Origin: Ferrovaceae bacterium
GTDB lineage: Bacteria; Pseudomonadota; Gammaproteobacteria; Burkholderiales; Ferrovaceae
Assembly (NCBI GenBank): GCA_027449685.1
Contig: DAIDLC010000006.1
Location: forward strand, 1 to 64,000
Length of the DNA: 64,000 bases
Reading direction: 5' to 3'
The translations under genes were made by a program, and so were the position numbers. Under the pieces are notes generated by a model. That model was given only the letters and a program-made list of their open reading frames with translations, did not search any database and was not told where the DNA came from. Each line of letters opens with the position of its first letter. Position 1 is the first letter of the stretch. Shown here piece after piece: positions 1 to 64,000 of the stretch.

Positions 1-430
1 ACCCGATCCAGCCAGGCTTCAATCTGCTCGTTGGAAGCCGTAGCAATCTTGTCCAGAACAGATGGGCTGACTTCCCCAAAACGTCTGACCAGCAGTCTTT
101 GCAGGGCTAGGGCTTCGCCCTCTTGCCTGCCTTCTTGCCTGCCTTGCAACTTACCCTGCTGGATACCCTGTTGCATGCCTTCGGCCTTGTATTGGTGGGC
201 CCACTCTTCCAGTCGGTCTGCCAGCATGAGTCTTAGCTCCTGTAAATCATTGACTTCTGGTAAAAGTATACGATAGTCAGCACGGCGCATCAACGTGGCC
301 CGCAACCAACCGGCTATCATGCGCCGCAGGTCGGGCTGATCGGCCAACCACTCCTCCAGTGAGCCCAGCAATAGGAAGAACGTTGCGCCAGCTTCATCTT
401 TCAATGACTCGATCAGGTCGGCATCATCCC
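1..430 (-). pseudogene. Rpn/DUF4351-type protein, C-terminal fragment (copy 1)
   Basis: The minus strand is open across this stretch and reads nearly the same as the 152-residue fragment at 4563-5021, including the Gln/Gly-rich run GMQQGIQQGKLQGRQEG and the RRFGEVSPSVLDKI segment. This is typical of the C-terminal half of the Rpn family (recombination-promoting nuclease/putative transposase with a PD-(D/E)XK domain). The nuclease half is absent. The reading frame here lacks the stop codon seen upstream in copy 2 and runs back toward the umuC remnant, so it has no convincing start. It is incomplete at the window edge and is probably not a functional gene. Confidence 0.7.
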
Positions 431-439
431 TCTTGAGCG

Positions 440-657
440 TCAGTTTGCAATGACTGTTGGAAGATCAGTCCAACAGGTGGTGTAGTTGGGAGATTTGCGG
501 GAGCGACGCATTCTCCATGGTTGCTCCACCCCTGACCCAGCCAGTTTCAGGGTGTCGGGTCCCATTGTGCGATTGATACGATCCATGACTTGCATGAGCT
601 TGCATGAGCTTGGCCGATCGGGATTCCACCAGGGGGTCGTCAAACAGGCTTAGTGGC
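440..657 (-). pseudogene. umuC 3' fragment with frameshift
   Basis: The frame reads SLFDDPLVESRSAKLMQ, then shifts, then continues as MDRINRTMGPDTLKLAGSG and ends in DLPTVIAN. This is the tail of the intact UmuC encoded at 5051-6331. The shift is caused by a second copy of TGCATGAGCT at 591-610. Only about the last 65 codons are present, with no polymerase domain. The fragment sits in the duplicated block and cannot encode a functional product. Confidence 0.9.
591..610. repeat. 10-bp tandem duplication causing a frameshift
   Basis: TGCATGAGCT occurs twice in tandem here and once, as a near match, in the homologous position of copy 2. It is the only length difference between the two long repeats and puts the umuC remnant out of frame. 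Confidence 0.9.
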
Positions 658-934
658 ACAGGACACCATGTACACGGGAGACATCAGGGATATTTGCCAC
701 GATTTCCTGGCGCTTTGTATCCACCACCGTTACAACGCCATCACCAAAATGAGCCAGATACAGCAAGCCCGAACCAAAGTCGAGGCTGGCATAATCGCAT
801 CGTGTAGTGGCACCGGGCAGTGTCAGATCGGCAATCTTGCTCAGCGGGAGCTCAACGGCTGCTTGAGATACCGTGCTTGATGATATCAAGCCTATCAGTA
901 TAAATATTCCCGTTATGGTAGGGATGCGTGGCAC
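658..934 (-). pseudogene. Truncated exported YVTN/YncE-type beta-propeller protein
   Basis: The frame starts at a GTG behind AGGAGA and encodes a signal peptide (ITGIFILIGLISSSTVSQA), then ATTRCDYASLDFGSGLLYLAHFGDGVVTVVDTKRQEIVANIPDV. That is the first blade of a YVTN-type (40-residue repeat) propeller protein found in the periplasm. It stops after VHGVLCH exactly where the umuC/Rpn duplication begins, so the rest was removed by the rearrangement. It follows the Spy-like gene on the same strand and was probably the last gene of that small operon. Confidence 0.7.
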
Positions 935-956
935 AGTGCTTTCTCCTGTTGGTCGG

Positions 957-1418
957 TCACTCCCCCCTCGCGCGCTTTAACATCTGTTTTCTCAATTGGT
1001 TGAAATGCTCATCAGCGATTCGCTTCTGAGCAGGGTCTAATGTGGCGTACAAGGTGCTGAAAGCATCGGCAACGCGACTGAAGTCTGTCAATTGTTCTTG
1101 TTTCAAGGCACTCAGACGCTGAAAATGCTCCAAAGCTGTAACCGTTGGATGCTGGCTTTCCCGGGTGGTCTGTTGGTGAATGTCTTCCATATTGCGTCGG
1201 ATAGCGTTCTGATATGCATCCCATGAACTTTTCTGGGCTGGAGTAATCCCGAGCTGCTCACGAAAGTGGTCCAAGCGATCATTCACCTTGATTTCATGGT
1301 TAGCGAAGCGCTGATCCAAAGACTCACTTATTTGATCTGCGTGCACTGGCCCGATCGGCAAAACGCAAACGGTGCTCAGTAGTAGTAACCATCCAAGTTT
1401 ATTGTCATTTTTCTTCAT
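957..1418 (-). CDS. Spy/CpxP-like periplasmic protein (LTXXQ type)
   Basis: The product is about 153 residues: a signal peptide ending in GPVHA, then an all-helical, highly charged domain with LGITPAQKSSWDAYQNAI and ATLDPAQKRIADEHF. These are two L-T/D-P-A-Q-type motifs of the Spy/CpxP (LTXXQ) family of periplasmic stress chaperones. The ATG at 1418 is chosen because GGGGAGGAAAC lies just upstream; the longer frame in the ORF track has no such site. It lies 16 bases behind the small lipoprotein gene at 1435-1650 on the same strand, likely one operon. A role in metal or envelope stress is inferred from the family. Confidence 0.8.
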   Translation of the reverse strand: MKKNDNKLGWLLLLSTVCVLPIGPVHADQISESLDQRFANHEIKVNDRLDHFREQLGITPAQKSSWDAYQNAIRRNMEDIHQQTTRESQHPTVTALEHFQRLSALKQEQLTDFSRVADAFSTLYATLDPAQKRIADEHFNQLRKQMLKRARGE

Positions 1419-1434
1419 GTTTCCTCCCCGATAA

Positions 1435-1650
1435 TCAATCATCATCCCCTCCACCGAAACCACCTTCACCAAAACCTCCGTCACCAAAACCGTAACCCTC
1501 CCCCATCATGCCAAAACCATCCATCCCCATTTCTGGTGGGCCAAAACCATCCTCCATCATCGGTTCCATGGCAAAGCCACTGCCTAATTGCATGTTTCCG
1601 CACCCTGCCAGCGACAAGAAAAGGCCGACCACAACAAGCACTCTTTTCAT
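1435..1650 (-). CDS. Small Gly/Met-rich lipoprotein
   Basis: This 71-residue protein has a lipoprotein signal (VVVGLFLSLAGC, lipobox LAGC), so it is probably membrane-anchored after cleavage. The mature part is almost entirely Gly, Met, Phe, Asp and Glu, in runs such as MGMDGFGMMGEGYGFGDG, and ends in DDD. It starts at the ATG at 1650, preceded by GGGGAGGAACGAA, nearly the same ribosome site as the next gene (Spy-like). Met/Asp richness could suit metal binding, but that is only inference. No family was recognised. The transposase remnant begins just upstream of its start, so its promoter may have been altered. Confidence 0.7.
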   Translation of the reverse strand: MKRVLVVVGLFLSLAGCGNMQLGSGFAMEPMMEDGFGPPEMGMDGFGMMGEGYGFGDGGFGEGGFGGGDDD

Positions 1651-1689
1651 TTCGTTCCTCCCCGCTACAAAAGACAGCGCGATCCTACC

Positions 1690-2480
1690 ACGTGTTTGCT
1701 TACCCACCTGTTTCGAAAGGTATCCTGGCAGAACATCAGACAGCTTGTGCCTTATTGCAGGTGATGGTGTTCAACCGCCTGTGTGATCCCAAGTCCAAGT
1801 TGGGCATCATGGAGTGGATGTCTGGGGTTCTGATCCCCGGGGTAGATCCGGAAATGGTCACCCATTCTCATCTGCTGCGCACCATGGACACCCTGGTGGA
1901 TTGCGCGGATGTGCTGGAAACCACCATGGCCAGTTTGTTTCGGCCATTGATCGACAAAACCCTCTCCGTGGTGTTTTATGACTTGACCACCATCTCGGCC
2001 ATGGGCTGCAGTGAAGAGGACGGAGATCTGCGCCAGTACGGGCTATCCAAGAATGGCGGTATTGAACGTCAGGTCATGCTGGGGGTGGTGCAAACCGCAG
2101 AGGGATTGCCCATCCACCACGAGGTGTTCACGGGCAATACCGCAGAAACCACCACCCTGATTCCCACCATCACCACATTGATCAAGCGCTATCCGATCGA
2201 ACGGATCGTGCTGGTGGCAGACCGTGGACTGCTGTCATTGGATAACCTGGAGGCCTTGCAATCACTGCAGGTGGGCTCTCGGCCCCTGGAATTCATTCTG
2301 GCGGTTCATGCACGCCGTTACGGAGAGTTCGATACCTTGCTACTAGAGGCCTTCCACCGAGATCAATGCACCCAGGCCACAGAGGAAACCGTGGGCGAGT
2401 TATCCTGGCAGGGATACCGTCTGGTGGTCTCGCACAATCCAGATACCGCCCGACCCGCACATGATCTACCAGAAGTAAAC
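1690..2480 (+). pseudogene. IS1634-like transposase, internal fragment
   Basis: The plus-strand frame encodes VMVFNRLCDPKSKLGIMEW, SVVFYDLTTISAMG, RQYGLSKNGGIERQVMLG and IERIVLVADRGLLSLDNLE. This is the DDE-transposase core seen in IS1634/IS4-superfamily elements; the aspartates of YDLTT and VADRG are likely catalytic. Both ends are missing: the frame before about 1690 is the reverse of the lipoprotein gene, and after SHNPDTA the homology fades into unrelated codons. No terminal inverted repeats were found. It is a decayed mobile-element remnant in the accessory region. Confidence 0.8.
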
Positions 2481-2795
2481 AACGCCGCCTTTTTAATGGA
2501 TACGCCCAGGACAGTAGATTGCCCTAGCTTGACCAGGGGGTATACCAGCGAACGAAATCGCTGGAGAACCCGCATTGAATCTGGTGGTTTGAATATACCG
2601 AGTGCTTGCGAATTGATATAGATCAAGGCGTCTGGTAATTATAAATCGTATTATTTTTATTTTATCTGCTCGGACAAATGGCTTAGCTAAACTGAACAGG
2701 TATGAGGTAAACCAGAAGAATCGACACGACAACAATCCTAAAGACTGTCAAATTGAAGCCACAACGATCATCCCCCTGAAAAATTTATAACTACC

Positions 2796-4283
2796 ATGAA
2801 TAGACTCAGGAAAGTTTCTATTTTCATTTTCATATTTGGCCTTGTTGGGCAGGCCAGAGCATTTGACTTGATTGGCGGAGCATTAAACGCTGCTGGAGAC
2901 ATGATTAGCAACGTGGGCGGGGCTGCTGTTCATAAGGTGATGGATGACTCACCAGAGAAGTTGGCTGCAAAGCGCAAGGCTCAAGCTGTCAAGGAAGATG
3001 AGGATTTTCAGAAAACGATTGCTGAAATCAATGCACAGACGGATCTATCTCCTCTGGCCAAGGAGCATGCTTGTATCAGCGCGAAAAATATTTTCTATAG
3101 GGCGCGCAATGTTGAGCGTGCAATGCAGGAACAAGAAGATCAGAGGCGAGCTGAACGGGACCATGTTTTCACAGCTGGTGGAATGTTGGGAGCCATAGGG
3201 CATGCTACCGTGGCCGGAGTAAGCACAGCTACCGACCCCACAAACCCCATGAACATGTCCAATGAGGCGCTCATTGCCCGCGGTAGGCAGATTTCGCAAT
3301 CTGCTCAGCCCTATATCAATGCAGTCTCGATTCACCCAGGGGCAAGCGTGAACGTGCTCAGCCCAACTCAAATCCCTCCCCCGAGCGTGAATGTTGGTGG
3401 AACAGAAATTCCTGTAAACGCATCTATGTGGGCGCAACAACTTGGTCTTAACATATCAGGAACCCCTGATCCGAAAATGGCAGCAGGCGTTGTCTTGCAG
3501 CGGGAAAATTCAAAGTTAACTTCTGGCTATGTGGAGAAAATATCTCAAGACAATGCATCTGTGTCGCCTGAAACTACATCTGAGGCCGGTAAAAGCGGTG
3601 CGGAATATGAACCTGAATTCCATGATGTTAACAATACTCCATCCCCATTTAACATACAATCTGACAGGAGCCGGAAGATTTATGTGGCTTTTGAAGGGGA
3701 CCCATCTTTTACCGCAAGCCTCCAATCCATTTTGAAGCAACAGCAGTATCAACTGACTGAAACGCTAGCCACGGCGGAAGTGGTCTACCAGTTGCAGGGT
3801 GATTTCTCCGCTCCTGGCGGGCCACTGTATGAAGGATTGTCAATCTCTGCTTCGGACTTGCACGAAGGAAAAGTTCAACTACCCCAAACACTACAAGAAA
3901 AGCATGACCTTCGCTCCAACCTTGCCAGAGGGATTGGGTTCCTCATGGCAGCACAAAAACAGGGGGGGGCAAGCGGTGTACCAGTTGCTGACCTTCTGGC
4001 TGAAAATCAACCTCATAAAGTGAATGGCAAAATGGAATTTCCACAAATGGCTGTGGTGGTTTTAACTCGTCATGATGCACATGGGGATTTGCGCGCGGCG
4101 TCGCAAGTGGAGGCATTGACTCCAACCTTAATGGGAAAACCGATGGTTGACCTTGCAATTGAAGACCTGTTGGAAAAAACCGGCATACTCCCAGTAGCTC
4201 CTGGTTTGAAACCCGCGGAAACTCATATTGATGCCACCTCCTCAAACACTACTCAGCCGTTGGTCGTCCCTTCTGCCAAATGA
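2796..4283 (+). CDS. Secreted protein of unknown function
   Basis: The gene encodes 495 residues with a clear signal peptide (VSIFIFIFGLVGQARA) and no later membrane helix. Residues 50-125 are charged and helical (AKRKAQAVKEDEDF, ERAMQEQEDQRRAERD), perhaps a coiled coil. The middle is Pro/Ser/Thr-rich. The C-terminal half has a mixed fold around RKIYVAFEGDPSFTASLQSILKQQ and MAVVVLTRHDAHGDL. I do not recognise a family. It sits alone between a transposase remnant and the umuC/Rpn repeat, and its codons look more AT-rich than the rest of the window, which suggests acquired DNA. The RBS before the ATG is weak. Confidence 0.75.
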   Translation: MNRLRKVSIFIFIFGLVGQARAFDLIGGALNAAGDMISNVGGAAVHKVMDDSPEKLAAKRKAQAVKEDEDFQKTIAEINAQTDLSPLAKEHACISAKNIFYRARNVERAMQEQEDQRRAERDHVFTAGGMLGAIGHATVAGVSTATDPTNPMNMSNEALIARGRQISQSAQPYINAVSIHPGASVNVLSPTQIPPPSVNVGGTEIPVNASMWAQQLGLNISGTPDPKMAAGVVLQRENSKLTSGYVEKISQDNASVSPETTSEAGKSGAEYEPEFHDVNNTPSPFNIQSDRSRKIYVAFEGDPSFTASLQSILKQQQYQLTETLATAEVVYQLQGDFSAPGGPLYEGLSISASDLHEGKVQLPQTLQEKHDLRSNLARGIGFLMAAQKQGGASGVPVADLLAENQPHKVNGKMEFPQMAVVVLTRHDAHGDLRAASQVEALTPTLMGKPMVDLAIEDLLEKTGILPVAPGLKPAETHIDATSSNTTQPLVVPSAK

Positions 4284-4562
4284 TCGGATAGCGCTTTACA
4301 AACAATTTATGAAAATCGCAGGGGAGGGTGTCAGTTGCCGCATGAGTACGGGATTAGTCATGGATACACTCGAGCAGGCGCTGCACTAGTGGATCGGCTT
4401 GCCGTAACAGAACGGGTCGTGTGTTTTGATTTTGTCAGGGCCTATGGGGGCCCTGCGATGATAAGAAGATGCAGGGATTGAGGGTAGAGGACACTGCCCA
4501 CTCACCTACATGAACCGCATCAACCTGCCGTTAGGCAGGGTACTCTTGCTTACGTGCAACTC

Positions 4563-5021
4563 TCAATGGGATGGATGAGCGAATACCGCATCCAGAGTGG
4601 GGGCTTCCAGTACCCGATCCAGCCAGGCTTCAATCTGCTCGTTGGAAGCCGTAGCAATCTTGTCCAGAACAGATGGGCTGACTTCCCCAAAACGTCTGAC
4701 CAGCAGTCTTTGCAGGGCTAGGGCTTCGCCCTCTTGCCTGCCTTCTTGCCTGCCTTGCAACTTACCCTGCTGGATACCCTGTTGCATGCCTTCGGCCTTG
4801 TATTGGTGGGCCCACTCTTCCAGTCGGTCTGCCAGCATGAGTCTTAGCTCCTGTAAATCATTGACTTCTGGTAAAAGTATACGATAGTCAGCACGGCGCA
4901 TCAACGTGGCCCGCAACCAACCGGCTATCATGCGCCGCAGGTCGGGCCGGTCGGCCAACCACTCCTCCAGTGAGCCCAGCAATAGGAAGAACGTTGCGCC
5001 AGCTTCATCATTCAGCGACAC
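4563..5021 (-). pseudogene. Rpn/DUF4351-type protein, C-terminal fragment (copy 2)
   Basis: This open frame gives 152 residues from a GTG: GATFFLLLGSLEEWLADRPDL, the Gln/Gly-rich linker GMQQGIQQGKLQGRQEGRQ, then LALQRLLVRRFGEVSPSVLDKIATASNEQIEAWLDRVL. These are C-terminal features of Rpn-family proteins. The PD-(D/E)XK nuclease domain is missing, and a TAG lies in frame just upstream, after MAKMG. It follows umuC directly, as in copy 1, so the umuC-Rpn junction is older than the duplication. It could be expressed as a short protein, but a broken gene is the better reading. Confidence 0.7.
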
Positions 5022-5258
5022 GATCAGGTCGGCCTAGCCCATCTTGGCCATCAATTTGCAATGACTGTTGGAAGATCGGCCCAGCAGGTAGTGTAGTTGG
5101 GAGATTTGCGGGAGCGACGCATTCTCCACGGTTGTTGCAGCCCTGACCCGGCCAATTTCAGGGTGTCGGGTCCCATTGTGCGATTGATTTGATCCATGAT
5201 TTGCATGAGTTTGGCCGATCGGGATTCCACCAGGGGGTTGTCAAACAGGCTTTGTGGC
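4612..5258. repeat. Long direct repeat, copy 2
   Basis: This is the counterpart of 1-657, collinear at an offset of 4611 (4601 left of the 10-bp insertion). It contains the end of intact umuC and the Rpn fragment. The pair brackets about 4 kb holding the transposase remnant and the unknown secreted protein, so recombination between copies could delete that segment. Confidence 0.9.
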
Positions 5259-6331
5259 TTTTCCGACCTTGGACATAGAGACATCAGCAGTATGCCTGCT
5301 TTTTTGTAGAGGAATCCAGGCTTGAAAATGCGCTCAAGTCCCTTCAGGGCAGCCTGAGCCAGCAACCGGGTGTCGTCGGTCGGAGCCACCAATGGGATCA
5401 GCAGGGAAGGGTGGTACTGGGGTTCATCCGGCTTGAAGGGGTTGGTCTCCAGAAATACGCCGATACTGCCAGCTACGGATCCTTGATGGCGCAGCTTTTC
5501 AGCTGCCCGCGTGGTATAGCTGCACACTGCCTCGGAGAGATCCTGCAGTCCTGTAACCGGGGTTCCAAAACTGCGACTGGAAATGATCTGCTGTTTGGGG
5601 GTAGCGTGATCTTCCAGTTCAATACAGACGGTCCCGTTGAGTTCGGACACGGTACGTTCTACGGTGACGGAGAACTGTTGCCGGATCCAGCGTGGGTCAG
5701 CGGATTTCAGGTCTTGCACCGTGGTGATCCCCATGGCTTCCAGTCGGCGGGTAATCCTCCGGCCAATGCCCCATACCTCCGAAACCGGGAGCGCAGAAAA
5801 CAGGGCGTCAAGCTCGGCGCAATTGAATTGCCAAAAATCACACACGCCCTCGAACTGGACGCGCTTCTTGGCCACATGATTGGCCAGTTTGGCCAGCGTC
5901 TTGGTGGCGGCAATGCCGATGCTCACCGGAATTCCGGTACCCTGCTTCACAACCTGGCGAATTTTCTGGGCATAGGCCCGAAGATCGCATGGGTTGAAAC
6001 CATCCAACCCCAGAAAGCACTCATCGATGGAGTAAATTTCCTGGCGTGGTGAAAACCGGCCCAGAATGCCCATGACGCGCGCAGACAGATCGCCGTACAA
6101 CGCGTAGTTACTGGAGAAGACCACGATGCCATGGCGTTTGGCAAGTTTCTCGATCCTGAACCAGGGCTCCCCCATGGGAATACCAAGGGCTTTGACTTCA
6201 TTACTGCGGGCAATCACGCAACCATCATTGTTGCTCAGAACGATGATGGGCTGACCTTCGAGTCTGGGATTGAATACGCGCTCGCAGGAGGCATAGAAAT
6301 TGTTGCAGTCCACCAGGGCGACCGGGGCCAC
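5051..6331 (-). CDS. umuC: DNA polymerase V catalytic subunit UmuC
   Basis: This 426-residue Y-family translesion polymerase has normal UmuC length. The palm metal-binding motifs are visible: ALVDCNNFYASCERVF near the N-terminus and IYSIDECFLGLDGF at about residues 100-115. A helix-hairpin-helix-like stretch follows (VWGIGRRITRRLEAMG), then the little-finger region. It starts at the ATG at 6331, nine bases after the umuD stop, so the two form one operon. With processed UmuD it would copy past DNA lesions. Its last 65 codons are duplicated as a broken copy at 440-657. Confidence 0.95.
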   Translation of the reverse strand: MAPVALVDCNNFYASCERVFNPRLEGQPIIVLSNNDGCVIARSNEVKALGIPMGEPWFRIEKLAKRHGIVVFSSNYALYGDLSARVMGILGRFSPRQEIYSIDECFLGLDGFNPCDLRAYAQKIRQVVKQGTGIPVSIGIAATKTLAKLANHVAKKRVQFEGVCDFWQFNCAELDALFSALPVSEVWGIGRRITRRLEAMGITTVQDLKSADPRWIRQQFSVTVERTVSELNGTVCIELEDHATPKQQIISSRSFGTPVTGLQDLSEAVCSYTTRAAEKLRHQGSVAGSIGVFLETNPFKPDEPQYHPSLLIPLVAPTDDTRLLAQAALKGLERIFKPGFLYKKAGILLMSLCPRSEKPQSLFDNPLVESRSAKLMQIMDQINRTMGPDTLKLAGSGLQQPWRMRRSRKSPNYTTCWADLPTVIAN

Positions 6332-6340
6332 GGATGTCCC

Positions 6341-6943
6341 TCAATCGAGTTTGCGAATGGTGGCAGTCACCACCCCCCAGCACAACAGTTCCTGGGAATC
6401 CTGGAGGACAATATCCTTGAAATGGGGGTTCTGGGCCTGGAGAACCGGGCGACCATTTTCAAAAGACAACCTTTTCACTGTCAGTTCGCCATCCACCACG
6501 GCCACAATGATCTTGCCCGGGGAGGGCTCAATGGAGCGGTCCACCACCAGCATGTCGCCATCGAAGATGCCGGCCCCGGTCATGGAATGGCCCTTTACCC
6601 TGACAAAAAAGGAAGTTTCCTGATGGGGGACCAGATATTCATTGAGGTCCAGTCGGGCTTCGATGTAATCATCAGCAGGTGATGGAAACCCGGCGGGGAT
6701 TTTGTGGCTGAATAGGGGAGTTTCCTGACGCAGGGCATCAGGGGCAGGAAAATGGACTTCTGCCTTGGCAAGTGCGCGCCCCATTTTATTCTGGGCCTGG
6801 AATTCCTTCAGGAGATCCTTGATAAGTCCCACACGGCTGACCGGCACCCGAATAACCTGGGTAGGCTCCCCATAGTTCCCTGTGCCGGGTTGTCGACCGG
6901 CGCCCGCTCTGGCCCCGCCCCATTGCGATGATTTGCTGTTCAT
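6341..6943 (-). CDS. umuD: UmuD-like S24 autoprotease, N-terminally extended
   Basis: The product is 200 residues, against about 140 in E. coli UmuD. The C-terminal 120 residues are a standard S24 domain: cleavage region AGFPSPADDYIEARLDL, catalytic serine in KGHSMTGAGIFDGDML and catalytic lysine in VDGELTVKRL. About 80 residues precede the cleavage site, starting SSQWGGARAGAGRQPG and then EPTQVIRVPVSRVGLIKDLLKEF, a basic and possibly DNA-binding segment. The ATG at 6943 was chosen because the upstream 11 codons look non-coding. Long UmuD forms with repressor activity are known (UmuDAb of Acinetobacter), so self-regulation is possible. No CTGT-N8-ACAG LexA box was seen upstream. Confidence 0.9.
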   Translation of the reverse strand: MNSKSSQWGGARAGAGRQPGTGNYGEPTQVIRVPVSRVGLIKDLLKEFQAQNKMGRALAKAEVHFPAPDALRQETPLFSHKIPAGFPSPADDYIEARLDLNEYLVPHQETSFFVRVKGHSMTGAGIFDGDMLVVDRSIEPSPGKIIVAVVDGELTVKRLSFENGRPVLQAQNPHFKDIVLQDSQELLCWGVVTATIRKLD

Positions 6944-7462
6944 ATGACTAGTGTAACACAAATCAAGACAGCCCAATTTGTTTGGCAGACTTTGGCGGTT
7001 CGGTGGCCCCCCAAAGACAAACCTTTGGGTATCTTGGGCTCAATTCAGGGAAAAATCGATTTGGAAAATCTGGCAGAGATCAGATCTGATCGTCTAAAAG
7101 GTCAGGTACAACGCAGGCCCAAAATCCGGACAAGCCTCATTGCTGCCTGACGATCTGTTGTTACTTCAAAGGCGGGTTTTCGAGTCGAGCGGTCGCTTGG
7201 CACGCCTATCCACCGACAGGAGGTCGGCCAAAGCGGCCTTCCATGAAAGCTAGGCTAAAGGCAGGTATATAGACCGCAGCAGTCGTTTAGCTGTTGCCAG
7301 CACTATTTGCGATGCTTTACGCGCTTCCGCTCGTTCGAGGCAACACTTGAGTTTGGGCACGGGTTGGGCACGAAACCCCGATTGTCGTGCTGTCGAGCAG
7401 ATGAGGCCACTTGACATCTGCTCTATTCTACTTTATAATCAATAACTTGTTCGCAAATTTTT
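6944..7462. other. Non-coding stretch between umuD and tRNA-Pro
   Basis: No convincing gene is present. It holds the umuD promoter region, with the short palindrome GTGTAACAC just upstream of the start codon. There is also a hairpin CCCAAAG-ACAAAC-CTTTGGG at 7010-7029 and a second small hairpin with CCGAC/GTCGG arms near 7212. The part next to the tRNA 3' end is AT-richer. No attachment-site repeat was identified. Confidence 0.5.
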
Positions 7463-7539
<77 letters not shown>

Positions 7540-7600
7540 TGACCAGCGCGTCATTTTAAATCATAACGGCCCTGAGCAAGAATATTTTCAATCTCTGGTA

Positions 7601-8305
7601 TCAAAAGGAGTACCCGGCGGACAATACCAGTGCCGACGGATGAAAATCGATTGTCGTGGAACGCAAGGCCCCGGACGTATTCGCATTCATGGTGCTCTTG
7701 ATTTGCGTCAGGGAGTAAGAGGCAAAGACGCTCCAATGATCCTGAATCCGGTACTGCAGTCCGACAGTGCCGGCCAAACCCCAGGAGTCCGACAAGCTCG
7801 CCGAGGTTGGCCCCCCAAAGGCGGCTTGTCCTGCCGGGAGGGCCGTGTTTTCGTTAAACCGGGTGTAGTTGATCCCGGCACCGATATAGGGTCGCAACCG
7901 GTCGGTTTCTTCCAGAAACTTGTAGTTGAGCAACAGGGTGGGAGAAGCCCAACGCGAAGTGGCCAGCTGCTGGCCGGCATAGCTGACTGAACCCAGCCTG
8001 GTTGGACCCTTACCCACCATTGTGGTGGTGGGAGGAACGCCGAAAGCCAACTCCAGGTCCCATTTGGGGGATAGTCGCCGCACATAAGCCATGTACAGCG
8101 TGTTGACCGGGTTGACATTGACGTTGACGCCTGGGGGAACTGCTCCGACACCGGTTCCCGCAACATCCGATGCATGGGCATCAAAGTGAACGAAATACTC
8201 ACCCAAGCGAATGGTATTGTTATCTTCAGCCTGTGCGGTGCAGGTTGCCAAAAACAAGGTGCCGAGGGCCAGGCGTTTGTCCAGAGAGTGCACGGTATTC
8301 TTCAT
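7601..8305 (-). CDS. OmpW-family outer membrane protein
   Basis: The 234-residue protein has a signal peptide ending in CTAQA and a predicted eight-stranded beta-barrel. OmpW-family features include LGEYFVHFDAHASDV at the N-terminus, LELAFGVPPTTTMVG and PTLLLNYKFL, RLRPYIGAGINYTRF, and a C-terminal aromatic end (LSAGYSF). The ATG at 8305 is chosen because GGAGG stands seven bases upstream. It begins 14 bases after the lipase-like gene and is probably cotranscribed with it. OmpW proteins form narrow channels for small hydrophobic molecules; the natural ligand here is unknown. Confidence 0.85.
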   Translation of the reverse strand: MKNTVHSLDKRLALGTLFLATCTAQAEDNNTIRLGEYFVHFDAHASDVAGTGVGAVPPGVNVNVNPVNTLYMAYVRRLSPKWDLELAFGVPPTTTMVGKGPTRLGSVSYAGQQLATSRWASPTLLLNYKFLEETDRLRPYIGAGINYTRFNENTALPAGQAAFGGPTSASLSDSWGLAGTVGLQYRIQDHWSVFASYSLTQIKSTMNANTSGALRSTTIDFHPSALVLSAGYSF

Positions 8306-8319
8306 GGTCAGTGCCTCCA

Positions 8320-9936
8320 CTAAAACTGATTAAAAAACTGACGTGCAGCCACTGTACAGAAGGGTGGCACCAACGTGCCGTGATAGGCCTGCAACAAGGC
8401 CTCCTGCCCAGGCACTCCTCCCCCGGCGGCGCTGCTGATTGCGGCTTCGGCCTGGGCAAAACCTTGCTGCAATGATGTGCTAGGTGCTGTTCCACCATCC
8501 ACGTCAACCACCTGCAGGGGTATTGGCAACTTCCACTGCGGGGTCCACAGTGTTTGCATGAGCTGTGTGTTGAAATAAAACACCGTAGGATCGGCATGCC
8601 CGCCACAAAGTAAAACTGGAGCCTGTGGCAGCCAACTGCGCAAATCATTGGCCACGAAAGCCTGGCGCAAGGTATTGGCAGGCGCAGCAGACGGTAAACC
8701 CGTGGTAGCGGTGGGAATGGCGCCGTCCGGATGCGTGAGTGCATCCGCCACATAGGCTGCACGGTACGTGTTATTGATCAGGAAATTGGTTGAGGCAAAA
8801 CCTAGTGCAAACAAGGGTGCTTGGGCTGCAGGGGTTGTGGGGGGGGTAATCCCTGGAAATAAGGCGTCAAGGGTTGCGTTACCAGTCTGTGCGGGAGGCA
8901 CACTGTTAAACAAAGCCGTCGTGGGCAGTTTGTTTTGCTGGAAAAGCTGACTCAGGGGCGTCGTACTGGGAAGCAGTGTATCAAGCCCCGTGGCGTAGGT
9001 AGGGCTGTAAATATCAGTGGTGGCGCTATAGATGTTGCCATAAGCATGCTGAAAACTGGCCGTCAGCAGCGGTGCAAAAACGGTTGACCCCAAATCCACA
9101 TTCCCAAAAAATATGGCATCCCCCATGGCAGCCAACGCATAGGGCCCCGACATGGGAGCAGCCGCCGTCACGCTTTGCCCTGCATTTTGCAAGGCTCGAT
9201 GCGTGGCCATGGCCACATGTCCTCCCTGGGAATATCCGGTTACAAAGAGTTTGCCGTTATCGGCAATAGTCGACGCAAAAATATGACCCAGTGCTGAGCG
9301 CGCTGCGCTGAGCGCATCGATCATGTCCTTGGATTGTTGGTCGGCGTTTAGGTAGGGATGATAAGAGAGGGTGGAGATATCATACCCCGCATAGTTTGGA
9401 GCCACCACAATGTAACCCTGCGCGGCAAACATGGCCGCCAGCAGAGCACTTTCCCCACTGGCGGGATTGGTGGCATCGTTGACGGCAGCCAGGTTGTAAT
9501 CCTTGCGGGTGGTAGTACCATGGGCATACAGCACGATGGGTCGGCTACCAGTGCACAAGACGGCCGAAGTGCTGCTGGCCGTAGTGGCTGAAGTGGCTGT
9601 GGCAGAAGACCCGATCGTGGTGGTGGGCACCATGAGCACACCAGTGGCGGTGGTCGCTTCGCCTTGCGCGCCCACCGTCCAATAATGAATGTAATGAAAA
9701 TCCACCCCGCAGGTGGGGGTTCCAGACAACTGCAACAGCTGCTGTCCGGAAGCGGTGGCATTCAATTGCGCGGTGAGGTCGGAGGCGTTGAGCGAGGCCA
9801 CCCGTAACGGAGGGGATTCAATCAAGGTACCGCGTGCGGTGGCTGAGCTGACTGAGGCACCAGAGCTGCCGCCCCCACAGGCCGATAGCAACAGGCTTGA
9901 AACCATAACCAACAACAGGACAGTGATCTGTTTCAT
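8320..9936 (-). CDS. Secreted lipoprotein esterase/lipase-like alpha/beta hydrolase
   Basis: This 538-residue protein begins with a lipoprotein signal (LLLVMVSSLLLSAC, then GGGSSGAS), so it should be membrane-anchored outside the cytoplasm. The hydrolase domain contains RPIVLYAHGTTT (oxyanion-hole HG), AQGYIVVAPNYAGYD and the nucleophile elbow LFVTGYSQGGH. A late APVLLCGGHADPTVFY supplies a possible catalytic Asp. A Ser/Thr/Ala-rich low-complexity insert sits near residues 110-135. The ATG at 9936 follows GGGGAGAG. The substrate is unknown. It forms an operon with the downstream OmpW gene, suggesting release and uptake of a hydrophobic compound. Confidence 0.8.
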   Translation of the reverse strand: MKQITVLLLVMVSSLLLSACGGGSSGASVSSATARGTLIESPPLRVASLNASDLTAQLNATASGQQLLQLSGTPTCGVDFHYIHYWTVGAQGEATTATGVLMVPTTTIGSSATATSATTASSTSAVLCTGSRPIVLYAHGTTTRKDYNLAAVNDATNPASGESALLAAMFAAQGYIVVAPNYAGYDISTLSYHPYLNADQQSKDMIDALSAARSALGHIFASTIADNGKLFVTGYSQGGHVAMATHRALQNAGQSVTAAAPMSGPYALAAMGDAIFFGNVDLGSTVFAPLLTASFQHAYGNIYSATTDIYSPTYATGLDTLLPSTTPLSQLFQQNKLPTTALFNSVPPAQTGNATLDALFPGITPPTTPAAQAPLFALGFASTNFLINNTYRAAYVADALTHPDGAIPTATTGLPSAAPANTLRQAFVANDLRSWLPQAPVLLCGGHADPTVFYFNTQLMQTLWTPQWKLPIPLQVVDVDGGTAPSTSLQQGFAQAEAAISSAAGGGVPGQEALLQAYHGTLVPPFCTVAARQFFNQF

Positions 9937-10122
9937 GGCTCTCCCCTCATGGTTTATTTTTTTCGAGCAAAATGGCGTTGCCAAATCATGTTACTCCTTG
10001 TTTGGGAGAATTTCATGACTGAGCCAGCCTCTCCGGCTTATGGAGTATGTCCTGTCTTTGGATTGATCTGCACAATGAACCGTATGGCGTGAACTCGTTC
10101 CTCCAGGATGAGCGTCAGGCTG

Positions 10123-10152
10123 TTCATGTTATTTCAACTATTGTTGTATAAT
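10123..10152 (+). promoter_or_regulatory. arsR promoter with overlapping operator
   Basis: A TATAAT at 10147-10152 is preceded by TTCATG 18 bases upstream. Between them, CAACTATTGTTG (10135-10146) is an inverted repeat ending against the -10 box, where an ArsR dimer would block transcription. Transcription should begin near 10159, which is the arsR start codon itself, so the message may be leaderless. Confidence 0.55.
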
Positions 10153-10158
10153 CAATCA

Positions 10159-10578
10159 ATGGAACAACTTACAGCCATCCGGGTTTTTGAATCCTTGTCC
10201 TCCGGGATTCGGCTGGATGTGTACCGGCTTTTGGTGCGCCAGGGGATGGCGGGCATGGTTGCAGGCGAGATTGCTGTAACACTCGATGTGCCGCCGACCA
10301 ATTTGTCTTTCCACCTGAAAGCGCTTACACAGGCGCAGATGCTTAGCGTGGAACAGGAGGGGCGTTTTCAGCGCTACCGGGCCAATATACCTCTAATGCT
10401 GGACTTGATTGCCTACTTGACCGACGAGTGCTGCGCCGGCCACCCGGAGCAGTGTACCGATGGGCGTGCGCTCATCCGTTGCCCGGAGGCTGTTCCACCG
10501 CCATTGCCTGCCATGCGGGAAACCCCTGACAACACCCCTGTACTGGAGCCATCGCCTTGTCTGCCCAATGTGAAGTGA
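10159..10578 (+). CDS. arsR: ArsR-family arsenic-responsive repressor
   Basis: This winged-helix repressor has 139 residues. The fold is seen in LSSGIRLDVYRLLVRQG, the recognition region VPPTNLSFHLKALTQAQML and the wing VEQEGRFQRYRANI. A cysteine cluster near the C-terminus (DECCAGHPEQC) is a likely As(III)/Sb(III) site, placed as in the ArsR subtype that senses metalloid through a C-terminal vicinal cysteine pair. The ATG at 10159 is preferred over the upstream in-frame start because promoter elements end just before it. It lies directly upstream of acr3, the expected target. Confidence 0.9.
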   Translation: MEQLTAIRVFESLSSGIRLDVYRLLVRQGMAGMVAGEIAVTLDVPPTNLSFHLKALTQAQMLSVEQEGRFQRYRANIPLMLDLIAYLTDECCAGHPEQCTDGRALIRCPEAVPPPLPAMRETPDNTPVLEPSPCLPNVK

Positions 10579-10604
10579 CCTTCAAAGAATTGTCTGGTTT
10601 GCCC

Positions 10605-11627
10605 ATGAGCGTTTTTGAACGTTATCTGACGCTATGGGTTTTTCTTTGTATTCTCATGGGAATCACCCTCGGGCAATTTTTTTCAGGGCCAATCCAGTTC
10701 ATCGGGCGCATGGAAATGGCACAAGTCAACCTTCCTGTGGGGCTGCTGATCTGGGTGATGATCATCCCCATGCTGGTCAAGGTAAACTTCGGCGCATTGC
10801 ACGAAGTGCGCCAACATGTGCGGGGCATTGGGGTCACGCTGTTCGTCAACTGGCTGGTCAAGCCGTTTTCCATGGCTTTTCTCGGGTGGGTATTCATCCG
10901 CAATCTGTTTTCCCCCCTGCTGCCAGCAGATCAGCTCGACAGCTACATTGCGGGGCTCATCCTGTTGGCTGCTGCGCCATGTACCGCGATGGTGTTTGTG
11001 TGGAGTCGCCTGACCAACGGGGACCCTCTGTTCACGCTGTCGCAAGTGGCGCTGAACGACAGCATCATGGTGGTGGCATTTGCGCCGCTGGTGGGTTTGT
11101 TACTGGGCATTTCCGCCATTACAGTTCCTTGGGATACGCTAATTACTTCCGTGGTGTTGTACATCGTGATTCCTGTCATCCTGGCCCAACTGTTGCGCCG
11201 ACAGCTATTATCCAGAGGCCAGAAGGCGTTTGATCAGGCGCTGGAAAGAATTGGCCCTTGGTCGATTACGGCCTTGCTGGCAACCCTGGTTCTGCTGTTT
11301 GCTTTTCAGGGTGCGGCCATTCTGAAACAGCCGCTGGTTATAGTGCTGCTGGCCGTACCGATTTTGATCCAGGTCTTTTTCAATTCAGCCTTGGCCTACT
11401 GGCTCAACCGCTTGGTGGGTGAAAAGCATAATGTGGCTTGCCCGTCGGCTCTGATCGGCGCCTCCAATTTTTTTGAGCTGGCCGTTGCTACGGCTATCAG
11501 CCTCTTTGGGTTTCACTCCGGAGCAGCACTGGCGACGGTGGTGGGTGTACTGATCGAGGTGCCGGTAATGCTGCTGGTGGTTCGGGTCGTGAATGCCTCG
11601 CGCGGCTGGTACGACAACCAGGGATAG
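10605..11627 (+). CDS. acr3: ACR3-family arsenite efflux permease
   Basis: The permease has about 340 residues and ten predicted helices. ACR3 hallmarks are MSVFERYLTLWVFLCILMG at the start, NWLVKPFSMAFLGW, LLAAAPCTAMVFVWSRL with the conserved functional cysteine, and GASNFFELAVATAISLFG. It exports arsenite across the inner membrane using the proton gradient. The track's start is a TTG at 10557 overlapping arsR, but the ATG at 10605 gives the usual family N-terminus. It forms an operon with arsR. No arsenate reductase gene is adjacent. Confidence 0.9.
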   Translation: MSVFERYLTLWVFLCILMGITLGQFFSGPIQFIGRMEMAQVNLPVGLLIWVMIIPMLVKVNFGALHEVRQHVRGIGVTLFVNWLVKPFSMAFLGWVFIRNLFSPLLPADQLDSYIAGLILLAAAPCTAMVFVWSRLTNGDPLFTLSQVALNDSIMVVAFAPLVGLLLGISAITVPWDTLITSVVLYIVIPVILAQLLRRQLLSRGQKAFDQALERIGPWSITALLATLVLLFAFQGAAILKQPLVIVLLAVPILIQVFFNSALAYWLNRLVGEKHNVACPSALIGASNFFELAVATAISLFGFHSGAALATVVGVLIEVPVMLLVVRVVNASRGWYDNQG

Positions 11628-11739
11628 CTTTCTGCTATATTCCTTTGGGCAGCGTGGGTACTGCTGGATGCCCAGAGACTTGACTTCAGGATTGCGTATC
11701 GCCGCACAGCCAGCGTTATTGCTGAGGACGACGAGGGGT

Positions 11740-12432
11740 TCAATCCAGAAAATTTACCCACTCATCAAGGGGCGCACGCTCGGTGCGCAGCTGGTTTTCG
11801 GGGGCCTGGGGGGAACCATACCCCAAAGACATCCCGCAGAGCACTGTTTCGTTGGCGGGAATATCCAACTGTTCCCGGATGATGCGGTGAAACTGATTCA
11901 CCGAGGCTTGCGCGCAAGTGTCCAGCCCTCTGGCTTTGGCGGCCAGCATGAGGTTTTGCAGAAACATGCCGTAATCCAGCCAGCTACCGCGCCCCATGAT
12001 GCGATCTACGGTAAAGATCAGCCCCACTGGAGCGTCAAAGAATTTGTAGTTTCGGGCATGCTGTTCGTGCATGCGTTTGGCATCCCCTTTCTGAATACCC
12101 AGCAGACTGTAGAGGTCAATACCAACCTTGCGGCGCCGGTCGATATAGGGGGAGATCCATTTTTCGGGGTAGTAGTCATAGGGCTCGCTATGTGTGGAGG
12201 CTTCTTCCGGATCGTCAAAAGCGGCAATCAGGCGTTCGCTCAGGAGCTCTTTCCTTTTACCCATGAGGACCCAGGCTTTCCAAGGTTGAACATTGGTTCC
12301 GGAAGGGGCCCGAGACGCCACACGCAGGATATCCTCGATAGTGGAGCGGGGCACAGGAGTCGGGAGAAAGGCCCGACAGGAATAACGCGACTGGATGATG
12401 GTATCGACAACGGTATGCGCAGCAGAGGTCAC
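11740..12432 (-). CDS. Nitroreductase-family FMN oxidoreductase
   Basis: This 230-residue protein has normal length for the family. The FMN phosphate-binding segment SRYSCRAFLPTPVP is followed by SRAPSGTNVQPWKAWVLMG, and GLDTCAQASVNQFHRIIREQL and VLCGMSLGYGSPQAPENQLRTER lie near the C-terminus. Such enzymes reduce nitro compounds or quinones with NAD(P)H. The RTERAPLDEWV ending is common in the subgroup. It is convergent with acr3 and shows no operon partner. The real substrate cannot be told from sequence. Confidence 0.85.
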   Translation of the reverse strand: MTSAAHTVVDTIIQSRYSCRAFLPTPVPRSTIEDILRVASRAPSGTNVQPWKAWVLMGKRKELLSERLIAAFDDPEEASTHSEPYDYYPEKWISPYIDRRRKVGIDLYSLLGIQKGDAKRMHEQHARNYKFFDAPVGLIFTVDRIMGRGSWLDYGMFLQNLMLAAKARGLDTCAQASVNQFHRIIREQLDIPANETVLCGMSLGYGSPQAPENQLRTERAPLDEWVNFLD

Positions 12433-12608
12433 GGCAGAGGATCCTTCCTGTACGAATGGTTGGGAATAAAGCGCCTGACGAGGCCGTTGGCATCCATGCG
12501 TCGCTCATGGCTTTGCCCTTGGATTATAAACCGAAATGCTGGGTCAACGAGAGCGTGGAAAAATCCTGGAAAAAATGAAATGATCAGGCAAAATTGGTCA
12601 TGGCGAAC

Positions 12609-13196
12609 TTAAAACAGCTCCAGATCGCCGGTGCTTACAGAAGCGAGATGGTTTTCGTGGATCAGGAAATCGATCGTTGCGGAGGGATCAGCGCAAATAC
12701 AGGAAGTTACCGTGAATTCGATATCGGAATTGATGGTTACCTGAAAAGAGAGTATGCGTGCCTGCTTTAATGTCGCAATGAAAGGCAGGCATCCTGGCGC
12801 GATTGAAAACGGAGTGGACATACCCACATGTTTAAAGTGCGGTGCCAGGCCGCGGTTTACTTCGCCACAAACCATGTTGGAAAATTCTGAGAAGGCATCG
12901 AGTAGGGCATGCTCCGAAACAAGGGCAGCCTCAGTACCGGGGATGTAATTGCTCTTGAAATAGTGTTCGGTCGCAACATCCTTTTTGAAATCGAAAAAGG
13001 TGATGATTCTAAACAGGTAAGAGGAGACGCTCAGTACCAGCAGATGGTTTGATACCGCGGGATTGTTATCCTTGAGCAAGGGATTGTTGGTGCCAGCATT
13101 CACGCTGAATGAATCATCAGGAGTTCTACGACAATTGTTATGCAAGGCGCTTTGATACAGTCGGTTGAACGACTGAATGGATTGCACGGAGATCAT
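12609..13196 (-). CDS. CheX-like protein with LELF tail
   Basis: The product has 195 residues. The core resembles the CheC/CheX/FliY phosphatase fold: [15 protein letters not shown] supplies the ExxN-type helix that in CheX removes phosphate from CheY-P, followed by [12 protein letters not shown]. The last residues, [10 protein letters not shown], match the end of the pseudo-receiver-CheX fusion at 14425-15390. Its ATG overlaps the stop of the receptor-tip gene by four bases (ATGA), so translation is probably coupled. Likely role: tuning the phosphorylation of the CheY at 13992-14357. The assignment rests on the motif and context and is weaker than a full domain match. Confidence 0.65.
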
Positions 13197-13966
13197 CTGA
13201 CGCTTTTCAATGACGAACTGGTATTCAAAATCCTATCTGCGGTTGCAAATAATCCAAATACGGCTGTTTTTATCATGTTGCCACTGGCCTGCAAATCCTG
13301 AAAAGTGGTGGTGGTTATGAAATCATTTTTATCCAGATCGTTTTTGAAATCTCGGGATAAAGTGGTGGAAGAAACAGACAACTGCCTGACCCGATCCGCA
13401 ACAACAGCAAAGCCGCGTCCGGCATCGCCTGCGCGCGCTGCTTCGATGGCTGCGTTCATGGCCAGTAAATCAACCATCTTGACGATTCTGGTAAACTCGT
13501 CGTTGCGGGATTTGAGCTCCCGATTGTTAAGTAGTATGGACTGCAATTCATCATGCCAGCGTTCGAAGGTTTTAATTATCCCAACCAGTGAGTCGATGTC
13601 CGATTTCAGTGCAGTATAGTCATTCAACAGGGTGTGGTGGATCTGCGAAAACTGCAGGGTAGTGGCGCTTCTGTTTTGCTCGAGCAGCATGGCCTGTTGG
13701 TTCTCTAATTCACGGACTTTATCCGCAAGTGTTTGTTCCTTCTCTTGCTGCAGGGCCACGATCTGAGCCTGCAATGCCTCGTTCTGGAGACCAAGCTGAA
13801 GAATGGTGGCATCGCGCGTATCAGCAACCTGCTCTGTGGGTTGAGTACTCTCCTCGGGGTTTTCTATAGTTACGAGGCGATTTCTTTGAAATCGTCTCGT
13901 AATAATTACGATGGCGCCTGCCACCACCACCATGCTGAATAGGAGGAAAATAAATAGGGAATCCAC
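13193..13966 (-). CDS. Membrane-anchored receptor-tip (MCP signalling domain) protein
   Basis: The 257-residue protein has one N-terminal membrane helix ([19 protein letters not shown]), a coiled coil (about residues 55-110) and the hairpin tip of methyl-accepting chemotaxis proteins: [34 protein letters not shown] at about 165-198. There is no periplasmic sensor, no HAMP domain and very little of the cytoplasmic stalk. In standard systems the tip binds CheA and CheW; neither CheW nor a P5 domain exists here, so it may contact the neighbouring kinase in another way. The start is a GTG with a weak RBS. It overlaps the next gene. Confidence 0.8.
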
Positions 13967-13991
13967 GAGAGTGACTCAGTGTGTGGCGTGG

Positions 13992-14357
13992 TTACCCAAC
14001 CAGCTTCTTGATGGAGGAGATAACTGCCGATCCGTTGAAGGGTTTGACAATCCATCCTTTTATTCCGGCAGCCTTACCCCGTTCTTTCATCGCGGGGCTA
14101 TTTTCTGTGGTTAGCATGATGATATGCAGCGATGCATTTTTCAGATCGTTGCGAACCTTTTCGGCCATCGTCAATCCATCCATGTTGGGCATGTTCACAT
14201 CGCACACCGCGAGCTTCAATGCGCTATCTGCCCGGATCTTGTCCAAACCATCTCGGCCATCCACGGCACTAGTAACAGTCAAGCCATTGGCCTTCAGAAA
14301 GTCGCATACTTCGTTTCTGACGGTGCTGGAATCATCAATCACAATGATCTGAGCCAT
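13992..14357 (-). CDS. CheY-like single-domain response regulator
   Basis: This 121-residue stand-alone receiver has all key residues: IVIDDSSTVR (acid pair), LAVCDVNMPNMDG (phospho-acceptor Asp), MLTTE (Thr) and WIVKPF (Lys). It ends directly after the fold, so output must be by protein contact, as in CheY. It starts at an ATG behind AAAGGA. It lies between the pseudo-receiver-CheX fusion and the receptor-tip gene on one strand and is the obvious phosphate target of the kinase at 15457-17895. Confidence 0.9.
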   Translation of the reverse strand: MAQIIVIDDSSTVRNEVCDFLKANGLTVTSAVDGRDGLDKIRADSALKLAVCDVNMPNMDGLTMAEKVRNDLKNASLHIIMLTTENSPAMKERGKAAGIKGWIVKPFNGSAVISSIKKLVG

Positions 14358-14424
14358 GTAGTATCCTTTGAGGTTGTTTGCTAGGAGTGAATGAGCCGGC
14401 CCTCGGGAGTCACGGCTCGCTTGA

Positions 14425-15390
14425 TCAGAATAATTCGAGTTCGCCCGAACTCACCAGGGCATCAACCGTCCTGTCGTCGTCGAATTCCTCAGGAGACCAG
14501 GCAAGGTTGAATACAAATCTTTGATGAATGGTGACGGAACCAATTTCTGGATTGTTTTCATCCCAGAGGGTGTACTTGAAACACAACTGAGGGTCGTCCG
14601 AGCCGAATGAAATATAGTTTCGACCATGGTTGATGATGATGGGAACCTGTATGCGCATGAGGCTGTTTTCGTGATGCATTCGCGTGGCAAATCGATTTTT
14701 GAAAGCGCCCCATACCATATTCGTGGCTTCGCCCAGCAAGTTGTTGATATCCCGAAAACCCACGCCCTCTTCGTGACCATCCCGATGTGTTATCAAGGTT
14801 TTGATATCCGCTTCGGAAGTTTGCAGCATCATGTAACCCCGACACCAATTACTATCAATCGAGATCAGTGTGAATAATTCACCATAAATGATTCGATCCT
14901 TGACAAGATAGGGAGGCTCCTGTTCAATTCTGCAGCCACGAAATGTGGACTCCAGGGCACTACGCGTCAATTCGGAAATTCCCCGGACCAGTTGACTGGG
15001 ATAAACGCGATAAAACAGGGAGTGCTCCAGCGTTGTCTGCAGGGGTTGAAGATCGGATAAGGTGTATACACAGCGGAAGATCATGCGGTCACAATCCGGT
15101 ATATCTGAAAGATCACCGCAATTTTCACGGCGCAGAAAGATGGGCAGCTCCGGGCGGCTGTTGTGAATCTGTCGCGCCAATTGGATCCCGGTGCCAAAAT
15201 ACTCGGAGAGCAGAATTCCCCCAAGGTCTACATTGGAATCCAGAATGGAAAGCACGCTGGCATCATCTCCATTTTGTGGGCGAATGCCGATCAAGCCAGC
15301 CGACTCGCAAAATGCTTTCAGTGCTATCAAGTGCTCTCCAGATTCCTCTAGCACCAGAACCTTGCTGACCAAAGAAGCCTGTGTGTTCAT
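14425..15390 (-). CDS. Pseudo-receiver fused to CheX-like domain
   Basis: The protein has 321 residues. The first 125 have the rhythm of a receiver domain, starting VSKVLVLEESGEHLIALKAF. However, the acid pair reads EE, the acceptor position in GGILLSEYFGTG is Ser rather than Asp, and the usual Thr and Lys are not recognisable. It should therefore not accept phosphate. The second half contains NNLLGEATNMVWGAFKNRF, the ExxN-type helix of CheX/CheC phosphatases, and a C-terminal tail LVSSGELELF shared with the protein at 12609-13196. The ATG at 15390 follows AAGGAAC. The receiver-like half may be a docking module. Confidence 0.7.
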   Translation of the reverse strand: MNTQASLVSKVLVLEESGEHLIALKAFCESAGLIGIRPQNGDDASVLSILDSNVDLGGILLSEYFGTGIQLARQIHNSRPELPIFLRRENCGDLSDIPDCDRMIFRCVYTLSDLQPLQTTLEHSLFYRVYPSQLVRGISELTRSALESTFRGCRIEQEPPYLVKDRIIYGELFTLISIDSNWCRGYMMLQTSEADIKTLITHRDGHEEGVGFRDINNLLGEATNMVWGAFKNRFATRMHHENSLMRIQVPIIINHGRNYISFGSDDPQLCFKYTLWDENNPEIGSVTIHQRFVFNLAWSPEEFDDDRTVDALVSSGELELF

Positions 15391-15456
15391 TGTTGTTCCT
15401 TCAAACAAACGCATGATGATTAAACCTGCAATCCTGGAATCTGAAGTTGTTCGTCT

Positions 15457-17895
15457 CTAGGCCAAGATGTTTTCTTCGTCAATCCAGAAGGGTTTTAGAG
15501 CGTGACCCGAATTGCCTGCTGGATGAGTGTTTGGCCCGGGGTGCGCATAGTGTGTCACGAACTCTTTGGTGTTCATGTTTACGAAATGGTTGAGTGGAAG
15601 AGATACAACCAATTCAAAGGCTCTGTAATCACTGCCGGTGCGGTTGTCTGTAAAGCGAATGTCTACTGCGCCACCCTCCCGTTTGACAAAATTGAGGACA
15701 GCATCCATCCCAACGCCTCGCCCTGATACATTAGTCACAACCGATGCCGTAGAAAACCCGGGGCGAAAGATCGTTTGAGCGATTTCACGGTCGGTGTGAC
15801 TGTGCTGCGCACTCAACAGCCCTTTTTCCTTGGCGCTGGCATGGATTTTATTGAGGGCCAGCCCTTGGCCATCGTCCGCCAGGCAGAGTTCCATCATTTG
15901 TCCATTAGGTTGCATAGTGATCGTCAAAGTGCCACTGACCGGCTTTCCGGTTGCGCTGCGCACGGTTGGCGTCTCGATGCCATGATCCAGAGCATTGCGA
16001 ATCAGGTGTACAAAGATATTTTTCAAAACACTCGCAGCCTGATTTTTAACCACATATCCTCGGGCATCAATGAGGATGTTGGGAGTGGGCTTCTCCAGCT
16101 CCTGAGCCAGAGAGGGAAGACTGTCGGTAATGTCTTTAAGGACGTCGTGCAGTGACTCAGTTCCTAGCATGCGTAATACCCTGTGGACGGCTTCCCGGAC
16201 TTCGAGTAACTCATGCAAGTTCGACACATTCACTGATTCTAGCCGGCGTATGGTTTCTTGAATTTGATGCTTGTCCACTAATAAATAACGATCCACACTG
16301 CCGCGCCTGCCAGGACCCTTTCGGCCCAAACGGTCTTCGCTGAGTGTGGTGTAATGCACAAGCGTGTCCTTGACGGTTGCCAGTTCGCCGAGCAGTGTGG
16401 CCTGATCCCACGATGCCGAGGAGTCCTGTTTGCGAAGCGCATCATAGGTCTGTTCGGTCGCGTGAACGATATTGGCCAGATGCGCCAACCCGTAGGTGCG
16501 TGCATTGCCTTTGAGGGTATGCATGTTTCTGAACAGTTGAGCAATGACGTTGTGATCGTGGTTTTTGTGTTCCTGGATCAACTGACGATTTTCCTCAAGA
16601 AAATTCATCGAGCTCTTCATGCACTCATAAAATTTCTCCTGGCTAAGGGAAATGATCTCCCCAATGATTTCCAGTTCATGCTTTTTCTCGTTGGCCTCTG
16701 CAACCAGCATTCTCAATTCGGTGACATCACGCAGAGACAGCAACAGCCGATCGGTACAAGCAGAATCATTGACAATGGGAGACCAATTCAATTCGATGAC
16801 CTTCTTTCTTCCATCCGGCATTACCTTCTCAAATTCGGTTACCAGCAGATGTTCATTGAATTCGAAATTCATCAGGTCTTCGCCAATACAAGCCGAAATG
16901 GCTGCCTCCACTTGGGAAAGCACATTGGCCCCTAGCGAGGTGCCACTGAACACGACGTCCATCACCGGGTGATGCCCAATCTGGCTGGTTTCCAGAATGG
17001 ATTCGAGGTAGGCCGAGTATTCCGGGTGAATGATGTTTCCCGGAACGATCGTCAAAATCCCTTGAGGGATGTTCTGCAACATGGAATGAATATCTGTACT
17101 CTTCTGCTTGAGTAGTGCAGAGCTTTCCTGGATTTTTTCGATCATGGTATTGAAGGCAACCACGGACCGGCCGATTTCGTCTTCACGGTCGATTGGCAAG
17201 CGTCGGGAAAAATCCTGGCTGGATGCAATATCCGTCATCATGATCTGCATGCGGCTAATGGGCCGGACGATCCGTTGATACAGCAAGATTCCAACGCTGG
17301 CAAGAAGCAGGAGAGCCAAGAGGGTGACTGCAGATAATATGCCGACCGTATGGGAGAGGTTTTTTTTCAGTATGGCAATTGCGTCATCTTTGGTTCGGTT
17401 TTTTTCCGTGCGCAGCGTATCCAGAACCTGGCGTAGTTCGCGCTCGTAAACAAACACGTTAGCCGCCAAATTTGACTGGGCCAAATCGTCCTTGCCATCC
17501 AGTTTGAACTTTATGGAAGTATCAATCGCAGAAAAATATCCTTCCAGTTCATCCTTGGCTTCGTTGACGATGGCTTTTTGGGTGGTACTGTTAGCCTGCT
17601 GGAATTGCTGTTCCAGACCTAGTTGCAGTTGGGATTTTCGCTCAGCAAGCACGCGTTTGTTGTTTTCGGAGTCGCTATTCTTGGGTGTGTCTACAAAATA
17701 AATGGTGGCCAGCTGTACATCCTTGAGGAGTGAAACCAGGTCGGATGAAGCCAGTGCACTGGGTACCACTTGGTCTGTGATGGTGCGCACCTGACTGGCG
17801 CTGGATGAGGATTGATAAATCGCGTAGCCACCGATGGAACAGAGAGATACAAGGCTTAGCAGGACGAGTAACATAATGCTTTGACGAAGGCTCAT
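15457..17895 (-). CDS. Membrane CheA-type hybrid kinase (sensor-HAMP-PAS-Hpt-HATPase, no P5)
   Basis: The kinase has 812 residues: a first membrane helix (8-27), a four-helix-bundle-like periplasmic sensor (30-180), a second helix (183-207), HAMP (208-260, VRPISRMQIMMTDIA) and a PAS-like region (265-390). An Hpt domain follows with phospho-acceptor His459 in MHTLKGNARTYG. The CheA-style ATPase has HLIRNALDHGIETP (about 630-643), DDGQGL and GRGVGMDAV. The chain ends about 40 residues after the ATPase, with no CheW-like P5 domain. It thus combines the input half of a chemoreceptor with the kinase half of CheA. It is first in a five-gene same-strand set. Confidence 0.9.
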   Translation of the reverse strand: MSLRQSIMLLVLLSLVSLCSIGGYAIYQSSSSASQVRTITDQVVPSALASSDLVSLLKDVQLATIYFVDTPKNSDSENNKRVLAERKSQLQLGLEQQFQQANSTTQKAIVNEAKDELEGYFSAIDTSIKFKLDGKDDLAQSNLAANVFVYERELRQVLDTLRTEKNRTKDDAIAILKKNLSHTVGILSAVTLLALLLLASVGILLYQRIVRPISRMQIMMTDIASSQDFSRRLPIDREDEIGRSVVAFNTMIEKIQESSALLKQKSTDIHSMLQNIPQGILTIVPGNIIHPEYSAYLESILETSQIGHHPVMDVVFSGTSLGANVLSQVEAAISACIGEDLMNFEFNEHLLVTEFEKVMPDGRKKVIELNWSPIVNDSACTDRLLLSLRDVTELRMLVAEANEKKHELEIIGEIISLSQEKFYECMKSSMNFLEENRQLIQEHKNHDHNVIAQLFRNMHTLKGNARTYGLAHLANIVHATEQTYDALRKQDSSASWDQATLLGELATVKDTLVHYTTLSEDRLGRKGPGRRGSVDRYLLVDKHQIQETIRRLESVNVSNLHELLEVREAVHRVLRMLGTESLHDVLKDITDSLPSLAQELEKPTPNILIDARGYVVKNQAASVLKNIFVHLIRNALDHGIETPTVRSATGKPVSGTLTITMQPNGQMMELCLADDGQGLALNKIHASAKEKGLLSAQHSHTDREIAQTIFRPGFSTASVVTNVSGRGVGMDAVLNFVKREGGAVDIRFTDNRTGSDYRAFELVVSLPLNHFVNMNTKEFVTHYAHPGPNTHPAGNSGHALKPFWIDEENILA

Positions 17896-17991
17896 TGGCG
17901 CATATTCTCCTGTCTCAAGGACCTTTCATGCAATGAACGTGAATGACAGTTAACACTGCTCGATGCGTATGTTTGCATAGGGACGTTGCAT

Positions 17992-18028
17992 CGATATGAC
18001 AATGACCCGTCACGATATGACAATGACC
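17992..18028. promoter_or_regulatory. Paired 16-bp direct repeats between divergent operons
   Basis: CGATATGACAATGACC occurs exactly at 17992-18007 and 18013-18028, a period of 21 bp, so both copies face the same side of the helix. It lies in the 225-bp gap between the kinase at 15457-17895 and the DUF2147 gene. A further inverted pair, GCTATG/CATAGC, lies at 18044-18071. The spacing suits a regulator binding two adjacent sites and controlling both directions. Confidence 0.6.
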
Positions 18029-18120
18029 ACTACACCAAAGTGCGCTATGAGCATTCAGTGCAGCGCATAGCCATAATCATGGTCTGTTGCACTGTCGTTT
18101 TTCTTTTAGGAAAATTGTAA

Positions 18121-18597
18121 ATGTTCTTTACACGCGCATGGATTCTCTGGCTGTTTTTATTCCTGGGTTCCATAGGCATGGCGAAGGCCCAAGAGGCGCT
18201 GACGCCTGTGGGTAACTGGCTAACCTATGATGATGCTACCGGAGAACTAGCGAGCCAGGTCGAGATCAGGCCCGTGAACGACACGCTGAGCGGACGCGTG
18301 ATCAGAATTTACAAACATTCCACGCCAGATCAACAGCGTTGTACGAAGTGTACCGATTACCGTAAAAATCAGCCGATTCTGGGGATGGAAATCCTCCATG
18401 GCGCCCACAAGGTAGAAGGAGAAAACGTGTGGGAGGGAGGGAAAATTCTGGATCCCGAAGCAGGCCATGAATACACGTTGCGTTTAACACCCGTGGAGGG
18501 GGGGGACAAATTGAAAGTGCGGGGCAGTTTTGGTTTTTTTTACCGAACGCAGCTCTGGATCCGAACCTTTCCCCTACAAAACCCAGCCAGTCCGTGA
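18121..18597 (+). CDS. Exported DUF2147 protein
   Basis: This 158-residue protein has a signal peptide (WLFLFLGSIGMAKA) followed by the DUF2147 pattern: VGNWLTYDDATGELASQVEI, a pair of close cysteines in RCTKCTDYRKNQPILGMEIL, and GGKILDPEAGHEYTLRL. The family forms small periplasmic beta-barrels of unknown function, often found with lipid or stress genes. It is 180 bases upstream of the second kinase and probably shares its promoter region. No start conflict was seen. Confidence 0.85.
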   Translation: MFFTRAWILWLFLFLGSIGMAKAQEALTPVGNWLTYDDATGELASQVEIRPVNDTLSGRVIRIYKHSTPDQQRCTKCTDYRKNQPILGMEILHGAHKVEGENVWEGGKILDPEAGHEYTLRLTPVEGGDKLKVRGSFGFFYRTQLWIRTFPLQNPASP

Positions 18598-18707
18598 AAG
18601 TCGGTATTGCGGGCACGCTTGCGTGAGGCGAAAATATGCGGTATACCGCTGTATCGTAGAACGATTCAGATTATCCTCAGTGTCTTTACCTGCATTCAAC
18701 CGAATCG

Positions 18708-18757
18708 CCGACCATCGCGTCGGTGGCTTTTCACTCGCAGATGCTCTGGCATCTGCG
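18708..18757 (+). promoter_or_regulatory. Two hairpins in the leader of the second kinase gene
   Basis: CCGAC-CATCGC-GTCGG (18708-18723) is followed by CGCAGATGC-TCTG-GCATCTGCG (18736-18757), a perfect 9-bp stem with a 4-base loop ending 11 bases before the chosen ATG. No good Shine-Dalgarno is exposed in between. The structures argue that this stretch is untranslated leader rather than the 54 extra codons of the ORF track, and could modulate translation. Confidence 0.5.
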
Positions 18758-18768
18758 TTGCCGGATTA

Positions 18769-21150
18769 ATGCCCATGACGACCGAAGGCAAGACCAATCA
18801 GCCTTCTTTTTCCCCTCAGACGCGTCTCGATTCCAGCGAATTGGAGCGCGTTGTAAACGAACTGGCAACGGCTCGAAGCGAGCTGGAAACCATCCTCGCC
18901 AACGCCTGGATTGGGGTGGTTCAAGTAAATGCGCAACGGATCATTACCCGCGTCAATCGGCATTTCGAGCAGGATATTTTCGGTTACGAAGCGGGAGAAA
19001 TGGTGGGGCATTATTCCTCCATTCTCTATCCCAGTGTGGAAGATTATGAAACCATTGGCCGTCAAGCCTATCCCGCTCTGGTATCCGGAAAACCGTTTTC
19101 CATGCTCGAATGTACCTGCCGGCGCAAAGATGGCACCAACTTTCTGGCCCAGTTGGTGGGTTCGCTTACTGATCCCACTGATTACAAGAAAGGCTCGATC
19201 TGGCTATTCAGTGATATCACCGAGCAAAAGGCGGCCGAAGAGCGTTTGCAGCACACCTTGTCTGAATTGGAAATCATTTTTCAAAATCCCAATGTGGGCG
19301 TTGCTTATACTATCGACCGACAAATCATTCGTACCAATCGCACGCTGGAAAAGATTCTTAACCGTCGTTGTGATGAACTGATCGGTCAATCCACCCGCTT
19401 TCTTTATGAATCCGAAGCCGCCTACGCGGCAGCAGGAGAAAAAATCGAAGCAGCTTTTGCCGTCGGCGCCAGTTGTCGCCTGGATATTTGTACACGTGGC
19501 AAGGATGACCAGCTGCACACCTATGAACTCCATGGGTCGATAGTGGATATTGAAGATCCTCAAAAAAGAGCCATCTGGCTGTTTACAGATGTGACAGAAA
19601 TACGCCGCATGCAGGATAAGTTGCGTGAAGCCCAGGAAGCGACGGAGCGTGCAGCTGCGGAAATCCGAGAAAAAAATGAACAGATTGCCAGTCTGCTGGA
19701 TAATTCCGGGCAGGGATTTTTATTGTTTGGACCTGATCTCATTTCAAAACCTGTTTTTAGCCGCGCCTGTTTGGCCATGTTGGGCGAATCTCCCGCCGGT
19801 CGAGACGTAAGCGAGTTATTTTTTTTGGCAGATGAGGCCATGGCCGATTTTTTCAGGGCCACCATTGCTGCGGTGATGGTTCATCCCGATGCGGAAATCA
19901 GGCTTTCCATGTTGTCTTTGCTACCTGCCGAAATTCGCCGTCACGAATTGATTCTAAAGGTGGAGTACAAATATCTGGATCCTGAAAACCTCATGGTCGT
20001 GCTCACGGACAAAACGGCGGAACGACTCATGGCGGCTCAACTGGAGCAGGAGCAGCGTCGTCAGGAAATGATCGTCAAGTCCGTATCCGACTGCCACAAT
20101 TTTTTTGATGCCATTGAAGGATTCAAGACGTTTCTGGATCAAACCTTACCTCAAGCGTTATCCAGTAACGCTCCAATCTCTGTGCTCATCAATGAATTAT
20201 ATCGGGACATTCATACCTTCAAAGGTTTGTTCAATCAATTCAGCTTTCCCGAACTGCCACGACTGCTGCATGCCGCCGAGTCGGAATTATCCCATCTGCT
20301 GACTTACGGTACTGAACCGGACCGTGATGTGATCGACAGCGCCATTGCTTGCCAGCAACTTAAGGCGCAGTTTTTTAACGACATCGAGATCCTCACCGAA
20401 GCCCTGGGAGCAGACTTCATGGCCCGCGGGGAAAGCGTCAATCTCTCCTTGACCCAGGCGCATCAATTGCAACATTTGGCCCAGCAATTGTTGCGGGGTA
20501 ATTGGTGTGAGGCTGAGCTGGCGCAGATGCGGGGTTTGCTGGAAGATCTGGGTACTTTGGGCAAATTGTCACTAACGTCCGCTCTGCTGGGGTTTAATCG
20601 TCTGGTAGCACAAGTGGCTGAACGCCTGGAAAAGAAGGTCAACCCCTTGATCGTGACTAGTTCTCTGGAGGTGTTTCTCGATCCACCCACCTACCAGCCA
20701 TTTATTCGCGCTCTGTCTCATGTCTTCAGAAATGCACTTGCGCATGGTATTGAAACACCCGAAAAGCGGTGGGAGGAAGAAAAAGGCGAAGCCGGAACGA
20801 TTACCTGCCATCTCGCACGGCAGGATGAGGGTATTCTTTTGACGATCGAGGACGATGGCGCTGGTATCGATGTCAATGCGCTTCGATCGCGTCTGCTGGA
20901 TACCGGAATGTTCAGCCTGGAGCAGATGGCGGCATTCAGTGACTTTGATCTGCTACAAACCATATTTCTGGATCGCATTTCCACGCAGCAAGGGGTCAGT
21001 GAAGTGGCGGGGCGAGGTGTGGGCCTGTCCGCCGTAAGGCGTCAGACGATGGCACTGGGTGGAACAGTTGTTGTAAGCTCTGAACGAGGCCGTGGCACCC
21101 GGTTTGTGTTCAGTTTGCCTTTTACCGCACACATGATCGTGAGAGAATAA
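18769..21150 (+). CDS. Soluble CheA-type kinase (three PAS, Hpt, HATPase; no P5)
   Basis: The product has 793 residues from the ATG at 18769 (a second ATG lies six bases on). It has PAS domains at about 35-155, 160-280 and 300-415, the first two ending in WLFSDITEQK and WLFTDVTEIR. A coiled-coil linker leads to an Hpt domain with His482 in IHTFKGLFNQFSF. The ATPase shows HVFRNALAHGIETP, EDDGAGI and GRGVGLSAV. No membrane helix and no CheW-like P5 domain are present. It shares the Hpt-to-ATPase architecture of the divergent kinase and heads a set with CheX and CheY genes (gaps of 4 and 7 bases). PAS input suggests redox or ligand sensing in the cytoplasm. Confidence 0.9.
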   Translation: MPMTTEGKTNQPSFSPQTRLDSSELERVVNELATARSELETILANAWIGVVQVNAQRIITRVNRHFEQDIFGYEAGEMVGHYSSILYPSVEDYETIGRQAYPALVSGKPFSMLECTCRRKDGTNFLAQLVGSLTDPTDYKKGSIWLFSDITEQKAAEERLQHTLSELEIIFQNPNVGVAYTIDRQIIRTNRTLEKILNRRCDELIGQSTRFLYESEAAYAAAGEKIEAAFAVGASCRLDICTRGKDDQLHTYELHGSIVDIEDPQKRAIWLFTDVTEIRRMQDKLREAQEATERAAAEIREKNEQIASLLDNSGQGFLLFGPDLISKPVFSRACLAMLGESPAGRDVSELFFLADEAMADFFRATIAAVMVHPDAEIRLSMLSLLPAEIRRHELILKVEYKYLDPENLMVVLTDKTAERLMAAQLEQEQRRQEMIVKSVSDCHNFFDAIEGFKTFLDQTLPQALSSNAPISVLINELYRDIHTFKGLFNQFSFPELPRLLHAAESELSHLLTYGTEPDRDVIDSAIACQQLKAQFFNDIEILTEALGADFMARGESVNLSLTQAHQLQHLAQQLLRGNWCEAELAQMRGLLEDLGTLGKLSLTSALLGFNRLVAQVAERLEKKVNPLIVTSSLEVFLDPPTYQPFIRALSHVFRNALAHGIETPEKRWEEEKGEAGTITCHLARQDEGILLTIEDDGAGIDVNALRSRLLDTGMFSLEQMAAFSDFDLLQTIFLDRISTQQGVSEVAGRGVGLSAVRRQTMALGGTVVVSSERGRGTRFVFSLPFTAHMIVRE

Positions 21151-21154
21151 GCCC

Positions 21155-21685
21155 ATGCATAAATCTTCTCCAATTATCGACGTGGCAGTGGTCATGCAAT
21201 CCGTGATCAATAAATCCCGTGCGTATTTCGATAGTGAATTTGGCATTGCGCTTACCGAGACATCCAGTAACGCCGGAGCTTTGAATCTGCTGAAATTACT
21301 GGACATGACGGCAATCATCGGCCTTGGCGGGGGCGTCAATTTGCTGGTGGCCTTCAGCTTTGACTACAGTCAAATCAATTTTTTGTACCAACGAATGACG
21401 GCCGAATTCGAGGTTAAAGCCGAGGAAGTGGATACGTTTCGTGAGGCGACTGCGGGGGAAGTGGTCAATACCATCCTGGGGCATTGCACCGTGGATTTCC
21501 CCCAGGTGAATGGGCATGCCATTACCTTGACGCCGCCAATTATCATCGAACAGGTCAAGTGCATTCACCGCATGAAAAACGCCATGTTTCATTCGCAATC
21601 CTTAAAGAGCGACTATGGCTGCATGGACATCAATCTGGTGGGGCCCTGCGATATTTTCACCCCAAATCTGGACTATCTGAAGTGA
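21155..21685 (+). CDS. CheX-like phosphatase-fold protein
   Basis: The 176-residue protein starts four bases after the second kinase. AIIGLGGGVNLLVAFSFD and FREATAGEVVNTILGHCTVDFP match the CheX layout: the helix ExxN (EVVN) followed by a Gly is the dephosphorylation signature. It lacks the LELF tail of its two counterparts on the minus strand. The likely partner is the response regulator at 21693-22127, whose gene follows after seven bases. It probably sets signal decay. Confidence 0.75.
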   Translation: MHKSSPIIDVAVVMQSVINKSRAYFDSEFGIALTETSSNAGALNLLKLLDMTAIIGLGGGVNLLVAFSFDYSQINFLYQRMTAEFEVKAEEVDTFREATAGEVVNTILGHCTVDFPQVNGHAITLTPPIIIEQVKCIHRMKNAMFHSQSLKSDYGCMDINLVGPCDIFTPNLDYLK

Positions 21686-21692
21686 GAACACC

Positions 21693-22127
21693 ATGGAATC
21701 TCTAAAAATTCTTGTGGTTGATGATTCGCCCATCATCGTCAGAAAATTGATCCTGTTGCTGGAAGAACTCGGGCATGATGTGATTCATACGGCAGCCACA
21801 GGGGCCGAGGCCATCGTGGCCTATAAACAGTGCAAGCCCGACATGATCACGATGGACATCACCATGCCAGATATGGATGGAATCCAGGCCACCCGCCTCA
21901 TCATGCAACAACACCCGCACGCCAAAATCATCATGATTACCTCCCACGGGCAGGAGAAAATGGTTTTGGAAGCCTTGAAGGCAGGCGCGCGCGGATACGT
22001 TTTAAAACCCTTTCAAAAAGACAAGGTTCAAGAAGTCATTCAGAAGGCCTGCAGCCGAGTCGTCATCAAGGAAAAACTGCAGACCGAAATCGAGCAACGC
22101 ACAGCCGACCGGCAAGAACGCCCATAG
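21693..22127 (+). CDS. CheY-like response regulator
   Basis: The product has 144 residues: a complete receiver (LVVDDSPIIVRKL, MITMDITMPDMDG, MITSH, YVLKPF) plus about 20 charged helical residues at the end (KLQTEIEQRTADRQERP). Acid pair, acceptor Asp, Thr/Ser and Lys are all present. No DNA-binding or enzymatic output domain exists. It is translated with the kinase and CheX-like genes and should take phosphate from His482 of the kinase. Confidence 0.9.
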   Translation: MESLKILVVDDSPIIVRKLILLLEELGHDVIHTAATGAEAIVAYKQCKPDMITMDITMPDMDGIQATRLIMQQHPHAKIIMITSHGQEKMVLEALKAGARGYVLKPFQKDKVQEVIQKACSRVVIKEKLQTEIEQRTADRQERP

Positions 22128-22193
22128 GAATAGCCCTGGCTGCTACCGCGCTGACCAAATACCCACCAAGACACTACTCCCAGGGACTTGCAG

Positions 22194-22604
22194 ATGAGCC
22201 GCTTTGAATCCACTTACCTGATCCGGGAAACGCATATCGACATTTTTGGGCATGTCAACAATGCCACGTATCTGCAGATTTTTGAAGAGTCGAGATGGGA
22301 TTACCTGACTGCTCACGGATATGGGTTGACACAAATTCAACATTTCAAGAAAGGCCCGGTGATGCTGGAGTGTCGCATCAGATTTCTCAAGGAACTCCAT
22401 GCCCGGGATGAAATTATTCTTACACTGGAAAACGCCACGACCGAATCCAAAGCCCAGCAGAAAGTCTTCCAGCTACGTCAGCAGATGATCGACTCACAAG
22501 GCGAACTGGCCTGCGATGCAGTGTTTAGTTATGGCTTGTTTGATATTCACACCCGGCGCTTGATTGAACCGACCTACGAATGGAAAATGGCCATGGGAAT
22601 CTGA
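22194..22604 (+). CDS. 4HBT-fold acyl-CoA thioesterase
   Basis: This 136-residue hotdog-fold protein of the YbgC/4HBT type has RETHIDIFGHVNNATYLQIFEESRWDYL, which includes the catalytic-region Asp and the HVNNxxY motif, and MLECRIRFLKELHARDEI. It hydrolyses acyl-CoA thioesters, natural substrate unknown. The track's start is a TTG; the ATG at 22194 is better placed behind AGGGA. It is 66 bases downstream of the response regulator and may belong to the same transcript, though no functional link is evident. Confidence 0.85.
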   Translation: MSRFESTYLIRETHIDIFGHVNNATYLQIFEESRWDYLTAHGYGLTQIQHFKKGPVMLECRIRFLKELHARDEIILTLENATTESKAQQKVFQLRQQMIDSQGELACDAVFSYGLFDIHTRRLIEPTYEWKMAMGI

Positions 22605-22724
22605 TGAACGGTGGCGGATCATCATTTTCCGTGTGCAGTGCCAGGCCAAGAGGTACATGGCGGTTGGACCAATACACCATTGTTGGGGCGTGAAAATATT
22701 CCGAAAGCATGGTAGCCTGATCCC

Positions 22725-23234
22725 ATGGGAGATCAGGACGCCGCTATTTTTACCACTCGCCATCATTTCCACTGCAACGCCTGTGGAAATCCGCGAACCC
22801 TCGTTAGCCGCTGCTGCGCCCATTGTGGCAGTGAGGAGCCACCGCACTGCAATGTAAACTATTTACTGGTCAATCTGGAGCTGCAGCATCCCACTTCCGA
22901 GCAGGCCCTCACTTACTTGGACCAGCATATTCATGCGGCGCTTCTGGTAGGCCTGAAGATTCTTTTGGTGCTGCATGGTTATGGATCCTCGGGTATGGGA
23001 GGGAAAATCCGTCAGCTGGTACGCCAGGAATTACACGCCAACCGCTGGGCGGATTGTGTACGCGATTTCATCGCCTGCGAAGCACTCAAAAACCGTGCCG
23101 AACTGGCACGTCGCTTGCCGCTTCCTGAGCCCCAACTGGATGCCTTGATCGCTCAGGGCGTTCTCAATAACTCGGGCTGCACCATGCTGTTGATGTACCG
23201 CTCACGTCTTTTGCGCAGTGCTGATGGGGGCTGA
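22725..23234 (+). CDS. Zinc-ribbon plus Smr-like domain protein
   Basis: The protein has 169 residues. The first 45 carry two cysteine pairs (HCNACG and CCAHCG), a probable zinc ribbon. Next comes an Smr-like stretch: LLVNLELQHPTSEQALTYLDQHI and ILLVLHGYGSSGMGGKIRQLVRQEL, where HGYGSSG is the family's signature loop. The remainder is helical. Smr domains bind or nick nucleic acids, in mismatch or ribosome quality control. The start codon lies in the loop of a short hairpin (CTGATC/GATCAG). Confidence 0.75.
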   Translation: MGDQDAAIFTTRHHFHCNACGNPRTLVSRCCAHCGSEEPPHCNVNYLLVNLELQHPTSEQALTYLDQHIHAALLVGLKILLVLHGYGSSGMGGKIRQLVRQELHANRWADCVRDFIACEALKNRAELARRLPLPEPQLDALIAQGVLNNSGCTMLLMYRSRLLRSADGG

Positions 23235-23437
23235 AACCAGGTTGCGGATGAGGCCATTGATATCACTATGGTGGGTGTTGAGGTTTGTGACCGACGCCTT
23301 TGCTGCGCTGCAAAAAATGAACGCAATCGTCTCCCAATGAAAGCGGTGCCGAAGCTTGCTTGGTCGCTGAAATCCCTGTAGGGTGCAACTGTTGCCATCA
23401 TCGATTGACTGCGCTTCAAAAGAATCAAGGGCCCGCA

Positions 23438-24985
23438 ATGGACCATATATCTGTGCACAATTCACTCGGCCTGTTCCAGAACATCCTGGATCACCTCCCG
23501 CTGCGGGTCTTCTGGAAGGACACCGATTCCCGCTATCTGGGCTGTAACCACCTGTTTGCAAGGGATGCAGGGTTTTCCTGTCCTGAAGAGCTGATCGGTA
23601 AAACGGATCAGGATATGGGTTGGAAAGATCAGCAGGCCCGCTATCGGGCCGATGATCGACAGGTGATGGAATCGGAGGCTCCCAGACAGGACTATCTGGA
23701 ACCTCAAACGACTCCGCAAGGAGAAACGCTCTGGTTACGGACTTCCAAGTTCCCCTTGCGGGACGCTTCGCAGGCCATCATCGGTGTGGTCGGCTTTTAC
23801 GAAGACGTTACGGCGCAACGTCAGGCCGATGAAACCCATCAACGCGTGGCGCGTGCACTGGATTTGCTCACCAAAGCCAATCTGGCGCTGATTCATTCGA
23901 AGCAAGAACAGGAATTGTTCGCCGAAATTTCTCGACTTTGCGTGGATGCGGGGGGGTACCTCATGGCCTGGGTGGGTGTGGCTGAGCACGATGCGGCCAA
24001 AACCATACGCCCGGTGGGCCAATCCGGATTCGAAGAAGGGTATCTGGATACGGTGCAGATTACCTGGTCGGATGCACCATCCGGCCAAGGCCCCACGGGC
24101 ACGGCCCTGCGCACCGGAAAAACCATCGTCAATCAGAACTGCAGGACGAACCCGGCCATGGCTCCCTGGCGTGAAGCCGCAATCAAGCGCGGGTATCAGT
24201 CCAGTATTGCGCTGCCCCTGGCTTATCAAGGAACGGCCTGGGGGACTTTGACCGTCTATGCGGCGGCGCCCGATGCTTTTGCTGTCGAAGAAGTGATGCT
24301 GTTGCAGGAGTTGGCCAATAATCTGACTTATGGGGTAGCTGCGCTGCGCATGCGTGCAGAGCACGATCGGGTAGTGGTGGAACAATTGGCCCAGGAGCGC
24401 ATTCTGCGCCAAAGTTTTGGGGACTCCATCAAAGCCATTGCCAATACCATCGAAGCCCGCGATCCTTATACCTCGGGGCACAATGCCCGCGTCAGCCAGT
24501 TGTCCATCGCCATTGCCCGTGACATGGGGTTGCCGGAGGATACGGTGTTCGGCATCGGCCTTGCCGCCAGCATTCATGATCTGGGAAAAATCAGCATCCC
24601 CTCGGAGTTGCTGTCAAAACCGGGTCGCTTGACGGAGATAGAGTACATGCTGGTCAAAGACCACGCACAATCCGGCTACGACATCATCAAGGGCATTACC
24701 TTCCCATGGTCCATTGCCACCATGGTGTGGCAGCATCACGAACGCATGGATGGTTCGGGTTACCCCAGGGGCCTCAAAGGCGAGCAAATTTTGTTGGGCT
24801 CACGTATTCTTGCGGTGGCTGACGTGGTGGAATCCATGTCCTCCAACCGTCCGTATCGTCCGGCTCTGGGAATTGCAGCCGCTTTGCATGAAGTTGAACG
24901 GGGTCGCGGCACGCACTATGATGCCGCCGTGGTGGATGCCTGTTTGGGGCTATTTCGCCACAAGGGCTTTACGTTTGCTGTGTAA
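23438..24985 (+). CDS. PAS-GAF-HD-GYP cyclic-di-GMP phosphodiesterase
   Basis: The product has 515 residues from the ATG at 23438, which follows AAGGG. A PAS domain (about 10-130, FWKDTDSRYLGCNHLFARDAG) is followed by a GAF domain (about 140-310) and an HD-GYP domain. The last has ARDPYTSGHNARV, the metal-binding HD in SIHDLGKISIPSELL, HHERMDGSGYPRGLKGEQI and VADVVESMSSNRPYRPA. All catalytic motifs appear intact, so it should hydrolyse c-di-GMP. It lies downstream of the kinase/CheX/CheY set and could be its output, but a gap of about 200 bases separates it from the Smr gene. Confidence 0.9.
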   Translation: MDHISVHNSLGLFQNILDHLPLRVFWKDTDSRYLGCNHLFARDAGFSCPEELIGKTDQDMGWKDQQARYRADDRQVMESEAPRQDYLEPQTTPQGETLWLRTSKFPLRDASQAIIGVVGFYEDVTAQRQADETHQRVARALDLLTKANLALIHSKQEQELFAEISRLCVDAGGYLMAWVGVAEHDAAKTIRPVGQSGFEEGYLDTVQITWSDAPSGQGPTGTALRTGKTIVNQNCRTNPAMAPWREAAIKRGYQSSIALPLAYQGTAWGTLTVYAAAPDAFAVEEVMLLQELANNLTYGVAALRMRAEHDRVVVEQLAQERILRQSFGDSIKAIANTIEARDPYTSGHNARVSQLSIAIARDMGLPEDTVFGIGLAASIHDLGKISIPSELLSKPGRLTEIEYMLVKDHAQSGYDIIKGITFPWSIATMVWQHHERMDGSGYPRGLKGEQILLGSRILAVADVVESMSSNRPYRPALGIAAALHEVERGRGTHYDAAVVDACLGLFRHKGFTFAV

Positions 24986-25138
24986 CCTTACTCGGCCAGT
25001 TCGCCCAGGCGTTATTGCCTGCGTACCCTGCCGTTGTGGAGGCTTCAGAGTCACCAGGGCTTTATCCGCATGCCACCCCCGATCCTCCGGGAGTTGAACC
25101 GTCATGCTTAACCCGATTTCACAACCAAGGATTCGAAC

Positions 25139-25546
25139 ATGTCACTAACCAAGGGATTTAAACAACTGATTGCCGAAGCCCGGGCAAAGATTACCACCTT
25201 GACACTCGCACAGGCCCGCTCGAAATTTGACGACCCAAACGTGGTGTTTGTGGATATTCGTGATGTTCGGGAACTGGAACGTGAGGGGATGATTCCCGGT
25301 GCATTTCATGCACCGCGCGGCATGTTGGAGTTTTGGGTGGATCCTGATAGTCCCTACTTTCGGGACATCTTTGGCTCGGGTAAGGAATTTGTCCTCTATT
25401 GTGCCTCTGCGTGGCGCTCCAGTTTGGCAACAGCCCAACTGCAAGAAATGGGATTGAGTCCCGTGTGCCATGTGGAAGGCGGGTTCAAGGCCTGGAAGGA
25501 GGCCGGCTTTCCGGTGGCAGAAAAACCCCAGCATCAGCACCCCTGA
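25139..25546 (+). CDS. Rhodanese-domain sulfurtransferase
   Basis: This single rhodanese domain has 135 residues: ARSKFDDPNVVFVDIRDVRELEREGMIPGAFHAPRGMLEF, then the active loop LYCASAWRSSLATAQL with its persulfide-forming cysteine, then VCHVEGGFKAWKEAGFPV. The active loop is C-A-S-A-W-R-S, close to the YC..GxRS form of single-domain rhodaneses. The ATG follows AAGGA. There is no signal peptide, so it is cytoplasmic. It probably moves sulfane sulfur in a sulfur-oxidising or detoxifying context. Confidence 0.9.
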   Translation: MSLTKGFKQLIAEARAKITTLTLAQARSKFDDPNVVFVDIRDVRELEREGMIPGAFHAPRGMLEFWVDPDSPYFRDIFGSGKEFVLYCASAWRSSLATAQLQEMGLSPVCHVEGGFKAWKEAGFPVAEKPQHQHP

Positions 25547-25581
25547 GCGACTACCAGCGCTTAGCTGTTCGCCACCACACG

Positions 25582-25604
25582 CCGGGCCAGCCGGATTGGC
25601 CCGG
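25582..25604. terminator. Hairpin between convergent genes
   Basis: CCGGGCCA-GCCGGAT-TGGCCCGG forms a perfect 8-bp GC-rich stem in the 71-base gap between the rhodanese and Slp stop codons. No long T-run follows on either strand, so the match to an intrinsic terminator is partial. The position suits bidirectional termination. Confidence 0.55.
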
Positions 25605-25617
25605 AAGAAAGACCCCT

Positions 25618-26184
25618 TCAGTACATCCAGGGATAAAAACCGGGCGTCATCATCCAGGGGTCGAATCCTGGGCCATAAAACCCCATGGGGTAGTCGGGAA
25701 CAGGTTGACGTTTAGGCCACAGGAAGAGCGTGTCCACAGCCAAACGGGGGAAAATATAATCAGATTTTCCAACCTTCCCAAAGGTTGGCGTCTGGACGGT
25801 TCCCGTAAAAGTGATTTCTCTTGCTGGCCGGTAAATTTCCGGGTCGTAAAACCCACTGGCGCAGGCAATGAAACGTCCGTTGGTGTGATCGGAATCTTCG
25901 GGGCGGGCCTCGGCATCCAGGGGACGACTGACGATTTGAAAACAGGTCTCGTTTTTTTCCGTATTGTCGATGCTGGCAATGGTTCCTCCCCAGCGTACGG
26001 ATTTGCCCAAGGTGTCTGGTTGGCTTTGGGCCAGATGCGGGGTGATGGGCGCGAAGTTGTTGCCGGCCAATGGGCCTGGAGGCAAGGTCGTACAGGCGCT
26101 CACACTCAGAGCCAGCAGGAGTGCGGAAAATTGGGAATGAAGCCTGGCTGGGTTTGGAAACATCCTGATCCGTTGGGTTTTCAT
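25618..26184 (-). CDS. slp: Slp-family outer membrane lipoprotein
   Basis: The 188-residue protein starts at the ATG at 26184. Its lipoprotein signal is LLLALSVSAC. The Slp pattern follows: GKSVRWGGTIASIDNTEKNETCFQIVSRPLD, RFIACASGFYDPEIYRPAREITFTGTV and SDYIFPRLAVDTLFLWP. It ends in a Tyr/Pro/Gly/Trp-rich tail (YGPGFDPWMMTPGFYPWMY). Slp is induced by starvation and acid in enterobacteria; an envelope-protection role in acid is plausible. The long upstream frame in the ORF track is non-coding. Confidence 0.85.
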   Translation of the reverse strand: MKTQRIRMFPNPARLHSQFSALLLALSVSACTTLPPGPLAGNNFAPITPHLAQSQPDTLGKSVRWGGTIASIDNTEKNETCFQIVSRPLDAEARPEDSDHTNGRFIACASGFYDPEIYRPAREITFTGTVQTPTFGKVGKSDYIFPRLAVDTLFLWPKRQPVPDYPMGFYGPGFDPWMMTPGFYPWMY

Positions 26185-26274
26185 GGTGCAAAGACCTCTC
26201 GCTGTGGATACTGGCCTGCTGCTCGGTTGCTTAGGGCTTGTCGCGGTGACGCATTTTTCATTACTTTTGAGTGT

Positions 26275-26346
26275 GGTAATCGGCCCTTCCGGCCGCAAGA
26301 CGCTTAAAAGAAACACAGGGAGACACATTGTGTTTCTGGAGAGTAT
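26275..26346 (+). repeat. Dispersed 65-nt element, copy A
   Basis: ATCGGCCCTTCCGGCCGCAAG and the following bases align without gaps to 46563-46628 at roughly three identical positions in four; the shared core includes ATCGGCCCTTCCG, CGCAAG, CGCTT and CAGGGAGA. Here it lies in the 270-bp gap between slp and the MFS gene, which holds no gene. It is not adjacent to any visible transposase. Confidence 0.6.
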
Positions 26347-26452
26347 ATTCGCAAAAATGCTATGTGTCGGTGGCCCTTTTTCTGCCAGCATGAATCGCTC
26401 CATTACGTAGGGACATCCGGCCGATCGCTGGTGGAACAGGCCGGGTAAAAAC

Positions 26453-27706
26453 TCATGCGATCCGGTGTTTCTTGCTTGTCTCAAGAAGAGCCGCCAGTAC
26501 GGCCGCACCTTGGAGCGCCACGATGCATAAAAAAACGGCCATATAGTGGTGATGATCCATGAGGGGACCGACCCATAGGGGCGTCATGGAAATCCCAGCA
26601 TCCTGCCCAGCATACACAAAGCCGTAAACGCAACTTTGGCAATCGGTGACCCGCTTGTTATTAGCCGCAAACCGTGCCATCAGATGCCGGAACGGTCCGG
26701 CAACGCCCATGGAAAAGCCCATGCAGGGCAACAGGATGAAGATCAACCAGGGTGGCAGCAATTCAGAGGCCAAAAACAGGGCCAGAATGGCCGAGACGGA
26801 CAGGGAAAAGGCCACGGGTTTTTGATGAGCAACCTGTTTGCTGGCCAGGAACCCCCCCGCGATGACCCCCGCCCCGTTACCTACCAGATAAATCGCCATG
26901 CAGATGGAAGCTGTGTTGATGCTCAAGCCATAATAATGCTTGAGTAAGGGAATGGCGTAATTCTGGAGCGTTCCAAATGCGGCATTGGACAAAAAGAAAT
27001 AAGCAAAGCTGAACCAGACCACGGGATTGCTCAAAAAAGAAAAGCGTTTTCCGGGAATGGCGACGGGGTTCTGGTGGGTGTCGGGAGACTGATCCACGCG
27101 AATCAATTGGTGTTTCCAAATCAGTCCCAGCAACACAACAGCCACCAGCAAGGCCGCAAACAGTCCGGCATCATGCCAGTTGGACTTGTTGCTGATGGCA
27201 ATGACCAGCAGTGGCGCCATGGCCCAGCCGATAATGCCGGCAATGCTATGGATTGAGAAAGCGTGTCCCAGGTTAGCCGGGTTGATCCGGAAATTGATGA
27301 TGGAATAATTCACGGGATGGATGACTGCGTTTCCCAATCCAGAAAATATCACCGATAACAGCAGCAAAGGATAGCCTGTTGCCCAGTAGATCGACAGACC
27401 AGAGCCGATGAGTAGGCACATTCCCACGTAAAGGACCCGAACCGGTCCAAAGCGATGGACCACGAATCCGCTCGCGAATTGCCCGCACCCGGAGACGATA
27501 AAGAAGACGGTCATTAACAGCCCCAGCGTGGTATAGGACAAGTGAAGCTCGGTGACCAAAAGAGGAAACAGCGGGGGCAGCAATAAATGAAAAAAATGCG
27601 TCAGGCCATGAGCGACCGAGACTATGGTAATGGTTTTGAAGTCATCTTGAAGGGAGTAGGTTCGGTGATCTAACGGCGTTGAAACAGGATGGGGACTTGT
27701 TGGCAT
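26453..27706 (-). CDS. MFS transporter, FSR-like
   Basis: This major-facilitator permease has 417 residues and twelve predicted helices. The N-terminal half contains ITIVSVAHGLTHFFHLLLPPLFPLL and FASGFVVHRFGPVRVLYVGM, the loop 2-3 motif; AVIHPVNYSIINFRI lies in helix 4-5. The AHG...H start and the GLGNAVIHP segment resemble the fosmidomycin-resistance (Fsr) group. The substrate is unknown. It is on the minus strand with slp downstream and a 120-base gap from the VIT1-like gene upstream. Confidence 0.8.
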   Translation of the reverse strand: MPTSPHPVSTPLDHRTYSLQDDFKTITIVSVAHGLTHFFHLLLPPLFPLLVTELHLSYTTLGLLMTVFFIVSGCGQFASGFVVHRFGPVRVLYVGMCLLIGSGLSIYWATGYPLLLLSVIFSGLGNAVIHPVNYSIINFRINPANLGHAFSIHSIAGIIGWAMAPLLVIAISNKSNWHDAGLFAALLVAVVLLGLIWKHQLIRVDQSPDTHQNPVAIPGKRFSFLSNPVVWFSFAYFFLSNAAFGTLQNYAIPLLKHYYGLSINTASICMAIYLVGNGAGVIAGGFLASKQVAHQKPVAFSLSVSAILALFLASELLPPWLIFILLPCMGFSMGVAGPFRHLMARFAANNKRVTDCQSCVYGFVYAGQDAGISMTPLWVGPLMDHHHYMAVFLCIVALQGAAVLAALLETSKKHRIA

Positions 27707-27826
27707 AGACGCTGAAACAGATAAAATGGTCGAGACGTCATGATGCGGATATTGATGTGTGGAGGTGTTTTTTTTTGTAAGAAGCCGTACCTGGCCTGCG
27801 GTTTTCCCTGGCGATGGAAACGGCCT

Positions 27827-28522
27827 TCAGGAAATCAAACGCGCGAGCGTAAAGGCGGCGGCAGCCGCTGCGCCGCCAATGAGTAAGGTCTGGACGGCGC
27901 TTTTCAAGCGTGGGGTTCCTGTAAACCCGCCTTTGAAAAAGCCAAAGAGGGCCAGAGCCGACAACGTAAACAGCGTGGAGTAGGGTAGCGCCGTGGATAC
28001 GGTGGCAGTCAGAAAATAAGGCAGAATGGGAATCAGTCCGCCGGCAATATAGGCGCTGGCGATGGTCACGGCACTACGAGTGGCGCGCCCCGATTCGGGC
28101 TGCTCCAGACCAAGCTCGAAGCGCATCATGAAACGGACCCAGGCATCGCGATCCTGGCGCAGGGCAGAAATCACCGGGGCGCATTGCGCTTCCGTCACCC
28201 CATAAGCTTCAAAGACTTCCACGACTTCAGCGGCTTCTTGCTCGGGGATGGTTTGAATCTCCTGATATTCGCGTTGTAATTCGTGTGCATAATGCTCGGC
28301 ATCGCCGCGCGCGGCAAGAAATCCTCCCAACCCCATGGCGATGGCTCCGGCGGCGATTTCCGCCATGCCCGCCGTGGTGATGATGTGGCTGGAATCCACG
28401 GCTCCAGACAAACCCGCCGCCAAGGCGAAGGGCACGGTCAGCCCGTCGGACATGCCAATGACCACATCCCGAATGGTTTCGGAGGCGCGAAAATGTTTTT
28501 CGAGATGGGGGGTTTGTGGCAT
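27827..28522 (-). CDS. VIT1/CCC1-family metal transporter
   Basis: The 231-residue protein begins with RDVVIGMSDGLTVPFALAAGLSGAV, the family's first helix with conserved Asp and Met. Then come EIAAGAIAMGLGGFLAARGDAEHY and a cytoplasmic metal-binding helical domain with many Glu residues (ELQREYQEIQTIPEQEAAEVVE). Helices 3-5 follow (IASAYIAGGLIPILPYFL, ALFGFFKGGFTG). Relatives carry Fe2+ or Mn2+ out of the cytoplasm. In an iron-rich acid habitat it would help avoid iron overload. Confidence 0.9.
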   Translation of the reverse strand: MPQTPHLEKHFRASETIRDVVIGMSDGLTVPFALAAGLSGAVDSSHIITTAGMAEIAAGAIAMGLGGFLAARGDAEHYAHELQREYQEIQTIPEQEAAEVVEVFEAYGVTEAQCAPVISALRQDRDAWVRFMMRFELGLEQPESGRATRSAVTIASAYIAGGLIPILPYFLTATVSTALPYSTLFTLSALALFGFFKGGFTGTPRLKSAVQTLLIGGAAAAAAFTLARLIS

Positions 28523-28687
28523 GGGCAGGACGTGAGAAGAAGATTGCTAATTGTGTCAGAATAGCAGACATGATACCTACTGTCGCAGGCCGCGTTCATG
28601 AAATCCTGGTGTGCCTTGAGCGGTACGAATCGGATGCGTTGTAAATAGGCTTACTTCCGAACCAAGTGACGATGGGAAAACCAAACA

Positions 28688-29275
28688 ATGGTCCACAAAA
28701 ACCTGATGACGTTTTTTTCTGAAAGAATCAACGTGCTGATCGGTGCACTGCTGCTGGGGGTATCGACCCTGCCCGCGATGGCTTGGGAGATGGCCGGGAC
28801 AAAGACCATTGCACTGCACACCCGCGACGGACAGACCTTGACCATTGGCACGGTGTCCTTTCAGCCGCAGGCAAAGGTTACTCATTTTACCTTGCACCTG
28901 GACTACGGAAAGTTCAAGGACTATTTCCTGTCCATGAAAGAATTCAAATGCCTGGAAGGCCCGCAGGAGGTTCAGTGCTACGTGCCTTATCCGTACTCCA
29001 ACCCTTCCACGGTTACGCCAGATGACCTGCGTTGGCTGGAACATGCCTTGTTGTTTTTATACAAATTGCCACGAGATTTTGGCGCCAACCTCTGGAACGG
29101 CCTGTATTACAAAATGACACGCACCGATCAGGGATTGGTGGGTCTCCCGCAGGCTATCGACCTCAATTTGATTTCCGCGCCGCCGGATAACCTCCTGAAT
29201 CCACCGTATACGCCCGCCGACCGGAGCGACATTCCTGTAGGCAGTCGCTGGATCACCTCGCTGACGATTCAATAG
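28688..29275 (+). CDS. Exported protein of unknown function
   Basis: The product has 195 residues with a signal peptide (INVLIGALLLGVSTLPAMA). The mature domain has mixed strands and helices: TLTIGTVSFQPQAKVTHFTLHLDYGKFKDYFLSMKEFKC, a second cysteine in EVQCYVPYPY (possible disulfide), and DDLRWLEHALLFLYKLPRDFGANLWNGLYYKM. I do not assign a family, but the conserved look (no low complexity, normal codons) supports a real gene. It stands alone between a minus-strand transporter and a minus-strand repeat protein. Confidence 0.75.
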   Translation: MVHKNLMTFFSERINVLIGALLLGVSTLPAMAWEMAGTKTIALHTRDGQTLTIGTVSFQPQAKVTHFTLHLDYGKFKDYFLSMKEFKCLEGPQEVQCYVPYPYSNPSTVTPDDLRWLEHALLFLYKLPRDFGANLWNGLYYKMTRTDQGLVGLPQAIDLNLISAPPDNLLNPPYTPADRSDIPVGSRWITSLTIQ

Positions 29276-29330
29276 CCGAGCCCATCCGCGGACCCAAGTA
29301 GGCGCTGGTGGACGGTTGTTCCTGATGCCT

Positions 29331-29360
29331 GGGACCGTGTGAGCCCTCAGAATCGGTCCC
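29331..29360. terminator. Hairpin between convergent genes
   Basis: GGGACCG and CGGTCCC, 16 bases apart, form a perfect 7-bp stem in the 168-base gap between two convergent genes. There is no T-run, so termination is inferred mainly from position. Confidence 0.4.
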
Positions 29361-29443
29361 TTATATCCGGGCTATCCGGGGGACAGTGGTCGTCTCGTCG
29401 GCGGGTTGGATCCGCATCCAAGCGTCCACTGCCCTTTTGGTCT

Positions 29444-30547
29444 CTAAATCAGAGAGAGTAGAGCGGCAGGGATCTCGCTCAGTTGGGCCTTGATGCCCAC
29501 CAGATCCACGGTAGTGCCACTGCCATGGGCGATTTCCGTATATGGTCCGGTACTGCTGCCCTGATAGAACAGCAGATAGGAGCTATTGGTCCCGTTGGTG
29601 CTGGTCTCTTGAACAAATCCCGGGCTGATTTGGTTGAAGCTGACCTGGGAGGAAGGCGTGATGGTGGCAGAGGATCCATTGGCGAATAATTCCTGCATCT
29701 GGGTTACTGCGCCGTTGGACCCAAAGGTAAAGTTCACACGATCTTCCGGTTGCACTGCAAGCAGCGTGGTTGCTGTTCCGGGTTGAATGGTGGTGGTAGA
29801 CTCAGCTGCCACCGCATAGAGCGTGGAGCCAGAGGGTTGCGTGTAGGTGGTGCTTTCGATACTGTGTCCTTCGATCGAGGTTTCGGTAATCGTCGAGCCG
29901 TTGACTGTAAAGGTTGCCGTGGGTGAAATGTGCTGATTCTCGCTAACCGAGAAATTGGAACCGGAAAAAACTTCTTGGACACCGGTAACTTGCCCTCCTG
30001 AAAGCGTGAAGGTATAGCCTTTGGTAAAACCGGAAGCCGTTGTGGTGCTTGGATTGGCCCAAGTGGTTGTGTCCTGCGTGACTTGATACAAATTACTGCT
30101 GGTGGCTTCGGGGGAATACTGAAGGACTTCCGTGGAGCTAGTCCCTGTGATCGTTTCAGTTACGGTATTGGCAGTAGTGTCCACAGTGAAGGTAGCATTG
30201 GTGGGTAGATTCATGTTGAAAGTCCAGTTACCATCCACATGGGTCATCCCGGTGACCTGACCCGAGGTGATGGTAAATCCGAACCCCTGAGGCGTAGTAA
30301 GCCCCCCGCCGAACCCGTGGTTGCCATCACCGCCACCGAACCCGTGGTTGCCATCACCGCCGCCGAACCCGTGGTTGCCATCACCGCCACCAAAGCCCTG
30401 ATTACCGCCACCGTTGTCGTCTTCTGAGTTGTTACCGAGCCCCTGGCTGGAAGAAAAAAATCCATTACTACTGGAGGTCGAAGACCCGCTGGGTGAATTG
30501 TAGATGCCGTTAAAAAAAGAATGTTCCATATAATCAGATTGTTCCAT
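29444..30547 (-). CDS. Ser/Thr-rich repeat protein without signal peptide
   Basis: The protein has 367 residues. After a Ser/Gly-rich start comes a run of nine-residue units (GGGDGNHGF, about residues 50-80), then three diverged 80-residue beta-rich repeats. These open with FGFTITSGQVTGMTHV, KGYTFTLSGGQVTGVQEV and VNFTFGSNGAVTQMQEL, and each later carries a VTETITGTSS- or ITETSIEGHS-like strand. It has no signal peptide or membrane helix; composition (Ser, Thr, Gly, very few Cys or Lys) is that of a secreted surface protein, perhaps exported by type I secretion. GAGGAG lies before the ATG. Function unknown. Confidence 0.75.
   Translation of the reverse strand: MEQSDYMEHSFFNGIYNSPSGSSTSSSNGFFSSSQGLGNNSEDDNGGGNQGFGGGDGNHGFGGGDGNHGFGGGDGNHGFGGGLTTPQGFGFTITSGQVTGMTHVDGNWTFNMNLPTNATFTVDTTANTVTETITGTSSTEVLQYSPEATSSNLYQVTQDTTTWANPSTTTASGFTKGYTFTLSGGQVTGVQEVFSGSNFSVSENQHISPTATFTVNGSTITETSIEGHSIESTTYTQPSGSTLYAVAAESTTTIQPGTATTLLAVQPEDRVNFTFGSNGAVTQMQELFANGSSATITPSSQVSFNQISPGFVQETSTNGTNSSYLLFYQGSSTGPYTEIAHGSGTTVDLVGIKAQLSEIPAALLSLI
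30306..30412. repeat. 27-bp tandem repeats inside a gene
   Basis: About three near-identical 27-bp units (core GAACCCGTGGTTGCCATCA) plus one diverged unit encode GGGDGNHGF in frame. The length being a multiple of three lets copy number vary without breaking the gene. Confidence 0.9.
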
Positions 30548-30843
30548 GGTTTTGCTCCTCAGGTTACGCGGGGTTGCGTTTATCGATATGGGAAATTATC
30601 ACATAAAATAAATTTAAATGCTAGTATTTTTTCTGGGGAGAGCCTGAGCCTTGACAGAAGTGCTCTGGGCAGTACGACCAGGTCACGGCGGGTGAGCAAT
30701 TGATTACACCTGTAAAGCTCGGTTCGTGATACAAGGAGTGCAGCAATATGAAACCTCCGGGTGCAGGCAGCCTGATGAACGATGAACACGCGTAACGTCC
30801 AGAGCGCTTGTACTGGAGCAAACCCTTCCTTTGAACAAACACG

Positions 30844-31347
30844 ATGAGAGCGTTAACGATGACTTCAGTACGACAATGGGCTGGCTCGATGGTATTTGTA
30901 TGTACCGCTTTTTGGGTTGGGCCGGTGATGGCTCATGGGGATGTCACGCCACATCCGGTGGATACGTCGACCCTCAAACCACTAGGCAAGGATTGGATCG
31001 AGCCTAATCCGTACCGCGGCAACGACAAGGCGGTGGCTGTTGGGGCCGAAGGCTATCTGCATAATTGTGCAGCTTGCCACGGTTTAAATGCGGTATCGGG
31101 GGGGGTGGCGCCAGACTTGCTGGCACTGAATCGTGATTGTCTGGCATTTCCCTCAGGGCCAAAGCGGGAGGATTGTCTGAAGGACGTGGATGATTACTTC
31201 AAGGATGTCACCCTCAACGGCCGCAAAAACAGCGAAGGACGTATCATCATGCCGGCTTATGGAAGCGTGTTTACGCAGGAGGCCGTGTGGGCCATCAAGT
31301 CCTATATCGATGCGCGCAGCGTGCAGGAACAGGACAAACAAAAATGA
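30844..31347 (+). CDS. PedF-like c-type cytochrome
   Basis: The 167-residue protein has a signal peptide ending in GPVMA and then HGDVTPHPVDTSTLKPLGKDWIEPNPYRGNDKAV. This is close to the PedF cytochromes that take electrons from quinoprotein alcohol dehydrogenases. One haem site, NCAACHG, and a distal Met in GRIIMPAYG are visible. An internal ATG at 30859 is an equally good start. No dehydrogenase gene is adjacent, so its electron donor is unclear. Its stop codon abuts that of the convergent glutamate-synthase-domain gene. Confidence 0.85.
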   Translation: MRALTMTSVRQWAGSMVFVCTAFWVGPVMAHGDVTPHPVDTSTLKPLGKDWIEPNPYRGNDKAVAVGAEGYLHNCAACHGLNAVSGGVAPDLLALNRDCLAFPSGPKREDCLKDVDDYFKDVTLNGRKNSEGRIIMPAYGSVFTQEAVWAIKSYIDARSVQEQDKQK

Positions 31348-32961
31348 CTATACCGTCCATTGCGTAGGTTGAGCGCTGAGCCAATAGGAGCGATACGGTT
31401 CTGGAAGGTCACCGCAATTGTTCTGCGCAGACTGCAAAAGAATGTTTTCTGGCAGATCGGTCAGGATGTGCGCCAGGGAGACCACCGTACCGCTGGACAT
31501 TCTGCGCATGAGATGGTGTTTATCGATGCGGGCAGGGTTGTCTAATCCCGTGGCAGCTGTGAGTTCCATCAAGGCTTGCAAGGTGTGCTGATGATAGTTC
31601 CTGACTCGCGCTGCCCGGTCTGTCACCACCAGCGCGCGTTGCCGCAAGGGGTCCTGGGTGGTGATGCCTGTAGGGCAATGCCCCGTATGACAGTTTTGCG
31701 CTTGAATGCAGCCCAGGGCAAACATGAATCCTCGGGCCGCATTGCACCAGTCGGCTCCCATAGCCAAAGTCCGCAGGAGATCAAAGGCAGAAATGATCTT
31801 GCCCGAAGCCCCCAGTCGAATCTGCTGGCGCAGACCCAAACCGCGTAAGGTATTGTGAACCAGATGTAGTCCCTCCTGTAACGGCATTCCTACGTGGTCT
31901 GTAAATTCCAGGGGCGCAGCACCCGTTCCTCCCTCTGCGCCATCGATGACGATAAAGTCTGGCGTGATCCCTGTGTTGTGCATGGCCTTGGCCAGAGCAA
32001 ACCACTCCCAAGGGTGGCCCAGACATAACTTGATGCCCACGGGCTTTCCGCCCGCGTGTTCGCTGAGCATTTCCAGCCACTGCAGAAGTTCGATGGGAGT
32101 ACTGAAAGCCGTGTGAGCGGCTGGCGAAATACAGTCCTGTCCCAAAGGCACACGGCGCGTTTGGGCAATTTCCGGGGTAACCTTTCCAGCGGGCAAAACA
32201 CCGCCATGACCGGGTTTGGCACCTTGAGAGAGCTTGATCTCGATCATTTTGATCTGTGGCTGTTGTGCGACTTCGGAAAATCGCTCCAGACTGAATGCCC
32301 CCTCTGGAGTGCGACACCCAAAATATCCCGAGCCAATATTCCAGATCAAATCACCCCCATGAACCACGTGATGGGTAGAAACCGATCCTTCCCCGGTATC
32401 GTGTGCAAAATTTCCCAGTTTTGCCCCCAGATTCAACGCTTGAATGGCGTTTCCGGAAAGAGCGCCAAAACTCATGGCGGAAATGTTCAATAAAGATAAG
32501 GAGACGGGCTGTTTTCGACGCGGGCCCACAAGGATACGAAAATCTGCCGATTCCGGTTTTCCTGGAACCATGGCGTGATTGAGCCATTCGTAACCAGCCG
32601 CATAAACGTCCATGCGTGTCCCAAAGGGGCGCTTATCCGTCTGGTGCTTGGCCCGTTGATACACAATGGCACGCATGGTGCGTGAAAAGGGGGTGGGAGT
32701 GATGTCATCTTCAACAAAATACTGGCGGATCTCTGGGCGAATATATTCCAGGATAAAACGCAGATTTCCCAGAATGGGATAATTCCGGCGAACGGCGTGG
32801 TGGGGTTGCCAAAGATCCAGAAGCCCCAGTAAAAACAGCAAAAAACAGCCAAACCCAAGCCCGTGTAACCACGGGCTCAAATGAGGCAAGCCCAGAAGGA
32901 GCAGCGAGCAGACCCAGGATAGATGCAGGGGCAGATAGCGGCGGACCAACCATTTTCTCAT
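31348..32961 (-). CDS. Membrane-anchored glutamate-synthase-domain FMN/Fe-S protein
   Basis: The product has 537 residues from the ATG at 32961 (GGAGAAG upstream; the longer TTG start lacks one). Two membrane helices (about 10-55) precede a GltB central-domain fold: ISAMSFGALSGNAIQALNLGAKLGNFAHDTGEGSVS and KLSQGAKPGHGGVLPAGKVT. FMN-site residues lie in DFIVIDGAEGGTGAAPLEF, and CIQAQNCHTGHCPTG has the C-x5-C-x4-C spacing of the 3Fe-4S site. No glutaminase domain is present. This family is widespread but its reaction is not settled. Confidence 0.85.
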   Translation of the reverse strand: MRKWLVRRYLPLHLSWVCSLLLLGLPHLSPWLHGLGFGCFLLFLLGLLDLWQPHHAVRRNYPILGNLRFILEYIRPEIRQYFVEDDITPTPFSRTMRAIVYQRAKHQTDKRPFGTRMDVYAAGYEWLNHAMVPGKPESADFRILVGPRRKQPVSLSLLNISAMSFGALSGNAIQALNLGAKLGNFAHDTGEGSVSTHHVVHGGDLIWNIGSGYFGCRTPEGAFSLERFSEVAQQPQIKMIEIKLSQGAKPGHGGVLPAGKVTPEIAQTRRVPLGQDCISPAAHTAFSTPIELLQWLEMLSEHAGGKPVGIKLCLGHPWEWFALAKAMHNTGITPDFIVIDGAEGGTGAAPLEFTDHVGMPLQEGLHLVHNTLRGLGLRQQIRLGASGKIISAFDLLRTLAMGADWCNAARGFMFALGCIQAQNCHTGHCPTGITTQDPLRQRALVVTDRAARVRNYHQHTLQALMELTAATGLDNPARIDKHHLMRRMSSGTVVSLAHILTDLPENILLQSAQNNCGDLPEPYRSYWLSAQPTQWTV

Positions 32962-33348
32962 GCGGGACTTCTCCAAGGGATTACCGGGAACTGGCGTTGT
33001 GCGTTTCCCAGAAAGATCCTCCTCCTCGCTTTGGTTCTGGAGGACGACCGCCAGATTCAAACAGACTCCTTTCTACCACTGGGTACGCAAAAAAGTATTG
33101 CAAAAGGTGAGCCGACTTACAATAACCCAAAGAAATGCATATTCTTGTAAATACTCAAATTGGTTATTGACGAAGGCCTGTGGTCTGTTTAACATCCGTC
33201 ATAAAAGGTCCCCGACTATTACAGATTTCCCCTCATTGGCTGTAAATCGGTCATCTGACGTCTGGTCGGCTTCCTGTGTCTGGCCCCTTTGTCCGCTGCG
33301 GTATGCAACCGGGCCGTTTTTCACTCCAAGACTGACGAGATCGAAGCG
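32962..33348. other. Divergent promoter region
   Basis: This 387-base gap separates the glutamate-synthase-domain gene and the five-haem cytochrome gene. It is AT-rich between about 33090 and 33180 (TTGCAAAAGG, TTACAATAACC, AATTGGTTATTGACG), where promoters in both directions probably lie. No gene or clear repeat was found. Confidence 0.4.
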
Positions 33349-35451
33349 ATGTCCATGAGCAATCATTCCCTGTTGTTGAAGCGCGTTTTTTTGATCGTCA
33401 GCGGTTTTATGGTCAGTATGCTCAGTGGAGTTCTTGCGGCCCAGGATCACCCGGGGGACACTCGGGAGCAGCCGACCGACGCGCTGGTGGCGCGTGATGG
33501 GACGGGCGATGTGGCCGATCTTCTTACCCGCGGCACCTATTTGGCCCGCATGGGAGACTGTGAGGCCTGCCACACCGCACCAGGGGGCAAGCGCTTTGCC
33601 GGGGGGGTCCCCTTCAAGACGCCGGTAGGTGTCATCTACTCCACCAATATCACTCCGGAGCCCGTCAGCGGCATTGGGCGCTATACCTTTGAGCAATTTG
33701 ATCGCGCCATGCGCCAAGGTGTTGCGGCGGACGGCCACCCCCTCTATCCCGCCATGCCCTTTCCGTCGTTTGCCAAGGTGTCGGCCGAAGATATGCGGGC
33801 GTTGTACACCTACCTGATGAAAGCGGTTGAGCCGGTGCGCCAGACCAATCGGGAAAGCGATATTCCTTGGCCTTTCAGTATGCGCTGGCCTTTATCCCTC
33901 TGGAAGCTGTTCTTTCTGGACGACACGCCGTTTACCCCCGACACGACCCACGATGCAAGCTGGAATCGTGGGGCGTATATCGTTCAAGGTCTTGGACATT
34001 GCGGCTCCTGCCACACGCCACGGGGCATTGGTTTTCAGGAAAAGGCCATGGATCAGCACGGGGTCCGGGGGGTCGATTTCCTGGCAGGCTCTACCGTGGA
34101 AGGCTGGCATGCCAAGAACATTCGCGGGATTGCTACAGCAGCCGAACTGGTGCAATTACTCAAAACCGGACGCAATGCGCACACCAGTGTCTATGGCACG
34201 ATGACGGAAGTGGTGCACTTTAGCACGCAATACCTCTCTACTGCGGATCTGGATGCGGTGGGCCAGTATCTGGAAAGCCTGCCACCCGTTCAAAGGCAGA
34301 CAGCGGTTCGGAAAACTCCGGTAGCAAGTAAACCAGACGCGCTTTTCACCACGGCAGGGGGCCTGGGTTACGTTCAGTTTTGCGCCAGTTGTCATCGGCT
34401 GGATGGCCGGGGTGTAGCCCCCTTGTTTCCCCCGCTGGCAGGCAATTCGGCCATTTTATCCGAAGATCCCACCTCGCTGATCCATATCCTTCTGGAAGGT
34501 GGCCAAACGGCGCAAACCCAAGCTACTCCACGCAGCTTTGCCATGCCGGAATATGGGGGGCTGAGTGATGCGGAACTGGCCCAGATACTGAGCTTCATCC
34601 GTTCCCAGTGGGGCAATGATGCAGGGGCCATTTCGGCCAGGAATGTTGCCAACGTACGCCAGGAAGTGCTGACCCGTGCCCCTGTACCCCCTGCTTTCAA
34701 TCCGCCGCGGTTGGCAACCATCCTGCAGCAAGCCAACGCCCAGGAGGTCATTCGTGGTGTGCAGCTGATCCTCGATACTAAAAGAATGCTGCCCCAGCAG
34801 GTGGGCGCTCAAATGAATTGCACCAGTTGTCATCTGCAGATCGGAACCATGGCCAAAGCCTCACCGTATGTGGGGCTGGCGGGGATATTCCCGGCTTATT
34901 CGCCGCGTGCCGGTCGGGTTATCGACTTGCAGGAGCGCATCAATGGGTGCATGAAACGCTCCATGAATGGCAAGCCGTTAGCGCGGGATTCTCAGGAAAT
35001 GCGGGAGATGGTGGCTTACTTTGAGTGGCTGCGGCAGTTTGCCACGGCCCAGGACAAAACGCCCGGGCGCGGCATCGGGCACATCCCATCTACGCTGGTT
35101 CCGGACCCTGTACATGGCGCCAAGGTCTACCAGGATGCTTGCGCAGTGTGCCATGGCAAGGACGGAGAGGGAACCCGGGAGGCCGATGGGGCCTTGCAAT
35201 TCCCGCCCTTATGGGGACCAGATTCCTTCAATCTGGGTGCAGGGATTGCCCGCACCTTCAAGGCCGCGGCTTTCGTCAAAAGCAATATGCCCATCGCGCA
35301 TGGCCCAGGGTTTCCCCTGGGCCAAGGGGGGTTGACGGATCAGGATGCCGTGGATGTGGCGCAGTATTTTACGCATCAACCGCGTCCTGATTTCGCCGCT
35401 AAACCGCACGATTGGCCCAGGGACCCCAAACCTGCAGACGCCCGATACTGA
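33349..35451 (+). CDS. Five-haem cytochrome c: alcohol-dehydrogenase-type plus TsdA-like fusion
   Basis: The protein has 700 residues after a signal peptide (VFLIVSGFMVSMLSGVLAA). Five CXXCH sites occur in order: CEACH, CGSCH, CASCH, CTSCH and CAVCH. The first three domains (to about residue 420) resemble the three-haem subunit of membrane alcohol/gluconate dehydrogenases (GGVPFKTPVGVIYSTNITPE, PMPFPSFAKVSAEDMRALYTYL). The last two resemble diheme TsdA/SoxA-type cytochromes: NCTSCHLQIGTMAKASPYVG, ERINGCMKRSMNGKPL and EMREMVAYFEWLR. The lone Cys in RINGC could be a haem ligand, as in thiosulfate dehydrogenase. No catalytic dehydrogenase partner lies nearby. Confidence 0.9.
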   Translation: MSMSNHSLLLKRVFLIVSGFMVSMLSGVLAAQDHPGDTREQPTDALVARDGTGDVADLLTRGTYLARMGDCEACHTAPGGKRFAGGVPFKTPVGVIYSTNITPEPVSGIGRYTFEQFDRAMRQGVAADGHPLYPAMPFPSFAKVSAEDMRALYTYLMKAVEPVRQTNRESDIPWPFSMRWPLSLWKLFFLDDTPFTPDTTHDASWNRGAYIVQGLGHCGSCHTPRGIGFQEKAMDQHGVRGVDFLAGSTVEGWHAKNIRGIATAAELVQLLKTGRNAHTSVYGTMTEVVHFSTQYLSTADLDAVGQYLESLPPVQRQTAVRKTPVASKPDALFTTAGGLGYVQFCASCHRLDGRGVAPLFPPLAGNSAILSEDPTSLIHILLEGGQTAQTQATPRSFAMPEYGGLSDAELAQILSFIRSQWGNDAGAISARNVANVRQEVLTRAPVPPAFNPPRLATILQQANAQEVIRGVQLILDTKRMLPQQVGAQMNCTSCHLQIGTMAKASPYVGLAGIFPAYSPRAGRVIDLQERINGCMKRSMNGKPLARDSQEMREMVAYFEWLRQFATAQDKTPGRGIGHIPSTLVPDPVHGAKVYQDACAVCHGKDGEGTREADGALQFPPLWGPDSFNLGAGIARTFKAAAFVKSNMPIAHGPGFPLGQGGLTDQDAVDVAQYFTHQPRPDFAAKPHDWPRDPKPADARY

Positions 35452-35489
35452 TGAGCGGTGCTATCTTGTCCGCTCGGGCCCTTGTTACA

Positions 35490-36086
35490 TCATGAATTGA
35501 CGGCGTTAGGCTGAAGGTTTTGGGCCACGAAGTCCCAGTTCACCAGACTCCAGAAGGCGTCGAAATAGCGGGGACGCTCGTTGCGATAATCCACGTAATA
35601 GGCGTGCTCCCACACATCACAGGTCAGTAGCGCCAGTTGATTCCATTGCAGGGGATTTTCGGCATCATTGCTGTTACGAATGGCCAGAGAACCTTCTGCG
35701 GTTTTTACCAGCCAGGTCCAGCCCGAGCCAAATTTGGTGGTGGCGGCGGTCTTGAATTGCGCTGCAAACTGCTCGAAAGATCCAAAACTGCGGTCGATGG
35801 CGGCGGCCAGTTCTCCGCTGGGTTTGGTGCTGGGTTGCGGGGTGAGTCCATACCAGTAAAAATTGTGATTCCACACCTGCGCGGCATTATTGAACAGGGG
35901 ACCGCTGGCCTTTTTGATGATCTCCGGCAAGGACAGGGTCGCAAATTCGGTTCCTTGGATAAGTTCATTCAATTTATTGACATAGGCACGGTGATGCTTG
36001 CCATAGTGATACTCTAGCGTTTCTTGCGAAATTTGGGGAGCCAGTGCATCCATGGAGAAGGGTAAGGTCATGAGTTCATGGGTCAT
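35490..36086 (-). CDS. sodB: Iron superoxide dismutase
   Basis: The 198-residue protein has typical SodB length. Metal ligands are visible: His in LEYHYGKHHRAYVNKL, His in WNHNFYWYGL, and Asp and His in LTCDVWEHAYYVDYRN. The residues around these sites (AQVWNHNFYW) favour the iron-type rather than the manganese-type enzyme. The ATG at 36086 follows GGAAGAAA. It is cytoplasmic and removes superoxide, useful with high ferrous iron. It is convergent with the five-haem cytochrome gene and not in an operon. Confidence 0.95.
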   Translation of the reverse strand: MTHELMTLPFSMDALAPQISQETLEYHYGKHHRAYVNKLNELIQGTEFATLSLPEIIKKASGPLFNNAAQVWNHNFYWYGLTPQPSTKPSGELAAAIDRSFGSFEQFAAQFKTAATTKFGSGWTWLVKTAEGSLAIRNSNDAENPLQWNQLALLTCDVWEHAYYVDYRNERPRYFDAFWSLVNWDFVAQNLQPNAVNS

Positions 36087-36282
36087 TTCGATTTCTTCCA
36101 AAGTAGTTGGTAACTAGTTGAAGCCATTATAGTTTACAGCGAAAACAAGGCCTTCGTACAGGGGCTTGATGGGTTATCTTACCGCATTTTGATACCAGGC
36201 CGGTGCCAAGCGCGCGCCCCAGGCATCCCGTAACGAGCGCAGGGGCGTTGGGTGGGCGCTGGGGCATCAGGGCAATCCGTAC

Positions 36283-37275
36283 ATGTCAGGAGAAGAAGAT
36301 TTGAGTAGCGATGACAGCATGACCCAACTCAGGGACCCGCAACCGGTTGACGTCTCACAGGTCGGCAGGCAAGCCCCAGCCCTGGAGGCCTGTGCTCGCC
36401 GCTTGGAGCAGCATCCAGATTATAGAGTGCTGCGGCGCTTGCCGACGTGCTTTACCACCCAGGCAAAACCCGCTGGTGGCGTGGCCAGCGCCCTGCTTGT
36501 GGATACGGAAACCACCGGGCTCAACCCGGAGGTCGACGAATTGATCGAACTGGGCTTGGTGCGTTTTGAGTTTGATACGGCCACGGGTTTGGCGTTACGC
36601 GTGGTGCAAAGCTACGATGGGCTGGAACAGCCGGCAGGGGGGATTCCTCCCGGCGCAACCCGCATTCATGGGATTACCGAGGCCATGGTGAGTGGCCAGC
36701 GCATCGATGATGCCCGCGTGAACGCCTTGCTGCGTGGTGTGTCTTTGGTCATTGCGCATAACGCCACTTTCGATCGACAGTTTGTGGAGAAACGCCTGCC
36801 CCAGTTCCGGTCGGTTCCCTGGAGCTGTTCACTGAAGGAAATTCCTTGGGCGGAAGAGGGGTTTGGTTCGGCCAAGCTGGATTATCTTTTAGGGTGTATC
36901 GGTTTTTTTCATGAGGCGCACCGGGCTGAAGCGGATTGCATGGCCCTGCTGCATATCCTGCAATATCCTCTGCCGGTGAGTGGTGTGGTGGGGATGCAGC
37001 ACCTGTTACGAGCCCAGCAAACACCAGGAGTCAAAATCTGGGCCAGGAACAGCCCTTTTGATAACAAGGACCAGCTTAAAACTCTGGGTTATCGGTGGGA
37101 CGCCGCAGAACGTTGCTGGGTGCTGGAGACGACTCGAATGGATCTGGAGGAGGACTTGTCACGTCTCAAACAGTCCGGATATAACGGCAAGGCGGCCCGG
37201 GTCGAGCTGGAAACACGGGATGCGCTGACGCGCTATTCCAACCGACCGGGAGAGCGCAGCCAGCGGCTCATCTAG
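36283..37275 (+). CDS. DnaQ-like 3'-5' exonuclease
   Basis: This 330-residue protein has a DEDD exonuclease domain: ALLVDTETTGLNPEVDELIELG (ExoI), SLVIAHNATFDRQFVEKRLP (ExoII) and EAHRAEADCMALLHIL (ExoIII, with a His near the last Asp). The last 100 residues form a small extra domain (GVKIWARNSPFDNKDQLKTLGYRWDAAERCWV) seen in similar stand-alone exonucleases. It is not the replicative epsilon subunit by length. The start is uncertain: ATG at 36283, or a TTG at about 36301 behind AGGAG. Confidence 0.85.
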   Translation: MSGEEDLSSDDSMTQLRDPQPVDVSQVGRQAPALEACARRLEQHPDYRVLRRLPTCFTTQAKPAGGVASALLVDTETTGLNPEVDELIELGLVRFEFDTATGLALRVVQSYDGLEQPAGGIPPGATRIHGITEAMVSGQRIDDARVNALLRGVSLVIAHNATFDRQFVEKRLPQFRSVPWSCSLKEIPWAEEGFGSAKLDYLLGCIGFFHEAHRAEADCMALLHILQYPLPVSGVVGMQHLLRAQQTPGVKIWARNSPFDNKDQLKTLGYRWDAAERCWVLETTRMDLEEDLSRLKQSGYNGKAARVELETRDALTRYSNRPGERSQRLI

Positions 37276-37335
37276 CAGACCGTTCCTGTGCCGTTTTCAG
37301 GGATGCCTTGGGAGGAGTCGGAAGATTTGGTCCGC

Positions 37336-38961
37336 TCACCCCGCTGGAGAAATACCCGGGCGGCGTCTTTTCCATTTGACGATGCGGCGATAACTGACTA
37401 CGTAGTACAGGCAATACCCCAGGGTCAACAGCAGGAGAGCCTGTGTGGAAAACCAGACGGTGCTGGCCAGCAGGGACAATAGAAGAATGGGGAGAAGAAT
37501 ATACCGCGCCACGCAGTTATTGCGCGTTAATTGGCTGACGCTGGATCCGTTACTGCCGCAACGGGGGACGATGCGTCGATAGATCAAGGTGTGCAAGTGC
37601 AGGGCATCGGGCTGACCGGGTGAACGACCGCGGATGATTTTGCGCCGATACATGCTAAACAGGGTCTCGAAGACCGGGTAGATCAGCAAGACCACTGGGT
37701 ACCAAGGGGATACGTCGGGATTGCGGCTGGTAAGAAGCACCGCTTGTTCCGCCAACATGAAGCCCACCAGGTAGGCGCCGCCATCTCCCAGAAATAATTT
37801 TCCCCGGGGCCAGTTCCACACCAGAAAGCCCAGCAGACAACCGGCCAAAGCCAAAGAAGCGGCAAACACGAGGGGGTCGCCCACGCGGTTGGCCACAAAG
37901 GCCAGACCGGCAGAGACGATCAGCGCATAGGTGGCGGAGAGTCCGTTGAAACCATCGATGATGTTAAGCGCGTTGGCAACACCTCCCACCCCCACAATGG
38001 TGATGACCAGGGCAACAGGAACGATTTGCATAAGCGTGTCGACCCCTGGGATGTGCAGGTGGGTCAGGATGCCATTGAGCAGCCAGGCAGCCAGAGAGGC
38101 GGACAGCATGGTCAGGAGCAGACGTTCCAGAACACCCACCCGGCGGGTCACGTCCTCGATGATGCCACCTAAAAAAGCCGGTGTGCTGCACAGGATGAGC
38201 AAGCCGAATTCCCGTTGCAGAATGCCATCGGCGGTAAACAGCATGAAACTGGCACAAGCAGTCAAACCGGCAATCAGTCCGAGCCCGCCGATGCGCGGTG
38301 TGGGGTGTTGGTGCATTTTTTGTGGACCGCCACCCACCCCGTCCCGGGTAAAATGACCATGCATATGTTCGGATTTGACGATCAGGGTGCACACCAGCCA
38401 GGAAACCAAGACCGCCAAGACACCGATCGCGAGAGACAAGATGGTTTGAGCCGCAGGCAGGGAAGACTTATCGTGGCTCAAGGGCCGGGTGCCATGCGCA
38501 GGGACACATTGAAAAGGCTCCGGGGTGAGAGAACTGATATTGAACCGACCCTCCTGGCAGGCTAACAAGGCTTGTTGGGGATTATCCGAGGCAAACAGCA
38601 CGACCCCATTGCGCATTCGGGTAGAGACAAAGGGTAAGGGAGGATCCTCCAAGGCCTGGGCCAGGTCCTCAGGGAGTTGTTGGAGGCAGGAGATGTGGCT
38701 GACGCTGCAAGTGGGGCATGCGGCCAGAAGCCTGCGCGCGGTTCTTCCGGACACTTCCTCACAGCTGGGTTGGGTGGAAAACGCGTGATACACGTAAGTC
38801 AATCGCAAGCCGGCGGGGTTGTGCACGGCGATCTCTATGACGGGGTAGTACTGGATGGCATGGCGCACGGAGGCCATGGCACCGACCAGAATCAGCAGGA
38901 TGGTGACGAGCAGCGCGACCGTATGTTTTTTCATCATATGCATGGGGTAGTGGGCGAACAC
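37336..38961 (-). CDS. MraY/WecA-type glycosyl-1-phosphate transferase with N-terminal extension
   Basis: The track gives 541 residues from a GTG; in-frame ATGs lie 18-27 bases later with no clear RBS. One N-terminal helix is followed by about 120 probably periplasmic residues with several cysteines (ACPTCSVSHISCLQQL). Then comes the multi-helix polyprenyl-phosphate sugar-1-phosphate transferase core: HPTPRIGGLGLIAGL, NALNIIDGFNGLSATYAL and GKLFLGDGGAYLVGFML. It would load a sugar phosphate onto undecaprenyl phosphate for a surface glycan. The extension is unusual for the family. It lies 121 bases downstream of the hyf-like operon. Confidence 0.85.
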   Translation of the reverse strand: MFAHYPMHMMKKHTVALLVTILLILVGAMASVRHAIQYYPVIEIAVHNPAGLRLTYVYHAFSTQPSCEEVSGRTARRLLAACPTCSVSHISCLQQLPEDLAQALEDPPLPFVSTRMRNGVVLFASDNPQQALLACQEGRFNISSLTPEPFQCVPAHGTRPLSHDKSSLPAAQTILSLAIGVLAVLVSWLVCTLIVKSEHMHGHFTRDGVGGGPQKMHQHPTPRIGGLGLIAGLTACASFMLFTADGILQREFGLLILCSTPAFLGGIIEDVTRRVGVLERLLLTMLSASLAAWLLNGILTHLHIPGVDTLMQIVPVALVITIVGVGGVANALNIIDGFNGLSATYALIVSAGLAFVANRVGDPLVFAASLALAGCLLGFLVWNWPRGKLFLGDGGAYLVGFMLAEQAVLLTSRNPDVSPWYPVVLLIYPVFETLFSMYRRKIIRGRSPGQPDALHLHTLIYRRIVPRCGSNGSSVSQLTRNNCVARYILLPILLLSLLASTVWFSTQALLLLTLGYCLYYVVSYRRIVKWKRRRPGISPAG

Positions 38962-39082
38962 TCATCCAGGATTCTGCACTCATTATAGGTTTTAGGGAAA
39001 TCCGGGGCAACACAGGGGGACTACAACCATGCAGGAGAATCCCGACCAAGCGGGTGTTGCAGAGGGAACGGAACCAGACGGC

Positions 39083-39709
39083 TTAAGCAGGAAGACGACT
39101 GGCGGGTAGTCGTTCCAGGAAGGTTAGAAGGCATTGCAGGATAAACCCCGGTTCGGGGGGGCACCCTGGAATGCACAGATCCACGGGGGTTACCTCGGAC
39201 AAGGCCCCATGGGTGGCATAGCTTTCCCCAAATAATCCGCCGCTACAGGCGCATTCACCGAGAGCAACCACGTACCGGGGACGCGGGGTGGCCTCGATGG
39301 CTCGCAGCAGCGCTTGTACCATGTTACGGGCCACCGGGCCGGTCACCAGCAACAGGTCGGCATGACGGGGGCTGGCCACAAACCGGATTCCAGCACCCTC
39401 CAGGTTGTAGTAGGGGTTGCTCAGAGCGTGCATTTCCAGTTCGCAACCGTTACAGGACCCGGCATCCACGGCGCGTATGGTCAAGGCACGACCGACGATT
39501 TTCAACAGCCGTTGGTGTGCTTCATGGGGAGCCAGATCGCGTGGCGCAGCGCACAGCACCGGGATTTCGGAAGGGGTTTGCGTTAGCCCAGGGTCTGACC
39601 CGTGATTGGTGTCAGGTGTCAGAGAAGTGGCGCTGCTTGGCCGCGTCAGGGAGCCGGGTTTTTCGGTGCACAGACCATGTCGGGTGATCTGGTTGAATAA
39701 TTTCCACAT
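39083..39709 (-). CDS. hyfI: HyfI/HycG-like Fe-S small subunit
   Basis: The product has 208 residues. After a variable N-terminal 60, the NuoB/HycG fold appears: DAGSCNGCELEMHALSNPYYNLEGAGIRF, LVTGPVARNM, ALGECACSGGLFGESYATHG and PVDLCIPGCPPEP. The cysteines in CNGC, CAC and PGC supply a full set of ligands for the proximal 4Fe-4S cluster. It is the last gene of the hyf-like operon, 69 bases after hyfG. A HyfH ferredoxin subunit, expected between them, is missing. Confidence 0.9.
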   Translation of the reverse strand: MWKLFNQITRHGLCTEKPGSLTRPSSATSLTPDTNHGSDPGLTQTPSEIPVLCAAPRDLAPHEAHQRLLKIVGRALTIRAVDAGSCNGCELEMHALSNPYYNLEGAGIRFVASPRHADLLLVTGPVARNMVQALLRAIEATPRPRYVVALGECACSGGLFGESYATHGALSEVTPVDLCIPGCPPEPGFILQCLLTFLERLPASRLPA

Positions 39710-39778
39710 GATTATTGGGCTTCCTTCCAGGCCCAGCCAAGGTCTGGACGCTTTTGCCCTTGGGTGGGCAGTGGGAGA

Positions 39779-41332
39779 CTATTGATCATGGCCAGAATAA
39801 CAAAGATTGAATGATTTGTTGATCAGGGGAAAATCGGGCACGATGTTCCCCAGGATGGCGTGTTCCAGTACCGGCCAGTTTTGCCAGGAGGGGTCATGCA
39901 GATGGATGTCACGCAGGGTGAGAGAATCGCGGTGATTTTCCAACTGTAACGCCACCTGGATTTCGCCACGCCAACCTTCCACGCGCCCCAATCCCCGCAC
40001 CGCATGGGTTGATGCCAGGTTCTGTTGGGCAGCGACGGCGGGTCCTGGCGCCGGCAGATGATCGAGAATGAGGCGAATCAGGCGCAGGGATTCGAGCGTT
40101 TCATCAAATCGCACAGCAACCCGAGCGGCCACATCGCCTTCTTCCCGCAGTGCCGCTTGAACATCCAGAGCGTTGTAGGGTGCCCAGTTCCCATGGCAGC
40201 GCAAATCAGCGGCCATGCCACTGGCGCGACCAGCAAGGCCTGTCAGCCCCAGCTGTCGAGCCAGGCCGGGCAAGACCTGGCCCGTGGTTCCAAAGCGGTC
40301 CTGCAAGCCGGCATGGCCCTCGTAGATGTCCCGCAGGGTGAGTAATTCGGGTTCCAGCGCCACACACTGGGCATGAAGCAGGGCGCACTGGGTTTTGTCC
40401 AGATCTGTTCGCACACCGCCAGGCAGGATGGAATCCATCAAGAGGCGATGGCCAAACAGCGCTTTGGACAGGCGCAGCCAGTCTTCTCGCAAGCGCGAAA
40501 AATGCGCCAGCCCCACGGCAAAACCCGCATCGTTGCCCAAGGCGCCCAAATCCCCCAGATGATTGGCCACCCGTTCCCGTTCCAGCAGCAGGGCGCGCAA
40601 CCACAGGGTGCGTTCCGCTACCCGCCAGTCCAGAGCGGCTTCCAAAGCCATGCAGAAGGCCCAGGAGTAAGCCACCGTACTGTCACCACATAACCGGGCG
40701 GCCAACTCATGACCCAGCAGGGCGGGTCGTTGCCGCCAGCGTGCTGCAGCGCCCTTATGGGTATAGCCCAGATGGGCCTCCAGGCGCAAAACTTTTTCTC
40801 CTACTACCGAAAAGCGGAAATGCCCCGGCTCGATGATGCCGGCATGAATGGGGCCCACGGCAATTTCATGTACCCCCTCACCAGTTACTGGAACAAAGGC
40901 ATAAGGTTGGGGTGGGGCGCTTTGCTCACGCAGCCAACAACCATGGTCCAGCCACGGACGTTGGTCCGGCGCGTCAAAGGCCAGACTGAAATCAGCCAGG
41001 TCGACGGCGGCGCGTTGCAGACGATTGGCTGCGGGAAAGAGCGGACTCAGGTCTGGAATCTTTTGCGCTTTACCCAGCTCCAGCCAGACCCACGCCAGGG
41101 TTTCTTCCAGGGCGTAGGTGACATGCAGCAGGGTTGCATGGGCATCCGGCCAAAGTGCCACCAGACGACCTCCGGCCTGGTGGATGCGCTGGGCAAGGGG
41201 CCACCACTGCGCGCCGGGGCAAGGTCCATGCCAGACGGGAAAGGGGCCAGGCAGGCGTTGGCAGTCGGGACATAGTTCCTGCAGCAGGCGTTGCAGAATG
41301 GTCCGTTGGAGGGGGGGGGCTGAGGAGGTCAT
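39779..41332 (-). CDS. hyfG: HyfG/HycE-like large subunit with incomplete NiFe site
   Basis: The product has 517 residues: an N-terminal NuoC-like part (to about 160), then a NuoD/HycE-like domain from EIAVGPIHAGIIEPGHFRF. The two NiFe-binding CxxC motifs are half lost. The first reads LCGDSTVAYS (HycE: CGIC) and the C-terminal one reads NLCYSGHDQ (HycE: CYSC), so each keeps its first Cys only. Hydrogen chemistry is therefore unlikely. This fits the Ehr (energy-converting-hydrogenase-related) complexes that sit between group 4 hydrogenases and complex I. The real electron donor or acceptor is unknown. Confidence 0.85.
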   Translation of the reverse strand: MTSSAPPLQRTILQRLLQELCPDCQRLPGPFPVWHGPCPGAQWWPLAQRIHQAGGRLVALWPDAHATLLHVTYALEETLAWVWLELGKAQKIPDLSPLFPAANRLQRAAVDLADFSLAFDAPDQRPWLDHGCWLREQSAPPQPYAFVPVTGEGVHEIAVGPIHAGIIEPGHFRFSVVGEKVLRLEAHLGYTHKGAAARWRQRPALLGHELAARLCGDSTVAYSWAFCMALEAALDWRVAERTLWLRALLLERERVANHLGDLGALGNDAGFAVGLAHFSRLREDWLRLSKALFGHRLLMDSILPGGVRTDLDKTQCALLHAQCVALEPELLTLRDIYEGHAGLQDRFGTTGQVLPGLARQLGLTGLAGRASGMAADLRCHGNWAPYNALDVQAALREEGDVAARVAVRFDETLESLRLIRLILDHLPAPGPAVAAQQNLASTHAVRGLGRVEGWRGEIQVALQLENHRDSLTLRDIHLHDPSWQNWPVLEHAILGNIVPDFPLINKSFNLCYSGHDQ

Positions 41333-41353
41333 GGTAGACAGGGCAAGAGGGGG

Positions 41354-42823
41354 TTATCCACCCAATAAACGGGCTGATTGCTGGTACCACTGTTCCAGGG
41401 CCGGGGGAATGTAGAGTCCCAAGCAAAGCCCTGCGGCCAGATGAACGAAAACAGGAATCAATGCCGGCGGGTGACGCAAGGTAGGTAGGGTGGTGGAACC
41501 AAATACCATGGGTTGAATGCGTCCAAAAATGGCGGCAAAAGCCACTCCTAACGCCAGCAATAAAAATGGCGTGGCCCAGGCATGGTCACGCATGGCGGTG
41601 GTCACGATCAAAAATTCACTGGCAAAGACCCCGAAGGGGGGCATCCCCAAAATGGCGAAGGATCCCAGAATCAAGCCCCAGCCCAGGGTGGGGCTGATCT
41701 GCAAAAGACCTCGAATATCCTCCATGACTTGGGTTCCTGCGCGTTGGGTGGCATGGCCCACTGCAAAAAATATGGAGGATTTGATCAGTGAATGCACCGT
41801 CATATGCAGTAATCCCGCAAAGTTGGCCACCGCTCCACCCATGCCGAAAGCAAAGGTGATCAAACCCATATGTTCGATGGAAGAGTAGGCAAACAGTCGC
41901 TTCACATCCTTCTGCCGGGAAAGAAAAAAAGCAGCCGTCACCACCGAGAGCAGCCCGAATCCCATCAGTAGTTGGCTTGCCAGACTGGAGTGTAACGCCC
42001 CATCAGTCAGGATCTTGCAACGTAGCAAGGCATAGAGGGCGACATTCAACAGAAGACCGGACAAAACGGCCGAAACGGGTGTGGGTCCTTCGGCATGGGC
42101 ATCGGGAAGCCAGTTGTGCAGGGGGACCAGCCCCACCTTGGTCCCATACCCGATGAACAGAAAGGCAAAAGCCAGCGTCATGATGTCCGGGTCCAGGGCC
42201 CCCTTCACGGCATTCAGTTGGGTCCAGAGCAGCGCCCCCCCGTCCGGGGGAATGATTTTTTCTGCCGCCATGTACAGCAAAACGGTTCCAAACAGGGCCT
42301 GTGCGATGCCAACGCCGCACAGGATGAAATATTTCCATGCGGCCTCAAGGCTGGCTGGTGTTCGGTACAGACTGACCAACAACACGGTGGTCAGGGTTGC
42401 CGCCTCCATGGAAACCCACAGGATGCCCATGTTGTTGGTGGTAAGGGCCACCAGCATGGTAAAGCTGAAGAGTTGGTACATGCTGTGATACAGGCGCAGG
42501 CGATTGGGCGTCATGCGGCCATGGTCCCGCTCCACGCGCATATAGGCACGGGAAAACAGCGCCGTGGTCAGGGCGACGAAGGCCGTCAGACTGACCAGAA
42601 ACACATTGAGAGAATCCAGAAAAAAGCTGTGATCCCAGGCGGAGGAGGGGCCGTTGGCGATGACCTGACGGGTCAGGTCGCAGGCGCCCAAAAACGTCAA
42701 CAGGCAAAACAGGGCGTTGACTTCGGGGGCTTTGTCGCGTTGTCCCATCAGGGCCAAAACCAGACTGCCCAGCAAAGGCAGGAGCAGGACGGGCAGCAAG
42801 GGGTGCCAAAGGTCATTCATCAC
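41354..42823 (-). CDS. hyfF: HyfF-like antiporter-type membrane subunit
   Basis: This 489-residue protein belongs to the NuoL/M/N (Mrp-type antiporter) family, with about fourteen helices. GYGTKVGLVPLHNWLPDAHAEGPTPVSAVLSG carries the conserved channel Lys and a PxxWLPxAHxxAP-like signature, and FAYSSIEHMGLITFAFG and LLHMTVHSLIKSSIFFAVGH carry the further Lys/His. An upstream Glu lies in ILWVSMEAATLTTVLLV. Proton (or sodium) channel residues thus look intact. It overlaps hyfE by 11 bases. Confidence 0.9.
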   Translation of the reverse strand: MMNDLWHPLLPVLLLPLLGSLVLALMGQRDKAPEVNALFCLLTFLGACDLTRQVIANGPSSAWDHSFFLDSLNVFLVSLTAFVALTTALFSRAYMRVERDHGRMTPNRLRLYHSMYQLFSFTMLVALTTNNMGILWVSMEAATLTTVLLVSLYRTPASLEAAWKYFILCGVGIAQALFGTVLLYMAAEKIIPPDGGALLWTQLNAVKGALDPDIMTLAFAFLFIGYGTKVGLVPLHNWLPDAHAEGPTPVSAVLSGLLLNVALYALLRCKILTDGALHSSLASQLLMGFGLLSVVTAAFFLSRQKDVKRLFAYSSIEHMGLITFAFGMGGAVANFAGLLHMTVHSLIKSSIFFAVGHATQRAGTQVMEDIRGLLQISPTLGWGLILGSFAILGMPPFGVFASEFLIVTTAMRDHAWATPFLLLALGVAFAAIFGRIQPMVFGSTTLPTLRHPPALIPVFVHLAAGLCLGLYIPPALEQWYQQSARLLGG

Positions 42824-43472
42824 GCAATTGTTCCAGGTTGCTCATATCCAGGCTGTCAAACTGTTCGCGAATGTGAAACAGAAACACACCCAAAATCAGA
42901 ATACCCACCAGAACATCCAGTGCAATACCCAGTTCCACCACCATGGGCATGCCGTAAGTGGCGGAAGTGGCCGCAAAAAACAGTCCGTTCTCCATGGAAA
43001 GAAAGGCAATGACCTGAGGCAAGGCCTTGGAGCGGGTGATCATGGTCATGAAGGACAGTAAAACGCAGGCCAGGGCAATTCCCAGGGTGCCCCGTGCCAC
43101 TGAGCTGGACATTTGCGAGAGCGGTTGTGCCAGGTAAAAGGCCAACATGACCAGCAGGATACCCAGCAGCATGATGGTTGGGATATTGATCAGGGTCTCT
43201 ACTTCGCGACGCACCCGCAGCCGATCGATGACGCGATAGAGTAAAGCCGGAATCAATAGTACCTTGAGTAACAGGGTGAGCAGTGCCGAATAGTACAAAT
43301 GGGGTTGGCTGGTGACGTAGCCCACCACAGTGGTGGAAAGCACCAGTGTGATGCCTTGCAGGGTAAACAAATGGATGAGCGTGAGAATGCGTCGCTGGGC
43401 CAGCATGGCAAAAGAAAGCATCAGCAATAACGCCGCCAAAAGGTTGATGAACTGCGCGATCAGGGCGCTCAT
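42813..43472 (-). CDS. hyfE: HyfE-like membrane subunit
   Basis: The 219-residue protein matches the normal HyfE length. The ATG at 43472 overlaps the hyfC stop (ATGA); the 312-residue frame of the track runs back into hyfC and is wrong. The first half has three helices resembling NuoK-type proteins (ILTLIHLFTLQGITLVLSTTVVGY), and the second has three more ending in ALDVLVGILILGVFLFHIREQFDSLD. PQVIAFLSMENGLFFAA contains the buried Glu typical of NuoK. It is part of the membrane arm. Confidence 0.9.
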   Translation of the reverse strand: MSALIAQFINLLAALLLMLSFAMLAQRRILTLIHLFTLQGITLVLSTTVVGYVTSQPHLYYSALLTLLLKVLLIPALLYRVIDRLRVRREVETLINIPTIMLLGILLVMLAFYLAQPLSQMSSSVARGTLGIALACVLLSFMTMITRSKALPQVIAFLSMENGLFFAATSATYGMPMVVELGIALDVLVGILILGVFLFHIREQFDSLDMSNLEQLRDE

Positions 43473-44431
43473 GCGGCTTTTCCAAAGGGAGTGAGAAGAA
43501 GGGTGATCAGCATGCCAATCACGGCCAGCAGAAAAGCCGTGGCCAAAAATTCCGGCACCCGAAAAATGCGCATCTTGGCGCTGAAGGTTTCCAGTAAGGC
43601 CAGCAATGCTCCTCCCACAGCCAGCTTGAACACCAACAGAGGCAGCGCCAGCAGGAGCAATAAGGGGGTTTTGGCGTTGGCGATTCCCCAGGGAAAGAAC
43701 AAGGCCAATCCCATGCAGGAGTAAGCAAATAACTTCAAGCTGGCGGCCCATTCAAACAGAGCCAGGTGGCGTGCGGAGTATTCCAGGATCAGAGACTCAT
43801 GAATCATGGTGAGTTCCAGATGGGTAGTGGGATTATCCACCGGAATGCGTGCATTTTCTGCCAGGGAGACCAGTGTGAAAGCCACACCGGCAAAGGCCAG
43901 GCTGGGATGAATCACCAGGGTTTGGTGGGCCAACCCTTCCACGATGGTGGACAGGGAAGTGGCTCGGGAAATGAGGGAAGCCGAGAATAGCACCATCAGT
44001 AATGCGGGTTCGGCCAGAAATCCGATCAGCATGTCTCGTCGTGCGCCCAAAGTCCCGAAGGCGGTTCCCACGTCCATGGCGGCCAAGGACAAAAACACCC
44101 GCGCCAGGGCAAACAAGCCCACCAGGGCAATGGCATCAGCCGCGGGGGCCAAGGGCAGATCCGTGGACAGCGTGGGGATGATGGCGCTGGCCAATACCAT
44201 GCAGCCAAAAACGATATAGGGTGCGGCGCGGTACAGTGGGGAGGCCTGGTGGGCCACGATCAATTCCTTGTGAAACAGTTTGTGCAAGGTGTAGTACGGT
44301 TGGAACAGGGAAGGGGCCGTCTTGTTTTGCAACCAGGCCCGCCACTGGTTGACCCAACCGGTAAGCAAGGGAGCCAACAGCAAGGCCAGCAGGATATCCA
44401 GCAACTGGGCCAATAGACTAAGCCCGTTCAT
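43469..44431 (-). CDS. hyfC: HyfC-like (NuoH-type) membrane subunit
   Basis: This 320-residue protein has eight or so helices and is the subunit that links the Fe-S arm to the membrane arm. Family features: PLLTGWVNQWRAWLQNKTAPSLFQPYYTLHKLFHKE near the start, AMDVGTAFGTLGARRDMLIGFLAEPALLMVLF, and VSLAENARIPVDNPTTHLELTMIHE, the conserved acidic loop. Its start overlaps the hyfB stop by four bases, so the two are translationally coupled. Confidence 0.9.
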   Translation of the reverse strand: MNGLSLLAQLLDILLALLLAPLLTGWVNQWRAWLQNKTAPSLFQPYYTLHKLFHKELIVAHQASPLYRAAPYIVFGCMVLASAIIPTLSTDLPLAPAADAIALVGLFALARVFLSLAAMDVGTAFGTLGARRDMLIGFLAEPALLMVLFSASLISRATSLSTIVEGLAHQTLVIHPSLAFAGVAFTLVSLAENARIPVDNPTTHLELTMIHESLILEYSARHLALFEWAASLKLFAYSCMGLALFFPWGIANAKTPLLLLLALPLLVFKLAVGGALLALLETFSAKMRIFRVPEFLATAFLLAVIGMLITLLLTPFGKAA

Positions 44432-46422
44432 CGTTTCACCAGCAAAAGAATGGCGATGAGGGTGAGAAAACTGTACAGCAGGTAGCGTGCAATGCGGCCT
44501 TGCTGCAAGTGTCCCACGGTGCGGGAACAGACGTTCAGCATCAGCACGACGGGTTGATAGAGCCAGTTCCAGAAGGGATCGAAAATTTGAACCCGGTAGT
44601 GGGGGGCCTGATCGAAGGCGCTGGGTAGCTCGCGTTGGAGTGTGAAAAAGGGCTCAAAAATCTGCCGGATGGGCTGTCCAAAACCTTCCGCAGTATCTTG
44701 CATGCGCGGGGTTTGGGCGGCAAAACCACAGTCCCAGGGTGCCCCACGGCGCAGTTGCCCGTGGTAAAACCAGCGTACGAAGGCATAGGCCAGCAGTGAG
44801 CAACTCACAACGCCCAGCAGGAAGATGATTGGTCCGTAGCTGGCACTTTGCTGTGCCACCGGGATCAGCAACCAGAAAGACTGTTGGGTGACTTCCGCCA
44901 ACGAGGTTCCCGTCAGAAGGTGCATGGTTTCATGCGTGAAGGCCAGTAAGGGAGCGGGAAACAATCCCAGACCCAGACAACCTGCCACCAGCCAGAGCAT
45001 GCCCAGGCGTTCCAGCCAGCGGGCATCCTTGGCCTGTGCCAGCTTGTCCTCCCGGGGTTGCCCCAAAAAAATCACGCCATAAAATTTCACCATGGTGTAT
45101 CCCGCCAAAGCAGCCACCAGGGCAATGACCGCAGCCACCACCGGTACCAGCATGTTGAGGAAGGAGTTGGGTAGCCCGGGAGTAAACAGAAAGCTTTGCA
45201 GTAACAGCCATTCGGAAACGAATCCTCCCAGTGGAGGCAAGCCAGCGCTGGTCAGGGTGCCGATCAGGGTGAGCCAGGCCACCCAGGGCATGGTGCGAAT
45301 CAACCCTCCCAACTTGCCCAAGCTGCGTTCATGGGTGGCGTGCAGCACCGAACCAGTGGCCAAAAACAGCAGGCTTTTAAAGCAGGCATGGCTGAAGGCA
45401 TGATACAGCACGGCACTCAAAGCCAGGGCCGCCATGGGGTACATGTGATAGGCGCTGAAGAGTGCCGCCAACCCGGTACCTGCCAGCATGAGACCCATGT
45501 TTTCTACCGAGGAATAGGCCAGTAGGCGCTTCATGTCCACCTGAACCGCCGCATACACCACGCCAAACAAAGCAGTGGCCAACCCCAGTCCCAGTAGCAC
45601 TACGCCCCACCACCATTGGGGGGTATGCAAAATATCGAAGGTGATGCGCAACAGCCCATACAGCGCGGTTTTCAGCATGACGCCGCTCATCAGGGCCGAA
45701 ACGGGAGACGGTGCTGCGGGGTGGGCTTCTGGAAGCCAGATATGCAGCGGCAGCATGCCCGCCTTGGTACCAAACCCGAACAGAGCCAGTAAAAAGCCCA
45801 GGGATGCTGCTGCGGGGGGTAACTGCTGGGTCCGCAGATTCTGAAACGTATAATCACCCGTGTGGGCTTGCAAGACTCCGAAGCACAGTAAAATGCCCAC
45901 TGCACCCACGTGAGCCATGAGCAGGTACAGATATCCGGCGCGCCGGATTTCTGCCAAACGATGGTTGGCGATGACCAAAAAATAGGAGGAGAGAGCCATG
46001 CTTTCCCAAAACACCATGAAGGCATAGGCGTCGTCGGCAATGATCACCAGGGTCATGCTGGCCAAAAACAGATGAAATTCAAAACAGAGCAGACCAGGCG
46101 GGGTTCCCTCACCCTGACGGAAATACCCTCCGGCAAAGAGGGAAATTCCGGCGGAGCAGGCGCCGATGAGCATCAGAAAAAATGCAGCCAGGGCGTCTAG
46201 ACGAAAATGAAAGGGTAATCCGGGAAGCCCCAGAGGCAGAATGAGCGTATGTGGGGGCGTATCGAGCGCCAGCGCTGCGGCCCCGAACAAACATAATCCC
46301 ACCAGAGCGCCTGCGGGAAACAAAACCCGCGCAACCAGTTTGAGGTGACGTAAGGCCATCAGGCCCAGCGTGCCAATCAGCAGCCAGGCCAGTACCGCCC
46401 ATAGAACGAAATCCAGTGGCAT
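44428..46422 (-). CDS. hyfB: HyfB-like antiporter-type membrane subunit
   Basis: The product has 664 residues and is first in the operon. It is a NuoL/N-like pump subunit with long C-terminal helices: FGFGTKAGMLPLHIWLPEAHPAAPSPVSALMSG, LLAYSSVENMGLMLAGTG, YHAFSHACFKSLLFLATGSVLHATHERSLG. Upstream, FMVFWESMALSSYFLVI carries the Glu of the pump. All main channel residues are present. With hyfF it gives the complex two antiporter-like modules. The ATG is the best start; the divergent tadA promoter region lies upstream. Confidence 0.92.
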   Translation of the reverse strand: MPLDFVLWAVLAWLLIGTLGLMALRHLKLVARVLFPAGALVGLCLFGAAALALDTPPHTLILPLGLPGLPFHFRLDALAAFFLMLIGACSAGISLFAGGYFRQGEGTPPGLLCFEFHLFLASMTLVIIADDAYAFMVFWESMALSSYFLVIANHRLAEIRRAGYLYLLMAHVGAVGILLCFGVLQAHTGDYTFQNLRTQQLPPAAASLGFLLALFGFGTKAGMLPLHIWLPEAHPAAPSPVSALMSGVMLKTALYGLLRITFDILHTPQWWWGVVLLGLGLATALFGVVYAAVQVDMKRLLAYSSVENMGLMLAGTGLAALFSAYHMYPMAALALSAVLYHAFSHACFKSLLFLATGSVLHATHERSLGKLGGLIRTMPWVAWLTLIGTLTSAGLPPLGGFVSEWLLLQSFLFTPGLPNSFLNMLVPVVAAVIALVAALAGYTMVKFYGVIFLGQPREDKLAQAKDARWLERLGMLWLVAGCLGLGLFPAPLLAFTHETMHLLTGTSLAEVTQQSFWLLIPVAQQSASYGPIIFLLGVVSCSLLAYAFVRWFYHGQLRRGAPWDCGFAAQTPRMQDTAEGFGQPIRQIFEPFFTLQRELPSAFDQAPHYRVQIFDPFWNWLYQPVVLMLNVCSRTVGHLQQGRIARYLLYSFLTLIAILLLVKR

Positions 46423-46535
46423 TGTGACGCCAATATTCCTTCTGATAAGGTGCGTGAATCAAGCCACACAATAGCGCGAAGCGCGGGCGCGTGGCAACAG
46501 AAAAATGATGCCAGGCTGTGATCTGCGTAGACTCT

Positions 46536-46550
46536 ACCGTACGCTACGGT
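46536..46550. promoter_or_regulatory. Palindrome between hyfB and tadA
   Basis: ACCGTA-CGC-TACGGT is a perfect 6-bp inverted repeat with a 3-base centre in the divergent gap, 13 bases before the dispersed element copy B. It could be an operator for either direction. Confidence 0.4.
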
Positions 46551-46558
46551 TGGTACAG

Positions 46559-47097
<539 letters not shown>

Positions 47098-47211
47098 AGG
47101 CGTGCGTAGGTGGGCCTTGAGTTTCGCCCACCCCGGTGGGGACGCGCAAAGAGTGATCGGGGAACGGGATTTCACGCTAAAATGTTGCTTTGATGTCATT
47201 TCCCTCGCCCC

Positions 47212-50200
47212 GTGACCGCCTCTGATCCTGCCTTCGTTCATCTGCGCCTGCACACCGAATTTTCCATCACCGATGGCATTGTGCGTATCGAGCAGGCCAT
47301 CGACCGCGCCTGCGCCGAGCACATGGGCGCTCTGGCCATCACGGATCTGGGCAATCTCTTCGGCCTGATTCGGTTTTACACCCAGGCACGCAAAAAAGGT
47401 CTCAAACCCATTGCGGGATGCGATGTCTGGATCAGTGACCAAACAACGCACGCCGAGCCTTTTCGGCTGTTGCTGCTGGTGCGTGATCATGCGGGTTATC
47501 TGGCCTTATGTCGCTTGTTGTCGCGCGCCTGGCGCGAAGGCCAGCACCATGGTCTGGCCTGTATCGAGCGCTCCTGGCTGGAACAGGAAAAAGATGGCCT
47601 CATCGTGTTGTCCGGGGCCCATCAGGGAGACATCGGCCAGGCGCTGGCCACTGGCCAGGAAGCCTTGGCCTACGAGCGCGCCCGCGCGTGGGCTCGGGTG
47701 ATGGGCGATGCCTTCTATATGGAATTGCAGCGTACCGGAGACCCGCATGCCGATGCCTGCGTGATGGACCATCTGCGTGTGGCAGCCGATCTGGATATTC
47801 CCGTGGTGGCCACCCATCCGATCCAGTTCATGGAACCTGAAGATTTCAAGGCGCATGAGGCCCGGGTGTGTATTGCTCAGGGGCGGCTCCTGGCAGATGC
47901 CAAACGGCCCCGTTTCTTCAACGAGCAACAGTATTTCAAATCCCGGGAGGACATGCTCGCCCTGTTTGCCGATGTGCCCGAGGCCTTGCAGAATGCGGTG
48001 GAGATTGCCAAACGGTGCAACCTGGAGTTGACCTTGGGCAAACCGCGGTTACCCGAATTTCCTACTCCGGTGGGAGTGGGGTTGGACGATTTCATGGTAC
48101 AGGAAAGCAAAAGAGGGCTGGAGCAACGCCTGCAATGGCTGTATCCCGACCCCGAGTTGCGCGAGCGTGAGCGTTCCACCTATTTGGCCCGTCTGGAATT
48201 TGAAACCCAAACGATCATCCAGATGGGTTTTGCCGGATACTTCCTGATCGTGGCAGACTTCATCAACTGGGCCAAGCACCATGAAGTCCCAGTGGGGCCA
48301 GGCCGGGGTTCAGGTGCTGGATCGCTGGTGGCCTTCAGCCTGGGAATCACCGATCTCGATCCACTCCGATATGACTTGCTCTTCGAACGCTTTCTGAATC
48401 CTGAACGGGTTTCCATGCCTGATTTTGACGTGGACTTCTGCCAGGATGGGCGTGATCGGGTGATCGACTATGTGCGCCACAAATATGGTCCGGACTGTGT
48501 ATCGCAAATTGCCACCTTTGGAACCATGGCGGCCAAGGCGGTGATACGGGATGTGGGTAGGGTGCTGGATCTTCCCTACGGCTTTGTGGACCAGTTGGCC
48601 AAGCTGGTGCCCTTCGAGATTGGCATGACCTTGACCAAGGCGCGGGAACAGGAGCCGCAAATCAACCAACGGGCCCAGCAGGAAGAAGAAGTGGCAGAAC
48701 TTCTGGTGCTGGCAGAAAAACTGGAAGGAGTAACCCGCAATGTGGGGATGCATGCGGGCGGCGTGCTCATCGCTCCGGGGCAGTTGACGAATTTTACGCC
48801 GCTGTATTGCCAGGAAGGCTCGGATGCCGTAGTCAGCCAGTACGACAAGGATGATGTGGAAAAAGTCGGTTTGGTCAAGTTCGACTTTTTAGGGTTGCGT
48901 ACCCTGACCATCCTGGACTGGGCCGAACGGCATATCCGTGAACTACCTGATGACCCCCAGGCAGCCGGTTTTCGGGTAGCGGAAATCCCCCTAGATGATC
49001 CTCAAACCTATGCGCTGTTTGGCTCGGGTAATACTACGGCGGTTTTTCAACAGGAATCTCGCACCGCCAAGGATCTGGAAAAACGCTTGCAACCCGATCG
49101 CTTCGAAGACATCATCGCGCTCATGGCGTTGAATCGTCCTGGTCCCTTGCAGTCCGGGATGGTGGACGATTTCATCAACCGCAAGCAGGGACGGGCCAAG
49201 GTGGATTTCTTTCACCATGCCCTGGAGCCTGTATTAAGCCCCACCTACGGGGTGATCGTCTATCAGGAACAGGTCATGCAAATTGCCCAGGTGTTGGCGG
49301 GCTATACGCTGGGAGGCGCCGACCTGTTACGTCGTGCCATGGGTAAAAAGGATGCCACCGAAATGGCCCGACAGCGCACCCGTTTCATCGAAGGGGCCAC
49401 CGAGCGAGGCACTCCGGTAAAACTGGCCACGCAGTTGTTCGATCTGATGGAAAAATTTGCCGAGTATGGGTTCAACAAATCCCACTCGGCAGCCTACGCG
49501 CTCATTTCCTATCAAACGGCCTGGCTCAAGTGTCATTATCCGGCCCAGTTCATGGCGGCTACTTTGTCGGGCGATCTGGATGACACCGACAAGGTGGCTT
49601 TGTTTGTGGAAGATGCGCGCCGCAATCATCTGGAAATTCTTCCGCCGGATGTCAACACCTCTGCATACCGCTTCATTCCCGTGAATGCGCGACAAATCCG
49701 CTATGGACTCGGGTCGGTGAAGGGCACGGGTGAATCTGCTGCGCTGGAGATCATGCGCGTGCGCGCGCAGGGAGCGTTCCAGAGTTTGTTCGACTTTTGT
49801 TTGCGCGTGGACAAACGCGTGGTCAACCGTCGCGTGGTGGAGGCTTTGATCAAGGCGGGCGCATTCGATGCTCTGGGTGACGAACGAGCGACCTTGCTGG
49901 CCTCGGTGGACGATGCCTTGTCCCTGGCAGAACAATCGGCCCGTAACAGCCATCAGGCCGGTTTGTTTGGGGAAGAGGAAACAACCCTGCAGGAGACGCT
50001 CCCCTTGACGGTGGTGTCTGCCTGGGGCGTGAAGGAACGATTAATGCACGAGAAGTCGGTGCTGGGGTTTTATTTCAGCGGACACCCCTTTGCGGCTTGG
50101 TATTCCGAAGTGAAAGGCATGATTTCACGGCAACTGGGTGACCTGGTTCCGCAAAATGATAAAGTGGTGGTGGCAGGCATCGTGGCCAGCACCAGAATTC

Positions 50201-50655
50201 AACAGACCCGGCGGGGACGCATGGGCATAGTGGTTTTGGAGGATGGAACAGCGCGCGTCGAGGTGGCCATTTTTAGTGAATTATTCGAGTCGGTTCGCTC
50301 TCAGGTCAGGGAAGACGCCATTCTGGTGGTAGAAGGGAAGCCGTCCATCGATCATTTCACCCAGGGAGTCCGCCTCACCGCCGAAGCGGTGCTGTCGCTG
50401 GAACAGGCGCGTGAGCGGTATGCACGGGAGTTGCGCCTGCGGATGAACGGGCATTCCCAGGTGGAGCAGTTGGTTCAGCTGTTCAAACCTTGGTTGCCTG
50501 GCACCTGCCCGGTGGTTCTGGAATACTCCAATGCGCAGGCCCGCTGCCAGATTCTGTTGCCCCCGGTGCGCTTGTCGGAGCCCTTGCTGCAAGGTTTGAC
50601 GCACTGGTTACAACCCGAGAACGTCCAGATTCGCTATCCGGGGAGTGAGCGCTGA
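47212..50655 (+). CDS. dnaE: DNA polymerase III alpha subunit
   Basis: The product has 1147 residues, normal for DnaE, and starts with GTG. The N-terminal PHP domain ([22 protein letters not shown]) is followed by the palm with [19 protein letters not shown] (catalytic aspartates) and [23 protein letters not shown]. The fingers/thumb contain [23 protein letters not shown], and the C-terminal region has a helix-hairpin-helix area and an OB-fold ([34 protein letters not shown]). It is the main replicative polymerase. Confidence 0.97.
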   Translation: [1147 protein letters not shown]

Positions 50656-50700
50656 GCGCAGGATTCCTGCTTGGCATGAAAGGGTGGGCGGTTAACGGGT

Positions 50701-52815
50701 TTACTTCAAGCGTAGCCCGGGAGTGGCCCCCGCGTCCGGTGACAGCAGGTAGAGTCCTGTGCCGTCTCCAGCTGCCAGGACCATTCCCTGGGACTCGCCA
50801 AAGCGCATTTTACGTGGGCTCAAATTGGCCACCATGACAGTGAGCCGGCCTACCAGTTGTTCGGGTGTATAGCTTCCCTTGATGCCGGCGAAGACGATGC
50901 GTTGTTCCAGGCCGATGTCCAAGGTCAGGCGCAAAAGCTTGTCCGCTTCGGCAACCGTTTGGGCATCCACGATTCGGGCCACGCGCAAATCAATCCTGGA
51001 AAAATCATCAATGCCAATGGTGTCGGCAAGAGGGGGTAGAGCGGAGGGGGTGGTGGGCATTCCCTGCAGGGACGTGACGGCGGGAGAATCCACACTGTAG
51101 GGGGCAGTTGTTTGGGCGGGGGGCGTGGCTTTGTGGGGTGTTGTGGGGGGTTCCTGGTCAAGCGTGGCCAATCGGTCCAGTTGCTTGGGGTCGATGCGCG
51201 TGAGCAAATGCTGGTACGCCTGAATGCGCTGACCTGTCAGGGCCTGCGCAGGGAAGGCATGAGTCCATTGGAGCGGGAGAACACCCAGAAAAGATTCCGC
51301 CCGTTGCGCCAAAACGGGCAATACGGGTTTGAGAAACAAGGTCAGGAGCCGAAACAGCTCGATACCCGTGCTGCACACTTGTTGCAGTAGAGGGGCCTGA
51401 TCAGGCTGCTTGGCCAGTTCCCAGGGTTTGTACTGGTCGATATATTGGTTGGCGGCATCCGCCAGCGTCATGATCTCGCGCAAGGCCCGGGCATAATCCC
51501 GGTCATCGTAGTGTTGGGCAATGGGTTGGGCGGCCGCGTAAAATGTCTGTAGCAAGGGAGTTGCCGACTCGGGGAAGGCAGGTGCCAGCCAACCATCGAA
51601 GCGCTTGGTGAGAAACCCGGCACAGCGACTGGCAATGTTGATGTATTTTCCCACCAGATCGCTGTTGACCCGGGCGCAGAAATCCTTCAGGTTCAGATCG
51701 ATGTCGTCCATGCTCCCATTGAGTTTGGCCGCAAAATAATAGCGCAGATACTCGGGGTCAAACACCTGCAGATACTGATGGGCGGTGATGAAGGAGCCCC
51801 TGCTCTTGGACATTTTCTGGCCATCGACGGTAAGAAATCCATGAACGAACAGTCGGGTTGGCGTACGGTAACCCGCGCATTCCAGCATGGCCGGCCAAAA
51901 AAGCGAATGGAAGTAAAGGATATCCTTGCCAATGAAGTGATACAACTCCACGGGACTGTCCTTTTTCCAAACGGCATCAAAATCCAGACCGCGCTCCTCA
52001 GCCAGTTTTTTGAAAGTCCCCATATATCCCACCGGGGCATCCAGCCAGACATAGAAAAACTTGTCCACAGTACCGGGGATCTCGAAGCCGAAATAGGGCT
52101 TGTCTCGGGAGATATCCCAATCCGTCAAGCCGGTTTTGAACCACTCCTCCAGTTTGTTGGCGGCCTCTGGAGGAATGGTGCCTGAGTGGGTCCAGTCCCG
52201 AAGAAAGGATTCACACAAGGCCAGACGAAAGAAATGATGCTCGGAGGTCCGTCGGACCGGGGTTGCGCCGGAAAGTGCGGAAACAGGTTGGATTAAATCG
52301 GTCGGGGCATAGGAGGCACCACAGACCTCGCAGTTGTCCCCGTACTGATCCTTGGCATGGCAACGCGGACATTCGCCTTTGATGAAACGATCGGGTAAAA
52401 ACAGGCTGCGTTGCGTGTCGAAGAGTTGCTCGATGGGGCGGATGGTGATGTAGCCCGCCTGCTGCAGTTGCCGGTAGATGGTTTCTGCAAGAACACGGGT
52501 TTCCGGGCTATGAGTGGTGTAGTACAGATCATGATGGACATGAAAGCCTTGGAAATCCCGTACATGTTCGGTGCGGGCCTTGTCGATCAATTCCTCGGGG
52601 GGGATGCCTTGGGCCTGCGCTGCCAGCATGACCGGCGTGCCATGGGTGTCGTCTGCGCAAATGTAGTGCACGGTATGCCCCTGCATGCGCTGATGGCGCA
52701 CCCAGATGTCGGTTTGGATATGTTCCACCAGATGGCCCAGATGAATGCTGCCGTTGGCATAGGGAAGTGCGCTGGTGACCAGGAGGGTGCGGCTCATGTG
52801 CGGTTCTGATTTCAT
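50701..52815 (-). CDS. metG: Methionyl-tRNA synthetase
   Basis: This 704-residue class I synthetase is in the long form. The HIGH-type motif sits in [13 protein letters not shown], zinc-binding cysteines in [23 protein letters not shown], and KMSKSRG in the catalytic core. An anticodon-binding helical domain and a Pro/Thr-rich linker (about 565-600) lead to a C-terminal tRNA-binding domain ([28 protein letters not shown]). The ATG at 52815 or 52797 could be the start; neither has a strong RBS. It is convergent with dnaE and divergent from apbC. Confidence 0.97.
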
Positions 52816-52957
52816 TTAAAATGCCCATTCTATCAACCTGGCGCATCTTCTTGCAGAATAGTTTCGGCAGGAACCCGGGTGCATTTTTTGGAGTCATCCT
52901 GTAATCTTGTCGTCTTGCAGTGTTCTTAACTGATCTAAATCCAGCAAAGGCAAATTC

Positions 52958-54046
52958 ATGGCAACCACACACGCACAAATCGAATCCTTTCTTAAGGATT
53001 TTGTGGACCCCAATACCCATAAAACCTTGGGCAGCACCCGTTCGCTTCGGGAAGTGGTGCTGAGCGAGGGTAAAGTTCGGATCTCTCTGAACGTGGGATA
53101 TCCGGCAAAATCTCTGGCCGAAGCGCTGGTGACGGCGCTGCAATCGGCCGTGGGTGCCATGCCCGGAATTCTGGCCGTGGAAGTGTCGGTCCAGTGGCAG
53201 ATCAAGGCCCATGCGGTGCAGGCTGGGCTCAAGCCTTTGGCGGGCATTCGCAACGTCATTGCCGTGGCCTCGGGCAAGGGTGGAGTGGGAAAGTCCACCA
53301 CAGCGGCCAATCTGGCCTTGGCCTTGCAGGCGGAAGGTGCGCGCGTGGGGATTTTGGATGCCGACATTTACGGGCCTTCCCAACCCACCATGCTTGGGGT
53401 TCAGGGGCGCCCAGAAAGCGCTGATGGTCAGACCATGACCCCGTTGCTCGGCCATGGCTTGCAAACCATGTCCGTGGGATATCTCATCGACCCCGACCAG
53501 CCCATGGTGTGGCGTGGTCCCATGGTCACGCAAGCCCTGGAGCAACTGCTGCGCGATACCCGTTGGGACGATCTGGATTATCTGATTGTGGACATGCCCC
53601 CCGGAACAGGGGATGTGCAGTTGACGCTGGCGCAAAAGGTTCCGGTGACTGGAGCGGTCATCGTCACGACCCCGCAGGATATCGCCATGCTGGATGCGCG
53701 CAAGGGTTTTAGGATGTTCGAGAAAGTGGGTGTGCCCATTCTGGGAGTGGTGGAAAACATGAGCACCCACATTTGTTCGCACTGCGGCCATGAAGAGTCG
53801 ATTTTTGGTGCGGGTGGCGCGGAAAAGATGTGTGCCGATTTTGGTACCGAATTACTGGGATCACTGCCACTGCACATTCAAATCCGCGAACAAACCGACT
53901 CGGGCCGTCCCACGGTCGTGGCTGACCCACAGGGTGCGCTGGCCCAGATTTACGCACGCATCGCCCGCCGCGTGGCCTTGAAGGTGGCGCAGCGTAGCGA
54001 GGATCACCAAGCCAAGTTTCCCAAGATCGTGATTCAGAACACCTGA
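52958..54046 (+). CDS. apbC: ApbC/Mrp-type Fe-S cluster carrier ATPase
   Basis: The product has 362 residues. An N-terminal MIP18/DUF59-like domain (about 1-90) precedes the P-loop ATPase with IAVASGKGGVGKSTTAANLALAL (deviant Walker A), DADIYGPSQPTMLG, and DYLIVDMPPGTGDVQLTL. The CxxC of ENMSTHICSHCGHEESIFG near residue 270 is the cluster-binding pair of Mrp proteins. It transfers Fe-S clusters to apoproteins. It lies 12 bases upstream of dcd, probably one operon. Confidence 0.95.
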   Translation: MATTHAQIESFLKDFVDPNTHKTLGSTRSLREVVLSEGKVRISLNVGYPAKSLAEALVTALQSAVGAMPGILAVEVSVQWQIKAHAVQAGLKPLAGIRNVIAVASGKGGVGKSTTAANLALALQAEGARVGILDADIYGPSQPTMLGVQGRPESADGQTMTPLLGHGLQTMSVGYLIDPDQPMVWRGPMVTQALEQLLRDTRWDDLDYLIVDMPPGTGDVQLTLAQKVPVTGAVIVTTPQDIAMLDARKGFRMFEKVGVPILGVVENMSTHICSHCGHEESIFGAGGAEKMCADFGTELLGSLPLHIQIREQTDSGRPTVVADPQGALAQIYARIARRVALKVAQRSEDHQAKFPKIVIQNT

Positions 54047-54058
54047 GGAATATCCTTC

Positions 54059-54625
54059 ATGAGTATCAAATCGGACCGATGGATCAGAACCATGGCGCGC
54101 GAGCACGGCATGATCGAACCCTTCGAGGCCCACCAGGTGAAGGAATGCGACGGACAGCGTATCGTGTCTTACGGCACCTCCAGTTATGGCTACGACATTC
54201 GCTGTTCCGACGAATTCAAACTGTTCACCAACCTCAACTCCACCATCGTCGATCCCAAAAATTTCGATGCCAATTCCTTTGTGGACGTGAAAGCGCCCGT
54301 CTGTATCATTCCTCCCAACTCCTTCGCTCTGGCGCGCACGGTGGAGTATTTTCGCATTCCGCGTAATGTCCTCACGGTTTGCCTGGGCAAGTCCACCTAT
54401 GCCCGTTGTGGCATCATTGTCAACGTGACCCCCTTCGAACCCGAGTGGGAAGGGTATGTAACCCTCGAATTTTCAAATACGACCCCCTTGCCTGCAAAAA
54501 TATATGCCAATGAGGGGGTGGCCCAAGTGCTCTTTTTTGAATCGGACGAGGAGTGCGAAGTTTCTTACAAGGATAGACAGGGGAAATATCAGGGGCAGCA
54601 GGGGGTTACGCTGCCCAAAATGTAA
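54059..54625 (+). CDS. dcd: dCTP deaminase
   Basis: The 188-residue enzyme converts dCTP to dUTP for thymidylate synthesis. Conserved parts: [67 protein letters not shown] (the catalytic Glu lies in TLEFSNTT) and [16 protein letters not shown]. Length and motifs are those of the proteobacterial homotrimeric form. The ATG is at 54059, 12 bases after apbC. Confidence 0.96.
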
Positions 54626-54669
54626 AATGGACCACGCCTTGCAAGGGGCTTTACACCATGGGCTTTACA

Positions 54670-55461
54670 TTAGAAAGCCCACAGCACCTTGCCGAGCAGG
54701 CTGCCAGCTACGGCCACACAGAGCAGGGCAAATACACGTCGTATCAGCGCTTCCGGCAGAGTGCGCGCCTTGATGCGCCCCACCGCCATACCCACCAGAA
54801 CGCCCCCTACAAAAGGAATACCAATGCGCCATTGAATGTTTCCGATGGCAATCCACTGGATCAGGCCCCCCGTGGACACTACGGTGAGGACCATGAGCGA
54901 GGTGGCTGCAATGGAGTGGATGGATAGGGGGGTATGGCGACGCATGGCGGGAACCAGGACGAAACCACCGCCAACGCCTAGCAGTCCGGAAAGAAAACCA
55001 GTGAGAAGCCCCATGCGCATCATGGTCAAGGTGCAGCGCCGGGTCCAGATGAATCGTCCTTCACTGGGGTTGATCTGACAAGGGGGCTGCTGATCCTGGG
55101 GGATGCCTTCGTCAGACCAGTAGCGCCAACCCTGATACAACAGCAGCAGGGCAAAAGCAACCAGCAAGGGAAGGTTGGGAAGAAGTCGGGCCAGATGGAT
55201 GCCTACGGGAGAGGCCAGCAAACCCATGAGGGACAACAACAGGGCAGCGCGGTAGCGCACGATCCCCTCGCGTAGCCCCATGAGGACCCCCACGGCGGAT
55301 CCCATACTTACTGCGATCAGCGCAATAGGTGCAGAGCTGGCCACGCTTTGATGCATGGTCAGGATCAGTAACGGTGCTGCAACCACTCCTCCCCCCGCTC
55401 CCGTCAGGCCCAGTAAGACGCCTGTCCCGATCCCCAAAAAAATGGGTAATAACTCAGTCAT
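54670..55461 (-). CDS. TauE/SafE-family permease
   Basis: The 263-residue membrane protein has about eight helices in two similar halves. Each half starts with a Gly-rich motif: LLGLTGAGGGVVAAPLLIL and FLSGLLGVGGGFVLVPAM. A soluble loop of about 30 residues (SDEGIPQDQQPPCQINPSEG) joins them. Relatives export sulfite, sulfonates or other organosulfur anions. No sulfur gene is adjacent apart from the distant rhodanese, so the substrate is open. Confidence 0.85.
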   Translation of the reverse strand: MTELLPIFLGIGTGVLLGLTGAGGGVVAAPLLILTMHQSVASSAPIALIAVSMGSAVGVLMGLREGIVRYRAALLLSLMGLLASPVGIHLARLLPNLPLLVAFALLLLYQGWRYWSDEGIPQDQQPPCQINPSEGRFIWTRRCTLTMMRMGLLTGFLSGLLGVGGGFVLVPAMRRHTPLSIHSIAATSLMVLTVVSTGGLIQWIAIGNIQWRIGIPFVGGVLVGMAVGRIKARTLPEALIRRVFALLCVAVAGSLLGKVLWAF

Positions 55462-55581
55462 GAGGCGTCCGGGGGGGTGCGCTGTGGCGGGTTATCAAGG
55501 GCGTGGCTGATTACTGTCATGGGCTTGTCACATCCATCTGTTTCACTGTTGGAGTCTTACCATGCCGCTTAGGAGGCCAAG

Positions 55582-55740
55582 ATGCAATGCCCAACAGTTT
55601 ATACGGAATTCAGTGATTCGGAACTATCCATTCTACCCTCCCAGAGCCGGGTGCGGGACGAAATGGATGATGCCACACTGGATGATCTGTATGCCGTCGA
55701 AGATACGGAAATCGATGATTTTCAACGGGGCGGGAAATAA
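55582..55740 (+). CDS. Small acidic protein (52 residues), not in the ORF track
   Basis: The frame starts at the ATG at 55582 behind an excellent AGGAGG five bases away and reads MQCPTVYTEFSDSELSILPS, then VRDEMDDATLDDLYAVEDTEIDDFQ, ending GGK. It is strongly acidic. The strong RBS and coherent composition make it more credible than the 69-residue frame overlapping it in another register. It lies between the TauE-like and transfer-type genes and on the opposite strand to both. Function unknown. Confidence 0.55.
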   Translation: MQCPTVYTEFSDSELSILPSQSRVRDEMDDATLDDLYAVEDTEIDDFQRGGK

Positions 55741-55775
55741 AACGGGCAAGCGATCAATGCGTTGTGCCTGAAGGT

Positions 55776-56159
55776 TCAGACCCACAATCCCATAACCAGC
55801 CAGAACAGGAGCCCCCAGACTACAGCAAGCTCCCCGGGTGCCGGTGCAGGCCAGATGAGGACCGCGAAGGTCGCGCCCATCAGGGTCCAGAGCCGCATGA
55901 GCGTGTACTGTCGGTGTCGCAAAGTGGCATAGGCGTCACGGCGGGTGCGGAGGAATCGGCGTTGCCACAGTAGTAACCCTCCCCAAGGGGACCAGAGCAG
56001 GGCCCAATATCCCAAAGTGGCTAAACGATAGCAAACCTGATATTTGAATGTTCCCGGGTGGGCGTTGGCAAACGCCCAATGGCCTGCCCGTCGTACCATA
56101 TCGCCCGACCACAGGTGTTGATCCTGCAGCCATTCCCGCCACAGTGGGTCCAGTGGCAT
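55776..56159 (-). CDS. Small membrane protein of the tra-like operon
   Basis: The product has 127 residues and two or three helices: YRLATLGYWALLWSPWGGLLLW and LMRLWTLMGATFAVLIWPA, then ELAVVWGLLFWLVMGLWV. Its ATG lies one base after the traD-like stop, so translation is coupled. In SXT-type elements a small membrane protein also follows traI-traD, which supports a transfer-related origin. I do not assign a name. It is the last gene of the five-gene operon. Confidence 0.7.
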   Translation of the reverse strand: MPLDPLWREWLQDQHLWSGDMVRRAGHWAFANAHPGTFKYQVCYRLATLGYWALLWSPWGGLLLWQRRFLRTRRDAYATLRHRQYTLMRLWTLMGATFAVLIWPAPAPGELAVVWGLLFWLVMGLWV

Positions 56160-56160
56160 G

Positions 56161-57822
56161 TTAGTGCGCTTCCTGTCGCTCGGAATCTTTCACCAACGGC
56201 AGGCATCCTGCCAGGACTTCCCCGTTCGCCTGTAACAACACGTAGTGCAGATCTGGTAACTGGGCCAGCATCGTTTCGGGGATCACCGGCAGATTTTGCA
56301 GGGCCTGCGCACGACCGGCACTGAGCGCGCGTCGTGCTCCGGTCAGCCCCCGGCTTTCCTGGGCGCCTAAAGAGGGTTGGTCCAATCGAATCCAGCTCGA
56401 CCCGGCCCGTTCCGACCAGAGTTGACGGGAAGGGGCATCCAGGGTGCGGAATGCCATGAAATGACCCGCATTGCCAATCATCATGCGCGCCGCGCCTGTG
56501 CTCCCCAGGGCCACATCCAGATCAGCCAGGGTTTGCACCGCAAAGGTGACACTGATCCCGGACTCGCGACCCTTGTTCAACAACTGGATGAAGGCCGGGT
56601 TGGAGGTTTCCGAGGCCTCATCCACAAACAAGCGGATGGTGGGCGCATCCAGCCGGCCGTTGCGATACCGGTTGCCTGCCAGTGCTGCCAAATCGGACAG
56701 AATCAAGGCCCCCAGTGCCCGAGCGCGAGCGGTATCGGACAAGGCCTCCAGGGCCGCGTAGAAGATGCCACCCTGGCGGGTGATCTGGTCCAGGTTGAAG
56801 ACCGCTGGGGCCGCTGCGCCAGAAGAATGATCCGGTGAAGGTCTTAGAAGCTTGGCCAGTACCCCGGTGGAAAGATTCTGGAGCAGCGGGGTGAGGGCAA
56901 GAATCATCTTTTGATAATGGGCACTATCATGTTGACACAGGGCTCGCAAGCCTTCCAGGGCTGTTCCCAAGGTGGGACTGGTGAGCGTGCAGCGCGCCAA
57001 TTGGGCATGCAGGGTATGTCCCTGATCGGACACATGCTGACGCAATTCGGCAAACGACAGAGGGCGTTCCAATAGCAACAGCGCTTGAATGATGCGTTGC
57101 AATGTCAGCCAGGCAAATTGTCCAAACACGTTGTCTCCCTCGCGCAAAGGCAGCAAATAGCAAAGACGGCTGGCCAGTTCGGAGGCTTCGCGCCCATTGG
57201 CCAGCAGGTCCAGAGCCTGGCTTGCTTCGGGTTGCGAAGGCAGGAGTTGAAAATACGGTCGTTGGTGTTGGCGTGCAGCCCGGGCCAGCGCAGGGCGCAG
57301 ACCCTCTCCTCCCTTGGGATCGAGCATGATGACCGCTTCCCCGCGCAGCAGGGCTTGCAGGGCCAGCAGTTTGAACAGTTGGGTTTTGCCAGTACCCGGA
57401 GCACCTACCACCAGGATATGCTCCAGACGAGGATGAGCCGGTAACCTCAGGGGCTTCCGGCGCCAGGAAAAATCCAGCAAGCGAGGCGTGATGCCCGGTT
57501 CCTGAGGGTCAGACAAGCACTGATGCAGTCGCTGGGCCAAAGCGCGGTTCCAGCGAACGCCAGAACCGATCCAGAAGGCCTGTGGGTGGTTGCGGACATG
57601 GTGCCAGAGTTGGGAGAGTTCAATCCACCGCACCCCTTCGCGCCGGCGGATGGGTTGACGAAAACAGGATGCGGCTGCCAGAAGGTTGAGGCCAGACCCC
57701 ACGATGAGCAGACCGGATAAGGGACGCCAGTCCAGGTTCAGAAACTGGCCCAAGAGGTTTGTACCCAGCACGGCAAACCCCCATGGGGTCCACCAGAGAA
57801 GTCCTTTGGAACCCGTGACCAT
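56161..57822 (-). CDS. traD: TraD-like conjugative coupling ATPase (SXT/TOL type)
   Basis: The product has 553 residues. Two N-terminal membrane helices (LLWWTPWGFAVLGTNLLGQF and PLSGLLIVGSGLNLLAAAS) precede a VirD4/TraD motor: Walker A LVVGAPGTGKTQLFKLLAL, MLDPKGGEGL and Walker B TIRLFVDEASETSNPAFIQLLNKGRESGISVTFAVQTLADLD. The ATG at 57822 overlaps the upstream stop (TGATG); the long N-terminus in the track is a shadow. Coupling proteins pump DNA-relaxase complexes to a type IV secretion channel, but no channel genes are in this window. Confidence 0.85.
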   Translation of the reverse strand: MVTGSKGLLWWTPWGFAVLGTNLLGQFLNLDWRPLSGLLIVGSGLNLLAAASCFRQPIRRREGVRWIELSQLWHHVRNHPQAFWIGSGVRWNRALAQRLHQCLSDPQEPGITPRLLDFSWRRKPLRLPAHPRLEHILVVGAPGTGKTQLFKLLALQALLRGEAVIMLDPKGGEGLRPALARAARQHQRPYFQLLPSQPEASQALDLLANGREASELASRLCYLLPLREGDNVFGQFAWLTLQRIIQALLLLERPLSFAELRQHVSDQGHTLHAQLARCTLTSPTLGTALEGLRALCQHDSAHYQKMILALTPLLQNLSTGVLAKLLRPSPDHSSGAAAPAVFNLDQITRQGGIFYAALEALSDTARARALGALILSDLAALAGNRYRNGRLDAPTIRLFVDEASETSNPAFIQLLNKGRESGISVTFAVQTLADLDVALGSTGAARMMIGNAGHFMAFRTLDAPSRQLWSERAGSSWIRLDQPSLGAQESRGLTGARRALSAGRAQALQNLPVIPETMLAQLPDLHYVLLQANGEVLAGCLPLVKDSERQEAH

Positions 57823-58811
57823 CAGTTGGTGGAGGGCCCGACGGCCAGTGTCAGTGCGCTTTGCAGACGATCCAGCGCCTGCGCCAAGGCCCCGCTGGCC
57901 ACCACGCAGTGCACTTTTTTCCTGGTGCGGGGATGGATGCCTTCGGCCACGGCTCCTTGCGCAGCCGTCTGCAAACAGCCAGCGGCGACCAGGTGCTGAA
58001 TCCATTGCCCGGGGTCGTCGGTGTCACGCTGCGCCTCCCAGATAACCAGCTCACGCTGCAAATCGGCTCCCGCCAAAGGCCAAAGTAGGTGCCATTGCTG
58101 ATTGCAGCGCCACAAACGATGCGGGGGAGATTGGGGATTCCAGATGCCCCGTTGGACCAGGGAGCAGGCTGCGGTCACGATGGCCTGAGCAGGAGTTGCT
58201 TCCCTTGGGGGATGAATATTCTCGGCAGTCGCGCGCGCCTGGGGGTAGCCAAGGGTTGCCAATGCGCAGGGATAGTGCTCTTCAAAAAATGCCAATGTGG
58301 CCCCGGCAAGGAGGCGTCCTGCAAACAGTCCATAGGGGGCACTGGGCGGTGTCAGTGGTGGGGGACTGGCCTGCCATTGGACATGCGTGCATTGGTGGGC
58401 CTTGCTCCAACCACTGAGGCTACAGGAGTAGATCCCCCAGAAAATATCCTGGTGGACACCAGCGCCAGCGGTGATGCGCAGCGGCGCCAGCCCCTGGAAC
58501 AGATACTGGAGCATGGCATCCAGACCCAAGTACAGGCGCTTTGCCGGGGCGCTGGGCTGAACCTGTTGCACCGCGCGGATGCCTTGCTCCAGGGCGCCAC
58601 GCAGTAACAGGGGATGGTTCGACTCATGGGGGTGAACGAGGTTCAAAACCCATCCGCTCATGCGCTCCAGCGACGCCATCAGCACTTGTTCTGTCGCTTG
58701 AACATCCAGGCCCACAAGGGTTTTGAATTGCATCAATTGCGGATAGACCTGCTGCAAACACAGAGGGCCCGGTTGCAGGAGCAGCCAGGAATCGGACATT
58801 GACGATTTCAT
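57822..58811 (-). CDS. Short TraI_2/MobH-like relaxase-related protein
   Basis: The product has 329 residues from the ATG at 58811, overlapping the FlhC-like stop (ATGA). The order of recognisable pieces follows the TraI_2 family: SGWVLNLVHPHESNHPLLLRGALEQGIRAV (family: PASENHHH..GGLLRHGLEVA), then QAIVTAACSLVQRGIWNPQSPPHRLWRCNQQWHLLWPLA, and finally GIHPRTRKKVHCVVASG. It is about half the length of SXT TraI. The His cluster and HD motif expected of MobH enzymes are not intact. Family membership is a judgement from pattern and position; catalysis is doubtful. Confidence 0.55.
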   Translation of the reverse strand: MKSSMSDSWLLLQPGPLCLQQVYPQLMQFKTLVGLDVQATEQVLMASLERMSGWVLNLVHPHESNHPLLLRGALEQGIRAVQQVQPSAPAKRLYLGLDAMLQYLFQGLAPLRITAGAGVHQDIFWGIYSCSLSGWSKAHQCTHVQWQASPPPLTPPSAPYGLFAGRLLAGATLAFFEEHYPCALATLGYPQARATAENIHPPREATPAQAIVTAACSLVQRGIWNPQSPPHRLWRCNQQWHLLWPLAGADLQRELVIWEAQRDTDDPGQWIQHLVAAGCLQTAAQGAVAEGIHPRTRKKVHCVVASGALAQALDRLQSALTLAVGPSTN

Positions 58812-59365
58812 CCGACCGTCTTCGCAACAGGGGCCACGGCAATGCCTCGAGCGCTGATGCGATAGCCCTTGCGACGACAGTCCCAACACAGAAAATGGCG
58901 TGTCACTCGACCCCAGGGTTGGAGATAACGACCTTGACAGGCTTGGCAGCTGGCGCGTTGGAGGGATTTGATCTTGACCGCCTTGACCAGCCACCAGGCC
59001 CTGTCGATGGGCATCAAATCGCCCATTCCAGCGGCACTCAAGGCCTGTTGCAGTTGCCGATAGCTCTGGATCAGCAAATGACACTCGTCCACCGGGGGCA
59101 CAGCCGATCGTTTGATGGCATCATAAAAACTGCAGAACAGGGATGCCTGCAAATTGTTGCGGCGCCGTAGATACCAAAGATCGGAGTTGGGCACTTGTCC
59201 CTTGCGGGGTGGTTCACCGTGAATTTCAAGCGATAATTTACGTAGAAACCAGCTGGACAAGCGTGTCATCTCCATGACGATAGGCACTCTGGCACCCAGT
59301 TGCAGCAAGCATTCCGCATGGCGGTACTGTTGAATTTCCGCCTGCAGGGCGCGTTTAGTGGACAT
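58808..59365 (-). CDS. FlhC-like transcriptional activator subunit
   Basis: This 185-residue protein starts at the ATG at 59365 behind GGAGAG. The N-terminal half has FlhC character: AECLLQLGARVPIVMEMTRLSSWFLRKLSLEIHGEPPRKGQVPNSDLWYL. The C-terminal half carries a zinc-type site, SCQACQGRYLQPWGRVTRHFLCWDC (two CxxC pairs). FlhC homologues SetC and AcaC activate transfer genes in SXT and IncC elements. It overlaps the FlhD-like gene by 11 bases. No flagellar genes are in this window. Confidence 0.8.
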   Translation of the reverse strand: MSTKRALQAEIQQYRHAECLLQLGARVPIVMEMTRLSSWFLRKLSLEIHGEPPRKGQVPNSDLWYLRRRNNLQASLFCSFYDAIKRSAVPPVDECHLLIQSYRQLQQALSAAGMGDLMPIDRAWWLVKAVKIKSLQRASCQACQGRYLQPWGRVTRHFLCWDCRRKGYRISARGIAVAPVAKTVG

Positions 59366-59666
59366 GATCCAGCTCTCCTTCACCCAGCAGCAAGGCCCGG
59401 GGCAAGGCATCGGCACACCCTCGGGCGTACTGGCACAAGCTGCTCCAGACTGACGCACTGCGCCAGCGCAATCCCACCAGAAGCAGGGGGGTTTGTGCCA
59501 GATGACTGAGTTCATCGGTGGATAGGGACAACAGCGTATGGGCGACTTCCGGGGTAATACCCAGATCGAGCATGCCTTGATGTTGATCCTGGCGCAGGGC
59601 CTCGCGCGCCAGATAGAGCATGCCCAGATTGAGATCGGAAATGGATTTGTTCAACGTATTCATCAT
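59355..59666 (-). CDS. FlhD-like transcriptional activator subunit
   Basis: The product has 103 residues. SISDLNLGMLYLAREALRQDQHQGMLDLGITPEVAHTLLSLSTDELSHLAQTPLLLVGLRW parallels FlhD ([29 protein letters not shown]...LAETNQLVCHFR) along its length, so the fold assignment is good. It is first in the operon FlhD-FlhC-TraI-TraD-membrane protein, all overlapping or nearly so. It probably pairs with the FlhC-like product as a heteromeric activator of this operon or of genes elsewhere. Confidence 0.8.
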   Translation of the reverse strand: MMNTLNKSISDLNLGMLYLAREALRQDQHQGMLDLGITPEVAHTLLSLSTDELSHLAQTPLLLVGLRWRSASVWSSLCQYARGCADALPRALLLGEGELDHVH

Positions 59667-59744
59667 TGGTGCGGCCTCATGAAAAAATGGAATGCCATCT
59701 GGGTTTCACAGCACTCCCACATGGCGCTGATCACTATAGACAGG

Positions 59745-59812
59745 GATCGGGACTACGTCAGCAAGGCCCTGCAGGGCCGTCCCAGAGGTCTCAAAAACAG
59801 CTGTTCCCGATC
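59745..59812. promoter_or_regulatory. Nested inverted repeats in the flhD-like / GGDEF divergent gap
   Basis: GATCGGGA (59745-59752) and TCCCGATC (59805-59812) form an outer pair, and the perfect palindrome GGCCCTGCAGGGCC (59765-59778) lies between them. The 327-base gap has no gene. The position, 80-145 bases upstream of the FlhD-like start, suits an operator or a structured leader. Confidence 0.5.
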
Positions 59813-59993
59813 AATGAGTTGGCTTGATCTTGCGGTAGGATCATGGGGTTCAATCAGGATGTTGTGCAGCGTGAGCCATGATATTTTTCTGTTCTGGCAT
59901 TGTCGTTCAGGGGGTAGTGGCCCTTGCGAGTGCTTTTTTTGCAGGTCTGGGTAATAATGACCACACCGAGCAACCTTCCAGCATGATGCAACG

Positions 59994-61868
59994 ATGACGA
60001 ATGATGGCGTGGATTTCGAACGCAACCCTGAAAATCTTTCCGAGCAATCCCTGATCCTCCAGATTCAGGCGCTCGGACAGTTGCCTTCCCCTTCCGACAC
60101 AGCGCTCAAGCTGTTCTCCCTGCTCAATTCCAACGATGCCGGACTGAAAGAGATTGCTGCGGTCGTCAAAAGCAATTTGACCCTGACGATTCGCCTGTTA
60201 CGTCTGGCCAATCGTCCCGGCACGGGTGCTGTGCGCCCTGTGGCTAATGTGGAAGAGGCCTTGCTGCGTCTGGGTTTGAAGGTGGCCGTGCATCTGGCAA
60301 CCGGTTTGTCTGTGCTCGACGATGCCCTGGCCCATCAACGCGCCGAGGTGAGCGCTTATCTCATCCTGTGCAGATGTTCTTTGGCTGCCGCAGTGGCTTC
60401 CGAGTGGTTGACTGATCATCCAGGTATTCCCGCCGCAGCCCCCGAAATGTTTACTACGGCACTACTCTCCCGTGTGGGGCAGCTGGCCCTGCTGCGTTTT
60501 TACCCCGAGGCCTATGGCCCCATGGTGGAAGCCGTGCGCGAATCTGGAGCCCTCATTGCCCTGGAACGGCAAAGTTTTGGGGTGGACCATGTGGCGGTGG
60601 GACAAGCCCTGCTGCGTGACTGGGGCTTTCCAGAAATCCTGGCGGATGTGATTCAGGAGTCGGAGTTGCATCCCGAGAGGGCGCACCAGCACGACCGTAA
60701 ATCCATCATGGCCCAGGTGTTGCGTTTTTCCTGGGAGATGGCGCCTGCCCTGGAGCGGGGGGATCTACCCCTGTTGCAGCAGCGCTTGAGGACGGCTTTG
60801 GCTGCGTTGGGACTGGACCAGCCTCTGGCAAACCTGGAGGAGCAAGCCCAGTTTCTGTATCGGCAATGGCAAGTGTGGGAAAAGGATCAACTGCCTGCTC
60901 GTCCCACAGCCGTTGAAACCACTGCACCCTCCGAGATGACCGCTGATCCTGCCAGGGAGCCCTTGACCATTCTCCTCTGTCATCCCCGGGCACTGTACCC
61001 GGAAGGCTCCCTAGAAGCCCTGGGGGCAGCGGGTTTTGAGGTTGTTACCTGTACCACGTTGGAAGAGGCGGCGCGGCCCGCTGCCTTGAATCAGGTCAGT
61101 ATGCTGGTAGCCTGGATGGACGGAGTATCCCTATCGATTCAAAACCAGGGGCTGTTTTCTGTGCTCAATGACCGGGCACATGCACTCCTTGTTTTGAGCG
61201 ATCAACAGGACCAAACGCTGCAGGCCGATTGGATGGCCATGGGGGTGGATGCCATTTTGCCCCTCAATACCGGTAGTGCCTTGCTATGTGCCCAAATTGT
61301 GCGCATCGCCGAGCGGGTGCGTCTGCATCAGGTACTGGAGCGGGAGCGCACCGCCCATCGCCAGGTCCTGTCCCAATTGGTGGTGACGGCGCGCAAATTG
61401 CATCACCAATCCTTGACGGACCCCTTGACCGAGCTGTCTAACCGGCGCATGGCCGAGGTATTTCTGAAACGTCATTGGGCGCAGTCCGAACGGCGGCGCA
61501 CGCCCCTGAGCTGCATGATCATCGACATGGACCATTTCAAACTCATTAACGATCACCATGGACATGATGCGGGTGATCGTGTACTGCAAACCTTTGCCGA
61601 ACTTCTCAACAACCAGTGCCGCCAGGAAGACTTGGCGGTGCGCTTCGGGGGCGATGAGTTTTTGCTGATTTGCCCCCTGACCCCTCTGGCCGAGCTGGAA
61701 TTTGTACCGAAGCGCTTGCTGGCTGCGGCCAGCCAGTTGGCCCTGGATACCGGTCCCTTGCAGTTTTCCTTTGGTTTGGCCGAGCGCGATTTTGCAACCA
61801 TGCGCGCGCCAGAAGACTTGTTACTGCTGGCGGACCAGCGTTTGCTGGCTGCCAAACAACGGCGTTGA
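59994..61868 (+). CDS. HDOD - receiver-like - GGDEF diguanylate cyclase
   Basis: The product has 624 residues. The HDOD domain is about 20-220 (LGQLPSPSDTALKLFSLLNSNDAGLKEIAAVVKSNLTL). A receiver-like region follows at about 325-440 (LTILLCHPRALYPEGSLEALGAAGFEVV) in which the acceptor position, LVAWMDGV, is not a clean receiver site. The GGDEF domain is about 460-624, with SLTDPLTELSNRRMAEVF, IIDMDHFKLINDHHGHDAGDRVL and RFGGDEFLLICP. The catalytic GGDEF is intact, so it should make c-di-GMP. It is divergent from the FlhD-like operon and upstream of cbbL. Confidence 0.9.
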   Translation: MTNDGVDFERNPENLSEQSLILQIQALGQLPSPSDTALKLFSLLNSNDAGLKEIAAVVKSNLTLTIRLLRLANRPGTGAVRPVANVEEALLRLGLKVAVHLATGLSVLDDALAHQRAEVSAYLILCRCSLAAAVASEWLTDHPGIPAAAPEMFTTALLSRVGQLALLRFYPEAYGPMVEAVRESGALIALERQSFGVDHVAVGQALLRDWGFPEILADVIQESELHPERAHQHDRKSIMAQVLRFSWEMAPALERGDLPLLQQRLRTALAALGLDQPLANLEEQAQFLYRQWQVWEKDQLPARPTAVETTAPSEMTADPAREPLTILLCHPRALYPEGSLEALGAAGFEVVTCTTLEEAARPAALNQVSMLVAWMDGVSLSIQNQGLFSVLNDRAHALLVLSDQQDQTLQADWMAMGVDAILPLNTGSALLCAQIVRIAERVRLHQVLERERTAHRQVLSQLVVTARKLHHQSLTDPLTELSNRRMAEVFLKRHWAQSERRRTPLSCMIIDMDHFKLINDHHGHDAGDRVLQTFAELLNNQCRQEDLAVRFGGDEFLLICPLTPLAELEFVPKRLLAAASQLALDTGPLQFSFGLAERDFATMRAPEDLLLLADQRLLAAKQRR

Positions 61869-62088
61869 TCCACGCTGGAACGGCATTAAGCCTTGATCCA
61901 GGTCGGAATGGCACAATTTCCCGGTCATGAGCGAAGTGCCCTACTGATTTTTCCAGGGGCAGGCCTGGTTTTGGCCAGCCCTGATCCTGCCGAATAATTC
62001 TGCTGGCATGTCCTCCATTCCCTCCAGGACAGTGCTACTATCCAATGGTTATGATCAGTGGAATGATGATGACTGTACGGTAGAATTT

Positions 62089-62142
62089 ATGCATAAGTAA
62101 AAATGATGTAATCAATCAAAATAATTTAATTTACTTATGCAT
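62089..62142. promoter_or_regulatory. Perfect 13-bp inverted repeat upstream of cbbL
   Basis: ATGCATAAGTAAA (62089-62101) and TTTACTTATGCAT (62130-62142) are exact inverses 28 bases apart, in very AT-rich DNA 64-117 bases before cbbL. The inner TTATGCATAA also fits the T-N11-A style of LysR-type sites, so CbbR binding is a reasonable inference. No cbbR gene is in the window. GGAGGA at 62195-62200 is the cbbL ribosome site. Confidence 0.55.
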
Positions 62143-62205
62143 CAAATCTTTTAAGATGCTGAACCAGCAGGACAACGAAAGCACGTACCCCAACGGAGGA
62201 AAAAC

Positions 62206-63627
62206 ATGGCTGTAAAAACATACAATGCTGGCGTGAAGGAATATCGCCAGACTTATTGGACCCCTGAATACACCCCCAAAGAGACAGACCTTCTGGCCTG
62301 TTTCAAAATCACCCCACAGCCCGGCGTGGACCGTGAAGAAGTGGCCGCAGCGGTGGCCGCCGAATCCTCCACGGGTACCTGGACGACAGTCTGGACCGAC
62401 TTGCTGACCGATCTGGATTATTACAAGGGCCGTGCCTATAGCATCGAGGACGTCCCGGGCGACGATACCTGTTTTTATGCTTTTGTGGCCTATCCCATCG
62501 ATTTGTTCGAAGAAGGTTCGGTGGTGAATGTGCTCACCTCCCTGGTGGGTAACGTTTTTGGATTCAAGGCATTACGCGCCCTGCGTCTGGAAGATGTGCG
62601 CTTTCCCCTGGCCTATGTGCTGACCTGTGGCGGCCCTCCTCAGGGCATTCAAGTGGAACGTGACCGGCTCAACAAGTATGGTCGCCCTCTGCTGGGCTGT
62701 ACCATCAAGCCCAAATTGGGACTCTCGGCCAAAAATTATGGTCGGGCGGTTTACGAGTGTCTGCGCGGTGGGCTGGATTTCACCAAGGACGATGAAAACG
62801 TCAACAGTCAGCCCTTCATGCGCTGGCGTGATCGCTTCGACTTCGTCCAGGAGGCCACGCTCAAGGCTCAACGCGAAACCGGCGAACGCAAGGGGCACTA
62901 CCTCAATGTGACCGCGCCTACCCCCGAAGAAATGTACAAACGCGCCGAACATGCCAAAGCCATTGGCGCGCCCATCATCATGCATGACTATCTCACCGGT
63001 GGCTTGACGGCCAATACGGGACTGGCTAACTGGTGTCGCGACAACGGCATGCTGCTGCATATTCACCGGGCCATGCATGCGGTGTTAGACCGCAACCCGC
63101 ACCACGGGATTCATTTCCGGGTTCTGACCAAGGTGCTGCGTCTCTCCGGCGGCGATCATCTGCACTCCGGCACCGTGGTGGGCAAGCTGGAAGGCTCGCG
63201 CGAGGCCACCCTGGGCTGGATCGATTTGATGCGCGATGAGTACATCAAGGAAGACCGTAGTCGTGGCATTTTCTTCGACCAGGATTGGGGATCCATGCCG
63301 GGCCTGTTCCCGGTGGCATCCGGTGGGATTCACGTGTGGCACATGCCCGCACTGGTCAATATTTTTGGTGACAACTCCGTTCTGCAGTTTGGCGGTGGCA
63401 CCTTGGGTCACCCCTGGGGCAACGCCGCAGGAGCTGCGGCCAACCGGGTAGCCCTGGAAGCCTGTGTGGAAGCTCGCAATCAGGGAATCGCGGTGGAGAA
63501 GGAAGGCAAGGCGGTGTTGACCAAAGCGGCCGAAAGCAGCCCCGAACTCAAGATTGCCATGGAAACCTGGAAGGAAATCAAGTTTGAATTCGACACCGTG
63601 GACAAACTGGATGTGGCGCATAAGTAA
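62206..63627 (+). CDS. cbbL: RubisCO form I large subunit
   Basis: The 473-residue protein has form IA-like length and sequence. Active-site parts: [26 protein letters not shown] (catalytic Lys), [24 protein letters not shown] (carbamylated Lys with Asp and Glu), [32 protein letters not shown] (loop 6 Lys) and [12 protein letters not shown]. It fixes CO2 onto ribulose bisphosphate. It is followed by cbbS after 132 bases. A gap of 337 bases before it holds the inverted repeat described separately. Confidence 0.98.
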
Positions 63628-63759
63628 GCGCCTCATGGGTTTGTCAGGAACGACCATGAACGGCACGAGGATGACGCGGGAGGGGATTTCCGCCTGTGGA
63701 ACACCACTCCCTGCCGTCATTCAACAGATCGTTGCACTAAATTATCGTAAGGAGTAGTC

Positions 63760-64000
63760 ATGAGTGAAGTGATGGATTACAAGTCGCGCTTGAGCGACCC
63801 AGCCAGCCGCAAGTTTGAAACCTTTTCCTACCTGCCGGCCATGGCACCCGATCAGGTTCGCAAGCAAGTGGAATATCTGGTCAAAAAGGGTTGGAACCCC
63901 GCCATCGAGCATATCGAGCCGCAGTATTTGATGGATTCCTATTGGTACATGTGGAAACTCCCCATGTTTGGCGAAACCGATGTGGACAAGGTTCTGGCTG
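63760..64000 (+). CDS. cbbS: RubisCO small subunit (partial)
   Basis: The frame starts at an ATG behind AAGGAG and runs off the window after 80 codons: [38 protein letters not shown] and [15 protein letters not shown], all standard CbbS motifs. It assembles with CbbL as the L8S8 enzyme. The remainder (about 30-40 residues) and any carboxysome or cbbQ/O genes lie beyond the edge. Confidence 0.97.

Follow-up and report, generated by a model that had tools for sequence, protein, structure and literature searches.

Domain architecture of the fusion

TsdA is a sulfur enzyme that interconverts thiosulfate and tetrathionate, and the triheme electron-carrying module of the alcohol dehydrogenase (ADH) type usually partners an alcohol or sugar dehydrogenase. 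Which of these chemistries is served by a single gene that combines the two modules? Such a gene is found at 33349..35451 on the forward strand of the window analysed here, a stretch of 64,000 nucleotides from a Ferrovaceae bacterium. Its reading frame runs from an ATG at 33349 to a stop codon ending at 35451 and encodes 700 aa with no internal stop. Five CXXCH sites are present (C71EACH, C218GSCH, C345ASCH, C491TSCH and C598AVCH), against about 0.005 expected from the amino-acid composition of a 700-aa protein.

Residues 57-447 (33517..34689, +) are homologous to ADH subunit II and comprise three c-type haem domains, with 8gy2_B as the best match in a phmmer search of PDB sequences (E 3.7e-103), and they also match the cytochrome subunits of glucose and fructose dehydrogenases. 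For residues 448-686 (34690..35406, +) the same search returned thiosulfate dehydrogenase TsdA (4wqc, E 3e-54) as well as TsdBA through its TsdA portion (5lo9, E 5e-32). This part consists of two CXXCH haem domains, the first of the SoxA/TsdA type, and Pfam reports cytochrome c domains in the 700-aa protein together with SoxA-TsdA_cyt-c (PF21342) at 487-558. An AlphaFold2 model built on 32 fusions, of moderate confidence (pLDDT 73, pTM 0.77), gave a TM score on the target of 0.70 with ADH subunit II, and a TM score of 0.82 with Allochromatium vinosum TsdA (AvTsdA; rmsd 3.0, 42% identity). The first-pass annotation had read motifs 1-3 as a triheme dehydrogenase subunit and motifs 4-5 as TsdA-like; the former is borne out by the match of 8gy2_B to residues 57-447, and the latter by the 4wqc match, PF21342, the motif RINGCMKRSMNG and the presence of the ligand residues checked. 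An assembly artefact or chance fusion is ruled out, as the junction is kept at about 47-58% identity across many genomes.

Since PF21342 spans SoxA and TsdA alike, the last two haems could also be taken for a SoxA-like unit, which would load thiosulfate onto a carrier protein and not form tetrathionate. We consider this highly improbable: grouping of these domains with non-TsdA cytochromes had been named beforehand as evidence against the TsdA assignment, but they match TsdA far better than SoxA among PDB sequences (3e-54 versus 5e-4), and the haem 5 domain with its Met647 is as in TsdA. SoxA identity of the module is also rejected on score, as it reaches 35 bits with the SoxA equivalog model, for which the cut-off is 110.

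Export and membrane attachment

The N-terminus resembles a signal peptide (residues 1-31; 33349..33441, +), with the h-region VFLIVSGFMVSMLSGVLA followed by AQ, as judged from hydrophobicity and a cleavage site placed by eye. These residues hold the sole strongly hydrophobic segment of the protein (KD 2.2 over 19 residues). The cytochrome subunits II of alcohol, fructose and glucose dehydrogenases (8gy2_B, 7w2j_C and 8hdd_B) share the three CXXCH domains and the Met ligands with the fusion, whereas the N-terminus of the window copy is a signal peptide only, and the part of 8gy2_B past about residue 441 is replaced by TsdA. The triheme match stops 37 residues short of the 8gy2_B C-terminus, and TsdA starts there instead; according to the title of PDB entry 9jqa, the related fructose dehydrogenase has a hydrophobic C-terminal region. 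Among the relatives, several fusions (for example L064, L073 and L140-L142) have a hydrophobic stretch at the N-terminus in which no cleavage site is evident, indicating that membrane attachment differs between lineages. The earlier proposal that the fusion joins thiosulfate or tetrathionate chemistry to a membrane electron chain is therefore upheld in its first half, by the gene context described below, but not in its second, given the cleavable-looking Sec signal and the lack of any other strongly hydrophobic segment.

Haem ligands and active site

Sites were mapped on an alignment with AvTsdA, in which the chain index agrees with the published numbering (His53, Cys96, His164, Lys208 and Met209; PMC6879331). 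The equivalents of Cys96, His53, His164, Met209, Arg82, Arg92 and Ser100 are C534, H495, H602, M647, R520, R530 and S538, respectively, and all seven are invariant in 32/32 fusions. The haem 4 site C491TSCH495 (34819..34833, +), corresponding to TsdA haem 1 of the active site, aligns with AvTsdA Cys49-His53. The motif RINGCMKRSMNG (residues 530-541; 34936..34971, +) aligns without gaps and brings C534 onto the haem ligand Cys96, R530 onto Arg92 and S538 onto Ser100. Cys534 is thus predicted to be the axial ligand of the haem 4 iron, with the alignment and the modelled fold both in agreement with TsdA.

The haem 5 site C598AVCH602 (35140..35154, +), equivalent to TsdA haem 2, aligns with AvTsdA His164 and is followed by N646-M647 (35284..35289, +), where the Met is the probable ligand of haem 5 and the Asn takes the position of the switchable Lys208. 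This position is Asn in 28 of the 32 fusions, while the next residue is Met in all 32. Asn is likewise found there in TsdBA of Marichromatium purpuratum (MpTsdBA) by alignment, and in C. jejuni TsdA as Asn254 (PMC6879331). With Asn in place of Lys208, haem 5 should be His/Met-ligated and not switch its ligand. The Met residues M136, M285 and M399 of the triheme half are invariant among the 32 fusions, as are the haem His residues, and these Met residues align with Met of 8gy2_B; the three haems of this module are therefore probably also His/Met-ligated.

In comparison with AvTsdA (4wq7; PMC4423706, PMC6879331), the fusion has in common the dihaem module with a Cys-ligated active haem (41-42% identity), the equivalents of Arg82, Arg92 and Ser100, and the conserved Met at the second haem. 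It differs in the position of TsdA behind a triheme module and in the frequent Asn for Lys208. MpTsdBA (5lo9) is similar in that an N-terminal multihaem electron-accepting unit precedes a C-terminal TsdA, besides the shared Asn before the haem-2 Met. However, TsdB is a dihaem protein of another family, whereas the partner in the fusion is a triheme subunit of ADH type, and the TsdA modules of the two fall in separate supported clades, so that the fusion is not a TsdBA.

The locus and its own genome

The gene stands by itself in the window. Upstream lies a PedF-type cytochrome c550 (30844..31347, +; TIGR04494, 153 bits, cut-off 122), which is a possible electron acceptor of the fusion; as a dedicated partner it is rejected, since no such gene was seen at the other fusion loci. 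Between the two, in antisense orientation, is a gene with a glutamate-synthase domain (31348-33060), assigned by domain match; its fold is of the FMN type, but it is no periplasmic dehydrogenase partner. The downstream gene reads as an iron superoxide dismutase (by eye). No sulfur gene adjoins the fusion in the window itself, and a domain search of the neighbourhood revealed no quinoprotein or flavoprotein dehydrogenase partner. The first-pass statement that no such protein is nearby accordingly holds for dehydrogenase partners, with the FMN-type fold of the adjacent gene at 31348-33060 as a caveat.

Further away in the window, genes for NADH:quinone oxidoreductase-type 20 kDa and 49 kDa subunits and proton-antiporter subunits form a cluster (39083-46422, -) that resembles a group 4 hydrogenase or formate-hydrogenlyase-like complex. 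The gene at 29444-30547 (-) encodes 367 aa, with GGGDGNHGF repeats close to the N-terminus, and Pfam gave no match for the product.

The homology of the triheme module to dehydrogenase subunits, and the occurrence of a PQQ alcohol dehydrogenase elsewhere in the genome, might suggest that the fusion serves an alcohol or aldose dehydrogenase and that its TsdA part is an appendage. This is hardly credible, because that PQQ alcohol dehydrogenase, the only one in the genome (contig C11), has its own adjoining PedF-type c550, no GMC oxidoreductase was matched in the genome (an 83% complete assembly, which makes the absence provisional), and no dehydrogenase gene was recognised beside the fusion at the loci inspected by eye, where neighbours were profiled in part. 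The fusion locus in this respect differs from those of the dehydrogenase subunits II, and a free-standing relative is located in a gluconate dehydrogenase operon. On C11 (L038), the PQQ dehydrogenase of the methanol/ethanol family, the PedF c550, and pqqB and pqqC (by eye) make up a complete alcohol-oxidation locus. The 582-aa PQQ-like protein of this contig was also considered as a tetrathionate hydrolase and rejected, being the PQQ alcohol dehydrogenase (749 bits) with its own PedF.

Sulfur genes are present elsewhere in the same genome. Near the end of contig C3, a gene for the non-haem thiosulfate dehydrogenase (TSD) lies beside DsrO, a CobB homologue, an NAD(P)-binding oxidoreductase resembling DsrL, and dsrA, and the start of contig C1 carries an SBP that is 73% identical to the SBP of Ca. 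Gallionella acididurans. DoxD gave no match in this 83% complete assembly, an absence that is again provisional. The host is likely a sulfur-oxidising organism, and an oxidative direction of the reaction would follow from this. A stand-alone single-haem domain of the SoxA/TsdA type (148 aa) was also observed on contig C4 (L040:4351-4797, -), with CETCH and QIRSC, of which the latter may supply a Cys ligand; it scores 46 bits with PF21342 and 53 with the SoxA model, whose cut-off is 110. It adjoins thioredoxin-like and OsmC-like genes (by eye), and most genomes of the family yield similar matches.

Gene neighbourhoods in other genomes

We compared 33 fusion loci with 50 free-standing triheme loci as a control. 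SBP (sulfur-cluster binding protein) or a TtrS-like sensor occurs at 17 of the 33 fusion loci and at none of the 50 controls. The control loci were equally devoid of each single type of neighbour (0/50 throughout): the SBP, which is a ModA/CysP-like solute-binding protein (12/33), a DsrE-family gene (9/33), a TsuA-like Sulf_transp gene (4/33), and a TtrS-like sensor kinase with a PhnD-type sensor domain together with a TtrR/FixJ-like regulator (5/33). A TtrS-TtrR pair adjoins the fusion in eight loci of alpha- and betaproteobacteria, and the order fusion-TtrS-TtrR is seen on plasmids of Thioclava, Ideonella and Rhizobium. The TtrS-like scores (300-339) are under the curated cut-off of 750. Half of the fusion loci lack all of the sulfur neighbours that were looked for. 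The SBP and TtrS-like neighbours support thiosulfate or tetrathionate chemistry.

The order TSD-SBP-fusion is found in three loci, from Ca. Gallionella acididurans, a Nitrospirota bin and an alphaproteobacterial bin, where TSD is the thiosulfate dehydrogenase that NCBIfam lists as NF052225 (cut-off 300; the Gallionella gene scores 386 bits). Acidithiobacillus ferrooxidans carries tsd-sbp-doxDA clusters (PMC6335251); similar TSD and SBP genes adjoin the fusion in relatives, and are located elsewhere in the genome studied here, while the fusion occupies the position of DoxDA. Two genomes of the same family (L135 and L137, genus g2) have an operon-like TSD-SBP-TsdB-like-TsdA arrangement. Taken together, these arrangements indicate that the fusion replaces known thiosulfate electron-accepting units. 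In L135 and L137, a non-haem TSD and a cytochrome TsdA are thus encoded side by side. In another genome of the family, TSD, SBP and a DoxD match lie together on a single short contig. The fusion of Zoogloea, like those of a Rhodocyclales bin and of a third bin (L074), precedes a TsdB-like cytochrome, after which comes a second, ordinary TsdA.

The TSD-SBP-fusion order, the occurrence of both TSD and SBP in the genome of the window, and the reported inability of A. ferrooxidans TSD to reduce ubiquinone or cytochrome c (PMC6335251) could also mean that the fusion chiefly accepts electrons from the non-haem TSD or from a different sulfur enzyme, with a TsdA module that binds substrate and contributes minor turnover. 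We regard this as unlikely, because the active-site residues are fully conserved, most fusion-bearing genomes of the family have no TSD, and TSD is likewise missing from the TtrSR-linked loci.

Proposed function

In view of its domains, ligand residues and gene context, the fusion is most likely a periplasmic, self-contained thiosulfate dehydrogenase/tetrathionate reductase. The TsdA module would convert two thiosulfates into tetrathionate at haem 4, or catalyse the reverse. As in characterised TsdA, thiosulfate would be attached to Cys534, the putative ligand of the haem 4 iron; the known TsdA mechanism involves a Cys-S-thiosulfonate intermediate (PMC4423706). Electrons may then pass from haem 4 to haem 5 (His602/Met647) and on to the three His/Met haems of the ADH-type module, which would act as a built-in electron-accepting unit comparable to TsdB in TsdBA, before a periplasmic cytochrome, an oxidase or a quinone site takes them up. 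The oxidative direction would be expected in the host, where a TSD gene lies at the end of the dsr cluster, while the fusion may work as a reductase in the TtrSR-linked relatives.

None of the open papers searched describes a fusion of a triheme module with TsdA, although an earlier mention elsewhere is possible. The fusion apparently represents a conserved, undescribed variant of the theme of TsdBA, or TsdA plus electron acceptor, rather than a new kind of enzyme. More tentatively, and with the balance somewhat against it, it might provide a third kind of exit for the electrons released when thiosulfate is oxidised to tetrathionate, in which an ADH-type triheme unit was recruited to TsdA and became exchangeable with DoxDA and TsdB-TsdA after TSD-SBP, serving both as the missing acceptor of the non-haem TSD and as an enzyme of its own. 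If the proposed electron route is true, a respiratory module for sugars and alcohols has been reused for sulfur, and the fusion gives a way to approach the electron acceptor of the Acidithiobacillus-type TSD.

Distribution and evolution of the fusion

The survey of this architecture suggested in the first-pass annotation shows that the fusion is widespread and has a two-gene counterpart. Full-length fusions were identified in more than 30 other genomes, belonging to alpha-, beta- and gammaproteobacteria and one Nitrospirota bin. Within the family, full-length copies are present in seven further genomes, and four genera possess the fusion when the window is included. In an eighth genome (G025) a stretch of N in the assembly breaks the copy, and an apparent deletion there was rejected for this reason. 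About 17 of 300 sampled genomes of the same order carry the fusion. Its bearers include bins or isolates of Gallionella, Zoogloea, Rhodoferax, Comamonas, Tepidiphilus, Thiobacillus, Sulfuriferula, Janthinobacterium, Methylobacter, Pelagivirga and Rhodopseudomonas, and it is plasmid-borne in Cupriavidus metallidurans CH34 (pMOL30), Thioclava, Ideonella and Rhizobium. Databases label it "c-type cytochrome" or "cytochrome C", and under such labels the fusion can be misassigned when genomes are searched for tsdA or alcohol dehydrogenase subunits. Several carriers are culturable (C. metallidurans CH34 with pMOL30, Thioclava, Comamonas terrae and Tepidiphilus), making a direct test of the sulfur role possible.

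In the two-gene version the triheme gene is directly followed by a tsdA with its own hydrophobic N-terminus, as observed in Paracoccus aminovorans, a Stenotrophomonas bin, Aliidiomarina and a contig titled Bacillus subtilis. The pair on the last of these (SK6B4, L094) groups with proteobacterial ones, and the assembly is probably contaminated. In the TsdA tree, the fused and two-gene forms constitute one clade (99), separate from MpTsdBA and from the family's ordinary TsdAs. The triheme tree unites 31 fusions in one clade (99) with the two-gene versions apart, and places the L073 fusion with the two-gene forms. A single origin of the triheme-TsdA pairing, as one clade, is not rejected (AU p 0.246), while the position of L073 among the two-gene forms implies that fusion or fission occurred more than once.
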